A stretch of 64,000 nt of DNA. It comes from Thermomicrobiales bacterium. GTDB lineage: Bacteria > Chloroflexota > Chloroflexia > Thermomicrobiales > UBA6265. Position 1 is the first letter of the stretch, and each line of letters opens with the position of its first letter. A model generated the notes under the pieces. That model was not told the origin of the DNA. It ran no database searches and saw nothing but the letters and a program-made list of their open reading frames with translations. This document shows, piece after piece, positions 1 through 64,000 of the stretch. Made by a program: the position numbers and the translations under genes. The stretch lies in assembly GCA_019637585.1 (NCBI GenBank), contig JAHBVL010000010.1, forward strand, positions 1 to 64,000, given 5' to 3'.

Positions 1-42
1 GCGGGATCATGCTTACCAAAGAGGCGTATTGAACAATCGCGG

Positions 43-1173
43 CTACGCCAGGGACGGTGATTCCCAGAGATTGAGCTTGACGCCAATGCCCCGGTCCAGC
101 GCTGTCCGGTAGACCTCCGTGCCCCATGCGACATCCTCCACCGGCATCCCACCGGCCGAGTAGAGCACGATCTCCTCCTCGCTTTGGCGGGATGGAGCGC
201 CGCCGGTGGCGACGTCGGCGATCTCCTCGACACGATCGTGGGCGAGTGCTCTGGATGCGACCAGCTCGCACCAACGCGTTCCCGGAATGCCAATGCGCTG
301 GTAGGCATTGTCGCCATACTCGTCGGCCCAGGCTTCGTAGAGACGCATGGAATCGACAACGAGGCGGGCGTCTCCCGAGGTGATGAAGTCGTCGTCGAGG
401 CGAGCGGCCGCGGGGAAGAGGAGCAACGCCCCCGGCTTGATCCAGCTGCGGTCGATATAGGGGAACCCGGCCGGGCCGGATGCATCGGTCGTTGCCGTCA
501 CGGTCATGATGTCGGACTCATGGGCCACCTGTTCAATCGATTGTGCCGATTCGATCGACTTCACCTGGGGAAAGCGGGGCCGGATGTAGTCGGCGTAACG
601 CTGGACGTCGGCGTCGTCGACTCCCTTTGCCACGATCCGCTCGATGCCGGGCCGGTGGGCGAATGTCGCTTCGGTGACCATTCTCCCGATCACACCGGGA
701 CCGACAATGCCGAACACCCGGGCATCCTTGCGGGCGAGGTGTTTCACCGCGATGCCCGGGATTGCGCCAGTGCGGTAGGCCGACACGAGATTGCCGGACA
801 TCACCGCCAGCGGCGCGCCGGTCTGCGTGTCATTCAGAATGACCAGGTGGATCGAGCGCGGGAGCCCTTTCTCCCGGTTCTCGATGTTGGAGCCATACCA
901 TTTGGCCCCCGTGGCGCCGAATCGTCCGCCAATGTAGGCGGGCATGGCCATGAACCGGCGGTCTGGTCCGTCCGCGGGCATGTTCGGGAACTCAGGCGCC
1001 GCGGGAAATCCAATCATGGCCCCATGAGACATGGCAGTCGGACCGGCCATCCGGAAGTCGCCCTTCCTGGTGAGGATGAGCGCCTCTTCCATAACCTCGA
1101 TACATCGCGCCATATCGGTCACGCCGGCCGCGATCATGTCCGGTTCGCTCAGATAGAGGAAGTCCAGCGACAT
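43..1173 (-). CDS. Ornithine cyclodeaminase / mu-crystallin family NAD(P)-dependent enzyme
   Basis: A 376-residue protein of the ornithine cyclodeaminase/mu-crystallin family. Members use NAD(P) to deaminate, reduce or oxidise amino-acid-like substrates in the cytoplasm. A Rossmann nucleotide-binding loop (GIVGPGVIGRM) lies near residue 155, and the N-terminal half has the family pattern of a substrate-binding domain ending in a Lys-Trp-Tyr-Gly segment. The chosen ATG at 1173 has an AAAGGA ribosome site about 10 nt upstream; the open frame continues into the upstream intergenic repeat, which should not be translated. The closest subgroup I recall is the one annotated as tyramine oxidase subunit B, but the substrate cannot be read from sequence. 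The family call is firm and the reaction is not known. Confidence 0.85.
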   Translation of the reverse strand: MSLDFLYLSEPDMIAAGVTDMARCIEVMEEALILTRKGDFRMAGPTAMSHGAMIGFPAAPEFPNMPADGPDRRFMAMPAYIGGRFGATGAKWYGSNIENREKGLPRSIHLVILNDTQTGAPLAVMSGNLVSAYRTGAIPGIAVKHLARKDARVFGIVGPGVIGRMVTEATFAHRPGIERIVAKGVDDADVQRYADYIRPRFPQVKSIESAQSIEQVAHESDIMTVTATTDASGPAGFPYIDRSWIKPGALLLFPAAARLDDDFITSGDARLVVDSMRLYEAWADEYGDNAYQRIGIPGTRWCELVASRALAHDRVEEIADVATGGAPSRQSEEEIVLYSAGGMPVEDVAWGTEVYRTALDRGIGVKLNLWESPSLA

Positions 1174-1320
1174 TTCAGCACGTCCTTTCGTCATAGGGCC
1201 GTCCGAGATTTGGTTGTGGAACCAAAGTTTACCCGAAGAAGGGGAACGGGCCTGATGTGAGTGCTTCGAGCGCTCTGCATGAACACTGGCTCGTACCCTG
1301 TGCGGACGCATCCCCACCTC

Positions 1321-1430
1321 ACCGTCATTCTGAACGAAGTGAAGAATCTCCATCGTTCTTCACCACGACCGTCGTCTCCCTGGAGACTGCTGCGGCAGGA
1401 GATCCTTCGCGTTGCTCAGGATGACGGTGC
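1321..1430. repeat. Dispersed intergenic inverted repeat (GTCATTCTGA type)
   Basis: Two imperfect arms of about 30 bases face each other: 1321-1350 reads ACCGTCATTCTGAACGAAG and onward, and its near-complement lies at about 1401-1430. Between them is the segment CTGCTGCGGCAG. The same elements in the opposite orientation recur near 27716-27765, so this is a dispersed repeat family. Similar GTCATTCTGAGCGAAG-type repeats are, as I recall them, common between genes of Chloroflexota. It lies between two minus-strand genes and probably forms an RNA hairpin. Confidence 0.7.
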
Positions 1431-1523
1431 CTTTTCATGCCGCGCTGGTGCCGAGGCCCGGCATGTCGGCTCAGGATGACGGTGCGTTTTCGTGCCGCGC
1501 TGGTGCCGGAAGCCGGCATGGTG
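1414..1523. repeat. Two tandem copies of a 55-bp unit
   Basis: A unit starting GCTCAGGATGACGGTGC begins at 1414 and again at 1469, giving an exact 55-base period with a few substitutions. The first unit includes the right arm of the inverted repeat, so the arm appears to have been duplicated with about 40 bases of flank. The rest of the spacer from 1174 to 1571 shows no gene. Confidence 0.75.
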
Positions 1524-1571
1524 ACTCGGAGGGACGTACTCCTGGATGAGGTCGGGACGGGCGCAGTGTGC

Positions 1572-2312
1572 TTAGCTGGATTCTCTGGCGCCCTGCAGTA
1601 CAGCGCTGTGCTGCGCGAGGGCTTCGCCGACGTGGGCGTCCCAGTATCCCCAGGTGTGGCCGCCGGGGTGCTCGGCGTAGTGGTGGTCAAAGCCGATACC
1701 GTCGAGAAAGGTGTGCAGGTCGCGATTGTAGGGAAGCAGCTCGTCGTCGGCGCCACAGTCGAAGGAGACGACCGGAAGCGGCTGTCCGGAATTGAGCAGC
1801 GCTTTCGCTTGCGTTTTGATCGATGCGCGAGCGATTTCCGCCGGTTCGATCAGGTCGGGGTCGAGGTAGTCGTCCAGGTGGAATGCCGCAGAGTGGGACC
1901 AGATCGAAGCGAACTGCTCGGGGAACGCCAGACCGATGTGCATTGCGCCATATCCGCCCATCGACAGTCCGCCGATTCCCCAGGGTCCGGAGGTGACATT
2001 GAAATGACGGCGGAGGTGATCGGGAATATCGCGGGCGATCAGCGATTCCCACGCCTGCCGGTGCAATCGCCCCGCTTCTTTCCAGTTCAGGTAGCCAGAT
2101 GTGCCGCCATCCGGCAGGACGATGGCCAATGAGTGGTCGTCGGCATAACGGACGATGTTGGAACGGTCGATCCAGGAGCGGTGATCGTCGCCGAGCCCGT
2201 GCAGTTGCATCACGACCGGGAATGGTCCTGAGCCCTGTTCGGGCAGGATCATCGAGTAGCTGACCCACCGTCCGAATGATTCGCTGTAAAACCGGATGTC
2301 GGCGACTGCCAT
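1572..2312 (-). CDS. Alpha/beta-hydrolase esterase (esterase D / tributyrin esterase-like)
   Basis: A 246-residue serine esterase of the alpha/beta-hydrolase fold, close to the esterase D/S-formylglutathione hydrolase and tributyrin-esterase group, expected to hydrolyse short acyl esters. The nucleophile elbow GLSMGGYGA places Ser117. A likely acid is in the DCGADDE segment (Asp189 or Asp190), and the likely His is His219 in GGHTWGYWD. An oxyanion-hole type strand VVMQLHGLGDD is at residues 33-43. No signal peptide is visible, so it is probably cytoplasmic. It ends 5 bp after the DedA gene stops on the same strand, so the two may be cotranscribed with the DedA gene first. The substrate is unknown. 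Confidence 0.85.
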   Translation of the reverse strand: MAVADIRFYSESFGRWVSYSMILPEQGSGPFPVVMQLHGLGDDHRSWIDRSNIVRYADDHSLAIVLPDGGTSGYLNWKEAGRLHRQAWESLIARDIPDHLRRHFNVTSGPWGIGGLSMGGYGAMHIGLAFPEQFASIWSHSAAFHLDDYLDPDLIEPAEIARASIKTQAKALLNSGQPLPVVSFDCGADDELLPYNRDLHTFLDGIGFDHHYAEHPGGHTWGYWDAHVGEALAQHSAVLQGARESS

Positions 2313-2317
2313 CCCGT

Positions 2318-3082
2318 CTACCTCCCCGAACCCTGGCTCTCGGTCATGCGCTTGTCCAGCACGTCCGATTTGAACCGTTTGATGACGAATACACCGACCA
2401 CCAGCGCAACAGCGGCCAGCACGAGGTACTGGAATGCGTTGGCGTAGGGTTCGACGTGATCCCAGTTCTCGCCGAGCTGATATCCGGCTACGACGAAGAT
2501 CGAGTTCCAGATCAGACTGCCGATGGTGGTGAGGAGGAGGAATTGTGGAATGGGCATTCGCTCGATGCCCGCCGGGATCGAGATCAGACTGCGAAAGACG
2601 GGAAGCATCCGGCCGAAAAAGACAGCCTTGGCGCCATGCCGGTGAAACCAGGCTTCGGTTTTCTCGATGTCGGAAACATGGACAAGGGGCAACCGGTGTG
2701 CAATCGCTTTGGTCCGCTCGATGCCGAGCGCCGCGCCGATGGCATAGAGCGCCATTGCGCCGGAAACAGAACCCAGCGTCGTCCAGAACAACGCCTCCGC
2801 CAGGGAAAAGGTGCCCTGGCTGACGGTGAATCCAGCCAGCGGCAGGATGATTTCACTCGGCAGGGGCGGAAAGATGTTCTCCAGCGCGATAGCCAGTCCA
2901 GCGCCCGGCGCGCCGAGCCGTTCCATGATGTCGACGGCCCACTTGGCGATGCCGGTCAGGTCCTCGGATGCGTCACTGGTCTGGGCGAACAGCGCAAACG
3001 ACAGTATCCAGTAGGTCAAAGCAGGGTTCTTTCTGATGACCGGAGCGAACCGGTGGCAACGGCGATGGAAGCCAGGGGCCAA
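2318..3082 (-). CDS. DedA/SNARE-associated family membrane protein
   Basis: A multi-pass inner-membrane protein of the DedA family, proposed lipid scramblases or flippases for undecaprenyl phosphate and phospholipids. The family signatures are visible: ENIFPPLPSEIILPLAG near residues 68-84, and GRMLPVFRSLISIPAG near residues 157-172 with the conserved arginine. Hydrophobic segments flank both, and a last helix sits before the basic C-terminus. The listed start is a TTG at 3082. No ATG occurs before residue 53, and another TTG near residue 22 is possible, so the start is uncertain. The gene is followed within 5 bp by the esterase gene. Confidence 0.85.
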   Translation of the reverse strand: MAPGFHRRCHRFAPVIRKNPALTYWILSFALFAQTSDASEDLTGIAKWAVDIMERLGAPGAGLAIALENIFPPLPSEIILPLAGFTVSQGTFSLAEALFWTTLGSVSGAMALYAIGAALGIERTKAIAHRLPLVHVSDIEKTEAWFHRHGAKAVFFGRMLPVFRSLISIPAGIERMPIPQFLLLTTIGSLIWNSIFVVAGYQLGENWDHVEPYANAFQYLVLAAVALVVGVFVIKRFKSDVLDKRMTESQGSGR

Positions 3083-3133
3083 CTCCAGCCCAATCTGGCG
3101 ACGGGCTAGTGTACGCCGAGTGCTGACCGGGGA

Positions 3134-4159
3134 CTAGAAATCGGTGCGCTGCAGGGCGATGTACTCCCACCAGTTGTTCGTCACCCCGTCGGTCTCGCCG
3201 GGGACTTTGGGAAGATGGTCGAGCCACCAGATGTGGTGCTTGCGAATGTCCCCATCTCCCCAGTCGGCGCAGGTGACGGTTCGCGCGTTGCCGGGCAGGG
3301 CGGGGTAGGTCAGCCAGTCGTCGCAATAGCTGGTGACGGGAGTCGTGTTCCCCCAGTCGTAGTCTCGTTCGCTGTTGGGCGCGAAGTGGACGGTTCCAAC
3401 GTTCGACTGTCCCGGATTGGTCTTCTCATGCTGGATGAACCGCTTCCACATGTTTGGCGATCGGCCCGGTTGTTTGTAGACCTGATCCATGATCGATTCG
3501 ACCCGGTGACCGAAGCTCTCCAGCATTTCGCCGACGCCGCGTTCGTAACTGAATCCCATCATGACGAAACGGGAAGGAAAGCGATCGGTTTCGGAGACGG
3601 GTGGGGAGTTGCACCAGAATGAGCCGGGACCGACCATCGTCGACTCGTAGTGCCCGGCAAAGGGAAACGCGAAAAACCAGACTTCGTCGAACTCGTTCAT
3701 TCGCTTGCGATGTTCGAGATTGTGCTTGCTGATCTGGGCTTTGTAGTCGATCCGGTCGGGATCGTGAGTTTTTCGCTCCCGGAACGCGGTGACGTAGCCC
3801 TCCGGGGTGTAGGTGAAGCCATCTTCCTTGACCGGGAACTCGTCATCCTGGATGCGGTCGACGATTTCGTAGTTCAGGTAGCCCCCGCTGACCTTCCGGA
3901 TATCGGCGATGAATTCGGCGGCAAGCGTTTCCGAGTTCTTCCAACTGAAGATCTGCGTCAGCCGCTGGTTCCCTTCCGAGGCCACCGGCGGGTCGTTGAG
4001 GATCATCAGCACACGCCTGGTGATGGGGACAATGGCGTCTGGCGGATGGGCCGGGGATTCCTGTCGCGTTGATTGCTCGATGAGGCGTCCGGGCGTAGGA
4101 GGAGCCTCCTGCGCCGTGTCACTCTTTCCTTTGATCAGCCGCTTGATGTAGTCGACCAT
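3134..4159 (-). CDS. Conserved hypothetical protein, 341 aa
   Basis: A soluble protein of about 341 residues with no catalytic motif that I can name. It resembles a family of bacterial proteins of unknown function that share the segments FDEVWFFAFPFAGHYES and GPGSFWCNSPP, followed by a region about an arginine-rich helix and a C-terminal WW-rich end (HHIWWLDHLPK, NNWWEYIALQ). The sequence contains many aromatic residues. The start at 4159 is chosen because a GGGGG run lies just upstream; a longer frame to 4270 has no such site. It is transcribed away from the small membrane-protein gene at 4334. Confidence 0.6.
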   Translation of the reverse strand: MVDYIKRLIKGKSDTAQEAPPTPGRLIEQSTRQESPAHPPDAIVPITRRVLMILNDPPVASEGNQRLTQIFSWKNSETLAAEFIADIRKVSGGYLNYEIVDRIQDDEFPVKEDGFTYTPEGYVTAFRERKTHDPDRIDYKAQISKHNLEHRKRMNEFDEVWFFAFPFAGHYESTMVGPGSFWCNSPPVSETDRFPSRFVMMGFSYERGVGEMLESFGHRVESIMDQVYKQPGRSPNMWKRFIQHEKTNPGQSNVGTVHFAPNSERDYDWGNTTPVTSYCDDWLTYPALPGNARTVTCADWGDGDIRKHHIWWLDHLPKVPGETDGVTNNWWEYIALQRTDF

Positions 4160-4246
4160 GCTTCGATCCCCCTGTCGCATGTCGATCATAGCAGCCGGCG
4201 CAATCAGCATCGATCGCGTCACCCCGATCGGGCATCTTTTGCGTCG

Positions 4247-4275
4247 TTGCCAGTCTGTCAACGCGCGCATACAAT
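4247..4275 (+). promoter_or_regulatory. Predicted sigma-70-type promoter
   Basis: TTGCCA at 4247-4252 and TACAAT at 4270-4275 are separated by 17 bases, a near-consensus vegetative promoter. It would drive the membrane-protein gene starting at 4334, giving a leader of about 50 bases. The promoter overlaps the unused upstream part of the divergent 3134-4159 frame, which supports the shorter start of that gene. Confidence 0.5.
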
Positions 4276-4333
4276 GAACCGGCTAGGCCCAGCGATGCCT
4301 GGGCCGGTTGTTGGCAGGGGGAGTGGCAAGACG

Positions 4334-4771
4334 ATGATGCGATTGGTGATCCAGACGATTCTCACGCTGATCGCGAACGCGGTCGGTTTGCTCGTGGCGA
4401 GCTATGTGCTCGACGATTTCAATATCAATACCAGTTCATTCATTCTGGCGCTGGTGATCTTTACTGCCGCCACGGTCCTGCTGGGGCCATTCATCGCCAA
4501 AGTGGCCCTGCAGAATGCCTCGTTCCTCATGGGCGGCATCGCGCTGGTGACCACGCTCGTCGGTCTCCTCATCACCACAGCTGTGACAGATGGTCTGGAT
4601 ATCAGTGGTCTCACCACCTGGTTTCTGGCCACGGTTGTGATCTGGATCGCGTCGGTGCTGGCCCAGGTGATCTTGCCCTTCGTTGTGGCCAAGATCGCGA
4701 TTGCCCGGCGTTCGGATGATGGCGCCGCGCCACCGCCGCCAGCGGCGACCAATCGCCCAGCCAGCAGCTAG
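4334..4771 (+). CDS. Small four-helix membrane protein (phage-holin-like family)
   Basis: A 145-residue integral membrane protein with four hydrophobic segments (about residues 4-24, 36-56, 64-84 and 94-118) and a short C-terminal tail rich in Ala and Pro. The pattern fits the small membrane proteins often labelled phage holin family in Actinobacteria and Chloroflexota, which are not linked to phage here. Two adjacent ATG codons exist (4334, 4337), with a GGGGGAG site upstream. A good promoter lies at 4247-4275. No phage genes are nearby, so a lysis role is not supported. Confidence 0.6.
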   Translation: MMRLVIQTILTLIANAVGLLVASYVLDDFNINTSSFILALVIFTAATVLLGPFIAKVALQNASFLMGGIALVTTLVGLLITTAVTDGLDISGLTTWFLATVVIWIASVLAQVILPFVVAKIAIARRSDDGAAPPPPAATNRPASS

Positions 4772-4839
4772 CGTTGCATCGATCTCATCGGGAATCGCGG
4801 TCTGCGGCCGCGACTTTGTGACTAGCTGAGAGCAGGAAC

Positions 4840-5826
4840 GTGAAAGCACAACCAGGCGAGCCACTTCATTTTCGTCCCGTGTCGCTCGACGAGATCTACG
4901 CGGCGCGTGAGCGAACCAAAGAGATCGTCGTTCGCACTCCGCTGCTCAAGTTGGATGACGATGATGGTCCCTGCCAGATCTACCTCAAGCTCGAGTGTCT
5001 GCAGCCGATTCGGTCGTTCAAGTTGCGGGGCGCGGCCAACGCCATGCTCGAGGCGGGCAGGGAAGCGCTGGCGGGTGGCGTTTGGACTGGCAGCGCCGGC
5101 AATATGGCCCAGGGTGTCGCCTGGGCGGCGCGCGAACTCGGTGTGCCTTGCACGGTGTACATGCCCAACACCGCGCCGCAGACCAAGGTGGCCAACGTCC
5201 AACGGTATGGCGGCAATGTCGTCCAGCTGCCGGTGAAGGAATGGGTCGACGTTTTCCGCAATCGAGGGTATCCGGGCGCCGAAGGGGTGTTCATCCATCC
5301 CTACAGCGATTCCGCGGTGATGGCGGGCAACGGCGTGGCGGGACTCGAGGTTCTGGAAGATCTGCCGGATGTCGATGCGGTGCTCGTGCCGTGGGGCGGC
5401 GGTGGGCTCTGTTGCGGAATCGCGTCGGCGATCAAGGCGATCAAACCATCCTGCAAGGTCTTCGCGGTTGAGATCGACACCGGAGCGCCATTGGCTCCCT
5501 CGCTGGCGGCTGGCGAACCGGTGGAGGTTCCCTTCACGCCGAACTTCGTTGACGGTATCGGTTCGCCATTCGTCAATCTGGAGATGTTCGAGCTGGCGCA
5601 GGAGCTGGTCGACGGCGTGTTGGTCGTCAGCCCCGAGCAAACGGCAAGCGCGCTCCGCCTGATCGTCGAACGCAACCGGGTGGTGCCGGAGGGGGCCGGC
5701 GCCACCGCCACGGCCGCGGCGCTGGCTGGGATGGCCGGTGGCGGCAAGGTCGTAGCGCTGGTCTCTGGCGGCAACATCGACGTCCAGAGCCTGGTGACAA
5801 TCCTCGAAGGGGGAGTGCCGGCGTAG
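4840..5826 (+). CDS. PLP-dependent threonine/serine dehydratase family enzyme
   Basis: A 328-residue fold-type II PLP enzyme of the threonine/serine dehydratase family, which removes ammonia from hydroxy amino acids to give 2-oxo acids. The Schiff-base lysine is Lys61 in SFKLRGAANAM. The substrate loop appears as TGSAGNMAQG near residue 87, the phosphate-binding glycine loop as GGGGL near residue 186, and the terminal SGGN near residue 311. There is no C-terminal ACT domain, so it is probably not the feedback-regulated biosynthetic form. Translation starts at a GTG (4840). Related families such as diaminopropionate lyase or hydroxyaspartate dehydratase cannot be excluded. Confidence 0.85.
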   Translation: MKAQPGEPLHFRPVSLDEIYAARERTKEIVVRTPLLKLDDDDGPCQIYLKLECLQPIRSFKLRGAANAMLEAGREALAGGVWTGSAGNMAQGVAWAARELGVPCTVYMPNTAPQTKVANVQRYGGNVVQLPVKEWVDVFRNRGYPGAEGVFIHPYSDSAVMAGNGVAGLEVLEDLPDVDAVLVPWGGGGLCCGIASAIKAIKPSCKVFAVEIDTGAPLAPSLAAGEPVEVPFTPNFVDGIGSPFVNLEMFELAQELVDGVLVVSPEQTASALRLIVERNRVVPEGAGATATAAALAGMAGGGKVVALVSGGNIDVQSLVTILEGGVPA

Positions 5827-5977
5827 CTGAAAGGCTCCGATCGGCGATGTTGGGGGTGTCCGGGGCGCGATCCGCGGGGCTCCCGCCCAGATTGCCCAGC
5901 ACCGCCGTAGCGATGCATAGGAAGCCAGAGTCCTCCTGTATCAGCATCGACTGGGGTCGAAGTGGTAGAGTCTGAAA

Positions 5978-6211
5978 ATGGAAAAGACGACGCTCTATCT
6001 CCCAACATCGCTCAAGAGCGAGATCAGAATCCTGGCGCAGCAATCGCAGCGATCCGAGGCCGAGATGATCGAGGAAGCGCTGATCACCTTCGTCGAACAA
6101 TCGCGCCCAACTCGACCGTTGCCGAAATCACTGGGCATGGCGTCTGATGGAACCATCGATGCCGCCGAGTATGAAGCCTGGCTTGACGAGCACTGGAAAC
6201 CAGATTGGTGA
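5978..6211 (+). CDS. Ribbon-helix-helix antitoxin (VapB-like)
   Basis: A 77-residue protein with an N-terminal ribbon-helix-helix DNA-binding motif: a short strand (KTTLYLP) followed by two helices through residue 42. The C-terminal half is acidic and ends in WLDEHWKPDW, as expected for the segment that wraps a toxin. It overlaps the PIN-domain gene at a GTGA junction, a classic antitoxin-toxin arrangement. It probably represses its own operon and neutralises the toxin. Confidence is high for the class, lower for the VapB family name. Confidence 0.8.
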   Translation: MEKTTLYLPTSLKSEIRILAQQSQRSEAEMIEEALITFVEQSRPTRPLPKSLGMASDGTIDAAEYEAWLDEHWKPDW

Positions 6212-6603
6212 CTTTCGACAGGTCAGCGCTACTCGCTTCGTTCGATACGCGGCAACCTCATTTCCAGGCGATTCGTGATTTTATCGGTAGCGAATCCGGT
6301 CCCCTCATAGTTCCGGTTGGAATACTGAGCGAAGTCAGCTACTTTCTGGAGAAATGGCTTGGGCCATCAGCCCTTCAGGTGTTCCTCGGAGATATCCGGG
6401 AGGGCGTCTATACGTTGAATTGTGATGATTCCACCATCGACCGGATCGCAGGACTCGCCGATCGATACCGCGACCTGCCATTGGGTTATGCCGACGCGGC
6501 AGTCATCGCATGTGCTGAACGGCACGGAGGACGAGTGGCCACGCTCGATCATCGTCACTTTGGGGTCGTCGCTCGCGAGGGCACAATTCAGATCGTGCCC
6601 TAG
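6208..6603 (+). CDS. PIN-domain ribonuclease toxin (VapC-like)
   Basis: A protein of about 131 residues with the PIN-domain acidic set: Asp in FDRSALLA near the N-terminus, Glu in ILSEVSYF, Asp in YADAAVIACAE and Asp in VATLDHRHFG. Such toxins cleave tRNA or other RNAs and are held inactive by the antitoxin encoded immediately upstream. The best start is a GTG at 6208 whose last base pair overlaps the antitoxin stop; a TTG one codon earlier is also possible. The next gene begins directly after its stop codon. Confidence 0.85.
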   Translation: MTFDRSALLASFDTRQPHFQAIRDFIGSESGPLIVPVGILSEVSYFLEKWLGPSALQVFLGDIREGVYTLNCDDSTIDRIAGLADRYRDLPLGYADAAVIACAERHGGRVATLDHRHFGVVAREGTIQIVP

Positions 6604-7488
6604 ATGAACAGACGACACTTCCTCGCTGGCATCGTGGGCGGGCTTGCAGCCGCTGACGCTGGCGCGGCGTTGGGTCAGACGCCAACCCTCGACAGCTTTG
6701 CCCATCCCGAATGGTTCGCTGATCCAGTCTGGCTTGGTGAGCGACTTGGCGACGACGACGTCTCCGTCATTGCCCTCACGCCGACCGCCGATTTCTCTGC
6801 CGGACACATCACCGGAGCGGTGCAGATCGACTGGCCCGCGCTGGCGGTTGCCGAAACGACCGAGAGCGATCTCGCCGTCTGGCAAGCGGCGATGGAAGAA
6901 CTCCTGACGAGTCTCGGCATCAAGAATGGCGACACGGTGGTGGTCTACGATGGCGGCACCTTCTGGGCTGCCCGGATGTGGTGGGTGCTGTACGTGCTGG
7001 GACATGACGACGTCAGGATTCTCGACGGCGGTCTCCCGGCGTGGAGTGCCGCTGGTGGTGCAGTGGAGCAGGGAGCGCCCGTGGCCGAAGCCGCGACTGA
7101 GTCGTACCGTGGCGAGCTGCGAATGTCCGCGGTCGCGACGATCGATCAGGTGGAAGCAGCCGTCGAATCGGGCGGCCCTCGCTTCATCGATGCCCGGTCT
7201 GCCGGCGAGTTTGCCGGCGGTCATCTGCCGGGCGCGGTGAATGTCCCCTTTACCGACAACGCGATGGAAGGCGGCGTCAAGTTCTGGAAATCGCCGCAGG
7301 ATTTGGCGCTGCTCTATCAACCGGCGGACATCACCGCGGACCAGCAGATCATTCCCTACTGCTCGTCGGGCGTTCGCTCGGCGGTGACCTATCTCACGCT
7401 GCGGCAGATGGGGTACGACAACGTAGCGTTGTTCACCGGATCGTTCGACGAGTGGGTCAGCGATCCATCGCGACCGGTCGAACGCTAG
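6604..7488 (+). CDS. Exported two-domain rhodanese (thiosulfate/3-mercaptopyruvate sulfurtransferase-like)
   Basis: A 294-residue protein with two rhodanese domains. The second domain carries the active cysteine Cys253 in YCSSGVRSA; the first has Asp at the matching place (VYDGGTFWAARM), the usual inactive copy. Enzymes of this type move a sulfur atom from thiosulfate or mercaptopyruvate to cyanide or thiols. The N-terminus (NRRHFLAG, then a short Ala/Gly-rich stretch) looks like a Tat or Sec signal, so the enzyme probably acts outside the membrane. The ATG follows the toxin stop with no spacer and no clear ribosome site, suggesting translational coupling. Its stop shares the bases CTAG with the convergent gene. 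Confidence 0.85.
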   Translation: MNRRHFLAGIVGGLAAADAGAALGQTPTLDSFAHPEWFADPVWLGERLGDDDVSVIALTPTADFSAGHITGAVQIDWPALAVAETTESDLAVWQAAMEELLTSLGIKNGDTVVVYDGGTFWAARMWWVLYVLGHDDVRILDGGLPAWSAAGGAVEQGAPVAEAATESYRGELRMSAVATIDQVEAAVESGGPRFIDARSAGEFAGGHLPGAVNVPFTDNAMEGGVKFWKSPQDLALLYQPADITADQQIIPYCSSGVRSAVTYLTLRQMGYDNVALFTGSFDEWVSDPSRPVER

Positions 7489-9968
7489 ACGAGGCGTCCT
7501 CCGGCCACATCCAGAACTTCCCTCGCCAGCTCGACCGCCTGGGGAAGCGACAGCGCCTCGCCCTCTTCCAGAAGAACGGTGACATCCGGACTGACTGTCG
7601 TCAGCGGAGTTGTCCAGAATTGCAGTTCTTGTTCCTCCGCCGGGGTGCGCGGCGCGTTGATCAGCATCCGCCGGCTCGATGCCGCACCGACCAACCGGAA
7701 GGCCCGCTCGACATCTCCGGAGATTGCCGCGATGCGGGCCGCCGACTCGGTGCAGTCGATCATGCCCCGCTGGTCGCCGATTTCGATGCGCAGGCGGAGC
7801 GCTTCGAGGACCTCCAGCGATCCCTGCTGCGGGTTGCCGAGCAGGGCACGAACGGTTCCCAGATCGCAATACCCATACGCCTGCCCGTAGAGATCGCCCG
7901 CGGACCGAAAAAGCTCGACTGCTTCGAGCAACAGGGTGAGCGCGTCCTCGTGGCGACCCTCCAACCGGGCCAGGACGCCGAGGTTGTAGAGGGAATAGCC
8001 GATGCTGTTTTCGTCACCAAGCTCCCGGCGGATAGCCAGTCCTTCTTCCTGGAGCAGGCGCGATTCCGCCAGGTTTCCCAGGGCCATTTCGACATCCGCC
8101 CCGTTCGACAGGGAATTCCCGATCCCGATCAGACTCCCTGCTTCCCGGCTGAGCGCCAGGCTTTCACGATGCAGCTCCTGGGCTCGGTGCAGATCGCCCT
8201 GGGCAAACGCGACCAGGCCAAGTCCATTCAGGGCATTGGCCACCAGGGATTTGTCCGGCAGATTGCGACGGATTGCCAGACTTGTTTCGAAACGGGTTTG
8301 CGCTTCGGCGTAGTCGCCCAGGTCGAACGACATATTGGCCAGCGCCTGGGAAGCCTTTGCCTTGAGCTCAGGTTCCGGTTCTCCCGGCAGGGCAAGCACC
8401 CGCGACAACCACTCGCAACCCTCCAGCAGAGCGCCCCGCTTCGACCAGAATCGCCAGACCGCTCCCGCGATGCGCAAACCGGAATCGACATCGCCCTGCT
8501 CGATCGACCAGTCGAGCGCCGACCGGATGTTGGCCTGCTCGTCGGTGAGACGGCTCCTCCAGACAGACTCCTGCGGTCCGACGAGACCGAATTCGGCTTC
8601 TTCGGCAAGAGCGCGGATCCAGGCAGCGTGTGCGGATCGGAGCGGTAGCTCTTCGCCCCGTTCCATCGCCTGCTCGCGGCCGAACGCCCGGATCGTTTCC
8701 AGCATGGTGTAGCGGGTCGAACCATCATCGGTCATCGATTGGCGAATGAGACTGTTGTCGACGAGGTTGGCCAGCAGCTCGAGCAGCTGAAGGTGATCCC
8801 AGGGACTACCGATGGCGGTTGCCTGAATGGCGTCGAGCGCCGCGCCGCCGCTGAATGCCGAAATCTGGCGAAAGAGCCGCTGCTCATCCTGCCCGAGCAT
8901 CTGCAGACTCCACCCAAGGGTGTGCCGCAGGGTCTGGTGTCGTTCCGGCGCGTCTCGCGCGCCGCCTCCCAGCGAAGGGAGTTGATCGTTCAACTGGTCG
9001 AGAAGGGCGCCCGGCGTCAGGACGCGCAACCAACTGGCAGCCAGCTCGATTGCCAGCGGCAATCCGTCCAGGCGGCGGCAGATGTCGCGGACGGTTTCGA
9101 TCGTCTGCTCGTCGAGCACAAAGTTGCTGGAAGCGTCGCGGGCACGTTCGACAAAGAGCTTCACCGCTGGGGAGATGATCTCCCCGGTCCAGCCCAGATC
9201 GAGCTCGGGCAACGAGAGGGGCGGAACCGTGATGACCAACTCGCCCCGCAGCCTGAGCCTGGTGCGACTGGTCACCAGGACAGACACACCCGGGCAGAAG
9301 GCGAGAACGCGAGCCACGCTGACGGCGCTTTCGAGCATGTGCTCGAAGTTGTCGAGGATGAGCAACAGCGATGCGTTGCTCAGCAGATCGATGAGCTGAC
9401 CGACAGGGTCGGCGCCCTGATTGCCGGTGAAAGCCAGTGCATCGAGCAGCGCTGGTCCGAATTGGTGATCGCTGGAAAGGAGGCTGAGGTCGAGAAAGAC
9501 CACCCCATCGCTGAACTGTGGCGCCAGCCGCCGGGCGGCTTCCAGTCCGGCGCGCGTTTTACCCACGCCGCCCGGTCCGGTCAGGGTGATCAGCCGGATT
9601 TCCTCCTGAAGGACATGTCCGGCGATCTGGTCGACCAGCTCATCGCGGCCCAGCAGCTGGGTAGGAGGGGTTGGCAGCGCCCGATGCGGTGTTCTGGGCG
9701 GCGATGACGGAGCAGCGGTCGTCGGTGATTCGGGCGAAGGCGCCGTCTGCAGCTCGGGCCGGGCCGCTTCGATGAGCGAGGCTCGCTCGATGTCGGTCAG
9801 CCCCAGTCCTTCGGCAAGAAGCCGGAGTGTTTCCATATGGGGCGAGAGACGCCGGCCCCGTTCGAGATCGCTGATCCCCCGCACACTCAAACCAGCCCGT
9901 TCGGCCAGGTCTTCCTGGCTGAGCCCGGCGGCAAGGCGGTATCGGCGAATCAGGTCTCCAAGAGCCAT
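7485..9968 (-). CDS. XRE-type regulator with NB-ARC ATPase and TPR repeats
   Basis: An 827-residue multidomain regulator. Residues 1-60 form a helix-turn-helix of the XRE type (GLSQEDLAERAGLSVRGIS). After a Pro/Ser/Thr-rich linker, a STAND/NB-ARC-like ATPase starts with a Walker A loop (GPGGVGKTR, 131-139) and a Walker B-like segment (LLLILDNFEH). The C-terminal 350 residues are TPR repeats with the usual Ala, Gly, Tyr and Leu pattern. Such proteins are thought to be ligand- or partner-gated switches. The start at 9968 begins the HTH directly; a longer frame to 10034 adds residues with no homology. It shares ATPase and TPR regions with the two cyclase-fused proteins downstream. Confidence 0.85.
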   Translation of the reverse strand: MALGDLIRRYRLAAGLSQEDLAERAGLSVRGISDLERGRRLSPHMETLRLLAEGLGLTDIERASLIEAARPELQTAPSPESPTTAAPSSPPRTPHRALPTPPTQLLGRDELVDQIAGHVLQEEIRLITLTGPGGVGKTRAGLEAARRLAPQFSDGVVFLDLSLLSSDHQFGPALLDALAFTGNQGADPVGQLIDLLSNASLLLILDNFEHMLESAVSVARVLAFCPGVSVLVTSRTRLRLRGELVITVPPLSLPELDLGWTGEIISPAVKLFVERARDASSNFVLDEQTIETVRDICRRLDGLPLAIELAASWLRVLTPGALLDQLNDQLPSLGGGARDAPERHQTLRHTLGWSLQMLGQDEQRLFRQISAFSGGAALDAIQATAIGSPWDHLQLLELLANLVDNSLIRQSMTDDGSTRYTMLETIRAFGREQAMERGEELPLRSAHAAWIRALAEEAEFGLVGPQESVWRSRLTDEQANIRSALDWSIEQGDVDSGLRIAGAVWRFWSKRGALLEGCEWLSRVLALPGEPEPELKAKASQALANMSFDLGDYAEAQTRFETSLAIRRNLPDKSLVANALNGLGLVAFAQGDLHRAQELHRESLALSREAGSLIGIGNSLSNGADVEMALGNLAESRLLQEEGLAIRRELGDENSIGYSLYNLGVLARLEGRHEDALTLLLEAVELFRSAGDLYGQAYGYCDLGTVRALLGNPQQGSLEVLEALRLRIEIGDQRGMIDCTESAARIAAISGDVERAFRLVGAASSRRMLINAPRTPAEEQELQFWTTPLTTVSPDVTVLLEEGEALSLPQAVELAREVLDVAGGRLV

Positions 9969-10035
9969 GAGCGATGCGTTCCTGTACGTGACAAGGAAGA
10001 GGACGAGCGCCCGGAACCGGCTCGCCAACGGCACT

Positions 10036-10063
10036 ATCCTATCACTGCCGCTTATGTTGACAA
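10036..10063 (-). promoter_or_regulatory. Possible promoter of the XRE/NB-ARC gene
   Basis: On the minus strand TTGTCA (10063-10058) and TAGGAT (10041-10036) are 16 bases apart, about 70 bases upstream of the start at 9968. This is a plausible vegetative promoter, judged by eye only. Confidence 0.35.
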
Positions 10064-10070
10064 TCGTTGG

Positions 10071-10817
10071 TCAGGTTGTGTATGCCGCCAGCTCCTCCGG
10101 GCCGATCACCGTGATCAGGTCGCCCTGAATGGAGATCAGCTCGAGGTCTTCGAACCCGTGCAGCGCGCGATTGAGCGTCGAGCGAGTCGTTCCCAGTTCG
10201 GTCGCCAGATCGGTTTGGGTGCGGCCGATCTGGAAGGTGACCGGACCGCCCCGAGAGGACCCGGCGTGCCGTTCGTAGCGTTGCAGGAGCCACTTGGCCA
10301 GGCGGCCGGGCACGTCGAGGCTGAGCATGTCGACGTGCAGCTGATTGCTGTTGCGGAGCATCGTAGCCAAACGATGGAGAATGGTGTCGCGAAGCGCCGG
10401 CTGCTCGCTGAAGAGCTGGAGGAACGCAGAGCGCGGGATAAGCCGTACCGATACCGGACCCTGGGCGGTGAGCGTCGCCGAACGGGGGGCGCTGTCGATA
10501 AGCGACAGCTCACCCAATGCGCCGGGCGCCTCAACGATGGCCACAACGATCTCCCGGCCATCGAGCGTCATCCGCGACACGCGGATTTCTCCCTTCAGCA
10601 ACACGTAGAGCATCTCGCCCAGGTCGCCCTCGTGGCAGAGGATGTGTCCGTCGGGGTAGGAACGCTGGACGCTGACCCGGCCCAGGGCTTCCAACGCGCT
10701 CTCCGGCAGAGCGGCGAAGAGGGGTACATGCCGGAGGTCATCGCTGAGATGATGGGTCGTCACCGTCGTTCGTACTCGCTCGATTGCTCCGCGCCACTGG
10801 TCGAGGCAGGATAGCAT
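10071..10817 (-). CDS. Crp/Fnr family transcriptional regulator
   Basis: A 248-residue regulator with an N-terminal cyclic-nucleotide-binding beta barrel (about residues 25-135, including GEIRVSR and GELSLIDSAPRSATL) and a C-terminal winged helix-turn-helix (TQTDLATELGTTRSTLNRAL, about residues 199-218). In this subgroup the effector may be cAMP, c-di-GMP or none; no Fnr-type cysteine cluster is seen. The ATG at 10817 is preferred over 10877 because the longer form would overlap the divergent deaminase gene. The position next to two nucleotidyl-cyclase genes makes a cyclic-nucleotide link attractive, but this is inference. Confidence 0.85.
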   Translation of the reverse strand: MLSCLDQWRGAIERVRTTVTTHHLSDDLRHVPLFAALPESALEALGRVSVQRSYPDGHILCHEGDLGEMLYVLLKGEIRVSRMTLDGREIVVAIVEAPGALGELSLIDSAPRSATLTAQGPVSVRLIPRSAFLQLFSEQPALRDTILHRLATMLRNSNQLHVDMLSLDVPGRLAKWLLQRYERHAGSSRGGPVTFQIGRTQTDLATELGTTRSTLNRALHGFEDLELISIQGDLITVIGPEELAAYTT

Positions 10818-10854
10818 CTCTGTTGCGTGAGTTTGTGAAGGGAGACCAGCGAAG

Positions 10855-11307
10855 ATGAGCGACGAGAGACTGGACAACGTGGAGCACTATCTGCGACTGG
10901 CCATGGAGGAAGCCGAACGCGCGGTGCAGGAGGGAAACCACCCGTACGGCGCGGTAATCGTCAGCGCCAGTGGCGCGGTTATCGCCACCGGACGAAATGG
11001 CGTCAACACCGACCACGATCCTTCGTCGCACGCCGAGATGAATGCGGTTCGCGCGGCCTGCCGGCGGCTTGGGACGCTCGCGCTCAACGACTACTGGCTG
11101 TTTACCAACGGCCCGCCCTGCGCCATGTGCGCAACGGTGATGATTGCTGCCGGGCTTGGAGCGATCTGGTATGGCGCGCCCTCGGGTCCCGAGCGGACCA
11201 TGCCGACCCTCGAAGAGCTGGTCGAGCGTTCCAGTGGGGCGAAACCTACGGTCCATCAAGGGGTACTGGCGGAAGAAGCGAGCGCACAGCTGCTCCGTTT
11301 GTCGTGA
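10855..11307 (+). CDS. Zinc-dependent nucleoside deaminase (guanine deaminase / TadA-like family)
   Basis: A 150-residue member of the cytidine/deoxycytidylate deaminase fold. The zinc site is complete: His59-Ala-Glu61 and Pro-Cys89-Ala-Met-Cys92 (PPCAMC). The overall shape, with an N-terminal helix and a C-terminal extension, resembles guanine deaminases of the GuaD type or tRNA-adenosine deaminase paralogues rather than cytidine deaminase. It is transcribed divergently from the Crp-like gene with about 37 bases between starts, so both promoters may share control. The exact base that it deaminates cannot be decided here. Confidence 0.8.
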   Translation: MSDERLDNVEHYLRLAMEEAERAVQEGNHPYGAVIVSASGAVIATGRNGVNTDHDPSSHAEMNAVRAACRRLGTLALNDYWLFTNGPPCAMCATVMIAAGLGAIWYGAPSGPERTMPTLEELVERSSGAKPTVHQGVLAEEASAQLLRLS

Positions 11308-11328
11308 GACGCCCGGTAGTCCTTTGGT

Positions 11329-11336
11329 CTACGATG
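11329..11336 (+). promoter_or_regulatory. Conserved CTACGATG element upstream of cyclase gene 1
   Basis: CTACGATG at 11329-11336 lies 48 bases before the ATG at 11377. The same octamer lies 48 bases before the ATG of the paralogue at 14720. The shared distance suggests a minus-10-like promoter element kept after duplication. No good minus-35 hexamer is seen at either place. Confidence 0.4.
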
Positions 11337-11376
11337 ACGCCGTTATCGTGAGTGGTATGTCGAAGCTTCAGGACCC

Positions 11377-14067
11377 ATGGACGCGCAACGCACCCAGCGG
11401 ACCTTCCTGTTCACCGATATCGAGGGGAGCACGCGACTCTGGGAGCAGCGCCCTGAGGCGATGCCGCGAGCGCTGGCTGAACATAACCGCCTGATCCGCA
11501 CCGCGGTCGACGCCGCGGGCGGCAGAGTCTTCAAGATCGTCGGCGATGCGTTCTGCGCCGATTTCGCAGCATCGGGCGCCGCTTTGCGCGCTGCGATCGA
11601 AGCGCAACGGGGTATCGAATGCACCGACTGGCGGGCGCTTGGTCTGGATGCGCCATTGCGGGTGCGGATGGCGCTCCACCAGGGTCGGGTGGAGGAAAAA
11701 GACGGGGAACTCGCCGGTCCGGTGCTCAACCGGATCGCCAGACTGCTGGCTGCTGGGCATGGTGGTCAGATTCTCATGGCCGGGTCGGTCGAGCTGGCCA
11801 ACGGCGCCGGCCCGGATGTCGAGCTGCGGTCGCTCGGGGAGCGCAAGCTCCGCGATGTGCCCGGTGTCGAGCAGATCGTCCAGGTGGTGGCGCAGGGGCT
11901 GCAGGAGGTTTTCCCGCCGATCAACACCCTGGATCCGCCCGAGCACAATCTCCCAGCCGAGCCCAATGCGTTTTTCGGTCGAGAAGCGGAGCGAGCGAGA
12001 ATTCGGCACGCGCTTCTGCAATCGGGACTGCGGCTGGTCACCTTGCTCGGACCGGGAGGGATCGGGAAAACCCGGCTCTCGATCCAGGCAGGCAGCGACC
12101 TGCTGGACAGCTTCGCGGCGGGTGTTCGATTCGTCGAACTTGCTGGCGTACGCGATGACGGACTCGTCGCCGGCACGGTGATGCGGACGTTGGGCGTGCG
12201 GGAGGAATCGGGGGTCGAGGTGATCGATACCCTGTGCACCTGGCTCTCCGGCAGAGAGATCCTCCTGATTTTCGACAACTGCGAGCAGGTCATCGAAGGC
12301 GCCGCCGATCTGGCGGCGACGATCCTGCGCCGGGCGCCGGGGGTGCGGCTCCTGGCAACGAGCCGCATCCCGCTGGAGATACGAGGCGAGCAGCGACTGC
12401 CGGTCGACCCGCTCGAAGCGCCTGAGACGAGCAAACCGGGTGACCTTCTGCGAATCAGGGAGAACCCGGCTGTTCGCCTCTTCGTCGATCGGGCCGTTGC
12501 GGTCGACGCGGGATTCTCCCTGGATACTGCCAGCGCCCCACATGTCGCCGAGATCTGTCGCCGGGTGGATGGCATCCCGCTGGCGATCGAGCTGGCGGCG
12601 GCGCGCATCGCCATGCTCAGCCCGGAAGCGCTCCTGGAGCAGCTCGAACGGCGTCTGCCTGCACTCACCGGTGGCGCCCGCGATCTGCCAGACCGGCACA
12701 AGACCCTGCAAAGCGCTATCGCCTGGAGCTACGACCTCCTCGATGAGGAGGAGCGAGACGTCTTTCGGAAGCTTTCGGTATTTGTCGGAGGCTGGACTCT
12801 CGACAGCGCGAAGGTGGTGCTTGGGGTCGAGTTGGCGCCCCTCCTGGCGACGCTGGGTTCCAAGAGCCTGATCCGAAGTGAGACTGCCCCCGATGGAACC
12901 GTCCGATTCGTCATGCTCGAGACAATTCGAGAGTTTGCGGTTGAGCGGGCTCTTGGAGATGCAGCGTTGACCGAGCTCAGATTGGCTCACGCCAGCTGGG
13001 CGCTCGAGTTCTCAGAACGCGTTGGCGCTTTGACCTTCGACGGGGAGCACCAGCTTTCTGCCATCAAGACCTTGTCGACCGAGTACGGAAACATCAGCGT
13101 CGCACTTTCCACATTCGCTGAACGCGGCGATGGCCAGTCGATCCTGCGGCTGGCGACCGCGATCTGGCGATACTGGTCGATTCTGGGTGCTGCGTCGGAA
13201 GGAAAGGTGTGGATCGAGCGGGCGTTGGCCATGGATGTCTCGTTCGAACCCATGACGCTTTGCCATGCTCTCAACCGGCTTGGCAACATTTCAGTGGACC
13301 TGGAGCAGCACGACAGCGCCGTCGATTTCTATCGAAGAAGTCTGTCGATTGCCATTCGCCACCGGGATCGATCGATGATGGGCCGGAACCTCTGCAGTCT
13401 CGGCATGATCGCGAACATGATCGGTGGCACGCCGGACGAACTGCGGTTGTTGTCTCGTGGTCGCCGCCTGTGCGAAGAGAGTGGCGATACGCGCGGAGCG
13501 GCCTTGGCGACGTTGAATCTGGCGATCTCCTTGCGGGATGCCGGTGAGTTCCAGCGCTCCGCCGACATGCACCTCGGGGCAATCGGCCTTCTGGAGCAGG
13601 CGGGTGACCGGATGGGAGTGGCGGGCGCCCGCTATTACTACGGTCTGCTTCTGCTGGATACGTGCCGCTACCCGGAAGCCGAAGTCGAACTCGAGGCTGC
13701 CGTGGCCTCGTTCTCTGAGGCCCAGGACAACTGGATGTGGGCAGATGCGACGTGTGCACTGGCCACCATCGATATTGCTGTGGGCCGGCTGGACCAGGCT
13801 CGTCGGCGGCTCGATTCGGCAATTGCCATCAACGAATCAGGGGACAGACGAGCGTCGCTCGCTGACAGTCTGGAGGCCCTTGCCTTGCTGGAGATGAAGC
13901 TTGGCGACGTGCCCCGCGCGAACGAGGCGTTCGAACGGTCTCGCGATGCTCGATCGAGAACCAGCCTGCGGCCCCGGAGATCATCCACGAACGAGATCAC
14001 GGAGCTGATCGACCGAAACAAGCGGAATCACCCTGATACAATGAGGCACAGTGAAATCGTGCTGTAG
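11377..14067 (+). CDS. Class III nucleotidyl cyclase - NB-ARC ATPase - TPR signalling protein (copy 1)
   Basis: An 896-residue fusion. Residues 1-170 are a class III adenylate/guanylate cyclase domain: FTDIEGST gives metal-binding Asp14, and KIVGDAF gives Lys53 and Asp57; an Asn...Arg pair occurs in GPVLNRIARLL, so catalysis looks possible. Residues about 190-520 are an NB-ARC-type ATPase with Walker A GPGGIGKTR near 226-234 and Walker B LLIFDNCEQ. The remainder is TPR repeats. No membrane segment is visible. The ATPase plus TPR part presumably senses a partner and gates the cyclase. The gene is a close paralogue of 14720-17434, and its ATPase also resembles 7485-9968. Confidence 0.85.
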   Translation: MDAQRTQRTFLFTDIEGSTRLWEQRPEAMPRALAEHNRLIRTAVDAAGGRVFKIVGDAFCADFAASGAALRAAIEAQRGIECTDWRALGLDAPLRVRMALHQGRVEEKDGELAGPVLNRIARLLAAGHGGQILMAGSVELANGAGPDVELRSLGERKLRDVPGVEQIVQVVAQGLQEVFPPINTLDPPEHNLPAEPNAFFGREAERARIRHALLQSGLRLVTLLGPGGIGKTRLSIQAGSDLLDSFAAGVRFVELAGVRDDGLVAGTVMRTLGVREESGVEVIDTLCTWLSGREILLIFDNCEQVIEGAADLAATILRRAPGVRLLATSRIPLEIRGEQRLPVDPLEAPETSKPGDLLRIRENPAVRLFVDRAVAVDAGFSLDTASAPHVAEICRRVDGIPLAIELAAARIAMLSPEALLEQLERRLPALTGGARDLPDRHKTLQSAIAWSYDLLDEEERDVFRKLSVFVGGWTLDSAKVVLGVELAPLLATLGSKSLIRSETAPDGTVRFVMLETIREFAVERALGDAALTELRLAHASWALEFSERVGALTFDGEHQLSAIKTLSTEYGNISVALSTFAERGDGQSILRLATAIWRYWSILGAASEGKVWIERALAMDVSFEPMTLCHALNRLGNISVDLEQHDSAVDFYRRSLSIAIRHRDRSMMGRNLCSLGMIANMIGGTPDELRLLSRGRRLCEESGDTRGAALATLNLAISLRDAGEFQRSADMHLGAIGLLEQAGDRMGVAGARYYYGLLLLDTCRYPEAEVELEAAVASFSEAQDNWMWADATCALATIDIAVGRLDQARRRLDSAIAINESGDRRASLADSLEALALLEMKLGDVPRANEAFERSRDARSRTSLRPRRSSTNEITELIDRNKRNHPDTMRHSEIVL

Positions 14068-14174
14068 TGAACGTTCCGTTGTGCAATGGCCCTTCCAGGA
14101 TAGTGGGAAGGGTCTTCGCCGCTGGGGCGTGCACGGAACCGTTTAGTCCAATCATGGAATGGGAAAGGACCGTC

Positions 14175-14540
14175 ATGCCGGAGCTTGTTCTCGCAGTTGG
14201 TGATGGGGCGGAGATGTATGTCTGTGGCGACCCGGTGAAACTGACGGCCGCCGGGCCATTGGTCGCCGCAAGTGAGATCAATGGCATCGGACCCGAATGT
14301 ATGATGCGGTGTCCCCGATCGATAACCGTCATCACAAAGGGAGAGCCGACCTCGGTTGCTTTCTGGACGGAACCCGAAGGCCTGCGAAAGTCGATTGTGA
14401 TTGACGCGAGTCTGCTCGCCAGATTCCATCATGCCCTTTTTGTCATTCTGGAATGTGATGGGGATTCGACCGTAACGTTCTCTATTCCGGGAGAGGAAGA
14501 AGCGGTCTTCGAGTTTGGCCAGGGTTGCTCGCAGCAGTAG
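14175..14540 (+). CDS. Small hypothetical protein between the cyclase paralogues
   Basis: A 121-residue acidic protein that I do not recognise. It begins MPELVLAVGDGAEMYVCG and contains two stretches of alternating hydrophobic residues (for example KSIVIDASLL and HALFVILECDGD), suggesting a small beta-rich domain. The start at 14175 has an AAAGGA site 6-8 bases upstream; two earlier in-frame ATGs (14067, 14154) lack one. A TACAAT element about 14036 may be its promoter. The gene sits between two paralogous cyclase/NB-ARC genes on the same strand and could be part of that signalling unit, but there is no direct evidence for a function. Confidence 0.5.
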   Translation: MPELVLAVGDGAEMYVCGDPVKLTAAGPLVAASEINGIGPECMMRCPRSITVITKGEPTSVAFWTEPEGLRKSIVIDASLLARFHHALFVILECDGDSTVTFSIPGEEEAVFEFGQGCSQQ

Positions 14541-14671
14541 CGACCACCTGCCGCAAGACTCCGTCGAGATTCTTGCCGGTTTGCCGATCGGTTCGGCGGG
14601 CCGCACGATCAGATGCTCCCTCGAGGCGGGTTCGCGTCCCCTGCCGTCGGGATCGTCGGCAGGAGATTGGG

Positions 14672-14679
14672 CTACGATG
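14672..14679 (+). promoter_or_regulatory. Conserved CTACGATG element upstream of cyclase gene 2
   Basis: The octamer CTACGATG lies 48 bases before the ATG at 14720, exactly matching the element at 11329 upstream of the paralogue. The flanking sequence has diverged, so retention of both the sequence and the distance suggests a regulatory role. Confidence 0.4.
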
Positions 14680-14719
14680 CGCAGCGACGACCCTGGAGTC
14701 TGCATGCCATTTGGGAGCT

Positions 14720-17434
14720 ATGGACGCGCAAAGCACGCAGCGGGCATTTCTGTTTACCGATATCGAAGGAAGCACCCGGCTTTGGGAGCAGCGCCCTGAG
14801 GCGATGTCGCGGGCGCTGGCGGAACACGATCGCCTGATTCGCTCGGCGGTGGAGACGTCGCGCGGCAGGGTTTTCAAGACGGTCGGCGATGCTGTTTGCG
14901 CGGATTTTCCGACAGTCGATGCCGCGCTTGCCGCCGCTGTCGCCGCGCAACTGGCGGTCGAGTCCTTTCCCTGGCATGCGTTGGATCTCGATGCGCCGCT
15001 GCGGGTGCGCATGGCAATCCACCAGGGAAGGGTCGGGGAGTCGAACGGGGAGCTGGCTGGTCCCGTCCTCAATCGCCTGGCTCGTCTCCTTGCTGCTGGT
15101 CACGGTGGGCAGATTCTCATCGCGGGAACTGCCGCCGATGCGCTGGATCAGCCCTCCATCGCGGGATTGGAGCTGAGATCGCTGGGCGAACGCCGCTTGC
15201 GCGATGTGCCCGGCGTCGAGCAGATTCTGCAGGTTGTGGTCCCGGGGGTGCAGGAGATCTTCCCGCCGATCCGCACCCTCGACCCGGTCGCCCACAATCT
15301 GCCCGTCGCGCCGACCGCCTGTCTGGGAAGGGAACCGGAGCGGCAGCGAATCCGAACATTCTTCGGCCCGACCGGGACACGATTGGTGACCTTGATCGGT
15401 CCGGGTGGAATCGGCAAAACGAGGCTGGCGATAGAGGCGGCATACGATCTGCTCGATGAACAACCGCACGGGGTGTGGTTCGTCGATCTCTCGGCTATCC
15501 GCGGTGACGACCAGGTGGCGGGCGTCATCATGCGCGCCCTTGACGTGCCGGAGGAGAGCGGCGAACCGGTGGAGGAATCGCTGGTTCGCTGGTTTACCGG
15601 CAAAGAGCTGTTGCTCGTGGTCGACAACTGCGAGCAGGTCGTCGAGGAAGTGGCCCGGCTCATTGCCCGAATACTCCGCGGATCGGGGGGTGTGCGTGTG
15701 CTGGCGACGAGCCGGGTCGCACTCGAGATTCGGGGGGAGCAGCGACTGCCGGTGGAACCGCTGGCGCTGCCCGAAGAGGAACGATCGGTCGGTATCGACG
15801 GGGTCGCGAAGAGCCCCGCCGTTCAGCTGTTTGTAGAGCGTGCGTCCGCCGCGGAACCGTCGTTCTCACTCGACTTGGGCAACGGGTCCGATGTTGCGGA
15901 TATCTGCCGTCGAGTCGACGGGATCCCCCTCGCCATCGAGCTGGCCGCGGCTCGGATCGCGGTACTCGGCCCGGCGGAGCTGCGCAGGGCATTGGAGGAG
16001 CGACTGCCGTCGCTGACGGGTGGAGCGAGAGATCTGCCCGACCGTCACCGTACCCTTCGGGATGCCATCAGGTGGAGCTATGAGCTGCTGGCTGCGCGAG
16101 ACCGGCAGGTTTTCGATCAACTTGCGGTGTTCGCCGGAGGGTGGTCGCTCGACGCTGCCGAACGGGTAGTCGGAGGGGAGGCCGCGGAGGTTCTGGTCTC
16201 GCTTACCGCTCACAGCCTGGTGCGCTCCGACGGACTCGACGGCAACGAGCATCGATACATCATGCTGGAAACCATTCGCGAGTTCGCACAGGAGCAACTC
16301 GCGGATTCTGGTTGCCCTGACGGTCCACGCAGGCGTCACGCCGACTACTTCGTCGATCTGGCCGCACAGGCATCACCATTGCTGGCTGGGGGTGAGCGTC
16401 AGGCACTCTGGATGCAGACGATCGGCAGGGAGTATGCAAACCTGTTGGAAGCGCGGACGTGGCTGCGATCCCGTGGTGACGGCGACGCAATGCTGCGGAT
16501 GGGAGCCGACATCTGGAATTACTGGTTGCTGACCGGCTCCCACCACGATGGAGAATCCTGGTTGCGAGACGCATTGGACCTGACGTCTCAGTCTGTCACC
16601 CCTGTTCGAGCCCGGGCGTTGCGCAAACTCGGCAATATGAAAATCGAGGGAGGAGACACGGGCGCTGCGCTGCGACTCTATGAGGAGAGTCTCGAGCTCG
16701 AAACGACGATGGGCAACGCCGAAGGCATCGCGGAGGCGAAAGGCTCGCTCGGCATGGTCGCCCAGATGCAGGGCCGGTACGACGAGTATCGACCGCTGCT
16801 CGAGGAGAGCGCCGCAATCTGGAGAGATCTTGGCAATCTGCGAGGTGAAGCGATTGCGCTGTTCAATCTGGCGATCGGAAGCAGAGAAGAGGGCAAGCCG
16901 GACGCGTGCCGGGAGGATCTGCGGACGATACGGCAGATGCAGGAGGAGCTTCAGGATCAACGCGGTATTGCCTACAGCTCCCTGCTGCTGGCGCAGGTCG
17001 AACTCGACTGTGGGCATGTCGATCTCGCCGATCGCCTCCTGACTTTGGCAACGGCGGAGTTTCAGTCAGATGGGGACAGTGCGGGGCTCGCCAGAGCGTC
17101 GGTCGTTTCGGCTGAGATCGCGCTGCATCGCCTCGATGTGCAGGGCGCTCGCGATCTGCTGACCGAGGTCTTGTCGGTGTTCGAGGAACAGCGTGATCTG
17201 GCGGGATGTGCGGAGGCGAAGGAAGGCCTGGCCGAGGTGGCGATGCTGCGAGGAGACCCTGAAACCGCCCGCCGCTATCTGCAGGAGGCGGATGATCACC
17301 GGCGCCAGTGCGGTTGGGTGCTGCCTCTCTGCCGTCGCGCCAAAGTGGCGGAAATGCGAGCACGCCTTGCCCGCCAAATCGATGAGGATGCCCTCTCGGT
17401 TCCCTACGAAACCGAGGTCATCGAGCGGCAATGA
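14720..17434 (+). CDS. Class III nucleotidyl cyclase - NB-ARC ATPase - TPR signalling protein (copy 2)
   Basis: A 904-residue paralogue of 11377-14067 with the same three parts. The cyclase domain (residues 1-170) retains FTDIEGST with the first metal Asp, KTVGDAV with the substrate Lys and second metal Asp, and the Asn...Arg pair (LNRLARLL). The ATPase has Walker A GPGGIGKTR near residue 233 and Walker B LLVVDNCEQ. TPR repeats fill the C-terminal half and diverge most from copy 1. The start at 14720 is preceded by GGGAG and begins with the same MDAQ as copy 1; the frame opens further upstream at 14525 but overlaps the small gene. Confidence 0.85.
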   Translation: MDAQSTQRAFLFTDIEGSTRLWEQRPEAMSRALAEHDRLIRSAVETSRGRVFKTVGDAVCADFPTVDAALAAAVAAQLAVESFPWHALDLDAPLRVRMAIHQGRVGESNGELAGPVLNRLARLLAAGHGGQILIAGTAADALDQPSIAGLELRSLGERRLRDVPGVEQILQVVVPGVQEIFPPIRTLDPVAHNLPVAPTACLGREPERQRIRTFFGPTGTRLVTLIGPGGIGKTRLAIEAAYDLLDEQPHGVWFVDLSAIRGDDQVAGVIMRALDVPEESGEPVEESLVRWFTGKELLLVVDNCEQVVEEVARLIARILRGSGGVRVLATSRVALEIRGEQRLPVEPLALPEEERSVGIDGVAKSPAVQLFVERASAAEPSFSLDLGNGSDVADICRRVDGIPLAIELAAARIAVLGPAELRRALEERLPSLTGGARDLPDRHRTLRDAIRWSYELLAARDRQVFDQLAVFAGGWSLDAAERVVGGEAAEVLVSLTAHSLVRSDGLDGNEHRYIMLETIREFAQEQLADSGCPDGPRRRHADYFVDLAAQASPLLAGGERQALWMQTIGREYANLLEARTWLRSRGDGDAMLRMGADIWNYWLLTGSHHDGESWLRDALDLTSQSVTPVRARALRKLGNMKIEGGDTGAALRLYEESLELETTMGNAEGIAEAKGSLGMVAQMQGRYDEYRPLLEESAAIWRDLGNLRGEAIALFNLAIGSREEGKPDACREDLRTIRQMQEELQDQRGIAYSSLLLAQVELDCGHVDLADRLLTLATAEFQSDGDSAGLARASVVSAEIALHRLDVQGARDLLTEVLSVFEEQRDLAGCAEAKEGLAEVAMLRGDPETARRYLQEADDHRRQCGWVLPLCRRAKVAEMRARLARQIDEDALSVPYETEVIERQ

Positions 17435-17566
17435 GCGTGGGCAACATCATGTGAAGCGGCGCGATATGTCGCGCCAAAGATACTGACGGGCTGGGAATCC
17501 GCTGGTACCATGAATCTGGAACATCGTTCACTTTCGGCGACAGACGATTTCTCCTGGAGTTGTGAA

Positions 17567-18178
17567 ATGGCGAATGACTCGACCTGCGCTTCCTATTCGT
17601 TCAAGCCGTCCGGAATCCTGGAAAGGCATGCAGAGGAAGGTACCTCGACCCCGGGGTGGACGAACGATGAAGTCGGGGAGCAGACCGATCTCGCTGTCGT
17701 CGACATCGTCTGTGACGGTCAGTTCGTTGCCATTTCGACGGGACGGCAACTCTCAGTGATCGACGCCGAGTCAGGGACGTTGCGGTGGCAATTCGACCAT
17801 GAGAAGTATGAACAGAATGTTGAGTGCCTCTCCCGGCTGACGCTTGTTGATGGCAAGGTGTTCGTCAATCGCACTGCCTCCTGGCGTGAGGCGGATGATG
17901 GCAAGCTGGAGGTCTGCACGGAAGTGCGCTCCTACCAGCTCGACGCGGAGAATGCTGAGGCAGCGCTTCTCGGAATCTTTCGCGTCAATGTCGCTCTTCC
18001 CCTGCTCGCGTTCGAAGTGCGGGGAAATCACCTGGTCGGTCGTAGCGTCGAAGGATCCCTGATCGAGGTACCCCTGAACCTGAGCGGGGGCGGGGTTGGA
18101 GCATGTCCGGACGCGGACGACGAAGAGATCGATATCGGTGGTTGCGGCTGGCGGTGCTTCGGGCGGGTCATGGAGTAG
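17567..18178 (+). CDS. Hypothetical protein with one beta-propeller-like blade
   Basis: A protein of about 203 residues, not recognised as a known family. One segment (QLSVIDAESGTLRWQFDHEKY) resembles a blade of the PQQ/quinoprotein beta-propeller type, but the rest has no clear repeats. The C-terminus is acidic and holds three Cys in the last 20 residues. No signal peptide is visible. The start at 17567 has a TGGAG site 9 bases upstream; an ATG at 17510 would add 19 residues. It lies 3' of the second cyclase gene and convergent with the decarboxylase operon. Confidence 0.45.
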   Translation: MANDSTCASYSFKPSGILERHAEEGTSTPGWTNDEVGEQTDLAVVDIVCDGQFVAISTGRQLSVIDAESGTLRWQFDHEKYEQNVECLSRLTLVDGKVFVNRTASWREADDGKLEVCTEVRSYQLDAENAEAALLGIFRVNVALPLLAFEVRGNHLVGRSVEGSLIEVPLNLSGGGVGACPDADDEEIDIGGCGWRCFGRVME

Positions 18179-18187
18179 AGCCGCGGT

Positions 18188-19627
18188 CTACAGTGCGCCG
18201 AGCCGACCTTGCTGCCGGACCACCTGCTGCAAGACCTCGACGTCCGCCGCCGAGGTCGCCCAGTTGTCGAACGCGCAACGAATCGCCTGTTTGCCTTGCC
18301 AGCGTGTCGGTGTGAGGAAGACGCGGCCGTCTCGCTGGATGGCGGCGACGGCGTCGCGATTGAACTGATCGGTCGCGGCGTCGTCCAGGCCGTCCGGGGT
18401 GAAACGCCAGCAGACCATGTTCAAGCGGACTGGCGCCAGGAGCTCGACGCCGTGCGTCTGATCGAGCCAGCTCCCGAACGCGGCCGCGTTGTCGAGGCAC
18501 CGTTCGACCATGGCGCGATAGCCGGCGCGGCCATACGCTTTGAGTGCGCACCACATCGGCAAACCGCGAAATCGGGTCGAGAAAACCGGACCGTAGCCGT
18601 CGAGATCCTTGCCGATTTCGCCGATCGGTTCGAGATAAGCGCCCCGGGTGCTGAACGTTTCCAGCAGCAGCGACTCGTCACGGACGAAGGCGAAACCGCT
18701 GTCGTAGGGCACGTTGAGCCACTTGTGGGCGTCGCACCCGGCTGAATCGACGCGTTCGATCCCCGCGAGCAGATGTGCGGTGCGGGGCGAGAGGTTGGCA
18801 TAGAGCCCGAACGCGCCATCGACATGGATCCAGCCGCCGCCCGGATGATCCGCGACCAGGTCGGCGATGCCATGCAGGTCGTCGAATGCGCCTGTATTGA
18901 CCTCTCCGGCGTTGGCCACGACGATCACCGGTCCATCGATCGAGGAAAGCGCGTCCTGGAGCGCGGCGAGGTCGAGAACGCCATCGATCGCCGGGAGTTT
19001 CCGGATGGCATTTCGCCCGAATCCCAATGTGCTCAGACTCTTCACCGCGCTGGCGTGAATCTCGGTACTGCTCAGAACGGGAATCGGTGGATGACCGCCC
19101 AACCCGTCCGCGGCGGCATCGAAGCCGAGCTGCCAGCTGGCCCACTGCCTGCCGGCGGCCAGTCCGACCAGGTTGGACATCGTCGCGCCCGAGGTCAACG
19201 TTCCCGCCCAGGAGGACGGCAGCAGGAAGAGCTCTTTCAGCCAGCGAAGCACCGCTTCATCGGTGTGTGAGGTGCAGGGGCCGGCCACCCAGAGTCCCGA
19301 GTTCTGATCGATCGCCGATGCCAGCCAATCGGCAGCCAGCGATGCCGGTGTGGTGCCGCCGATCACGAAACCGAAGTTGCGCGGTCCCGATGAACCGGTG
19401 ATGCCCCGTTCAGCGCGGTCCAACCAGGCTCGAACGGCGTTCTCCGGCGAGCAGCCATCCTCCGGAAGTGGCTCGTCGAAGAGCGCGGTCATCTCTGGTG
19501 CGGTGACGTCCGTCCCGGCGCGATGGTTCGGCAGCGCTTCCACATACCGCCGGGACCATTCCCACACCCAATCGAGCGCAGGCAGTGTTTCCGCAAACGG
19601 ATTCGCTGCGGCGGAGTCGGAACTCAT
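18188..19627 (-). CDS. Group II PLP-dependent decarboxylase (aromatic amino acid decarboxylase-like)
   Basis: A 479-residue PLP enzyme of the group II decarboxylase family, which includes aromatic-L-amino-acid, glutamate and 2,4-diaminobutyrate decarboxylases. The PLP lysine is in the segment DAHKWLNVPYDSG, preceded by WIHVDGAFG with the Asp that contacts the pyridine nitrogen, and FTSGATMSNL-like glycine-rich contact (TSGATMSNL). The ATG at 19627 has AAGGAA upstream and overlaps the stop of the preceding gene as ATGA, so the two are translationally coupled. The partner gene encodes a formamidase-like enzyme, suggesting a shared catabolic route for an aromatic or N-acyl amino acid. The substrate is uncertain. 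Confidence 0.85.
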   Translation of the reverse strand: MSSDSAAANPFAETLPALDWVWEWSRRYVEALPNHRAGTDVTAPEMTALFDEPLPEDGCSPENAVRAWLDRAERGITGSSGPRNFGFVIGGTTPASLAADWLASAIDQNSGLWVAGPCTSHTDEAVLRWLKELFLLPSSWAGTLTSGATMSNLVGLAAGRQWASWQLGFDAAADGLGGHPPIPVLSSTEIHASAVKSLSTLGFGRNAIRKLPAIDGVLDLAALQDALSSIDGPVIVVANAGEVNTGAFDDLHGIADLVADHPGGGWIHVDGAFGLYANLSPRTAHLLAGIERVDSAGCDAHKWLNVPYDSGFAFVRDESLLLETFSTRGAYLEPIGEIGKDLDGYGPVFSTRFRGLPMWCALKAYGRAGYRAMVERCLDNAAAFGSWLDQTHGVELLAPVRLNMVCWRFTPDGLDDAATDQFNRDAVAAIQRDGRVFLTPTRWQGKQAIRCAFDNWATSAADVEVLQQVVRQQGRLGAL

Positions 19628-20442
19628 TCGCGTTCCTTCTGGACAATGGCGACCGGCCGGACCGGCGATCCTGTCGCGCCGTTGAACTTGAGTGGCGTGC
19701 AGACGAAGGTGAAAGTCCAGCACCGGTCGGCGGCCAGGGTTTCCAGATCGAGATTCTCGATAATGAAGATCCCGGCGCGAGCCAGGAGATAGAGATGTCC
19801 CGGCAGCTCGCATCCGGCTTCCTCGTCGAAGAGCCCGATGACATCCCAGGCCATGTTGTCGGCTCCGACGGCCAGGACCCCCAAATCGCGCAACCAGATG
19901 GAGCAATCGCCGTCCATGCCCGGACCGGGGAGATAGGTGTCGACGTCGTTCCAGTGAGCGCCGTTGCCGGTGCGGACGAGAACGACATCCCCGGCGCCGA
20001 TCGATACTCCCTGGGCAACTGCGCACGCCTCCAACTCGGCCCGGGTCACGACGTCGCCGGACCGGAGCGCATCCACGCCCCGGTGACTGGCGATATCGAG
20101 GAGCACGGCGGGAGCGACGATCGGGGCGATTTCCTCGACGCCGTGGCGGGAGAACCCGCGCCCGCCGGAGAGTCCCTCGATCGATACACCGCCATAGAGC
20201 GTCTGGTTGTCCGACTGGTGGGAGAGCGCGTCGATATGCGTCCCGGCGTGCTCCATCGAGACGATGACGCCCGAAGCGCCGGAGCGTGGTCCGTCGGCGT
20301 AGTCTTCGTGACGCCGGTGGAGGAAATAGGCGTAGCCCGGCATATGCGACTCGTGGATCGGCATGCCCTGGAAACGGGGCTGCTCGAGGTCATAGATCAG
20401 CACGTCGCGGCCCAGCATCGAACCGGGGGTGGGTGCGCTCAT
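19624..20442 (-). CDS. Cyclase family protein (kynurenine formamidase-like metal hydrolase)
   Basis: A 272-residue member of the bacterial cyclase/kynurenine formamidase family, metal-dependent hydrolases that open amide or lactam-like bonds. The signature HAGTHIDALSH (residues 65-75) supplies His and Asp metal ligands, and VLVRTGNGAHW matches the second conserved block. It is first in a two-gene operon with the decarboxylase. KynB in tryptophan catabolism is one relative, but isatin hydrolase and other members differ in substrate, and this protein is longer than typical KynB (about 210 residues), so the specific reaction is left open. Confidence 0.8.
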   Translation of the reverse strand: MSAPTPGSMLGRDVLIYDLEQPRFQGMPIHESHMPGYAYFLHRRHEDYADGPRSGASGVIVSMEHAGTHIDALSHQSDNQTLYGGVSIEGLSGGRGFSRHGVEEIAPIVAPAVLLDIASHRGVDALRSGDVVTRAELEACAVAQGVSIGAGDVVLVRTGNGAHWNDVDTYLPGPGMDGDCSIWLRDLGVLAVGADNMAWDVIGLFDEEAGCELPGHLYLLARAGIFIIENLDLETLAADRCWTFTFVCTPLKFNGATGSPVRPVAIVQKERE

Positions 20443-20510
20443 ATTCGGGGAATCTCCTCAGCGTTTGCGGCAGAACTGACCTCCAGATGATACGATGCTG
20501 GCGCAGAAAG

Positions 20511-20625
20511 AGCAGTCAGGGGAGAGAGCAGTCAGCAGTCGGCCGTCAGCAGTCAGGACGTGAGTTTGTGGACAACGGTCCGGACCACAAGATTTTCTCT
20601 GCTGACTGCTGACTGCTGACTGCTA
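20511..20625. repeat. Heptamer array locus 1: inverted GCAGTCA arrays
   Basis: Four in-phase heptads (GCAGTCA, GCAGTCG, GCCGTCA, GCAGTCA) occupy 20528-20555, with one more unit near 20511. On the other side, 20601-20621 holds three heptads of the reverse complement (GCTGACT). The arms can pair into a long hairpin. Between them a second small palindrome, TTGTGG at 20566-20571 and CCACAA at 20585-20590, encloses the loop. The array lies in the 316-bp spacer between two divergently transcribed genes. No protein is encoded in this spacer. Confidence 0.8.
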
Positions 20626-20758
20626 CGTGGTACAGATGGATAGGTGATGCGGAACCTCTGTATATGGTCCGGAGCCCGCAGATGCGGCACCATTCCATGA
20701 TGTCTCATTGCCAATTCGCTGGGTGTGAGAACGAAACGCCCACGGTGGTAAAGGAGTC

Positions 20759-22696
20759 ATGATGGGGCGACGATGGTCACTGCGAACACGCTCGGTAGCG
20801 GCAGCCTCGCTCTGTCTCTTGCCGCTGCTCGGCGTTGTTCTCTTCATCCTCGACCAAAGTCTCGAGAACAGCACAGATCAGATCTTCGAAACGCAGCTGG
20901 CGTTTGCGGAAGTCGTGGCACGCGGCATCACGCAGACACTGACTGAAAATCAGGAAGTTCTGACGACGATTTCCGCGGATAGCCGCATCAAATCGATGGA
21001 CCCGGCGCTGGCGCAGGAGGTCCTCGCTCAAGCCAAGGAACTGCGTCCGAGTCTTACCGGGCTCTTCCTGGTCGATCCGAACAAGAACATCGTTGCGTTC
21101 GCGGGGGGCGTCGATCCCGCCGGTTTTGCCGCCGAGATTGGGCCAGCGGCCGAAATCGCCGTGACGGCGGGGGAAACGGCGATTACCGACAAGCTCACCG
21201 TTGCCGGCAGCGACGTGAGCGTGATCGCGATGCTGTCGCCAGTCCTCTCTGAGGCCGAGTCGAGCGAAGACTCCGGTGTGCCGGTCGGGGCGATCGGCTC
21301 GTTCATCTCAGTGGACAGGGTGCAGCGGTCCTTTCTGCCGGTCACGGGTGATGCCGAGAGTCAGACCAGCGTGGCTCTGATCTCCACGATCGGCGTGATC
21401 GCCGATCAGGGATCGCCGGGCAACAACACCTCGGCCATCATGGAAGAACTGGATGATGAGATCGCGGATTCCGTGGCCGGCAAGCGTTCGAGTTTGACAT
21501 ATAGAGACAGCAGCGGACATGAGCGGCAAGGCGTGCTCATTCCCATCGACTACCCCGGAGCCAAGTGGGCCGTTGCGGTTACCGGGCCTTCGCCCAATAC
21601 CTACGGACCCAACCAGAATCTCCTACGGGAGGGGCTGACCGCGCTGGCGATCGCCGCGCTGCTGACACTCCTCCTGGCAACGATTTTCGGCGAGCTCACG
21701 GCGAGGCCCATTCGCCAGCTGACCGCGCAGGCGAAAGCGATCGCCGCCGGCGACCTCGACCAGCCAGTCGAGGTGACGGGAAAAGGAGAGGTCGCGGCCC
21801 TCAGCCAGGCGCTTGGGCTCATGTCGACTCGTTTGACCAGTGAGGTGAAAAACGCGGAAAGCGCGCAGTCCGATATGGCGATGCAGAACGACGTCATGCG
21901 CGAACTGCTCCGGCGGACCGTTCGCACGCAGGAGGATGAGCGGCGCCGGATCGCCGCCGACATCCATGACGCGGTTTCGCCGCTGATCACCGGAGCGCTC
22001 TATCGGGTGCGGGCTCTACTGATTCGCGAGAGCAACGGGCAGGAGCATCACGCCGAGGAGAATGGCGAAGCGCAGGATGGTTTGACGGCGACAGCAGATC
22101 TGCTCGAGCAGTCGATGGACGAGCTGCACAACGTCATTTTCGCGCTGCGCCCGCCGGATCTCGATGACGTGGGCGTCGTCGCGGCGATCGAGCGCTACGT
22201 GAATCAGATCAACCGGACTGGTTTGCCCTGTGAGCTGGAAGTGTCGGGCGACGAGCGCCGTCTCTCGCCTGAAACCCGCTTGAGTGTCTATCGCATCGTC
22301 CAGGAAGCGCTCCACAACTCGCTCCGTCACGCCCGGGCCGACGAGGCTCTGGTCAAAATGGAGTATCTGGACGATGAGCTGCGCGTCTCCGTACGGGACA
22401 ACGGTTCCGGATTCGATCCTGAATCGGCGATCAGGTCGGTATCGCTGGGTTTGCTGAGCATGCAGGAACGGGCCGCCGCGATCGGCGCCGATCTGGACAT
22501 CGTCTCCCGGCCGGGAGCGGGCACTATCGTCGTTTTGCGCCGGTCGTGGCAGAATGATCTTATGGAACCGGCGCTCGATGAAGGTGAGGAGCCTGTCGAA
22601 GAGCCGGTGGACGAGAATGGCCGCAGTGAGGTGTCCGCTCCGCCGACAAACGGAGCCTTGTATCCTGCCGGTCTCCCCGAGGCTCAAAGCACGTGA
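20759..22696 (+). CDS. Membrane sensor histidine kinase, NarL-partner (HisKA_3) type
   Basis: A 645-residue kinase. An N-terminal helix (residues 12-30) and a second one near 285-305 enclose an extracellular double-Cache-like sensor region. A HAMP linker (about 305-360, TARPIRQLTAQAKAIAAGDL) follows. The phosphoacceptor is His403 in DIHDAVSP, of the HisKA_3 class used with NarL-type regulators, followed by an HATPase domain (DNGSGFD near residue 545) and an acidic tail. The ATG at 20759 lies only a few bases from AAGGAG, so the second ATG at 20762 may be used. The stop overlaps the start of the response-regulator gene, giving a coupled two-component pair. The signal is unknown. Confidence 0.9.
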   Translation: MMGRRWSLRTRSVAAASLCLLPLLGVVLFILDQSLENSTDQIFETQLAFAEVVARGITQTLTENQEVLTTISADSRIKSMDPALAQEVLAQAKELRPSLTGLFLVDPNKNIVAFAGGVDPAGFAAEIGPAAEIAVTAGETAITDKLTVAGSDVSVIAMLSPVLSEAESSEDSGVPVGAIGSFISVDRVQRSFLPVTGDAESQTSVALISTIGVIADQGSPGNNTSAIMEELDDEIADSVAGKRSSLTYRDSSGHERQGVLIPIDYPGAKWAVAVTGPSPNTYGPNQNLLREGLTALAIAALLTLLLATIFGELTARPIRQLTAQAKAIAAGDLDQPVEVTGKGEVAALSQALGLMSTRLTSEVKNAESAQSDMAMQNDVMRELLRRTVRTQEDERRRIAADIHDAVSPLITGALYRVRALLIRESNGQEHHAEENGEAQDGLTATADLLEQSMDELHNVIFALRPPDLDDVGVVAAIERYVNQINRTGLPCELEVSGDERRLSPETRLSVYRIVQEALHNSLRHARADEALVKMEYLDDELRVSVRDNGSGFDPESAIRSVSLGLLSMQERAAAIGADLDIVSRPGAGTIVVLRRSWQNDLMEPALDEGEEPVEEPVDENGRSEVSAPPTNGALYPAGLPEAQST

Positions 22697-23328
22697 TATC
22701 AGTCCTGCTGGTCGATGACCACCCGGTGGTCGTCGAAGGGGTACGAAAAGTTCTGGAGACAACCGAGGGGATCTCGGTGACCGGTGTTGCCCACGATGCG
22801 CCCGGTGCGCTCGATCAGGCCCGCCTCCTCAAACCGGACGTTATTCTGCTCGACTTGCGTATGCCCGGCGCCAGCGGAGTCCAGGCGACGAGGCGGCTGC
22901 GGGAGCAGGGAACGCAGTCGGCCATCATCATCCTGACCTCCTACGGCGACCAGGCCTATGTCCGGCAGGCGCTGGAAGCGGGCGCGGATGGCTATCTGCT
23001 CAAGACGACACCACCCGATGAGTTGATTTCGGCGATTCGGAACGCAGTCCGGGGCCGGCGGCAGCTCAGTCCCGAACTCCTCGATGCCGTGCTCCAGGAC
23101 CTTTCCGGACTGGCGCGCGAACAGACCAAGCGGGATGCCGATCTCTCCGAGGAGGATCGGGAGATTCTTCGCCTGGCGGCGCGCGGCTTGACGAACCGGG
23201 AAATCGGCCGGGAACTGGGCCGCAGCGAGATCGCCATCAAGAAACGGCTCCAGGTCATCTTCACGAAACTGAACGCCGTCGATCGGGCTCACGCCGTTGC
23301 GGAGTCGATGCGACGCGGATTGATCTGA
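22693..23328 (+). CDS. NarL/LuxR-family response regulator
   Basis: A 211-residue response regulator. The receiver domain has acidic residues Asp8 and Asp9, the phosphorylated Asp54 (ILLDLRMPG) and Lys104-region (GYLLKT). A C-terminal LuxR-type helix-turn-helix follows (GLTNREIGRELGRSEIAIKKRL), with a less usual AIKKRLQ recognition helix in place of the common TVKxHL. Translation starts at a GTG that overlaps the kinase stop (GTGA). It is the partner of the preceding kinase and probably acts as a DNA-binding output; targets are not evident. The perfect hairpin at 23514 probably ends the transcript. Confidence 0.9.
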   Translation: MISVLLVDDHPVVVEGVRKVLETTEGISVTGVAHDAPGALDQARLLKPDVILLDLRMPGASGVQATRRLREQGTQSAIIILTSYGDQAYVRQALEAGADGYLLKTTPPDELISAIRNAVRGRRQLSPELLDAVLQDLSGLAREQTKRDADLSEEDREILRLAARGLTNREIGRELGRSEIAIKKRLQVIFTKLNAVDRAHAVAESMRRGLI

Positions 23329-23513
23329 TTTGGTTTCGCCCGATTCGAGTGCAATAGTGCCGTCGGTTGTATCCGAACGGGACCGGATATCGTCCTCTGA
23401 GAGCTTTACTATGATGACAGGAACAGCAGACAGCCAACTGCAGTTCCAGCCCGGAATCGGGCGCCCTCAATAGAACCAGCCATCTGTTGAGAGCATTTCC
23501 CTCCTGAGGAGTC

Positions 23514-23554
23514 GGCCGTACGGAACCAGCCATCCGTACGGCCACCTTCTTTTT
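23514..23554 (+). terminator. Rho-independent terminator after the two-component operon
   Basis: GGCCGTACGG at 23514-23523 and its perfect complement CCGTACGGCC at 23534-23543 enclose a 10-base loop and are followed by a T-rich run at 23548-23554. It lies about 185 bases after the response-regulator stop. The remaining spacer (23329-23716) shows no gene. Confidence 0.75.
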
Positions 23555-23716
23555 CAGGCTCCTTTTCGGTCATTTCCCGAAAGATTCCGCGGTCGTCGCG
23601 GGCGAGATGCGCCCCGGTGGTCACGATGCCTTCAGCCAAAAGGTGCAGAATTAGCGTGAACCAGCGGAAAACGCCGGTCGAGACACGATGCGCTCACTAT
23701 CCAAGGATCAAGGTCG

Positions 23717-24772
23717 ATGCCGATTCTGTCGCGAATGCGCTTGCTGTTTTTCACTCTCGTCATACTGGCCAGCGCCGTTCTGACCTCTTCCGGGAGCCCA
23801 GTGATGGCCCAGGGGGATGGCACAGCGCCCACCGCCTCCGCTGCACTCATCGTTCAGAACGCGGGTCAGGCGGTCGTGACGGTTGTCAACGAGCAGGTTT
23901 TCCAGGGCATCGACGATCCGGTGCCGGCCGGATCGGGAACCGGATTCGTGATCGACGAGCAGGGCCATATCGTCACCAACTGGCATGTCGTCGACGGCGG
24001 CGTCAGTTTTCAGGTGATCTTCTCAACGGGCGAACGGCGCCCGGCCACATTGGTGGGATCGGACGAGCTGAGCGATCTCGCCGTTATTCAGGTCGAAGGT
24101 GGAGTTCCGGCCACGGTGCCCTTTGGCGATTCCGATGCGCTCTTCCCTGGCGAAACCGTGCTGGCGATCGGGTCGCCGTTCGGCTCCTTTACCAACACCG
24201 TGACGCAGGGCATCGTGAGCGCGCTGGGTCGCGACCTGGCCGGCTCCGGCTACAACAATCTCATTCAGCACGATGCCGCGATCAACCCGGGCAATTCCGG
24301 TGGTCCTCTCCTCAACATGCGTGGGGAAGTGGTGGGGGTCAACACGCTCGGCATCCAGGAGCTGGGTGGGCAGCTGGTGCAGGGGCTGTTCTTCGCCGTG
24401 CCGTCGAGCACCGTCGTGGAAATCGTCGAGCGGCTGATCGCCGATGGCGAAGTGCGATATCCCTTCTTCGGGATCACCTATCAGACCATCACCTGGCAAA
24501 CAGCCGCGCAGGCGGGTCTGCCTGTGGACAACGGTGTTTTTGTGACGGAAGTCACCGCCGGCGGACCGGCTCAGGCCGCTGGTGTGTTGCCGGGCGACAT
24601 CGTTCTCTCGATCGACAGTGTCCCGATCACCGACCAGGATGCATTTTCGGAGCTCCTCTTTGCCCATCAGCCGGGAGAGGAAATCACCGCTGAACTCCTG
24701 CGCAGCGGCGAAACGCTCTCAGTCACGCTGGTGCTCGGCGACCGGGAAGCGTCGCTGAGTCAGCTGCCGTAA
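23717..24772 (+). CDS. HtrA/DegP-like serine protease with PDZ domain
   Basis: A 351-residue trypsin-like protease. An N-terminal signal or anchor helix (about residues 8-30, ending MAQG) indicates export. The catalytic triad is His90 (TNWHVVDGG), Asp120 (ELSDLAVIQ) and Ser194 (NPGNSGGPL). A single PDZ domain (about 245-345) follows. HtrA proteases degrade or refold misfolded proteins at the cell envelope. An ATG at 23735 is an alternative start. It follows the two-component operon but is separated by a terminator, so joint regulation is not shown. Confidence in family is high. Confidence 0.9.
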   Translation: MPILSRMRLLFFTLVILASAVLTSSGSPVMAQGDGTAPTASAALIVQNAGQAVVTVVNEQVFQGIDDPVPAGSGTGFVIDEQGHIVTNWHVVDGGVSFQVIFSTGERRPATLVGSDELSDLAVIQVEGGVPATVPFGDSDALFPGETVLAIGSPFGSFTNTVTQGIVSALGRDLAGSGYNNLIQHDAAINPGNSGGPLLNMRGEVVGVNTLGIQELGGQLVQGLFFAVPSSTVVEIVERLIADGEVRYPFFGITYQTITWQTAAQAGLPVDNGVFVTEVTAGGPAQAAGVLPGDIVLSIDSVPITDQDAFSELLFAHQPGEEITAELLRSGETLSVTLVLGDREASLSQLP

Positions 24773-24897
24773 CCCACTCGCCCGGTCGGATTTCGTACGT
24801 ACGGACCCGATTTTGGAACCGTACGGATATGCCACGCCGTCAACGCCCTGCGTAGACTGGAAGGTAGTGACTCCGCCGCGCACGTTTGGGGCCTCGC

Positions 24898-25092
24898 ATG
24901 GGCATCGCCGATTCATTGTCCGACATTTTGATCCTCTTCTTCGTCATTGCCGGAACGCTGATTCTGATCAATGGCATCATCGATCTGGGGATCGCTGGAT
25001 TGCGGACACGAATCGACGCGCTGGGCCACCGGCTCGCGAGCCGGGCGAACGAACGGCAGAAGACCAAAGCCTCGACCCTGCCGCCGCGCTGA
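24898..25092 (+). CDS. Small single-helix membrane protein
   Basis: A 64-residue protein with one hydrophobic helix (about residues 9-30, ILILFFVIAGTLILING) followed by a basic cytoplasmic tail (RLASRANERQKTK). Starts with ATG at 24898; no strong ribosome site was seen. I do not recognise the family. The length and composition fit many small Chloroflexota membrane proteins, but coding is uncertain. Confidence 0.4.
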   Translation: MGIADSLSDILILFFVIAGTLILINGIIDLGIAGLRTRIDALGHRLASRANERQKTKASTLPPR

Positions 25093-25228
25093 ACCGGCTC
25101 GAACTCCATCCTCTATCCAGACAACTCATAGAGCAGATCACGGCGTTCGCCGCGGCCCCATCATGTTGACGGCGGAGCGAGAACGCCCGTCTAATGACGA
25201 CGTTGGTCCGTCAGCTCGTTCGGAGTAG

Positions 25229-26341
25229 ATGATGAGCGCTGCCTCTCGAATTCGCGATCTCAATCCAGTGATCAATTTATCGGGTCCGTTGACCATGTAT
25301 GGCTCGTCCATCAGCAGCGCCGGCGTGGCGGCGGCGACCGCCGAGGCGCTTCGGCATCACTGGGACATGGATGCGCTGAACCGGCTGGCCGGCGAGGTCA
25401 TCGCCGAATGGAGCGGTGCGGAGTCCGGAATGGTGACCTCCTCATCCGCATCGGGAGTCGCGCTCGCTGTCGCCGCGACGATGACGGGCGCCGACCTCGG
25501 CAGAATCGCTCAGCTACCCGATACCTCGGGAATGAAAAACGAAGTCGTCATCCAGAAGGAGCATGCCGTCAACTTCGGAGCGCCAATCGAGCAGATGATT
25601 CGTCTGGCGGGCGCGACGGTGCGGGAGGTGGGCAGCGTCAATCAGACGACGCCGGCGCTCATCCAACATGCTTTGAACGACCGGACTGCAGCGACGATGT
25701 TCGTGATCTCGCATCACACCGTCCAGTACGGATTTGTGCAGCTCGATGAGTTTGTGAGGTTGAGCCATGCAGCCGGCGTGCCGGTGATCGTCGATGCCGC
25801 CGCTCAGGATCAGCAGATCGAGCGGATCGTCCAGTCTGGCGCGGATCTGATCATTCTCAGCGTCCAGAAGTATCTCTCCGGTCCCACAGCCGGGATCGTC
25901 TGTGGAAGCCGTGCGCTGGTTCGCGCGGTGGATCTCCAGAGTGCGGGGATCGGCCGGGCGATGAAGGTCGGCAAAGAGGGGCTGTTTGGAACGATCGCAG
26001 CGCTCGAGGAGCGGATGCAGTCCAACCTCGGCGAGTGGGAATCGGGTCAGCGCGGCAAGGCAGAATACCTGGCCTCCCGGCTCGGTGATCTGCGCGGTGT
26101 TGGGATATCGGTGGAAAGGGACAAGGTGGGACAACCCGTCCACCGGGTTCGGTTGGAAGTCGACCGGGAGCGCGCTGGATTGTCGGCTGAGGAGATCTGT
26201 GCGGCGCTTATCGCCTGCACGCCTTCGATCAAACCGCGTGCGCATCACACCGACGAAGGATGGTTTCTCCTGGAACCGGTCCATATCACCGAGCAGGAGA
26301 TGGACGTTGTCGCCCAGGAGCTGGCGCGGATTGTGGGTTGA
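25229..26341 (+). CDS. SelA-like PLP-dependent enzyme (DgaE-like ammonia-lyase family)
   Basis: A 370-residue PLP enzyme related to selenocysteine synthase SelA. Its catalytic lysine is Lys214 in SVQKYLSGPTAGIV, the hallmark of the SelA-like family that includes D-glucosaminate-6-phosphate ammonia-lyase. Neither selenocysteine machinery nor a UGA-rich gene is nearby, so a catabolic ammonia-lyase role fits better than selenocysteine synthesis. It is followed 28 bp later by an amidohydrolase, the same pairing seen in the EF_0837/EF_0838 cluster of Enterococcus and relatives. Two ATGs occur at 25229 and 25232. Confidence 0.8.
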   Translation: MMSAASRIRDLNPVINLSGPLTMYGSSISSAGVAAATAEALRHHWDMDALNRLAGEVIAEWSGAESGMVTSSSASGVALAVAATMTGADLGRIAQLPDTSGMKNEVVIQKEHAVNFGAPIEQMIRLAGATVREVGSVNQTTPALIQHALNDRTAATMFVISHHTVQYGFVQLDEFVRLSHAAGVPVIVDAAAQDQQIERIVQSGADLIILSVQKYLSGPTAGIVCGSRALVRAVDLQSAGIGRAMKVGKEGLFGTIAALEERMQSNLGEWESGQRGKAEYLASRLGDLRGVGISVERDKVGQPVHRVRLEVDRERAGLSAEEICAALIACTPSIKPRAHHTDEGWFLLEPVHITEQEMDVVAQELARIVG

Positions 26342-26369
26342 TGCCCTGGAGAGAGGGGACGGAGTCGTC

Positions 26370-27521
26370 ATGTATTCCCTGATTGTCAAAGGGGCGAGAG
26401 TCATCGATCCGGCGCAAGGGATCGACGCGGTCGCCGATATCGCGGTCGATGCCGGCAAGATCGTTGGCATCGGCGACTACGCAGCGGCCACAGCGTCGCG
26501 CGTGGTCGAAGCCGGGGGGCTTATCGCCAGTCCGGGTTGGGTCGATCTGCACGTTCATTGTTTTCCCGACATTCATGTGTTCGGGGGAGATGGCACGCTG
26601 GGGTCGGTGGATGCCGACACCGACTGCGGCATCGCGACCGGAGTCACCACCGTCATCGATGCCGGAACATCAGGGGCGGGAACCTGGAAGGCGTTTCGCG
26701 ACCTGGTGGTCGATCGCCATACAACGCGAGTGCTGGCGTTCATGAATGTCTCCCTGATGCCCCGTTCCGGACCCCGGCATGGGGATTGGCAGAATTTCAG
26801 CCAGGGACTGACGATCCGCATGGCCGAAGAAGAAGCGGAAGCCGGCGTCTGTCTCGGCATCAAGGTGCTGGCCAGCCAGAATCACTGCGGCAACCTGGGA
26901 AACATCCCGATGCAGCTGGCTGTTCAGGCGTCACGACTCTCGGGTACGGGCTTGATGGTCCATCTCGGTGAAGCGCCGCCCATCATTCAGGATGTCCTCA
27001 ATCAGATGGATGATGGCGATATCCTCACGCATTGTTTCAAAGGAACGGCCGGGAATCTCCTGGGCCGGGACAGGAAACCGCTGCCGGAAACGCTCGCCGC
27101 GGTCGATCGAGGCGTGAAGTTCGACATCGGCCATGGGAAATCGAGTTTTTCGTTCGACACCTGTCGCTACTGTCTCGATGCCGGTTTGCCGATTCACGCG
27201 ATCTCCACCGACATCCATTCCGCGAACATCAAGGGGCCCGTTTTCGACATGGCCACCACCATGTCGAAGTTCCTGCATCTCGGTTTCGACCTCCCCGAGG
27301 TGATCAGATTGAGCACCGTATCGCCCGCCGAGCTGATTCACCGCGATCATGAGTTCGGCACAATGCACGAGGGCCGGGAGGCAGACATTACCCTCTTCCG
27401 CGTCGACGACGGCGAGTTCCCGGTTGTCGATTCAGAAGGCAAGCGGGAAACCGCCTCGCAGATGATTAGACCTGTGCACACGATTCGGGCGGGTGAGTTG
27501 GTGCATTCCGCGGTCGCCTGA
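26370..27521 (+). CDS. Amidohydrolase/deacetylase family metalloenzyme (dihydroorotase-like)
   Basis: A 383-residue metal-dependent hydrolase of the amidohydrolase superfamily. The metal-binding motif DLHVHCFP (near residue 58) and the later IKVLASQ, HLGE and HAISTDIHS segments provide His, a carboxylated-Lys candidate and Asp ligands. The subgroup is the EF_0837-type deacetylase or N-acetyl-D-amino-acid type. The ATG at 26370 has a GGAG site 6 bases upstream. Coupling with the SelA-like gene suggests deacetylation of a sugar or amino-acid derivative followed by ammonia elimination. The pathway assignment is inference. Confidence 0.8.
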   Translation: MYSLIVKGARVIDPAQGIDAVADIAVDAGKIVGIGDYAAATASRVVEAGGLIASPGWVDLHVHCFPDIHVFGGDGTLGSVDADTDCGIATGVTTVIDAGTSGAGTWKAFRDLVVDRHTTRVLAFMNVSLMPRSGPRHGDWQNFSQGLTIRMAEEEAEAGVCLGIKVLASQNHCGNLGNIPMQLAVQASRLSGTGLMVHLGEAPPIIQDVLNQMDDGDILTHCFKGTAGNLLGRDRKPLPETLAAVDRGVKFDIGHGKSSFSFDTCRYCLDAGLPIHAISTDIHSANIKGPVFDMATTMSKFLHLGFDLPEVIRLSTVSPAELIHRDHEFGTMHEGREADITLFRVDDGEFPVVDSEGKRETASQMIRPVHTIRAGELVHSAVA

Positions 27522-27715
27522 TCACCGAGGGACATCGCGGGTGGTCAGCCACGGCAAGGCCCGGCGCTGAAGCGACCGGGCTAAGACGCCTGGGCCGCTG
27601 CGGCGTTCGTCGTGTCATCCGGCAAGCTGCTGCAGGATAGAGACCATTCTGGCGATGCGGACCAGGCGTCTTAGGGCGCGCTTCATCAACTCTGACCTCA
27701 TCCAAGAGCTGTCAT

Positions 27716-27765
27716 TCCGAGCTTGTCGAGGAACCTCCTGCCGCAGCAGTCGACGCTCCAGCGAC
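27716..27765. repeat. Dispersed repeat of the GTCATTCYGA type, second copy
   Basis: A sequence reading GTCATTCCGAGCTTGTCGAG continues into CTGCCGCAGCAG, matching the inverted repeat element at 1321-1430 in the opposite orientation. Here a second arm is not obvious. It lies in the 310-bp spacer between the convergent amidohydrolase and epimerase genes; no gene is seen in the rest of that spacer. Confidence 0.6.
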
Positions 27766-27832
27766 GGTGAGGGAGGGCACGAGCCATTAGTCATGCAGAG
27801 CGCTCCAGCCCTTGGATTCATCGATAGGTTCA

Positions 27833-28966
27833 CTAGGCAACCACTTTTCGGTCGACCGCGAGGCGATCGACCTGCTGGTCATCGACGGTGATGCCCAGCC
27901 CGGGTGCGTCCGGCAGGGTGATTTGATCGTGGTGATACCAGGAGCGGATGTCCCCGACATCGTCCGCGTGCATGAGCGGACCGCCCATCTCGAGGAACCG
28001 GACGTTGGAGCGTGCTGACGCCAGGTGGAGCCCGGCGGCGGATGCGATCGAGCTTTCGACCATTGTGCCGACCTGCGTTCCGATGCCGGCGGTGTGCGCG
28101 ATAGCATCGATGGCAATCGCGTTGTGCAACCCACCAGATTTCATCAGTTTGATGTTGATGAAGTCTGCCGCGCCGAGCTGTGCGGCGCGCAGCGCGTCGG
28201 CCGGACTCTGGCACGCTTCGTCGGCCATGATAGGAGCGCCGGTTGCCTGGCGGACTTTGGCCAGACCGTCGAGATCGCGCCGGTCGATGGGTTGTTCGTA
28301 GTAGTCGACTCTGGCGTCGCGCGACGCGGTGATGCCGCGGATGGCGATCGCTGGAGTGCGCCATCCCTGGTTGACGTCGACTTTCAGGCCAATGTTGTTC
28401 CCGACCGCCTCCCGGACGGCGAGAATCCTGCTGGCATCCAGCTCGGGATCGGCGGCGTCGCCGACCTTCAGTTTGATGGTCCGAAATCCCGCCGCGACGT
28501 GTCGAAGCGCCGCCTCGGCCATGGCCCCGGGCGCAGCGATCGAAACGACCCGGGAGATCGTCAGCGAGCCGGGTGAGCGTCCGCCGAGCAGCGCCCAAAC
28601 CGGCAATCCGCAGGACCGCCCAACCGCGTCGTGGAGAGCGATATCGAGAGAAGCCACCGCCGTGGGGGAACTCCGTCGAAGGGTAGTCAGCTGATTGATT
28701 GCTGCGTCGATCCGGCGGGCGTCGACGCCGATCACCGCGGGAGCGAGTGCGTCGCAGAGATCGGCGAGAACGCGCTCCGGCGTTTCGCCGGTCACCGCTT
28801 CATCCGGCGTCGACTCTCCCCAGCCAGTGACGCCGTTCCGAAGGGTCAGGCGGACGAGAATCGATTCCGTATGCGTGTACGTGGCGTAGGCGATGACGAA
28901 TGGCTCGATCAGCGGCAGCCGAACGGGAATGATCTCGACGCTGATGACATCGAATGGCGTGGTCAT
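27833..28966 (-). CDS. Enolase-superfamily dipeptide-epimerase-like enzyme
   Basis: A 377-residue member of the muconate-lactonizing subgroup of the enolase superfamily. Catalytic bases Lys165 and Lys167 (IKLKVG) and Lys273 (NIKLMKSGG) are present, as are metal ligands Asp197, Glu224 and Asp249. The NIKLMKSGG pattern is typical of L-Ala-D/L-Glu-type dipeptide epimerases. The C-terminal DxD motif that binds the dipeptide amino group in that group is replaced here by Glu326-Met-Gly328 (LEMGGPL), so the substrate may differ. The ATG overlaps the stop of the acetyltransferase gene (ATGA), indicating coupled translation. Confidence 0.85.
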   Translation of the reverse strand: MTTPFDVISVEIIPVRLPLIEPFVIAYATYTHTESILVRLTLRNGVTGWGESTPDEAVTGETPERVLADLCDALAPAVIGVDARRIDAAINQLTTLRRSSPTAVASLDIALHDAVGRSCGLPVWALLGGRSPGSLTISRVVSIAAPGAMAEAALRHVAAGFRTIKLKVGDAADPELDASRILAVREAVGNNIGLKVDVNQGWRTPAIAIRGITASRDARVDYYEQPIDRRDLDGLAKVRQATGAPIMADEACQSPADALRAAQLGAADFINIKLMKSGGLHNAIAIDAIAHTAGIGTQVGTMVESSIASAAGLHLASARSNVRFLEMGGPLMHADDVGDIRSWYHHDQITLPDAPGLGITVDDQQVDRLAVDRKVVA

Positions 28967-29853
28967 CGATCGAGCGATGCTCCGGCGACGAGAGAATCCC
29001 GGTTTCGGGTGAGCAGCAGCACCGATCCTTCCGACCTGAACCCGGCCACAACGTAGCCCTCGGCCAGGTACTGTTCCAGCGCATCCCGGACGCTCTGCCG
29101 CCATTCCAGCGCCGACCCATGATCGCTTTCCAGAAGGTGGTCGATATCGGCAGGGATGGGAACCTCGGTATCAGCCTCAACGAGGGAGGGGAGCGATTCC
29201 CCCGTGAGCACCCGTTGGACCCGGTCAGCGGTCACCGGCCAGACGATGTGCAGCCGGTCGGTCGGCATACCGCCGTAGAGACCCGCGCCATAGCCGTTGC
29301 CATAGCGATTCCGTTCGTAGCGGTCGGAGAATGCGCCGAGTTTGGCGAAATTGAGGCGGGCATTGGCCGCTCGCAGCGGGTCGACCGTCCAGGTCACCGA
29401 GGTGAAGCCACGCTCGATCGCCAGAGCCGCCTGCAGGCGTTTTGCCGCGAACCCCAACCCAAAGTGACGATAGGCCGGATCCACGGCCATCATGTCCGAG
29501 CAGAGGCGAGGCTCGCCATTCACGAATCCGCCAATCGAGGTGACAAAGCCGACGAGCTGCGGTTCGACTGTTTTGAGATCGAAGACGCCGATCACGTCGC
29601 CGCCGGTTTCCTCGACGCCGATCAACATGGTTGCGGCCATCAGGTCCCGCTCGCTGACCCCGAACACGCGCTGTTGCAGCTCTTCGACCACCGTCAGATC
29701 GTCGATGCCGCGCAAGAGCCGGAATTCGAACTCGAACTCGCGGACAGCGGCTCTCCAGCAATCGTGCTGGCGTCCGGGGCAGGGCCAGAATCCCGATTCC
29801 TCAGGGGTGCTGACTCGACGTTTTGACATGGGAGGCAAGCCAACCGTGCTCAT
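28963..29853 (-). CDS. GNAT-fold acetyltransferase-like protein (COG3375 type)
   Basis: A 296-residue protein matching the COG3375 predicted acetyltransferases: a GNAT core with FELxVWG-like start (VVEELQQRVFGVSER), MMAVDPAYRHFGLG with the acyl-CoA loop, and the family block WTVDPLRAANARLNFAKLGA followed by GMPTDRLHIVW. Family members often sit beside enolase-superfamily N-acylamino-acid racemases and may supply or consume N-acyl amino acids. The start at 29853 has a GAGGT site, better than the longer frame to 29934. It is first in a two-gene operon with the epimerase-like gene. The acceptor is not known. Confidence 0.8.
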   Translation of the reverse strand: MSTVGLPPMSKRRVSTPEESGFWPCPGRQHDCWRAAVREFEFEFRLLRGIDDLTVVEELQQRVFGVSERDLMAATMLIGVEETGGDVIGVFDLKTVEPQLVGFVTSIGGFVNGEPRLCSDMMAVDPAYRHFGLGFAAKRLQAALAIERGFTSVTWTVDPLRAANARLNFAKLGAFSDRYERNRYGNGYGAGLYGGMPTDRLHIVWPVTADRVQRVLTGESLPSLVEADTEVPIPADIDHLLESDHGSALEWRQSVRDALEQYLAEGYVVAGFRSEGSVLLLTRNRDSLVAGASLDR

Positions 29854-30067
29854 CAATTGACCTCGTCCAGGATCGTTATACAGATCCCGAAAAAACAGGC
29901 GAAAACCACGAAAAAAGAGCTGATTGTGTCTCACGCCAGCAGCGCGAATGCGTCATATGAACACGAGACGGAAACGAGGCAACGCCGGCTCCTCGCTTCC
30001 CGGTTTCGAAGTCACATCGAGTCACGCGGTCTCCAGCAGAGCGGACCGCAATTGTGGAGAACGGATC

Positions 30068-30268
30068 ATGAACATCGCAATTGGTCGCCGCCGGCTGGTC
30101 ATCAACGTCATCGCTGAGCAGGCGGAATCCATCGCCGACCGATTTCCATCCTCGGTGACCGCCACGGACAAGGAACTGGCGAGCATCGAAGCGCGCCGCC
30201 TGGCCAAATACGATCGCAACCGGTGGGAATCGAACGCCGCGCTCTATGGCATCGGACACCCGCGCTAA
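30068..30268 (+). CDS. Small hypothetical protein
   Basis: A 66-residue basic protein (MNIAIGRRRLVINV start) with a predicted helix rich in Ala and Glu and a C-terminal RNRWESNAALYG segment. No family recognised. A GGAG site lies about 9 bases upstream of the ATG. It is followed after 19 bases by a 38-residue membrane peptide gene; the two may form a small unit. Confidence 0.5.
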   Translation: MNIAIGRRRLVINVIAEQAESIADRFPSSVTATDKELASIEARRLAKYDRNRWESNAALYGIGHPR

Positions 30269-30287
30269 GAGGAAAGATATCCGGTTT

Positions 30288-30404
30288 ATGAGTGAATCAG
30301 CCGCCATTCTTCTCATCGGTTTGTTGCTCTTGATCGCGCTCGATCTTCTCGCTCTTCGTTTCGGCGCCGACAGCCGCCGGCTGGACAACAAGCCGGATCT
30401 CTAG
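30288..30404 (+). CDS. 38-residue single-helix membrane peptide
   Basis: Reading from ATG at 30288 gives a 38-residue peptide with one strongly hydrophobic helix (ILLIGLLLLIALDLLAL) followed by RFGADSRRLDNKPDL. The tail motif LALRFGADSR matches short Chloroflexota membrane peptides as I recall them, where a hydrophobic helix is followed by a GxDSR segment. An AGAGGAAAG purine run is about 12 bases upstream. A similar but longer protein is at 63192-63395. Function unknown. Confidence 0.5.
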   Translation: MSESAAILLIGLLLLIALDLLALRFGADSRRLDNKPDL

Positions 30405-30455
30405 ACCGCCGGCGGCATCTTCCGCACACATCTTATCCCCACCCCTCTCGCTGCG

Positions 30456-30484
30456 CAGAAGCGTCCTGATTCAGGGCGCTTCTG
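30456..30484. terminator. Hairpin at the end of the CDF gene
   Basis: CAGAAGCG (30456-30463) and CGCTTCTG (30477-30484) form an 8-bp stem that spans the CDF stop codon. It could act for both the CDF gene and the small-peptide gene facing it. No T-tract follows, so it may be only a weak terminator. Confidence 0.35.
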
Positions 30485-31526
30485 TGCTGTTTGTCGTAGG
30501 TGACGCAGGCGCCTGATAGTCGGGAATGAGCGGCTGGAGAAAATCGGGAAGGTCGAACGCGACATTGGGGGCCTCGACCAGAATCAGCTCGCTATCGGTC
30601 CATGCTTCCGGGCTTTCCAGCGGTTCGAGATGAATCGTCACCTCGGTGCCGGGAAGCGACTGCTCGACCCGCTCCTCGATGCGGAGCGACGTGTCGTGCG
30701 CGTGTTTCAATGAGGTGGCGCCCGGCAACAAGACATGGAGATCGACGAATCGGGTGGCGCCGGCTTTCCGCGTACGCAAGGCATGGAAAGTTTCACCGTC
30801 GTCGAGCGCGTCCTGCACCGCGGCCCGCACCAGATCTTCCTCTTCCCGGGGGAGGGACTTGTCCATCAACCCGTCGAATGATTTCCGCAGGAGGGAGACG
30901 CCGGTCCGGAGAATATTCAGCGCGATAAGGATGGCGATGGCCGGATCGAGCCGGGAGACATCGGTGATGGCGACGAGCGCGATGCCAACCACCACGCCGA
31001 GCGATGTCCAGACGTCGGTCATCAGATGCTGACCGTCGGCTTCCAGGACAATCGAGTCGTGTTCCCTGCCGACGCGGAGAAGCATCCGGGCGACGACGAA
31101 ATTGACGATCGCCGACACGAGGGTGATCGCGATGCCGACGCCGATCGATTCGAGCGGTTGCGGATTGAGGAGGCGCTGGGATGCATACCAGATGATGCCG
31201 CTGCCGGCCAGCAGAATCAGTCCGCCTTCCACGGCGCTGGCGAAGAACTCGATCTTTTCGTGACCGTAGTTGTGGCTGCGGTCGACGGGGCGCATCGAGA
31301 ACCAGAGGGCAAAAAGCGCGGTGATGGCCGCGACGAGATTGACGCTCGATTCGATCGCGTCGGAGAGCAAACTGACCGAACCGGTGACGCCCCACGCCCC
31401 GAACTTGAGCGCCAGCGTGATGAGTGCGGCCGCAATCGAGAGCCAGGCCCACCGGACCAGACTGATTCGCCCATTGCGGTTGGGTGATCCTGATTCGCCG
31501 ATCGGCGTGGCGGAAGGACTGCTCAT
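30471..31526 (-). CDS. Cation diffusion facilitator family metal exporter
   Basis: A 351-residue CDF transporter, which uses the proton gradient to expel Zn, Co, Fe or other divalent metals. Six membrane helices lie between residues 25 and 215. The metal-site motifs are present: SDAIES in helix 2, HNYGHEKIEF in the loop, and ADGQHLMTDVWTS in helix 5. The cytoplasmic C-terminal domain (about 225-315) ends with a long acidic/Pro-rich tail. It is the third gene of the parA-parB-CDF string, with 32 bases to parB, so cotranscription is likely. Metal selectivity is not readable. Confidence 0.85.
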   Translation of the reverse strand: MSSPSATPIGESGSPNRNGRISLVRWAWLSIAAALITLALKFGAWGVTGSVSLLSDAIESSVNLVAAITALFALWFSMRPVDRSHNYGHEKIEFFASAVEGGLILLAGSGIIWYASQRLLNPQPLESIGVGIAITLVSAIVNFVVARMLLRVGREHDSIVLEADGQHLMTDVWTSLGVVVGIALVAITDVSRLDPAIAILIALNILRTGVSLLRKSFDGLMDKSLPREEEDLVRAAVQDALDDGETFHALRTRKAGATRFVDLHVLLPGATSLKHAHDTSLRIEERVEQSLPGTEVTIHLEPLESPEAWTDSELILVEAPNVAFDLPDFLQPLIPDYQAPASPTTNSTEAP

Positions 31527-31558
31527 TTGCGCAGTCTACGATTCGGAGCTCTGTTCCG

Positions 31559-32614
31559 TCAGTCGAGGAGGGTGTCGAGGGTTCGTTGCAACGCCCGCAG
31601 GTGGCCAAATGAGGCGGTGCCGGGTTTGAGCTGCGTCACCGGAATGCGGGAGAGGGTTCGGGCCAGACCATGCACCTGCTCCGCGAGCCGCTCCTGGTCG
31701 AATGGCGCCGCCAGGTCGGCCTGGGCCGCTGCCGCCAGCTCTGCCCGGTCGGCTGCGTTGCCGGAGGTCGCTTTGCGGATGAGATCGAGGAGGCCGATCG
31801 CGTCGATCTCGGGCGCCGATTGCGCTTTGCCGGTCACGCTCTTGCGAAGCTCGTCGAGTTTAAGCGCGACTCCGGCGGGGGTGTCTTCGAAACTCGCCGC
31901 TTTGATCAAGCGGGCCAGCTGCGTCGCCTGCAGTGCGGTAAGACCGTCGGCCACGATCGCGTCGCGCAGCGCAAGCTGGGCATTCGGGCTCAGACCCTGC
32001 AGGGCGCGACTCTGTTTTTCGGAAAGCCGGCCGCTGCGAATGTCCTCCTGGATCGATTCATGGAGTTTTTCAGTTCCCAGAAGCTGGAAGAGTCTGCTCC
32101 GCTTCAATCCGACCGCGGCAGCAACGTCTTCCCATCCCGCGTCGTCCATCTGCGTTTTGAGGGCACGCAGTGCCGCAGCGCGATCGACGGCGTTGAGGTC
32201 CTCGCGGACGATGTTCTCCATCAGCTGATGGACGAGCAGGCGTTCTCCCGAGACCTCGCGGACGATGGCTGGAATGGCGGTCAGGTGGGCTTCGCGGCTG
32301 GCTCGCCACCGGCGCTCGCCATGGACGATGACGTAGATGTCGTCCGCTTCGTCGTACCGAACGACGATCGGCTGCAGCACACCCTCTGCTTCGATACTGG
32401 TGACAAGCTCCCGCATCCGGTTTTCATCGAAGGTCCGGCGCGGTTGCGTGGGGTCGGGAACGATGCGATCAAGCCGGATTTCCTTGGCGGTGGTCAGATC
32501 CGCCACACCGGTGGCGCGGGGTCGCGTGTCGGTGAACAGGGAGTCGACCGTAAACCGGCGGCGCTGTGCCCCTCCCTGGCCGCTTCGTGAAGCCGGAGTC
32601 GTGGTGCTAGACAT
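31559..32614 (-). CDS. ParB/RepB/Spo0J family DNA-partition protein
   Basis: A 351-residue ParB-type CTPase clamp. The N-terminal domain has the CTP/parS motifs HGERRWRAS and ENIVREDLN; a helix-turn-helix region (EDVAAAVGLKRSRLFQLL) and a C-terminal dimerisation region follow. ParB proteins load on parS sites and, with ParA, move DNA to daughter cells. The start overlaps the end of parA by 8 bases and uses a GGAGG site inside parA. No canonical parS was seen in the window, so chromosome or plasmid origin cannot be decided. Confidence 0.85.
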   Translation of the reverse strand: MSSTTTPASRSGQGGAQRRRFTVDSLFTDTRPRATGVADLTTAKEIRLDRIVPDPTQPRRTFDENRMRELVTSIEAEGVLQPIVVRYDEADDIYVIVHGERRWRASREAHLTAIPAIVREVSGERLLVHQLMENIVREDLNAVDRAAALRALKTQMDDAGWEDVAAAVGLKRSRLFQLLGTEKLHESIQEDIRSGRLSEKQSRALQGLSPNAQLALRDAIVADGLTALQATQLARLIKAASFEDTPAGVALKLDELRKSVTGKAQSAPEIDAIGLLDLIRKATSGNAADRAELAAAAQADLAAPFDQERLAEQVHGLARTLSRIPVTQLKPGTASFGHLRALQRTLDTLLD

Positions 32615-33422
32615 GGAGCGCCTCCGAAGGCTGGATGGCGATCAGCATGTCGTCCGCGGGTGGACCTTCCTCGATCCAGGCGGCGACCTGCCTATATGCC
32701 GTCGCCACGGGAGAGCGGGGCATGTATTCGAGCACGCTCGTCCGTCCGGCGATCGATTCGGCGCTCTTGACCGACAGGGGGATCGCGGGGAGGAGCGGAT
32801 AGTCGGAAAACGCTTCCCGCAGCGTCGCCATCATATCGATCGCCAACCGGGAATTGGCGTGGACCTTGGTCGGCAGAAATCCGAGCACCTGCAGACCGGG
32901 GTTCAGCCGCCGGATCTTGTCGATCGTCATGAAGAGGCGGTCGAGCACCATCAGCGACAGGGGGTGGGGTTCGATTGGGATGATCAGCTCCTGCGTAGCG
33001 ACCAGGATGTTGACCGAGATGATGTTCAGCGCCGGCGGCGAGTCGATGAGCACGTAGTCATACGCACCGAGATCGAGACTGCGGAGGCGGTAGTCGAGCT
33101 GGCGTTCCCGTTCCAGTACATTGAGCAGTTCCAGCTCAGCGGCGGCCAGATCCGGATGGGACGGAGCGAGATCGACGCCGGCCAGATTCGTGCCGACGAT
33201 CACCTGATTGATGGTCACATCGTCGTCGAGCAGGAGATCGTAGACCGAAAGATCGAGCGACTCGACATCCGCGCCGGCCGCCATCGTCAAACTGGCCTGG
33301 GGATCGAGATCGATCGCCAGCACCTTCTTGCCCCGCTCCGCCAGTGCCGACGCGACGTTGAGGGTGCTCGTGGTTTTTGCGGTGCCGCCCTTCTGATTGA
33401 AGAAGGCAATGGTGCGGGTCAT
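32607..33422 (-). CDS. ParA family ATPase
   Basis: A 271-residue deviant-Walker ATPase of the ParA/MinD group. Walker A is KGGTAKTTS (residues 11-19) with Ala in place of the more common Gly before the signature Lys-Thr; Walker A' (IDLDPQAS) and Walker B (YVLIDSPPALN) are present. Such ATPases form ATP-dependent gradients on DNA and pull ParB complexes. It lacks an N-terminal DNA-binding domain, as do chromosomal Soj-type and some plasmid type Ib proteins. It precedes parB, and the upstream spacer holds a heptamer array and a near-perfect hairpin. Confidence 0.85.
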   Translation of the reverse strand: MTRTIAFFNQKGGTAKTTSTLNVASALAERGKKVLAIDLDPQASLTMAAGADVESLDLSVYDLLLDDDVTINQVIVGTNLAGVDLAPSHPDLAAAELELLNVLERERQLDYRLRSLDLGAYDYVLIDSPPALNIISVNILVATQELIIPIEPHPLSLMVLDRLFMTIDKIRRLNPGLQVLGFLPTKVHANSRLAIDMMATLREAFSDYPLLPAIPLSVKSAESIAGRTSVLEYMPRSPVATAYRQVAAWIEEGPPADDMLIAIQPSEALHV

Positions 33423-33482
33423 CGAACGAGAACCTCGACGGGGATCGAGTGTACGTACGGAACGAGGATACCATAGGGGTGA

Positions 33483-33540
33483 GCAGTCGGCAGTCAGCAG
33501 TCAGCAGTCGGGACTACGTCACTACGTAGTGCCCGACTGC
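33483..33540. repeat. Heptamer array locus 2 with long hairpin, upstream of parA
   Basis: Four in-phase heptads (GCAGTCG, GCAGTCA, GCAGTCA, GCAGTCG) run from 33483 to 33510. The last one forms the left stem of a hairpin: 33504-33512 pairs with 33532-33540 (9 bp), and 33513-33519 pairs with 33524-33530 (7 bp), with a single bulged G and a 4-base loop. It sits between the divergent parA and the 33653 gene. Confidence 0.8.
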
Positions 33541-33652
33541 GCGTGAAATACGCAACCTTGCGGATGCCGGGGCTGGTAGGGGGTGGCAGGATAACGGTGG
33601 CGATTGGTATCGCCGTAATTGGTTGCCTGGAGAACATATGAGGAGTATGACG

Positions 33653-34000
33653 ATGGAATCGGTAGTTACTCGGACCTTCGAGCGCGGAACCATGACGGAG
33701 CCGCCGGTGTCATCGCTGGTCGAGCGGTTGATGACGATCCATCACGGCACCCGGGATGGATACTATGAGATTCTGGCCGACCATGGTTCGCTGACCTACC
33801 TGGAGCTTGCGGCCGCCGCGGGGACATCGGGGGATGCCGCATTGACCTGGCTGGAGACGCAGGTGTCGCTCGGGGTCATCCTGTGCGATGCACGGCGAGT
33901 GCCGGTCTGGGAGCGACGGTACCAGCTGCCTGCAGCCCGGGCTTCGTTCCTGCTCGATCTCGAAGACCCGTTTTTCACATCCTATTCAGAAGCCGCCTAA
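33653..34000 (+). CDS. Stand-alone winged-helix N-domain of a methyltransferase (truncated relative)
   Basis: A protein of about 115 residues (up to 120 if ATG 33638 is used) that matches only the N-terminal winged-helix/dimerisation domain found in Rv2258c-type SAM methyltransferases, such as the gene at 34224. Shared features are the GYYEILADHG segment and TSGDAALTWLETQVSLGVIL, parallel to GYYRALQQHG and TREWLEQQATTGIL in the full-length protein. It ends soon after where the catalytic domain would begin, with no Rossmann motif following. It may be a relic of a second methyltransferase gene or a free regulatory domain. Several ATGs cluster here; AGGAG favours 33653. Confidence 0.55.
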   Translation: MESVVTRTFERGTMTEPPVSSLVERLMTIHHGTRDGYYEILADHGSLTYLELAAAAGTSGDAALTWLETQVSLGVILCDARRVPVWERRYQLPAARASFLLDLEDPFFTSYSEAA

Positions 34001-34090
34001 GCGTTCTTCTTTCGATCCTGCCCCTGGCGGGCGCCAGCGGGACCCTCGTCCGACACAGGGGTTCCGCTGGTGTTGTGTGGGGGGTGTGCG

Positions 34091-34177
34091 GAGTCCGGAG
34101 TCCGGAGTCCGTGGTCCGAAGTCCGAAGCCCGGGATATCCCGGTCGTCCTGACTGCCGACTGCCGACTGCTGACTGC
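34091..34177. repeat. Heptamer array locus 3: two heptad families around a palindrome
   Basis: Six heptads of the GTCCGNN family occupy 34091-34132 (GAGTCCG three times, then TGGTCCG, AAGTCCG, AAGCCCG). A perfect 14-bp palindrome CCGGGATATCCCGG lies at 34130-34143. Four reversed GCAGTCA-type heptads (TGACTGC, CGACTGC twice, TGACTGC) follow at 34150-34177. The spacer (34001-34223) between two same-strand genes encodes no other protein. Confidence 0.8.
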
Positions 34178-34223
34178 CAGATTTGTGCTTTATGCTTCGC
34201 AATCTCAAAGGAGGAAATAGTCC

Positions 34224-35330
34224 ATGTGCTCAATCGCACCTCCCCCGCCGACGGGCGCCGAACGGGCTGACGCATTGCTCGAACGGATTTTTTCGTCGGT
34301 TCTGGCGACGTTCGATATCTATGCCATCAGCCTTGGCGACCGGTTGGGCTACTACCGGGCATTGCAGCAGCACGGACCGCAGAATGCCGCCGGGCTGGCG
34401 GTATTGACAGGCACGAACCAGCGCTACACCCGCGAATGGCTGGAGCAGCAGGCGACGACCGGCATTCTCGATGTTGCCGCCAGCGCCGAGTCGGACGACG
34501 AGCGGGTGTATGCGCTGTCTCCCGAGTTCTGGCCAGTGCTGACCGAAGCGGGGAATCCTTCCTATGGTGTGCCGATGGCTCGACTAGCCACTGGCGCGGC
34601 TGCTCCCTTCGATCTGCTGGTCGAGGCGTTTCGGAGTGGCGCCGGGGTGCCGTACGAGGACTATGGCATCGACCTGCTGGAGGGGCAGGGGGAGATGAAC
34701 CGTCCCCAGTTCCAGCACTTTCTGGGGTCGTGGGTGACCGCGATGCCGGATGTCGAGCGGGTGCTGAACGACGCCTCACGACCAGCGCGCATTGCCGATA
34801 TCGGTATGGGCACGGGGTGGTCGAGCATCGCTTTGGCCAAGGCCTTTCCGCATGCCATCGTCGACGGATATGACCTCGACGAAGCGTCGGTCGTCGCCGC
34901 CAATCGCAATGCGGCAGCGGAAGGCGTCGCCGACCGGGTGACCTTCCATCATCGCGATGCGGGCGATTCCGATTTGGCCGGGAAATACGATCTGGCCACG
35001 GCATTCGAGTGCATTCACGATATGTGGGACCCCGTGTCCGTTCTGGGCTCGATGCGGCGTTTGGTCGGTCCCCGCGGCACCGTTCTCGTGATGGACGAGC
35101 GGGTCGCCGATCAGTTTGGCGCCATCGGCGACGATGTCGAGCGGTTCATGTATGGGTTCAGCTTTCTCCACTGTCTGCCGGTGGGAATGGTGAAGCGTCC
35201 GTCGGCGGGCACAGGCACCGTCATGCGGTCGAGCACGTTCAAGCGGTACGCAACGGAAGCGGGATTCGCGAATGTCGACATTCTGCCGATCGAGAACGAC
35301 TTCTTCAATTTCTACCGCCTGACGCCATAG
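34224..35330 (+). CDS. Class I SAM-dependent methyltransferase with N-terminal winged helix (Rv2258c type)
   Basis: A 368-residue methyltransferase. Residues 1-100 form the winged-helix dimerisation domain; the SAM-binding Rossmann domain begins with IADIGMGTGWSSIALA (near residue 190), continues with the acidic ribose contact (DGYDLDEASV), then a DLATAFECIHDMWDP segment. Related proteins methylate small molecules of unknown identity. A GGAGG ribosome site is present. It lies next to the truncated 33653 relative, with a heptamer array between them, suggesting duplication and decay. Confidence 0.85.
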   Translation: MCSIAPPPPTGAERADALLERIFSSVLATFDIYAISLGDRLGYYRALQQHGPQNAAGLAVLTGTNQRYTREWLEQQATTGILDVAASAESDDERVYALSPEFWPVLTEAGNPSYGVPMARLATGAAAPFDLLVEAFRSGAGVPYEDYGIDLLEGQGEMNRPQFQHFLGSWVTAMPDVERVLNDASRPARIADIGMGTGWSSIALAKAFPHAIVDGYDLDEASVVAANRNAAAEGVADRVTFHHRDAGDSDLAGKYDLATAFECIHDMWDPVSVLGSMRRLVGPRGTVLVMDERVADQFGAIGDDVERFMYGFSFLHCLPVGMVKRPSAGTGTVMRSSTFKRYATEAGFANVDILPIENDFFNFYRLTP

Positions 35331-35486
35331 GCGACGGTCGGAAATCCGGGAGCAGGGGTACGCGACCAACGTTCGCGAAGATACCGGGACTGCTCTACGC
35401 CGTCGGGAAGTGGAAGCGATGTGGTGGTAGCATCGTGGCACGAGGCGTGATCTGAATTTGGTGGTTGATTCAGACGGAACCCGGCC

Positions 35487-35890
35487 ATGGAGCTTCTCGA
35501 ACGGGAAACGTATCTGGCGGAGATGCACGGGTTGCTCCGGCAGGCCGACCGGGGTCTGGGCGGCACCCTCTTTCTCAGTGGGGAAGCTGGCGTGGGCAAA
35601 TCCTCGCTTCTCCGCGTGTTCGCCGGCCAGGTTCCCGATGCAGTCCGGGTGCTTTGGGGCGGATGTGATCCGCTGACGACGCCGAGACCGCTTGGTCCAC
35701 TCATCGACATGAGCGAACAGATGAGCACGGCGGTCAGGCGGCTCCTTCGAGAGTCTGCGTCTCGCACCGAGCTCTTCGATGCCGTCAGGTCGGATCTGGC
35801 GAAGCCGCCACCGACCTTGATGGTCATCGAAGACGCTCATTGGGCGGATGAGGCGACGCTCGATCTGCTTCGCTATCTCGCCCGTCGCCT
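35487..35890 (+). pseudogene. 5' fragment of a LuxR-type AAA ATPase regulator gene
   Basis: This is the start of a large LuxR-type ATPase regulator: residues 1-135 show Walker A (GEAGVGKSS, near 33-41), the conserved P-x-G-P-x-x-D block (PRPLGPLID) and Walker B (LMVIEDAHWAD). Such proteins are usually 800-1000 residues with a C-terminal LuxR helix-turn-helix. Here homology stops near 35890 and the frame then reads an unrelated SBP56 gene out of frame to a stop at 36032. The junction lies inside a repeated CGCCTG (35886-35891 and 35897-35902). It is therefore a broken gene fused to the next fragment. Confidence 0.8.
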
Positions 35891-36610
35891 GGCCACCGCC
35901 TGCACTTCTGGAATCTGCGAGAACGCAAGCTGGCCCAGACGATCGACCTGGGTAAGGAACACCAGATCACGCTCGAAGTGCGTCCTGCGCACAATCCGGC
36001 GAACACCTATGGCTTCGTCAACTCTGTGGTGAATCTGAACGATCTCTCCTCTGCGATCTGGCTGTGGAATCGAACTGACGCAGGAGAGTGGGAAGCGATG
36101 AAGATCATCGAGATCCCGGCGGAACCCGCCGATGAAGCGCTCCTGCCGCCGGCGATCAAGCCGTTCGGCGCGGTTCCGCCACTCGGCGTCGCGCTAGCCC
36201 TCAGTCTTGACGACAGATTTCTCTACGTCACCTGCTGGGGCACGGGTGAGCTGCGCCAGTATGACGTTTCGGATCCGCGCAATCCCGAGCTGACCGGGTC
36301 GGTGCGGATCGGGGGCATCGTGGGCCGGAACGGCCACCCCGCGGTGGACGGACCCCTCAATGGTGGGCCGCAGATGGTCGAGGTCAGCCGCGACGGGCGG
36401 AGGATCTACGTCACCAATTCGCTCTACGTTCCGTGGGACGAGCAGTTCTATCCGGACGGCATCAAAGGCTGGATGGTGAAGATCGATGCTGGTGCGGACG
36501 GCGGTATGGAGCTCGATCCCGACTTCTTCGTTGATTTCGGCGATCAGCGGCCGCATCAGGTGCGGTTGCACGGCGGAGATGCCTCCACTGATTCGTTTTG
36601 CTTCGTCTAG
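35891..36610 (+). pseudogene. 3' half of a selenium-binding protein (SBP56 / methanethiol oxidase) gene
   Basis: About 239 codons match the C-terminal half of the SBP56/methanethiol oxidase family, a beta-propeller enzyme of about 460 residues that oxidises methanethiol. Visible family features include HRLHFWNLRERK at the 5' end, RPAHNPANTYGFV, DDRFLYVTCWGTGELRQYD, and YVTNSLYVPWDEQFYPDG near the end. The first half is missing; the frame has no proper start except an internal GTG at 35978. The following membrane-protein gene matches the usual neighbour of SBP56 genes, so the locus was once a real methanethiol-oxidase unit, now cut. Confidence 0.8.
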
Positions 36611-36643
36611 CTGTCCGCCGCAGGCAACGCGAAAGGAGCGGAG

Positions 36644-37345
36644 ATGAATCTTCCCGATACGCTGTGGCCACTGGCGGCGCTCCTCGTGCTCGGCGCATTT
36701 CACGGGCTGAATCCTGCTATGGGCTGGCTGTTTGCGGTGGCGATCGGATTTCAGGAGCGGAGCGGCCGCTCGGTGGTGGCGGCGCTTGGTCCGATTGCGC
36801 TCGGCCATGCCCTGGCGATTGCTTGCGTGGCGATGCCGGTTGGACTGCTCCAGATTGTTGTGCCGCACGGACCGATGATGGTGCTGAGCGGTATCGTGTT
36901 GATCGGCTGCGCGGGGTGGAAAGTGGCGACCCGTTTCCGGCATCCTCGTTGGGTGGGGATGCGCGTCAAGCGCCGCGAATTGGTGGCGTGGTCGGCGCTG
37001 ATGGCCGCCGCGCATGGCGCCGGAGTAATGCTGATACCGGCGATTTCTGGGCTGACATCTGGCGACCAGCCATCCGCAGCGGCGAGTGGAGGGCATTTGG
37101 GGCATGCGCATCATGCCCGCATGGCAGAACCCGGTGTCTCTCTCCTCTCGGCGATGTTGGCGGTTTCACTTCACACCGCTGCGATGCTGGTGGCCATGGG
37201 TGTGGCTGGTCTCGTCGTCTACTACTGGATCGGAGTCGATATGCTTCGCAAGGCGTGGATCAATTTCGATCTCGTCTGGGTGGGGACGATGGGACTGACG
37301 GGAACGTTTTCCGTCATGATCGGTATCTGGGCGCTGGCTGCGTAA
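36644..37345 (+). CDS. Multi-pass membrane protein, usual neighbour of SBP56
   Basis: A 233-residue membrane protein with about six helices and the segment LGAFHGLNPAMGWLFAVA near the N-terminus. The HGxNPxMGWLFAVA pattern is shared by uncharacterised membrane proteins encoded next to SBP56/methanethiol oxidase genes and resembles NicO-type nickel/cobalt transporters. A short His-rich loop (GGHLGHAHHAR, near residue 147) could bind metal. The ATG follows a GAAAGGAG site. With SBP56 truncated, its role here may be lost or independent. Confidence 0.65.
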   Translation: MNLPDTLWPLAALLVLGAFHGLNPAMGWLFAVAIGFQERSGRSVVAALGPIALGHALAIACVAMPVGLLQIVVPHGPMMVLSGIVLIGCAGWKVATRFRHPRWVGMRVKRRELVAWSALMAAAHGAGVMLIPAISGLTSGDQPSAAASGGHLGHAHHARMAEPGVSLLSAMLAVSLHTAAMLVAMGVAGLVVYYWIGVDMLRKAWINFDLVWVGTMGLTGTFSVMIGIWALAA

Positions 37346-37384
37346 AGTGCGTTGTGCGGTGGCTGATTGCTGAGTGAAACGAGC

Positions 37385-37410
37385 TCCGGGAGGCCCGTGT
37401 GCCTCCCGGA
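37385..37410 (+). terminator. Perfect hairpin after the NicO-like gene
   Basis: TCCGGGAGGC (37385-37394) and GCCTCCCGGA (37401-37410) form a perfect 10-bp stem with a 6-base loop, about 40 bases past the membrane-protein stop. There is no T-run, so it may be a Rho-dependent end or a REP-like element. Confidence 0.45.
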
Positions 37411-37475
37411 ACGCCTGGAGGTTTCACCCCGGTCTGACACAGGAATTGTGCAGAAAACGATCAACTAATCATTTA

Positions 37476-37492
37476 TTTACTATAGGTTTACT
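37476..37492 (+). promoter_or_regulatory. AT-rich region with two TTTACT repeats upstream of the Cys-rich gene
   Basis: In an otherwise GC-rich window, 37455-37500 is strongly AT-rich. TTTACT occurs at 37476-37481 and again at 37487-37492, exactly 11 bases apart (one helical turn). It probably contains the promoter and could be a direct-repeat operator for the gene at 37609. No clear minus-35 was seen. Confidence 0.3.
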
Positions 37493-37608
37493 TTGAGGTT
37501 TCAGAGGCGTAGGATAACGGTGGACTCTCGCGCATGCCGAGCAGATGGCGTGCTGGAATCATCTGCCGGTCAATACAGCAAGCATTGGAACTTGCAGAGG
37601 AGGAAGGG

Positions 37609-39174
37609 ATGGAAAGTAGAAGATTCGATGCCCTTACACGCGCCATGGCGGAGGGAGCCTCTCGCCGTAGCGTGATCAAGGGGCTGTTTGGCGGCGCCGT
37701 CGCGATGGCCGGCACCGCAGTGGCCACGAGAGGCATCGGGGCACAGGAGTGTCTCGATCCGCCCGACGACATTTGTGCGGGCGGGGGTGGAGATAACCCA
37801 GACGGTTGTTCCTGTAATGGTGGGGCGGGTGTCTGCACGGGTGGTTGGTGTATCGATCCAGCCACGCTGTGCGGCGACACCTCCTGCGGCGGGAATCCGG
37901 ATTGTCAGCAGTGTATCGAAGAACAATGCACGCTGGTCAATCAGGGTGGCTCCTGCAATGGCGGGGCCGGAATTTGCGAAGGCGAATGGTGCGTCGATCC
38001 GCCAGAGTGCCCGTCGTCTGACGGCGCCTGCACCAATGGTGGTGGCACGATTCCGGATGGTTGTGAGTGCAACGGCGGCGCGGGTGTCTGTGCCGGCGGT
38101 TGGTGCTGCAACCCCAGTCAGCTCTGCGGCGAATCCTGCTGCTCCGGTAATCCGGATTGCGAATACTGCAACGAAGGCGTTTGCACCACGTACAACCAGG
38201 GTGGTTCGTGCAACGGCGGCGCCGGCATTTGTGAGAACGAGTGGTGCGTCGATCCGCCGACATGCCCCGAGTACGAAGGAAACTCCTGCACGGCGGCCGG
38301 TGGCACGATTCCGGACGGTTGTCCGTGCGGCGAGGATGCGTACTGCCACATTGGCTGGTGCGCACACGAGTGGCAGATCTGTGGAAATGAGATCTGCGAA
38401 GGCGACAGCGAGTGCATCGTGTGCGTCGGCGAACATTGTGAGCTGATCAACCAGTATGGCTCTTGCAATGATGGCGCTGGTGTCTGCTGTGGTCAGTACT
38501 GTGTCGATCCGGAAGACGAGCTCTGCTGCCCGGATGGTGGTTGTGATGAGTGTCATTACTGCTACGCCGGCATGTGCAGTCCGATTTGTGGCGAGGGCCT
38601 CTCATGCTGCCCGGACGGCGATTACACCTACTGCGCCGATCTGTACAGCGATCGGTGGGACTGCGGCGCCTGCGGCTACGGCTGTGAAAGCTGTGAAGTC
38701 TGCTGGAACGGCTACTGTGTCGAGACTGAGGAGTGCTGCGGCGGCGTTGGTGACAGCTGCGGCTACGAAATCAGAGCGGCATTCGGCGGTGGTTCCGATC
38801 AGCTGAGCTGCTGCGACGGCCTGGTCTGCTGCAACCCGGACAACGCCGGTGACGACGATGATGATGACGACGATGATGATTGGGGCGGATCGTACTGCGC
38901 GGAGTGCTGCACCAATTGGGATTGCCCGAAGGGTGAGTACTGCAAGCATGGCCGGTGCAAGAAGAAGCATCATCACCATCACAAACCAGGCAAACCCGGC
39001 AAGCCCGGCACGCCAGACGAGGTCGACACCCTGCCAAACACCGGATCAGGCGACACAGCTGGCAACAGCGGCGCCTGGTTGGGAGCGGCGGCGCTCGGTG
39101 CGGCGGCCTACTTCGCGGGCAAGACCCTGCGGAGCGAGACTGCCCAGACTGAGGCGGACAGCGTCAGCGAGTAG
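37609..39174 (+). CDS. Tat-exported Cys-rich surface protein with LPNTG sorting signal
   Basis: A 521-residue secreted protein. The N-terminus has a twin-arginine signal (ASRRSVIKG, then a Gly/Ala-rich helix, ending near AQEC). The mature part holds about 74 Cys, arranged in repeats in which NGGAGxCxxxWC occurs six times in two alternating contexts (DGCxCNGGAG and GGSCNGGAG), giving about three double units of roughly 90 residues. Then come an Asp10 run, a basic KKKHHHHH stretch, KPGKPGKPG spacer, LPNTG at about residue 475, a hydrophobic helix and a short tail. This is a cell-wall sorting signal for a sortase. The ATG at 37609 has a perfect GAGGAGG site. Function unknown; folded, disulfide-rich passage by Tat fits. 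Confidence 0.75.
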   Translation: MESRRFDALTRAMAEGASRRSVIKGLFGGAVAMAGTAVATRGIGAQECLDPPDDICAGGGGDNPDGCSCNGGAGVCTGGWCIDPATLCGDTSCGGNPDCQQCIEEQCTLVNQGGSCNGGAGICEGEWCVDPPECPSSDGACTNGGGTIPDGCECNGGAGVCAGGWCCNPSQLCGESCCSGNPDCEYCNEGVCTTYNQGGSCNGGAGICENEWCVDPPTCPEYEGNSCTAAGGTIPDGCPCGEDAYCHIGWCAHEWQICGNEICEGDSECIVCVGEHCELINQYGSCNDGAGVCCGQYCVDPEDELCCPDGGCDECHYCYAGMCSPICGEGLSCCPDGDYTYCADLYSDRWDCGACGYGCESCEVCWNGYCVETEECCGGVGDSCGYEIRAAFGGGSDQLSCCDGLVCCNPDNAGDDDDDDDDDDWGGSYCAECCTNWDCPKGEYCKHGRCKKKHHHHHKPGKPGKPGTPDEVDTLPNTGSGDTAGNSGAWLGAAALGAAAYFAGKTLRSETAQTEADSVSE

Positions 39175-39200
39175 CGTTCGATAACGACTCTCCAGCAAGC

Positions 39201-39240
39201 AACGGCCGCGTCGAAAGACGCGGTCGTTGTTTGTTGCTTT
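39201..39240 (+). terminator. Rho-independent terminator of the Cys-rich gene
   Basis: AACGGCCGCGTC (39201-39212), loop GAAA, and GACGCGGTCGTT (39217-39228) form a strong stem followed by a T-rich tail. It lies 26 bases after the stop of the Cys-rich gene. Confidence 0.75.
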
Positions 39241-39409
39241 GAGACGGCGAGGCGGCAAGGCGGCAGGGTGAAAGAACGTGAGTCTCTTTTTCTTCCCGAC
39301 CGAGCGACGGGTGTTTCTCGTTCACCGCGACCGGCAATCGCCGCCCGATGTTTCCGCCGTGGGATCGGGGGATCGAGCGTCGGGCCACAGGTGCCCGAAC
39401 TACACTCTG

Positions 39410-39510
39410 CCGGACCCCGGACCCCGGACCCCGGACCCCGGACCCCGGACCCCGGACCCCGGACCCCGGACCCCGGACCCCGGACCCCCGGACCCCCGGA
39501 CCCCCGGACC
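39410..39510. repeat. Heptamer array locus 4: GGACCCC repeats
   Basis: Ten exact heptads GGACCCC (GTCCGGG-type on the minus strand) fill 39412-39481, then three octamers with one extra C fill 39482-39505. The array ends directly at the TAG stop of the MFS gene (39510-39512). No gene is visible in 39241-39409 between the terminator and the array. Confidence 0.85.
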
Positions 39511-41150
39511 TAGTCGGCAGCCGATAGCGCCGTCGCGGCGGCGGCTTCTTCCTCGGCCTGGCGTTGTTCGGCCGACTTGATCACGATCTCGTCGTCGATC
39601 ATGAAGTAGGAGAGAACGGCAACGGCCAGCATGGCGACGCCTGAGAAGATGACCGACCGGTCCATCCCCTTCATGAAGGCTTCGGAGCTGACGTGCTGAA
39701 TCGTTGCGATGCGATCGTCGCTGATGCCCAGCTCGGTGGCGATTGCCTCCACGACATGACCGCCATAGTTCATCCCCGACCCGATGACGCCGGCAAGCTG
39801 CGCGACAGAATCCGGCGCGTCGGCCAGCGTGTCTCGCAGCTCATCCGAGTTACGGAAGTGGTCCTGATAGGCCCGGTTGGCCAGCGTCCCCAGGAGCGCG
39901 ACGCCGAAGGCCGTCCCGATTTCCCGCAATGAGCCATTGACCGCCGATGCGACGCCGCTCTTGTCGCTGGGCACGCTGTTGAGCACTGCGGTGGTCATCG
40001 GCGCCCAGATGAAGCTCATCCCCAGACCGATCACCAGAAAAGCCGGCAGGAGATACCAGTAGGACGAGTCGGTGCCGGTCAGGAGAAGCAGGAGCGTTCC
40101 CACTCCTGTCACTGACATACCGAAACTGAGGAGGCGGCGTGGTCCGAGTTTGTTGATCATCGACCCGGAAATTGGCGAGAAGATCATCATCACCACGACC
40201 ATCGGCAGCAAAGCGAGACCAGTCTTGATCGCCGAGAAGCCATGGACGTTCTGCTGATAGAGGGTCAGGAAGAAGGAGACCCCGGTGATCAGGAAGGCGA
40301 TCATGAACGAATCGATGTTCGCGCCCGTGAAGGTGCGGGACCGGAAGAATTCGAGCGGAATCATCGGTCGTTCGGTGTTCGCTTCCACCCAGATGAAGAT
40401 CGGCAGAAGAATCGCAGCAACGGCGAAGGCCAGCAGGATCACGGAGTCGGTCCAGCCCCGCTCGCCGGCTTCGATCAATCCCCAGGTGAGTGAGGCGATG
40501 AATCCCGTGATCAGGATGGTGCCGGGGATATCTGTGGCGACTGTGCCCGACTCATCGCGCGATTCGCGAACAGTGGCCATGGTCACCAGGAAGGCCATGA
40601 TGCCGATCGGGATGTTGATCAGGAAGATCCATTCCCAGGATGCGTACTCGACGATGGCCCCGCCCACGATCGGACCGAGCGCCAGGCTGGAAACCGAGAC
40701 GGCGCTCCAGATGCCGACCGCTTTGCCCCGTTCTTCCGGCGGAAAAGCTGCCGAGATGAGCGAAAGGGAGAGGGGCATGATGAACGCCGCGCCAAGACCC
40801 TGCAGCGCGCGCATGATGATCAGCATTTCCATGCTGTTGGAAAAGGCGGCGATGAACGAGGTGATCGTGAACATCGCCAGACCGGCCAGGAACCAGCTCT
40901 TGCGGCCAAACCTGTCGCCAAGACCACCAGCCGTGATCTGCAATGATGCGAACACCAGCGTATAGGCCGAAACGACCCATTGGAGCTGGGTCGTGGTGGC
41001 GTCGAGTTCGCGCGAAATCGTCGGCAGCGCGATGTTGACGACCAGGTTGTCCAGAAGCGCCATGAAGAGCGCAAAGCAGGCGGCTATCAGCGTAAACCAC
41101 TTCGCGTTGCCATCGGTCACACGACCGTTCAATCCACTTACCTGCGCCAT
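39510..41150 (-). CDS. MFS multidrug exporter, DHA2 (14-helix) family
   Basis: A 546-residue transporter of the EmrB/QacA (DHA2) drug:proton antiporter family, with 14 predicted helices. Motif A is GGLGDRFGRKS after helix 2, and a motif C-like GPIVGGAI lies in helix 5. LLDNLVVNIALPTISREL in helix 1 is a family hallmark. The ATG at 41150 has a strong GGAGGT site. The stop is directly followed by the GTCCGGG heptad array. It sits between surface-protein genes but is monocistronic as far as the sequence shows. Substrates are not predictable. Confidence 0.9.
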   Translation of the reverse strand: MAQVSGLNGRVTDGNAKWFTLIAACFALFMALLDNLVVNIALPTISRELDATTTQLQWVVSAYTLVFASLQITAGGLGDRFGRKSWFLAGLAMFTITSFIAAFSNSMEMLIIMRALQGLGAAFIMPLSLSLISAAFPPEERGKAVGIWSAVSVSSLALGPIVGGAIVEYASWEWIFLINIPIGIMAFLVTMATVRESRDESGTVATDIPGTILITGFIASLTWGLIEAGERGWTDSVILLAFAVAAILLPIFIWVEANTERPMIPLEFFRSRTFTGANIDSFMIAFLITGVSFFLTLYQQNVHGFSAIKTGLALLPMVVVMMIFSPISGSMINKLGPRRLLSFGMSVTGVGTLLLLLTGTDSSYWYLLPAFLVIGLGMSFIWAPMTTAVLNSVPSDKSGVASAVNGSLREIGTAFGVALLGTLANRAYQDHFRNSDELRDTLADAPDSVAQLAGVIGSGMNYGGHVVEAIATELGISDDRIATIQHVSSEAFMKGMDRSVIFSGVAMLAVAVLSYFMIDDEIVIKSAEQRQAEEEAAAATALSAAD

Positions 41151-41437
41151 AGAACGACCTCCAGATTAGGTGAGCATCCTCGTATGTCTGCAACGTGCCG
41201 GGTCCACTCGACGCATCATCAGCCGCCCTGGTAGACCCCGGCTGGTTGGATCAACGCGCAGGGGTCTCCGATGTGAGATTCGACACATCCGCTTGCGATA
41301 GGGAGCGCCGGGCCCGGACCGGACGTTGCGAGTTCGCGATTGCCGGCGCCACTGCGCCAGCATCTATCCTACGAGTCGGCAGCGCAGAGTCAAGTGCTTA
41401 TTCCGGGCAATCTGGAAATGCACAAGGGGAAGGGATT

Positions 41438-41461
41438 GGGCGGACGGACCAAAGTCCGCCC
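41438..41461 (-). terminator. Terminator hairpin of the 1325-residue surface gene
   Basis: GGGCGGAC (41438-41445) and GTCCGCCC (41454-41461) form a perfect 8-bp stem just past the stop of the minus-strand gene at 41476. Only a short T-run follows on that strand. The rest of the spacer 41151-41437 shows no gene. Confidence 0.5.
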
Positions 41462-41475
41462 GCCCATTCTGTTGC

Positions 41476-44400
41476 CTAGCGCCCGGTGGACTCGCGCGCC
41501 GTCGCGAAGCGCGGGCGGAGGACCGCTGTTCCGGCCAGGAGCGCCGCCACAGCCAGGAACAGCCAGGCGTTGGTCTGGTCTCCGGAGCGGAGGGTGTCGC
41601 CATGTCCGGTATTCGGCAACTGGTCGATCGAGCCAACGCCGTCACCAGGTTTGCCTGGTTTTCCAGGCTTCCCGGGCTTGGTGGGATCAGTCGGATCGGT
41701 CGGGTCCGTCGGATCGCCGCTCACCTTCTCCACGATGGCGAATGGCGAGAAGTGATCGGTCTGGCCGCAGATCAGTCCAGCGACCGGGTCGTTCGACGTC
41801 GTGATGTCGACCCAGGCGTCGCCGTCGTAATGCAGGAGCGCCACCTCTTCCGGATTCTCGAAGTAGCCGGGATCGTAGGCCAGGCAGAGCGTGGCGATGC
41901 CGTCGAAGGTAGCGGTCGTGGAGATGTCGAAGAAGAGTCCGCCGACCTCGAAGAGTCCCGCTGGAAGCGCAGGTAGTTCGTCGATGTCGTCGCCGGTGAT
42001 CTGCTCGATTGTTGTCACACCGGGCGACGTGACGTTCGGGAAGGTGATCGATGAGCCCTCCGGGGCGCCCTCGGGTTCGATCGTGATCGGTGTTTCGGAC
42101 GCGGGCGTGTTGGGCTCTTCTCCGCCCCCGCCGAGCGACGGCACAACGCCGAATGGCGAGAGACTGGTGACGTCGCCGCAAATCTCCCCACTGGCCGGAT
42201 AGCCGGGGCTGGTGATGTCGACCCAGTCGCTCCCATCGAAGTGGAGAAGGTGGTCGAGCGGGTTGCTGGAGGGCAGACAGATGGTGATGGTGCCGTCGTA
42301 GTTCGCCGTGGTCGTGATCTCGTAGTACGTCGCGTCTCCAAGGGAGAAGAGCGCGCCGCTCGGCTGCTCGGGAAGCTGGAGGGGCGAGATGACGTCGATC
42401 GTGGTCAACCCGGAATCGGTGACCGTCTCGAATTCGACGCTCGCGCCAGATACCCCGATCGGCTCAACCGTCACCCCGGAGCCGGCCGCGGTGTTCTCGC
42501 CGTGAACGAGTGTGACGTTGACCGGGCGAACTTGGCCCATGGTCACGCTGCGCGGTTGCGCCAATGGTTGACCGGTTGGCGCAACCGTCTCAATGATGTT
42601 GAAAAGTCCGTTGCTTGGCCAGATAGTCGTTGTGATGGAGATGATGCCGTCTTCGTTGTCATCGCATCCCCTCTGGACCCAGCTCACATTCCAGGCAGTG
42701 ATGAGCACGCAGGCTCCGGTGACGGCCGAGCCTGATGCATCGACCGTCTGTATGACGAAGAAGGTGCGCAAGTCGGGTGGGGCAAACACGATGGTATGGG
42801 CTGTCGTCTCCGGCAGGGTGATCTCATCCTGGCCGCTCGACAAACCACCAATCATGATGCTGACGTAGTACGTGCCATCTTCCAGACCGTAAAGCCTCAA
42901 CGTTCCGTCGACGACGCCGTCGGCAGAATCTGGGTAGCTGAAGCCCAGCGACTCGTCCTGGATGTAAAACTCCGCGCCCGGGATGAGATTGCCGGCGGCA
43001 TCCTCCGCGGTGAGGACGAGTGAAAGCGGCTGCGCGATGTTGACGACGTCGATGGATGCGACACTCTCGAGATCGACGTCGACCGGCGCGGCGATGCCAT
43101 ATCCCCATGGCGCTACCGTCTGCGTAACGGTCACGTTGCCGCCGATGTTGTAGAGCGTTGTGACGCCATCCAGTGCGCCGTCATGGCCGTCGCATGTTTC
43201 CTCGAGTGTGCCGGGATCGAAGCAGCCGCCAGCCAGCGGATCGCCATTGCCATCCTCGAGATGAATCGTCAACACACCGTCGGTGCGCGACGTGAAATCG
43301 ATGCCGACGGGCGTGACAGCGCCGTCGACGATCGAAACGGGGATGTTTCCCGAGGGAGGCCCGGCGAATCCGACCGGGAATACAGCAGAGACCTCGTAGT
43401 CGCCGGCAGGAAGGTTGTAGAAGGTCACCTTTCCATCCGCTGCCTGGAAGAGGGTTGCATCGCAGACCGACATCGCGTTCGATCCCGAATCCGCCAGCTG
43501 AATGCAGACGTCAACGCCCGGGTTGCCAGGGACGCCATCGAATGAGAGGGAGACGACGAGCGATGGCGTGAGCTGAACGGTTTCGACAACGACGCTCGGG
43601 ACGGGGGATTCGATCGTAACCGAGTGATCGAACACGCCAACGCCGAGTTGCGGTCCCAGCCATTGCGACAGCGTGGCGACATACGTGCCGGGTTGAACCG
43701 CCAGCGAACGGAAGATCATGCTGCCGTTGGGTTGCCCATCTTCATCGTCATAGGCGTCGAAGTTCCCGATGTTGAAGCCAAGTCCCGGGAAGGGTGCGCC
43801 GTTTTCGTCGACAACGTTGAACTGGAGCACGGAGGGTGCCGACGTACGGGCGTGTTCGAACCGGTAGACCACGGTTTCGCCGGGAGCCGCGGACAGCGAC
43901 TCCGGCAACTCGCTGACCAGCTCGAACCCGGAGGGCGGATAGTACTCAGCAGTCTCAAATGACTCGACGATCGTCGACGGGGAATAGGGCAGTGGACCGG
44001 TGTACATGACGATGACGGAGTCGAGACCAGGGCTGTACTCGACATTCTGCTCGTCGCAGAACGTATGGAAGTCCCAGAGCGAGCCGCCAACGATGGAGCT
44101 GACTGACACACAGACGCTGATGCCTGCCGCTGCCAGCGGCAGCAACTGGCCATCCTGCCCGACCAGCTCGATCACGATGCGTCCGTGGGTTTCCATGTCC
44201 GGTTCGGGAACAGGAGGAGAGGTGGCGAAATAGACGAAGATCCAGGTATCAGCGCTCGCGTTGATTTCGACGGATTTCGATTCCACGTTTGCGTCACCGA
44301 ATCCCTCGGGGGTCTCGATCAGGGTGACACAGTACGAACCGGGGTCGATTGCTGCCTGACCAGAGCCGGATACGCCGTCGATGATCACCTGCGCGACCTC

Positions 44401-45453
44401 GTCGCCGGTCGTCTGGCAATCCGATCCCTCGGTGACCGAGAACCGAGCGCCGCCTGGCGGCATGGTCTGTGAATAGGCCTCGATCCTGAGCATTCCCTGT
44501 CCGGTTGGTTCCAGGACGACCCAGTGATCGACTGTCGTGCCGGGCGCCGCCGAGAGTGTGGTTGGCAACGACTCCGGATCGGCGAGCTGCCAGAGCGGCA
44601 GCGGCGTGAAACTGGTCAGGGTCGCGCCCGACGCGGTCACATAGATCTCGATGACCGAATCAGTGCCCTGGGGGCCGGTGAAGTGATCGGAGTCGCAGAT
44701 CGTCGTGATGTCGTTCATCTGCGCGGGGGTGATGTCGACGCACGAATCGGCGAAATAGACCGGGTTGTCTTCCGCGTCTACCAGATGGAGCCGAACCAGG
44801 CCGAAAACGGATGGATCGGGGGGCGGTGGTGGATACACCGTGTAGGTTGCACTGATCGACGTCGTCTGGCCCGACTGAATCGTGACGCTATGGACGTCGG
44901 GGGAAACGCCGGAGTAGCCCGCTGGACCCGTGTAATAGAGGACGCAGTACATGCCCGGTTGCAGCTCATCATTGAGCGCGATGCCCAGGTTGTCGGTGGA
45001 GATCGTTGTGACATAATCCTCAACGAACGCGCAATCGGGAACTGTGGCGTAGACCTCCCATTGCGAGGACTCTACAGGCAGGTTGTTGCCGTCGCGAACC
45101 GTCAGCTCCAGGGTTCCGGGTTCCGCCGCTGCCGTGACAGGAGAATCCTCACCGGATGGTGGGGTGGATTGCGATGAGTCGGTGTCCGATGCGCCGGACT
45201 GATCATCGGGTGTTTCGGTGGTGCCTGGCGGGCCGGTTTGCCCGGTATCGGCGTTTTCGGAGGACTGATCGCTGGTTCCGGATGGCTCAGTCGGCGCCGG
45301 ATCGCCTGATTCGGCGACCGTCTCTTCGGTGGTTGGAGGCTGCGTGTCGTCCGACTGCGCCCCCGCCATTTGCGGGCCAGAAATGGGAAGAATGAGCGCG
45401 CTCACCAAAATGAGCGCCACGATCAATCTCGGAATGCGGGTGTCGAGGACCAT
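41476..45453 (-). CDS. LPNTG-anchored multidomain surface protein (SpaA/Cna-B-like repeats)
   Basis: A 1325-residue exported protein. A Sec signal (residues 8-30) is followed by a Thr/Ser/Pro/Asp-rich stalk to about 110. The body is a series of SpaA/Cna-B-like prealbumin domains, each with a sentence such as FDGVPGNPGVDVCIQLADSG followed by GDYEVSAVFP-type strands. Two copies of a beta domain near the C-terminus share the pattern DISTTATFDGxxxxCLxYDP and ICGxTxxxSPFAI. A Gly/Lys/Pro spacer (KPGKPGKPG) then LPNTG (about 1279), a hydrophobic helix and RPRFATARESTGR follow, 47 residues from motif to end, the same distance as in the Cys-rich protein. It is probably sortase-anchored. Confidence 0.8.
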   Translation of the reverse strand: MVLDTRIPRLIVALILVSALILPISGPQMAGAQSDDTQPPTTEETVAESGDPAPTEPSGTSDQSSENADTGQTGPPGTTETPDDQSGASDTDSSQSTPPSGEDSPVTAAAEPGTLELTVRDGNNLPVESSQWEVYATVPDCAFVEDYVTTISTDNLGIALNDELQPGMYCVLYYTGPAGYSGVSPDVHSVTIQSGQTTSISATYTVYPPPPPDPSVFGLVRLHLVDAEDNPVYFADSCVDITPAQMNDITTICDSDHFTGPQGTDSVIEIYVTASGATLTSFTPLPLWQLADPESLPTTLSAAPGTTVDHWVVLEPTGQGMLRIEAYSQTMPPGGARFSVTEGSDCQTTGDEVAQVIIDGVSGSGQAAIDPGSYCVTLIETPEGFGDANVESKSVEINASADTWIFVYFATSPPVPEPDMETHGRIVIELVGQDGQLLPLAAAGISVCVSVSSIVGGSLWDFHTFCDEQNVEYSPGLDSVIVMYTGPLPYSPSTIVESFETAEYYPPSGFELVSELPESLSAAPGETVVYRFEHARTSAPSVLQFNVVDENGAPFPGLGFNIGNFDAYDDEDGQPNGSMIFRSLAVQPGTYVATLSQWLGPQLGVGVFDHSVTIESPVPSVVVETVQLTPSLVVSLSFDGVPGNPGVDVCIQLADSGSNAMSVCDATLFQAADGKVTFYNLPAGDYEVSAVFPVGFAGPPSGNIPVSIVDGAVTPVGIDFTSRTDGVLTIHLEDGNGDPLAGGCFDPGTLEETCDGHDGALDGVTTLYNIGGNVTVTQTVAPWGYGIAAPVDVDLESVASIDVVNIAQPLSLVLTAEDAAGNLIPGAEFYIQDESLGFSYPDSADGVVDGTLRLYGLEDGTYYVSIMIGGLSSGQDEITLPETTAHTIVFAPPDLRTFFVIQTVDASGSAVTGACVLITAWNVSWVQRGCDDNEDGIISITTTIWPSNGLFNIIETVAPTGQPLAQPRSVTMGQVRPVNVTLVHGENTAAGSGVTVEPIGVSGASVEFETVTDSGLTTIDVISPLQLPEQPSGALFSLGDATYYEITTTANYDGTITICLPSSNPLDHLLHFDGSDWVDITSPGYPASGEICGDVTSLSPFGVVPSLGGGGEEPNTPASETPITIEPEGAPEGSSITFPNVTSPGVTTIEQITGDDIDELPALPAGLFEVGGLFFDISTTATFDGIATLCLAYDPGYFENPEEVALLHYDGDAWVDITTSNDPVAGLICGQTDHFSPFAIVEKVSGDPTDPTDPTDPTKPGKPGKPGKPGDGVGSIDQLPNTGHGDTLRSGDQTNAWLFLAVAALLAGTAVLRPRFATARESTGR

Positions 45454-45683
45454 CGAACAGCTCCCAACTCACTGGTAGAGACGTGTCGCACATACACATA
45501 CCGCCCCTTCGGCCAAGACCTGTTGCGTACATCCCTGGCGCGGTGGAGCGGCTGTTCTTGCCATATCGGCGTCTTACTTTCCGGAACTCTAGCAAAACCA
45601 TGCCAGACCGTCTACGCAATGTGCAGGGCGTCGACGAGTAGGGCACAATCGACCGAGGAACGGCCAAGCCAGGGAGGATCGAC

Positions 45684-46055
45684 ATGTCCAGAATCGCCGT
45701 CGAACGGGTCTATGACGATCCTGCTGCATTGCCCGCCGGGAAGCGAATCCTGGTCGACCGGCTGTGGCCGCGCGGTCTCACCAAAGAGCGGGCGGCGCTC
45801 GATCTCTGGTTGAAGGAGATCGCCCCAAGCACTGAGCTTCGCCGGGAGTTTCACAGCGGGGCGCTGGACTGGGATGCGTTCCGCAAGCGGTACATCGCCG
45901 AGGTCGATGCCAATCCAGACGCCTTTGCCGAATTGCTCACTCAGGTGAAGGCTGGTCCGGTGCTGCTCCTCTACGGCAGCCACGATACCGAACACAATCA
46001 TGCTCTCATCCTTCGCGATTTCCTCCAGTCCCGGCTCGACGGGCCGGGCGACTGA
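45684..46055 (+). CDS. DUF488 family protein
   Basis: A 123-residue DUF488 protein. Conserved features are RVYDDPAALPAGKRILVDRLWPRGLTKE near the start, ApSTELRREF and LLYGSHDTEHNHALIL. The function of the family is not established; members are often found near heme or DNA-repair genes and may be nucleases. The ATG has a GGGAGG site 6 bases upstream. It is monocistronic and convergent with the giant surface gene, with a shared hairpin terminator. Confidence 0.85.
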   Translation: MSRIAVERVYDDPAALPAGKRILVDRLWPRGLTKERAALDLWLKEIAPSTELRREFHSGALDWDAFRKRYIAEVDANPDAFAELLTQVKAGPVLLLYGSHDTEHNHALILRDFLQSRLDGPGD

Positions 46056-46071
46056 TCTCCCCTGATCCGAA

Positions 46072-46109
46072 CCCGGCAACGCCATCTCCGAAGAGATGAC
46101 ATTGCCGGG
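46072..46109. terminator. Hairpin between the convergent DUF488 and giant genes
   Basis: CCCGGCAA...CATCTC and GAGATG...TTGCCGGG pair around a CGAA loop, with a 3-base mismatch in the middle, at 46072-46109. It is positioned to end both convergent transcripts. Confidence 0.6.
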
Positions 46110-46123
46110 CCGGACCGACGTGC

Positions 46124-49100
46124 TCAGGTCAGCTCGAAAGAGGCGGTGATGCTGACGTCGTCGACCGTCGTGGCGGTGACGGCATAGCATCCCGGAGACG
46201 AGGGTGTCGTCCAGCGCACCTGGAACTTGTTCGTGGCGAAGGCCAGACCGGAGATCGCCTGCGGCGACCCGAGTGCCGAACCATCCTCACAGCTCACCGG
46301 CGTGTAGGTCAGAGAGGCGACCGATGAGAGCTCGCTCACCACATCCCCATTGAAGGTGACCGCAAATCGTAGCCAGACCTTGGTCCCGCCGGCATAGACG
46401 TTGGGCTGCCCCATCAGCACTGGACTGGTGAAGGTCGAGACTTCGTAGAGACCGGAGTTCCCCCAGAGGGTGAACTCGGCGGTCGCAGAATCACCTCCCG
46501 CCGCGGTGGCGGTGACCAGGAAGCATCCGTCGATCTCCGGCGATACCCAGGTCGTCTCGAACCGGCTGCCGGTGTAGGAGACGCCACCGATGGAATTCGA
46601 GCCACCGATGAGATCACCAGTGCCGCAATCGACCTGTTGCCAGGCAAGCGATTCGACCAACCCCAGATCGGACATCCGATCCTCGTCCCGGTAGATCCTG
46701 AAGCGGAGGGAGATCGATTTGCCTCCCTCCAGGGAGTTGACCGACTCCATCAGCACCGGGCTGAGGAACCCATCGACCGTGATGATGCCCGGGTTGCCGT
46801 AGAGCTCGATTTGCGTCGACATCGCCTGACCGTCGGATGCCTCTGCCCGGAGCCGGAAGCAGGTATCGACTTCCGGTGTGGCCCAGGAGGCGTTGAACCG
46901 GTTCGACGCGAAGGTCAGTCCGGCGAGGAGCGATCCGGCGAGCCCGCCGTCGATTTCGGCGCCCGATGTGCAATCGATCTCGACATAGCTCAAATCGGTG
47001 ATCACACCTGTGTCGCTGACCAGATCACCATTGAGCGTGACCTTGAAGCGGACCGCCAGATTGCGTCCTCCCTCGTGCAGGTGATTGCCCATGACGATCG
47101 GGCTGAGGAAACCTGCGCCGAATTCGTACAACCCCGAGTTGCCCCAGAGCTCATAGTCGGCGGTGATGCTATCCCCCTCCACCTTGGCGATCAGCTGGAA
47201 GCAGCCGTCGATCTCCGGCGTGGTCCAGGTGGTCTGGAAGCGTTTGTTGACGACAACCGGCTCCGGCAGGGCGACGAATTCGCCGATCAGCACCGACGCA
47301 TCGCCACACTCGACCTGCTGATAGCCGAGCGCATCGAGATAGGAGAGATCGGAAACGCGGTCCTCATCCCGATAGATGTAGAAGCGGACATTCACCGGTT
47401 TGCCGCCTTCGAGTGAGTTGACCCCGTCCATCAGAACCGGCGACTGGAAGCCGTCGATAGTGAGAATGCCCGGATTCCCCGTGAGCTCAATGGTCGATTC
47501 GATGAACTGACCGTCGACGGCTTCGGCGTGGAGGAGGTAGCAGGTGTCGACCTCCGGCGTCAGCCACGTCGTCTGGAAGCGATTGCTGGCATAGGTCAGA
47601 CCGGCGATCTGGATGGGAGCGACGCCATCCAGCGCAGAGCCTGTCGAGCAATCGATCTCCTGGACGCGGAGCGTGGAGATGACCGAGGGGTCCGTTTGCA
47701 GGTCGCCGTTGAGCGTCACCTTGAACCGAATGATGAGCGTGTTGCCGCCGATCATTTCGGTGACGCCGCCCGTGACGACTGGCGCGAGGAAGCCGGCGCC
47801 GAACTCGTACCACCCCGAGTTGCCCCAGAGCTCGAAGCTGGCCGTCGCGACCGCTCCCGCTGCTTCGGCTCGCAGCTGGAAGCAGCCGTCGATCTCCGGC
47901 GTAGTCCAGACGGTCTGGAACCGGTTCGAAGCGTAGGCGAGCCCGGCAATGGCCACCGACCCACCGATCGCTTCACCGCTGACGCAGTCAACTTGTGTAG
48001 AGGTGAGCGAGTCGACGATCCCGACGTCGGTGACGCGGTCCTCATCCCGATAGACCTGGAAGCGAACCTGTACCGTTTTTCCTCCTTCGAGCGAGTTCAC
48101 GCCGTCCATCAGCACCGGTGACAGGAAACCGTTGATCGTGTGGATGCCCGGGTTGCCCGTCAGCTCGAACTCGGCCACGGTCATTGCCCCATCGGTCGTC
48201 GTGGCGCTGACGATGAAGCAGCCGTCGATCTCGGGCGTCGTCCAGCGGACCTGGAAGCGGGATCCGGTCCAGGTCAGACCGGGGATGGCGACCGGATCCG
48301 TCGCTGTGGCGCACGGCTGATAGGTCACCGAGGCGATCACGGCCGGATCGGTGAGGGTGACGCCCTCCTGCTTGACAGTGAAGCGGAGGTTGATCGCAGT
48401 TCCGCCCACCATGGAGGTCACACCGCCGGCGACCACGGGGCTCTGGAAGGGGCTGATCACCATCGGCGGAGCGAGGACTTCCGGTTCGGCGATGGCGAAC
48501 GGCGAAAGCGAGCTAGTCCAACCGCAGATGATCCCGTTGACGGTGTCGTTGCCCGACGTGATCGCGATCCAGTCGCCGGCGAAGTGGAGGAGCTGCAATG
48601 CCTCGGGATCGGCAAAGGCAGCTGGCTCATAGGGCAGGCAAATCTCGATCATTCCTTCGAACAGGGCGGTCGTCGAGATGTCGAAGAAGAGCGCGGTGTC
48701 GATCGAGAACCCGGCCGGCAGCGCGGGTGGGTTGGTGTCCACCGTGACCGTTGTCGTTCCGGCCTGCGTCACGTTGTCGAAGGTCAGGGTGATGCCGGTG
48801 CCGGGATCGGTGAACGTGCTGCCGGACCCTGCCGCGGTGTTTGGCGGGCTGAGATAGCCGTCGTGCACCAGGGTCATGGTGACGGGCCGGGCATCGACGA
48901 GGGTCACCGAGGTGGCCGGCGCCTTGGCGAGCCCAGTCGGCGCCGTGCTTTCGATGATCCAGTACTGGCCGATGCCGATGCTCTGGTACGGAAGGAAGAT
49001 GGAGGTCTGACCATCGTTCTGTCCGTCGTCGGCGTCGCAGACAGGTCCCCAGGAGATGCTGCCCGTGCGATAGAGGTGGTAGCAGCCTCCGGGCGCCGGG

Positions 49101-52100
49101 GTGTTTGCTGCGTCTACGCTGTTCACAACCACATAGGGATCGGACAGGGTCTGCGCGGTAATGGTGACGTGTGTCGACACGCCATCGACGACGACGACGG
49201 TTTCGTCGTCGAAGAGAGCATGCCGGGCAAAGGTTTCCATGAATCCCGAAATCCGATACGTGCCCGGCTCGAGATCATAGGACCGTGTAACGCCGTCGAC
49301 CGCGTAACCTGGCGAATCGTATCCATCGCATGGGTCATCCAGATGCGACGTGCCTTGCCATATGCGGAAGCACGCCCCGAGAATCGGATTTCCGAGCTCG
49401 TCCTCATACGTGATAACCAGTGACGCATGCTTTGGTGGGTTGACGATGTCGATCGCCGCAGTCTGACCGAGATCGATGGCAACCGGGCTCCAGTCGTAGT
49501 GGTTGCCAACGCTCGGGCGCCACTGGTAAAGACTCCCTTCCCCTGTTCCCGTGTGGAAGGTGACGATCCCATCAAAGGAACCATCGTCTTCATCGCAGAG
49601 TGATGCTCCATCGGAGACCGAGAGAAAGAAACAGGCGCCGACCGCGGGATTCCCCTGGCCATCTGTCGTGGTGACCACAAGCACGGGCGCCGCGGGCTCG
49701 ATTTCGATGTTGATCTCGAGCGGGGAGGATCCGTCGTGGACAACGAGATACGGAGAGAAGGAAGGAGCCGTGGCACCACGCAGGTGAACGAGCTGCACGC
49801 TGTATTCACCCGGCGGCAAACCCCAGATATCGAGCGGCGTTGCATCGCCGTCCTGTTGCCCACAAACGTAGGCATATGACGGTGACGCGGTCGCCTGCAA
49901 CTGGACACAGAACATAACATCCTGGCTTTGACCCTGATGCGTCGCGGCGATGATGGCCGAGCGCTCGAGGACGAACACTTCTTCGACCAACATCTGACCG
50001 GGCTCGACGATAACGGAGCGCACTTCCGACCATTCCTCGAGGTAGTAGTTGCCCTTGACCGCGATGGTGAACGCTCCCGAGTCTGTGAACTGGGACCAGG
50101 CAAAGGTCCCGTCACTGTCGTAATCCGACTGGCAATAGGAGTTCGGAACGTCGGTCTCCACCCACGAGCCTACGCACGAAGTTCCGACAGGATTCCCCTG
50201 TTCGTCAGTGATGTTGACGACGACCATCACCTGGCGGTTGACATCGACCTGGAAGGGAACATCGATGCTCAGGGTGTCGTTGGCAGGTATTGCGATGTGC
50301 CAGGGGAAGTTCTCCGAGCGGACATAGCCAGCCGGATCCGGATCAGTCGTCAGGTTGACCGGGCCTGACTCGACATTCGCGATGACGCCGGTGCCGTTTT
50401 CGCCGGCGCATCCCCACCGGCTCCATGTGGAGCTCTGAAGATGGAGACAACCTCCCAGACCAGCCAGAGGATTCCCTTCATCGTCGACAAACGTGAACTC
50501 CAGGTTGCCGTAGACGATTGGTTCGGCCAGCACATAGGTACCGCTTCCGTACTCCGCTTCGAGCGTGGCAACCTCGGCGCAGACCATGCCATTCGAGACA
50601 CCGCCGCTGGTGATGTCTGTCCAGACGCCGTCGATACTGACGAAGAACCGGACCGTGTCGGGAAGATCGAACGATCTTGCTGACAGAGGAACGCAGATGG
50701 TGACCGGGCCGGAATACTCGGCAGAGGTGTTGAAGCTCACCCCAAATCCGGTGTCACCGTCGAATCCCTCCGGGGTTGGAGCGTTGCCGCCGCTTGCCCA
50801 GGCATAGGTGTATCCGGCACTGGCGACTTCGCTGAACGTCACGACTGCCTGCACGGTGCCGAGTGTGTTGACGACGACATTCGTCCCGGCCGGGGTGTTC
50901 GGAACCGCGCCCCAGTGCTGCACGGTGATCTCGACCGGGCGCTCGGAGCCGATGTGCAGATCGGTTGTGCGCCTTTCGTACAGCCATTCCGGCGCCCGAG
51001 TCGTGACGAGCGTGTAATCACCATCCAGGATGTTGTTCCACCTGTCGTTGATGATGGTGATACCGTCGTTGGACCCGTCACTATCATCACAGACGGATGG
51101 CCAGTAGCTGCCCGACGGCCCGACGAGCATATAGCACGCTCCGGGTGCCATCGATCCATGCTCGTCTGTGGAGGTCACGATCACGGCCTGATCGAGTTCG
51201 AGGCGGTCCATGATGAAGGTCAGCTCGAGTGGTTCAGACTCGCCGATCGTCACGATGCGTGGCTCGATAACCTGGAAGCCGTAGCTTTCACTCAGATATT
51301 GCGTCAGCTGGTAGTCGCCCGGCGGCAGGCCAAAGAAGGTCGCGACGCCGTCGATTGGATTGACCCCCGCATCGTTCCAGTTCTGGTCGCACGACATGAA
51401 GCCGTCTCCCGGCGGATCGAGCTGTACGAGCTGGTAGCAGGGATGTGGCACGAGGTTGCCCTGGCTGTCGACCGATGTGAAGATCGCGGAGGCGGACATT
51501 GATGTCACAACCCGTTCGACAAGCTGCTCTTCGTCGAGATCGACCGCGAACCAGTCGCCAGAACCCTCGTACCCGTAGGGGATGAACGTCGGGCGCACGT
51601 CAACGACGCCGGACAGACCGTAGAAGTGAGTCAACCCGTCGTTCGCATCGTCCGCGTAGTCGCAGGAGACCGTGGACGGATACATCACCTGGAAACAGAC
51701 GCCGGGAACAGCGGCTCCATCCTGGTCCACCAGCGATACCGTGAGAGCGACAGCGCTCTGAACGAAATCAACGGTGAGATAGCGGGTGTTCCAGTCGCGG
51801 ATGACGGCGGTTGCCGACGTGAAACTCGAGGAGTATCCAGGAGACGTATAGCCCCTGTAGACCTCGTGCGTCCCTTCTGGTATGCCGTAGAAGACAATTC
51901 GCCCGTCGATACCGTCGATACCGTCGATACCGTCGTGGTAGTCGCACGCTTCACGGATATCGCCGGCGATGTCGAAGTAGAAGCAGCTGTCGACTGGTGC
52001 ATAGAGGCCATCGACCGTTGTTTCGACGATCAGAGAAGGCGAGAGGTAGACCGTCTGCTGGACCAGCGTCTGGCCAGGTGAGACCGTGAATGCAACTTCG

Positions 52101-55100
52101 GTTGCCCAACCGTTGTACTGCTGGAAGGGTTTCACGCCGATGGTATGCGTTCCCTCCTCGAAGGGACCAGGAACGAAGACGACGCCTCCACCCGATTGGA
52201 CGGACGTGCACTCCCCAGACCACCCATCAACGGGGCCCGCGCACGCGCCCGGCAAGAGATCTCCGCTCCAGCCGTCGTACACGAAGAGGAGAAGCGATGC
52301 AGCCGCTGGTTCAGGTTCTTCCTGGATGGGGCTGAGCTGGAAGGAGACGCTCCTGAACTGCCCGGCCGAGATGTCGATCTGCTGCCGGGAGTCCGAAACC
52401 AGCTCATAATCCGCCGGTCCATCCACGTGCACAATGCAGTAGCTGCCGGGCGCCAGCTCTTGCCGTACGTAGCCCGACGCATTGGTCGTGACAGTGTCGA
52501 CGACCGTGCCCTCGTCGTCGCATGACGCGTCGATGCTCACGATGTCGAACGTTGCGCCGGGTATCCCGGTCGCGATCGTGATCCCGCCGCTGCCATTCAT
52601 TTCGTGGTAGATCGTGTGCGACACCACATCGCCCGCTTCCACCGCGAGCGATGGGAGCTCCGCGCCTTCAGCCAGCTTCCACAGCATTGGGGGTGAGTAC
52701 GACTCGATCGTCGGGGTGGTTCCGGCCTCGATGTAGAGGTCGATGGTGCTGTCGGACGACGTGGGAATACCGGAGTAGTGATCCTCATCGCAGACAGTGG
52801 TCTGACCGTTGAACACCGGCTCGCTGAGCGTCACGCAGGCGCCGTCAGCATGTCCCGAACCCATTTCGTAATAGTGGAAGAGCGCGCCGTCACCCAGATT
52901 CCGAAGGTTGAGCCGAACCAGCCCATAGATCTCGGGGTCCGGACGCGTCGGGAAGGTGGCAAAGGTGAACGTGACGTTCGCCGTTTCCCCTTCGGTGACC
53001 GTGACCGACTGATGGCGCGCCTCTGGATCGTCGAATCCGGGCGGCGTCCAGTTGAGCCAGACACAATACTCACCCGGAGTTACATCCTCGAAAACATACA
53101 CGCCATCGATGTCCGTGACCCGCACAGCGAGCTGCTGGTCTGGTTGATCGCACGTCGTGGCGGTCGTATAGAGACCGACCTGCGCAGCCTCGACGGGATG
53201 ACCATTTCCGTCCTGCACCAGCGCACGAATCGATCCGGGTATGGTGTTTCCGGGGAGGAGAGCATAGCGAATTTCGACATGCGTGACCGAGCCAGCCACA
53301 ACCTCCGCCGTGACTGGATCGGGAGTGAGATAGCCTGGGGTCGACCCGGTAGGCGTAAACGTGTGCGTTCCCGGCTCGAGGAGATAGACCAGCTCGAAGG
53401 AGCCGTCGAGAGCCCCGTTGAAGTCGTCGCATTCGGGTCCAGAAAGTGATCCGCCGGGGGCAACGCTGTACCGTACACAGGGATTGATGCCGGGGCCTAC
53501 CAGTGGCTCAAGAGTCGCGTCCTGCACTGCGTCAATGACGACGGTGCCGCCCTGCAGTGACTCCAGCACGACGACACTCATCTCACCGACAACATCGAAC
53601 GTGACGAATTCCGAGTAGAAGTAGCCGATCCCGGACCATCCGGAGACTTCATACCGGCCGGGCGGCAATGCGAAAACAGCAACGCCGTTCGGACTGTCGC
53701 TTCCCTCGGCGTTGCCTAGTCCCGATGCCACGAGAGGACCAACGCCCTCTCCCGGGACCTCTTCAAAGATTCGAATGTCGCCAACAGGCACGGGCAGACC
53801 TGATGACTTTTCGACGAGATGGAACGTGACAGGAATGGGATCGTTGCCCCACCAGGTCACGATGGTGACTGTCGTGGTGTCGGTCGCGCAGGTGTTGATC
53901 TCATTGCAGACCCGCAGCGAGACGGTGTACTCGCCGGGCTCGCCGAAGGCTGATGCGCTGACCAGTGGCGACGCTTCGTGCGTGTCGCCGGCATCGTCGA
54001 ATGCACCATTGCCATCGAGGTCCCAGGCAAATGCCAGATAGTCGCCGCCAGCGCCGCTGCCATTCAGCGTGACCTGCTCACCCTCGACGACGGTGTATGG
54101 GCCACCTGCGTCGGCGGTGACGGCAATCTTTGTGTAATCCAGATAGACGTTGTATGTGAGGTCGGAACCGGCATAGGCCGCAGGTTCTGGGTTCACATAC
54201 CCTGGCACAGTACCGATGGGCGAGAAGACCAATGGGCCTGCCGGGAGCGGAAACGCGTGGGCGTTGTAGACGCCGTCGACGGCTCCGTCGAGGCTGTCGC
54301 AGACCGTGGCAATCGTCACGCCTGGCTCAGCGAGCGTGCCAGAGATGATGTCGACGCACGCGTCCCAGATGTTTGGGTAGCGGAGCGGGTTGGAGTCGGC
54401 GGCATCCCGGAAGACAATGACTGGCGCGACGCTGTTGCTGTAGTAGGTCAGGTGAACCGCGTCCATGCCGATCGCGACGTTCAGATAGAACGAAAGGGGC
54501 GTGAGGAGTCCATCGGCTCCGAGGGGCGTAACGTGATAGCGGCCGGCTTCGAGCAGCACCTGGAAGAGACTGGGGTCCTGGGGATCCGCATATGTGGCTC
54601 CCCAGAGTTCCTGCGTGCCGTCCGGACCACCTTCAGGGGCGCTCATCAGAAGGAGACCAACGAAATTCAACGGCTGCCCCGTGCCACCTCTTCCATCAAC
54701 GGTCCTGAACTCGACCAGCACATTGGCCACGAGCGGATTGGTGTCGTTGGCGATCTCCTCGCCGTCGTTGAATCCGTCGCCGTCCGTGTCGGGGTTCAGC
54801 GGGTCGGTGAAATGGAAGCCGCGTTCGTCGCCATCGGACAGACCGTCGCCGTCGGTGTCGGCAAGGAGAGGATTGGTGCCGAGCACATTGACTTCGTACC
54901 CGTCGCCGAGGGTGTCGTCGTCGGTGTCGCCATCAAACGGATCGGTACCGAGGAGGAGCTCCTCTTCGTCGGATAGACCGTCGCCGTCGAGGTCGCCGTC
55001 GGTCTGCATCTCTGCGACGACAAACTTCAGCCAGTTGTAGTCCGGTCCGAGGTTCTCGACGATGCCGCAGACGCTCGTCGCGGTCGGATGGGAGGTCGTC

Positions 55101-57508
55101 AGGTCAGTCCACCGGTAGGGAAAGTCAGACCGCATCAGCAGCCGGACGAGATACTGCGCCGAGAACGTCGCGCCGGAGTAGTCTGCGCAGATCTTGACAG
55201 GCCCGGAATACGTGCTCGTTATGCTGATGATGCGCCAGTGGAGAGAGTTCTCGAACTCAAAGCCGGTTGGCACGTACGGCAATCCGTACGAGTACCGATC
55301 GATCATCTGGGTCCAGGCGGTTCCCGCCGTCGTAACGCTGGTGAAGGTCAGCGTGATGCCATCGCCGGCGTAGATCTCGACCTCATTGCCTGTTGGGACA
55401 ATCGCCTCATGATAGAGCTGATAGGTCGTCACGCCGTTGTGACCATAGGTGGGGATATACGTGTGTGGACCGCCGCTGGTGACTGTGTATCCAACTGGCG
55501 GGACATACTGGACGGCGGTGATTTCTCCCGCCGGAAGGACGACTTCGATGATGCCGTCGCCATCTTCCACCGCGGAAATCATTTCCCCGCTCGGGCCGGT
55601 CATGGAGATCGAGGCGCCCGATCCTTCGCCGAGGTGGTTGCCAAGATAGATCTCGAAGCGGAAGAGGTCGGATGGCGCCGCGACGGAGAAAATGCCGAGA
55701 CTTGTCGTCGTACCGCAGATCACGCCATTGACGGGTGCCCCGTCTGAAATGTCCTCCCAGTTGCCTTCGTTGTAGGCGTAGAGGCGCGCTTCTGCTGGAT
55801 CGCCAAATGGCTGGCCCGACGCATCCGCGCAGACCTCGATGGATCCGGTGTATTCGGCGGTTGTCAACACCTCCCGCAAAAGCTGACTACGAGGCGAGAA
55901 ACCGGGCGGGTGCACATAACCGTACGATGGATATCGCGCCCAGGTCGTTCCCGATGTATCGAGCTGATCGAATGTGAGCGTGAATCCCTGACCGGCGTCG
56001 ATTCGGACGTTCTGGCCGGCGTCAGTGTTCGATTCGCTCAGATAGATGACCGACTGGCTGCCCCCGCCACTGGCAAGTACTGTGCGGGAAGACGGAGATG
56101 GGGAGTTCAGCATCTCGTATCCGGCTGGAGGGGTCACTTCAGTGATGTAGTAGATACCGGGAGGCGGATAGAGGAAAACGTACCCATCGAGGCCAGAGTG
56201 ATCATCGGCATCGCACATTGTGTAGGTTTGTTGGGTCGCGTCATTGATCACCGTCATGCACCCATCGACGGTGTCATCGACAGGCACGACTGGGATGTTT
56301 GTCCAGTTGTCGTAAAACGTGATGCTGACCATTCCCCCGTAACTCTGGGTCAGCATGATGGGCGTGAGGTCTGCCTGCGGCCCGGTGCACAGTTCAGTGT
56401 CCGTGGGGAAGCTGGCAAGGTCCAGCGCTGTCCACCATCCGGGAATCGCTGAATAGAGAAAGATGTTCCCGTACGCAGAGAAATCCACCGGATCGTACTG
56501 AATGCAGAGGGAAACACTGCCGTTGTACGACCCACCGGTCACGGTGAGTGCGAATGCCTGCGTTTCGGAAGGATTCGGGAGCTGGTCCGGTTGGTAACCT
56601 GAATATGAGTTGGGATCGATCGGCGAGGCGGTCAGCATCGCAGTTTCCTCGATCTGATCGAAGGTCACGGTGATGTTCGGGAAGCCGTCCGGAGAGAGTT
56701 GGACGTTCTCGAGCATCGCTGGCGCTGGTTCTTCGCCGTTGGGGGTGTCGTCGCAGAGATCCCCCAGCCCGTCCTGATCGGTATCGAGCTGGTCGGGGTT
56801 GGCGACCGTGGGGCAGTTGTCGTTCGCGTCGTCGATGCCGTCGTCGTCGGAATCGAGCGCCGCCGCAACGCAGTACCCGGTCGCCGGGTCGATTTCGAAG
56901 CCGGCGTTACAGGCCGGAGGTGCACGTGGATCGGTGCCTTGCGCGACTTCGAATCCATCCGAAAACCCGTCGCCGTCGGTGTCCGCGTTTAGCGGATCCG
57001 TGTTGTAGATGTTGACTTCGTCGCCGTCCAGCAGCCCGTCAGCATCATGATCCGGATTCCACGGATCGGTTCCCCAGGTGATGACCTCGGCATAGTCCGA
57101 TAGTCCGTCACTGTCGGAATCGGACTGGAGTGGCAACGTGAACCATGTCCACACCTCGTCGCCGTCGAGGAGTCCATCCCCGTCGCTGTCCGCGATCAAC
57201 GGTGACGTGCCCTGGATGGTCTCATCTCCATCGCCAAGACCATCGTCGTCCGAATCGGGGTCGGTCGGACTTGTTCCGTAGGTATAGACCTCCTCTCCGT
57301 CGAGCAGGCCGTCGCCATCCGAATCGGGGTTGTTGATGTCGGTGCCCCAGACCGCTTCTTCATCGTCATAGAGCCCGTCATTGTCAGAGTCGGTCTGGGC
57401 AGCAGCGTCGTTGACAGGCAACGGCGCAATGGCCGCGAATGGCGTCAGGAGCGACGCGAGCAACGTGACGATGACCAACCACTGCGTGAGTTTCCTGATG
57501 CTCGCCAT
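46124..57508 (-). CDS. Giant secreted multidomain protein, 3794 aa (TSP3, PKD, SpaA-like and tandem C-terminal modules)
   Basis: A 3794-residue exported protein. After a Sec signal (ending near AAAQ), residues 40-262 are thrombospondin type 3 calcium repeats ([18 protein letters not shown]). A second cluster lies about 833-930, and a PKD domain about 1133-1217 ([17 protein letters not shown]). The centre is made of many SpaA/Cna-B-like domains and several beta domains of the DISTT...CGxTxxxSPF type. The last 780 residues are seven tandem modules of two alternating types. It lacks an LPxTG tail. A GGGAGAG ribosome site precedes the ATG. The architecture suggests a Ca-rich, extended surface or matrix adhesin. 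No enzymatic domain was seen. Confidence 0.8.
46127..48470 (-). repeat. Seven tandem protein modules encoded at the 3' end of the giant gene
   Basis: Seven modules of about 108-112 residues (about residues 3013-3794). Each has a start like FLSPVL, a GG-x-RFxV strand, a DC-SG-type middle, then an [17 protein letters not shown] strand block. Types alternate: one with the segment [10 protein letters not shown] and YRDEDR, one with GAGFLxPV and VTLNGDL. The plan resembles the PxKF domain of bacterial surface proteins, but the divergence is large. The DNA itself is also clearly repetitive. Confidence 0.7.
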
Positions 57509-57645
57509 GACTCTCTCCCAATCCTCGCCCGGTCTGTTTCCAGACCTCGATCAGCACACCGACTTGCCGCTGGCAGGCGCCAGTTCTCTCGATCATGCGG
57601 CTGCATTTGGGATCTGAATGTGCTCTGCGACACACCTTGAACGAA

Positions 57646-57671
57646 CCCCTCTCCCGCGGTCGGGAGAGGGG
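57646..57671. repeat. Perfect REP-like hairpin between the giant and GH51 genes
   Basis: CCCCTCTCCCG (57646-57656), loop CGGT, CGGGAGAGGGG (57661-57671): a perfect 11-bp stem. It is followed by GCAGGGGTGAG, a sequence context seen around dispersed palindromes in many GC-rich genomes. It may end GH51-strand transcription or be a REP element. Confidence 0.6.
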
Positions 57672-57775
57672 CAGGGGTGAGGGGAGCGAGGCGGTCGATC
57701 CCGCCGCTACCCATCCCCAGAAGGGAGATGAAGATCAGACGTGATCGCGGTCCGCTTCTAGCTGCCGAGCGGTAG

Positions 57776-61007
<3,232 letters not shown>

Positions 61008-61014
<7 letters not shown>

Positions 61015-61250
61015 TTCATAGTTCATAGTTGATAGTGCATAGAAGTCCGGAGTCCGAAGTCCGGAGTCCGAGGTCCGCAGTCCGAAGTCCGCAGTCCGAG
61101 GTCCGAAGCTCGGGATCGGTGGTCCGGGCTCAAGGACGTCGAGCATCGGACCCTGCCCTACAGCCGGCATAACCTTTCTATGCACTATGAACCATGCACT
61201 ATCAACTATTCACTATCAACCATCAACTATGCACTATGAACTATGCGCTA
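61008..61250. repeat. Heptamer array locus 5: inverted TTCATAG arrays with GTCCGNN array in the loop
   Basis: Five in-phase heptads (TTCATAG three times, TTGATAG, TGCATAG) at 61008-61042 are followed directly by nine heptads of RGTCCGN type at 61044-61106, then degenerate copies to about 61127. On the far side, ten in-phase reversed heptads (consensus CTATNNA) run from 61178 to 61247. The outer arms are inverted and complementary. The plus-strand amidase stop (61012-61014) is inside the left array, and the minus-strand M14 stop (61248-61250) continues the phase of the right array. Confidence 0.85.
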
Positions 61251-62279
61251 CTCCCCGTTCAATACCGCCTCCGCCTCGATCGGTTGTCCCGTGACGAAAA
61301 CGCTATCACCGGCGAGGGTTGGGGTGGTAGCCCGGATGACGGTCAGGATGCCGTCCAGTGGCGCGGTGAAGACCCGGGGGGCGCGCTCGGGGGTGGCGGG
61401 GAACCAGAGACGGCCGACGGGATCACCCTTCTGCACCGCATCGCCCGGTTCGAGCAGGTTCTCCCAGAAGCCGGGTTCGTCGGTATTGACGTAATTCTCG
61501 GGATCCCGGCCGTCGAGAATGATGGCGGGCGCTTTCCCTAGCGATTCGCGGGTTTGCAGCGCTCCCTTGAGCACACCTTCGTGGCGAAGCACGTTGGTGA
61601 GACCGCTCCACGCCAGCTGATGCACGTAAGCCGGCACCCGCCCGCCGCCGCCCAGTTCGGTGGTGATGACCGTTTTGCCCTGGTCCTCGGCTTCGACCGG
61701 CAGGAGCCCGGTGCCGTTGACGTCGATATAAAGGAAGTGATAGTCGCTATTCCAGGCGAGCATCCCCTCCAGCATCGCCTTGCGCTGAGCGGGATTGTCG
61801 ACCACATGCATGTGGGAGCAGGGGAGAAAGAAGAAGGCGTTGCCGCCGGAGTGCATGTCGATGACCACGTCGGCCATGGGGAAAAGGACGCGGGTGAAGT
61901 AGTCGGCGATCTGCTCGGCGGGAGGACCATCCGGCCGGCCGGGAAAAGACCGGTTGAAATTGACCCCTGAGGGCCACAGCCGGGTGAATGCCCAGGCGGC
62001 TTCGACCGAGATGACCGGAATGATGATGATCCGGCCAGTGACATCCGCCGCCTCGATTTCGTCGATCAGGCGGAGTGCCGCAATCTGTCCTTCGTACTCG
62101 TTGCCATGATTGCCGCCCGTGACCAGCACAGTCGGTCCTTCGCCATTGGTGATGCAGGCGATCGGGATCAAGTCGTATGCCCAGCCGCCATTGTTGGAGA
62201 TGCGGGGGTATCGCAACCGGCCGATCTGCTTGCCCGGTGCGGAAAGGTCGATGGACGACGTGACGGATGGTGCGTTCAT
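61248..62279 (-). CDS. M14-family succinylglutamate desuccinylase/aspartoacylase-like deacylase
   Basis: A 343-residue zinc deacylase of the AstE/AspA family (M14), which removes acyl groups from N-acyl amino acids. Zinc ligands are His58 and Glu61 (GNHGNEYEG) and His143 (DMHSGG), and the catalytic Glu208 is in TTELGGGG. A C-terminal beta domain (VFTAPLDGIL) is typical of the longer members such as DoeB, which deacetylate ectoine-derived diaminobutyrate. No ectoine genes are in the window. The start at 62279 has a GGGAG site. The substrate is open. Confidence 0.85.
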   Translation of the reverse strand: MNAPSVTSSIDLSAPGKQIGRLRYPRISNNGGWAYDLIPIACITNGEGPTVLVTGGNHGNEYEGQIAALRLIDEIEAADVTGRIIIIPVISVEAAWAFTRLWPSGVNFNRSFPGRPDGPPAEQIADYFTRVLFPMADVVIDMHSGGNAFFFLPCSHMHVVDNPAQRKAMLEGMLAWNSDYHFLYIDVNGTGLLPVEAEDQGKTVITTELGGGGRVPAYVHQLAWSGLTNVLRHEGVLKGALQTRESLGKAPAIILDGRDPENYVNTDEPGFWENLLEPGDAVQKGDPVGRLWFPATPERAPRVFTAPLDGILTVIRATTPTLAGDSVFVTGQPIEAEAVLNGE

Positions 62280-62386
62280 AGTGCTCCCAGACGAGAAGAG
62301 GTGGCTCGCAATGCATCCTGCTCGGGACGGACGCTTGCGCGAACATACGGCGAATGGGGGCGACGCGCAAGCGGGGGAACGGAGCC

Positions 62387-62413
62387 GGCAGCGGGCGGCT
62401 GGCAGCGGGCAGA
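62387..62413. repeat. Heptamer array locus 6: GGCAGCG heptads upstream of the M14 gene
   Basis: GGCAGCG, GGCGGCT, GGCAGCG, then GGCAGA follow each other in 7-base phase. A short reverse-complement copy, CTGCCCG twice, lies at about 62722-62735, some 330 bases away. The unit resembles the GCAGTCA family with changed last bases. Short and therefore less certain than the other loci. Confidence 0.45.
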
Positions 62414-62745
62414 ACCACAGGCCCGGGTTATTCAGTAGCGGCTGCAAAGATCTCTTGAGATGGGAGCCTGAGTCATCTGCGTTTCCGCGAAATCCGCCCG
62501 GCCGTCAACGGGCCGGGCTCACAATGCGAAGGTCCTTCAGACCTGAGGCGCGGCCCCGGTAGGGGCATCGCACCGTGAGCGTCGCCGTTTACGGCGTCGC
62601 GGACGCCCGGACAGCGTAGTCCAGGTTTGCCGCAATCTGCCGAGCCAAAGGGGTGTTCGCGCAGGGGCGCCTCACTGAATGGTCCGGGCCAGTGTGTCCA
62701 TCGAAGCCTGGGGTCCGGCGACTGCCCGCTGCCCGCTCAAAATGA

Positions 62746-62782
62746 TGCGGCGATGGGTGGAGGAGAGGTACCCATCGCCGCA
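62746..62782. other. Perfect 13-bp hairpin with SD-like loop
   Basis: TGCGGCGATGGGT (62746-62758) and ACCCATCGCCGCA (62770-62782) are perfect complements with an 11-base loop GGAGGAGAGGT. The loop is a strong Shine-Dalgarno-like sequence. There is no T-tract, so it is not a typical terminator. No open frame starts directly after it. Confidence 0.6.
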
Positions 62783-62794
62783 GAGCATTTGAAT

Positions 62795-62823
62795 GAGCCA
62801 GCTCATGGCTGGTGGGCTGGCTC
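62795..62823. other. Second hairpin in the same spacer
   Basis: GAGCCAGC (62795-62802) and GCTGGCTC (62816-62823) form a perfect 8-bp stem around a 13-base loop, only 12 bases after the previous hairpin. The two together could be a structured RNA. Confidence 0.4.
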
Positions 62824-63191
62824 CCGATTGTTGCCGCACTATTTCGAGCCTGGAGGCGAGCGTTGTCATGTCGCCGCTTCGCTGAGCTCTTTCCCAATTG
62901 CCGGCGCGACCTGCCCGATCGTCTTATCTGGGCTGTGTCGCGCCCGATCCGGATAGCTGATGATCGCGGTGACCACCTGGCCTTGCGATTCAACCCGGGG
63001 AGCGCCGCGAATGTCGTCCCCTGGTTGGTCGAAGCATTTCGAATCCGGATGCTGTGTACCCTCTTACGCAACCATGATCCATTAGCGCTGCTGGCAGTTG
63101 TCCATTACCTGCCAGTGACTACGAGTGTGCCTTCCGGATCGTTCCGTCACCACACGCACTACCCACGCGCCAGCGGCAGCTTCTGCCGGTG

Positions 63192-63395
63192 TCAGCTGGC
63201 GCTGCCGCGCGGCATTCGCCACGATTCGCCCTGCTCAGCGAGAACATCCCGCGTGACGCCGATCGTCGAGTTGGGGTCGTTTTCCATCCACGACGCTACC
63301 GGGCGGTCACGAATGAGGTCGCGAGCGTCGAAACCAACGAATGCAGCGAAGAGACCGAGACTCAACACGCCGGCAATCCCATACACAATTTCCAT
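63192..63395 (-). CDS. Small single-helix membrane protein
   Basis: A 67-residue protein with an N-terminal membrane helix (VYGIAGVLSLGLFAAFVG) followed by FDARDLIRDRPVASWM and a charged tail. The helix-then-FDARD plan resembles the 38-residue peptide at 30288 (helix then GADSR). The ATG at 63395 has GGAGG 5 bases upstream; a longer frame starts at 63422. Function unknown. Confidence 0.5.
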   Translation of the reverse strand: MEIVYGIAGVLSLGLFAAFVGFDARDLIRDRPVASWMENDPNSTIGVTRDVLAEQGESWRMPRGSAS

Positions 63396-63594
63396 CACAT
63401 CCTCCATTCCGGTAGGTTCCAATTACTCATTAGTCGCCGGTTGCCTCTTCAAATCGACAACCCCATTGTCCGGTTCTTGCGCTTCACTGCTGAGGCGCAA
63501 CGCCAACGCATTGGCGACGCGTCCGGCCCCGTGCCCGGTCGACCGTCCCGTTGTCCTGCGGTTCAGGCAGGCAAACGAGACGGTACGACGCTTC

Positions 63595-63852
63595 TTAGCA
63601 CGACAGGCTCATGGAGACGTTGTCTCCGGCCAGTTCATCGGCCTGGCGGCCGGACTCATCGATGTGAATCCATTCGCCCGCCGAGATCAGCGACCGGCCA
63701 ACCATCCTGCGGACTCCCGCGAAGCGAGCCCCCTGGCGGCTTCTCGAAACATCTCTGAGCATCTGGCGGCGGTCCGTGTTTCGGACCATTTCCTGGTGTT
63801 CCATCATCGCCAGATCGAGTATCACCATTGAATTGCGATCCATGACCGTCAC
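63595..63852 (-). CDS. Small hypothetical protein
   Basis: An 85-residue protein starting at GTG 63852 (82 residues if ATG 63843 is used) with GAAGGGA upstream. The N-terminus ILDLAMMEHQEMVRNTDRRQ forms a likely amphipathic helix, and the sequence has a C-terminal Ser/Met-rich end. No family recognised with confidence. It is on the same strand as, and upstream of, the small membrane protein at 63192. Confidence 0.4.
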   Translation of the reverse strand: MTVMDRNSMVILDLAMMEHQEMVRNTDRRQMLRDVSRSRQGARFAGVRRMVGRSLISAGEWIHIDESGRQADELAGDNVSMSLSC

Positions 63853-63947
63853 ATTCCCTTCTTAGATTCGGGCCGACCATTGGTCCGCCCCTACTTCAAT
63901 CGGTTTTGACCGCGCCGGAATCGATCGAGTCCGGCTCATCTACTGCG

Positions 63948-63983
63948 TCAGCGAACCTTGCTCGCCGGATTGAAGTTGTGCAT
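63948..63983 (-). CDS. Possible 11-residue leader peptide
   Basis: ATG at 63983 with a strong GGAAGGAGAG site 8-9 bases upstream reads an 11-residue peptide (MHNFNPASKVR) then TGA. Two hairpin candidates (GCCGGA/TCCGGC and GACC/GGTC) lie between it and the next gene at 63852, as in translational attenuators. It could be chance or the start of a longer gene cut by the window edge. Confidence 0.3.
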   Translation of the reverse strand: MHNFNPASKVR

Positions 63984-64000
63984 CGTGACACTCTCCTTCC

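Follow-up and report, generated by a model that had tools for sequence, protein, structure and literature searches.

Stop-anchored, inward-facing heptad arrays between convergent genes of a Thermomicrobiales genome

At positions 61008 to 61250 of the window, by which we mean the whole 64,000-nucleotide stretch of Thermomicrobiales DNA that was analyzed, an amidase gene and an AstE/AspA-type gene converge and are separated by arrays of 7-nt repeats. The features of this locus are as follows; the amidase start is uncertain, with the longest open reading frame (ORF) beginning at 59653.

59695-61014, plus strand: amidase (PF01425), stop TAG at 61012-61014, about 8 of the usual C-terminal residues (RTDWHxRRPP) missing
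61008-61042, plus strand: left outer array of 5 units (TTCATAG three times, TTGATAG, TGCATAG), RGTNNAT family
61044-61106, plus strand: inner array, 9 RGTCCGN units that form a second heptad family
61107-61177: non-repetitive loop of 71 bases
61178-61247, minus strand: right outer array of 10 reversed TTCATAG-type units
61248-62279, minus strand: AstE/AspA-type (M14-like) gene (PF24827, AstE_AspA_cat; succinylglutamate desuccinylase/aspartoacylase type), stop TAG at 61248-61250

On the minus strand, the right-array units read CGCATAG, TTCATAG, TGCATAG, TTGATGG, TTGATAG, TGAATAG, TTGATAG, TGCATGG, TTCATAG, and TGCATAG, and this arm abuts the opposite gene directly. The RGTCCGN family is without an inverted partner at the 61008-61250 locus. 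Direct reading bears out the anatomy given in the first-pass annotation, namely, 5 TTCATAG-type, 9 RGTCCGN, and 10 reversed units, an amidase stop that is the end of the first TTCATAG unit, a minus-strand gene stop in phase with the right array, and TAG in all three frames of both outer arrays. Its label of "M14" for the second gene is acceptable, as PF24827 has the M14-like carboxypeptidase fold.

C-termini were then compared with those of relatives within the family and the order. Almost every amidase homologue ends in ...YQxRTDWHxRRPP, and the window amidase ends in YQGMGS; 26 of 28 homologues run on for 8 or more residues past the array-encoded stop. One or two others, from the same family, have a near-identical end point without an array, so loss of the tail is tolerated. 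The AstE-type gene is 3 residues longer than its orthologue in the relative G002 (81% identical, without an array), which is a single comparison. For three more array-ended genes, the homologues are longer by a median of 5 residues (a glycosyltransferase) or 1 residue (TyrRS), or shorter by 2 (an LLM oxidoreductase). The proposal that homologue C-termini would be shortened or extended at the arrays was thus borne out for the amidase, and elsewhere the shifts are small, some lengthening and some shortening the protein. It had also been reasoned that homologues without arrays ending at the same residues would mark the stops as ancestral; that pattern was not seen for the amidase. Judged from these alignments, the array made the amidase stop and probably that of the AstE/AspA-type gene as well. 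For annotation, this carries a warning: in such genomes, the last residues of a protein may be encoded by repeats. In two relatives, a different heptad array (AGTACGC or CGTCATN type; L194 and L196) lies approximately 70 to 140 nt downstream of the same amidase gene.

A chance origin of the heptad arrays is excluded by match counts and lag controls. Within the window, a two-unit pattern allowing up to 2 mismatches gave 8 matches compared to 0.05 expected, and lag 7 gave 8 arrays, whereas lag 9 gave 3 and each of lags 5, 6, 8, 10, 11, and 13 gave 0 to 1. Genome-wide, a three-unit TTCATAG pattern gave 96 matches and its reversed control 0, and the general RGTNNNN pattern gave 392. The locus at 61008-61250 is one of dozens of heptad-array loci in the genome. 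Further analysis covered 46 array-bearing genome stretches and the window, a chosen sample whose counts are not genome frequencies, in which genes in the stretches were called with a simple codon-usage caller built for the purpose. This set held 138 lag-7 arrays, compared to 0 to 17 at lags 5, 6, and 8 to 11, in six unit families: AGTNNAT, RGTCCGN, AGTCRGC, GGGCAAA, RGTAACT, and GGCAGCR. The orientation of RGTAACT is inherently ambiguous because both strands begin with RGT. Other loci of the window are listed below.

20527-20624: two AGTCAGC arrays in inverted orientation, flanked by divergent genes
33483-33509, plus strand: AGTCAGC array between divergent genes
34077-34177: inverted pair with unlike arms (AGTCCGN plus, AGTCGGC minus) between co-directional genes
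39410-39511, minus strand: array of approximately 14 GGTCCGG-type units that begins at the TAG stop of a gene on that strand, without a detected partner

The last of these arrays has GGGG tracts and is G-quadruplex capable. Elsewhere in the genome, a heptad family of GGGCAAA units (e.g., L262, L265, L288, and L290) has the same polarity and starts at stops (TAG, then GCAAAGGGCAAA). Separately, the window contains one minus-strand ORF of approximately 3,795 residues at 46124-57508.

The placement of the arrays follows a strict rule. None of the 138 arrays is intragenic, and in all 46 intergenic regions that have both orientations, the plus array precedes the minus array. The 70 stop-facing arrays lie a median of 1.5 nt from the stop codon, compared to 57 nt on the loop side (Kolmogorov-Smirnov test against uniform, 4e-27), an asymmetry that rules out arrays merely filling intergenic space; the positions of start-facing arrays fit random placement (p 0.53). 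Of the 237 gene ends in the chosen stretches, 64 lie no more than 15 nt from an array, 30 of them overlapping it. Gene contexts among the 81 array-bearing regions include 20 convergent, 41 co-directional, and 16 divergent arrangements, and many regions carry a single array only. Paired arms belong to one family in 29 of 46 regions (12.9 expected), and in 17 of 46 the outermost arms come from unlike families. Protein ends are rewritten by heptads, with near single-base anchoring at stops across unrelated families and, in the case of TTCATAG, across other phyla as well, and this combination of polarity and anchoring sets a sharp, testable constraint on models of heptad origin and role.

The TTCATAG family was absent from all 100 relatives searched, and the element is therefore not conserved. 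Other heptads occur in many of these relatives, at 0 to more than 1,300 matches per genome, and in two cases, from other genera, a different heptad array sits at the stop of an orthologue (TyrRS in G015, -1; LLM oxidoreductase in G002, +4).

Many bacteria have genomes rich in heptameric repeats, for which no function is generally accepted. By its tandem 7-nt units, stop proximity, and fixed-polarity inverted pairs, the locus belongs with the heptameric intergenic repeats of the Xanthomonas/Nostoc type. In Xanthomonas, GGGAATC arrays are found beside or across stop codons on the sense strand, with 70 to 75 inverted pairs among them (PMC4692102). As with these and the Nostoc GGGGA(C/T)T repeats, the arrays described here are intergenic heptads on the sense strand, 0 to 50 bp from the stop or overlapping it; the Xanthomonas and Nostoc repeats also form inverted pairs in convergent orientation and vary in length between species (PMC4692102). 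They differ in having one G-quadruplex-forming unit per genome (PMC4692102), whereas several families are present here, mostly without a G-tract and with stops in TTCATAG, and in that pairs between divergent genes are not rare here. By direct reading, TTCATAG, AGTCAGC, and most AGTCCGN units lack a GGG run, and GGTCCGG and GGGCAAA arrays have one. With no G-tract per unit, the locus falls in the wider heptad class, outside the GGGAATC/GGGGAYT G-quadruplex subclass. In Xanthomonas, transcript starts or stops are commoner at G-quadruplex-capable arrays (PMC4692102). The TAACTGA direct repeats of Beggiatoaceae, cyanobacteria, and Bacteroidetes offer a second parallel: these heptamers overlap gene ends, and their stops in all three frames have already been noted (PMC4679880). 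However, they lie mostly just before start codons and are hardly ever inverted (PMC4679880), in contrast to the stop-anchored inverted pairs reported here. The locus is a variant of this known kind of bacterial heptad repeat, with Xanthomonas GGGAATC and Beggiatoa TAACTGA as published precedents. No report of heptad repeats in Chloroflexi was found in the literature searched. REP/BIME elements of Escherichia coli are likewise intergenic, hairpin-forming repeats, some of which lie no more than 15 nt from a stop codon and are reported to slow translation there (PMC12306157); REPs are short palindromes, whereas the arms here are heptad arrays with interchangeable units.

The reading that we favor, at about even confidence, is that of dispersed, inward-facing heptad arrays that are anchored on stops, turn over through slippage or copying, and contribute RNA structure at 3' ends. 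Pairs carry RGTNNNN units on the left and the reverse complement on the right, facing inward. Heptad slippage or copying would create the arrays and drive their turnover, and an array that reached a gene end would overwrite that end. TTCATAG could overrun because a stop in every frame would close the frame at once; stop-less units would have to begin after the stop. In line with this, the stop is more often supplied by the array in the TTCATAG family (13 of 27) than in other families (6 of 34, a figure that omits two RGTAACT cases whose unit carries TAA; p 0.014). Array-made stops would then be a side effect that allows TTCATAG to run over gene ends. With less certainty, a like pair transcribed from either gene might form a long hairpin beginning at the stop codon, and this hairpin might act as a 3'-end structure (protecting the message, blocking read-through, or slowing ribosome release in the manner of REPs) and not as a U-tract terminator. 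Predicted folding of the locus gives -107 and -110 kcal/mol for the two strands (z -5.9), which makes plausible the first-pass claim that the inverted pair can fold into a long hairpin. However, messages do not end between divergent genes, and 16 of the 81 array-bearing regions are of this kind, which counts against a 3'-end role; the unlike outer arms in 17 of 46 pairs, the many single arrays, and the absence of the TTCATAG family from relatives weigh against the reading as well, and a hairpin alone leaves the polarity rule unexplained. Within families, arms match their mates no better than non-mates (p 0.12), with no such advantage in the TTCATAG family; fine arm pairing is therefore not visibly selected, and the comparison gives no signal of selection on arm-by-arm pairing.

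The same lack of fine-tuning between mates speaks for the main rival, which we consider unlikely though still worth weighing: a neutral or selfish expansion, in which slippage-prone units spread in non-coding DNA and are tolerated up to the coding boundary, hairpin and stop alike being without function. Such an expansion would fit arrays that avoid genes, unit families that mix and turn over between genera, and C-termini that are both shortened and lengthened; for the Xanthomonas heptads, moreover, the authors found no regulatory role (PMC4692102). It is harder to reconcile with free space that is left unfilled, as arrays are placed at the stop with a median of 57 nt free on the loop side, or with a polarity that has no exception across several unrelated unit families.

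The first-pass annotation had read the arrays as purpose-built all-frame stops combined with a bidirectional intrinsic terminator, and we now regard this as improbable. TAG in three frames of both outer arrays, two array-derived stops, and a strong predicted hairpin all agree with it. Stop-less units (AGTCCGG/A, GGGCAAA, and AGTCAGC), however, begin at stop codons likewise, which rules out an all-frame stop as the general purpose of the arrays, and pairs also occur between divergent genes. From these two observations, the all-frame stop stands as a property of TTCATAG units and fails as their purpose: it may be why TTCATAG overwrites a stop, and it does not account for the existence of the arrays. 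Nor was a U-tract terminator or terminator-like site predicted near 61000-61260 on either strand; a classical intrinsic terminator, with a GC-rich stem and a U-tract, is ruled out at the locus by the missing U-tract.

We hold it similarly improbable that the arrays are a mobile or enzyme-written element, e.g., one like REP/BIMEs that is spread by a RAYT-type Y1 transposase or by some other enzyme that copies arrays in beside stop codons. The arrays resemble REP/BIMEs in their fixed polarity, dispersal, and closeness to stops, and genomes of the class with a strong Y1_Tnp match are heptad-richer (18 of 33 compared to 9 of 68, p 2.5e-5, uncorrected for kinship). Against this, tandem heptads are not REP palindromes, many genomes are heptad-rich without a strong Y1 match (G005, G022, G041, G065, G072, G090, and G099), and several strong-Y1 genomes lack heptads. 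This incomplete association across the class speaks against RAYT as the sole cause. The genome itself has Y1_Tnp genes, and no palindromic unit was seen in it.

TTCATAG arrays also occur in other phyla. Among the matches listed from a scan of species genomes, whose pattern favors TAG-bearing units, exact TTCATAG arrays were mostly from Bacteroidota, with a few from Planctomycetota, Lentisphaeria, and others. Further genes that stop inside TTCATAG arrays, which the first-pass annotation had suggested looking for, were found both in the genome itself and in Bacteroidota. In the other phyla, 30 of 37 listed arrays begin between -23 and +21 nt from the stop of the sense gene, compared to 7 of 31 for opposite-facing stops (p 2e-6). 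Also among the matches listed, the stop codon is TAG in 27 of 36 cases, compared to 144 of 694 other long ORFs (21%; p 2e-11), and it is in phase with the array in 22 of 36. TAG is expected once an array overlaps a gene end; what matters is that such overlap occurs. A broader proposal is that a process shared across several phyla writes or keeps interchangeable heptads in one polarity exactly at stops, which would make them a general stop-anchored 3'-end class and not random microsatellites; we put this forward as a doubtful, speculative extension. In the Bacteroidota arrays (L069 to L148), the reverse strand holds ATG (ATGAACT), and the leftward longest ORFs start inside arrays; these starts are perhaps a longest-ORF artifact or perhaps start codons made by the array.
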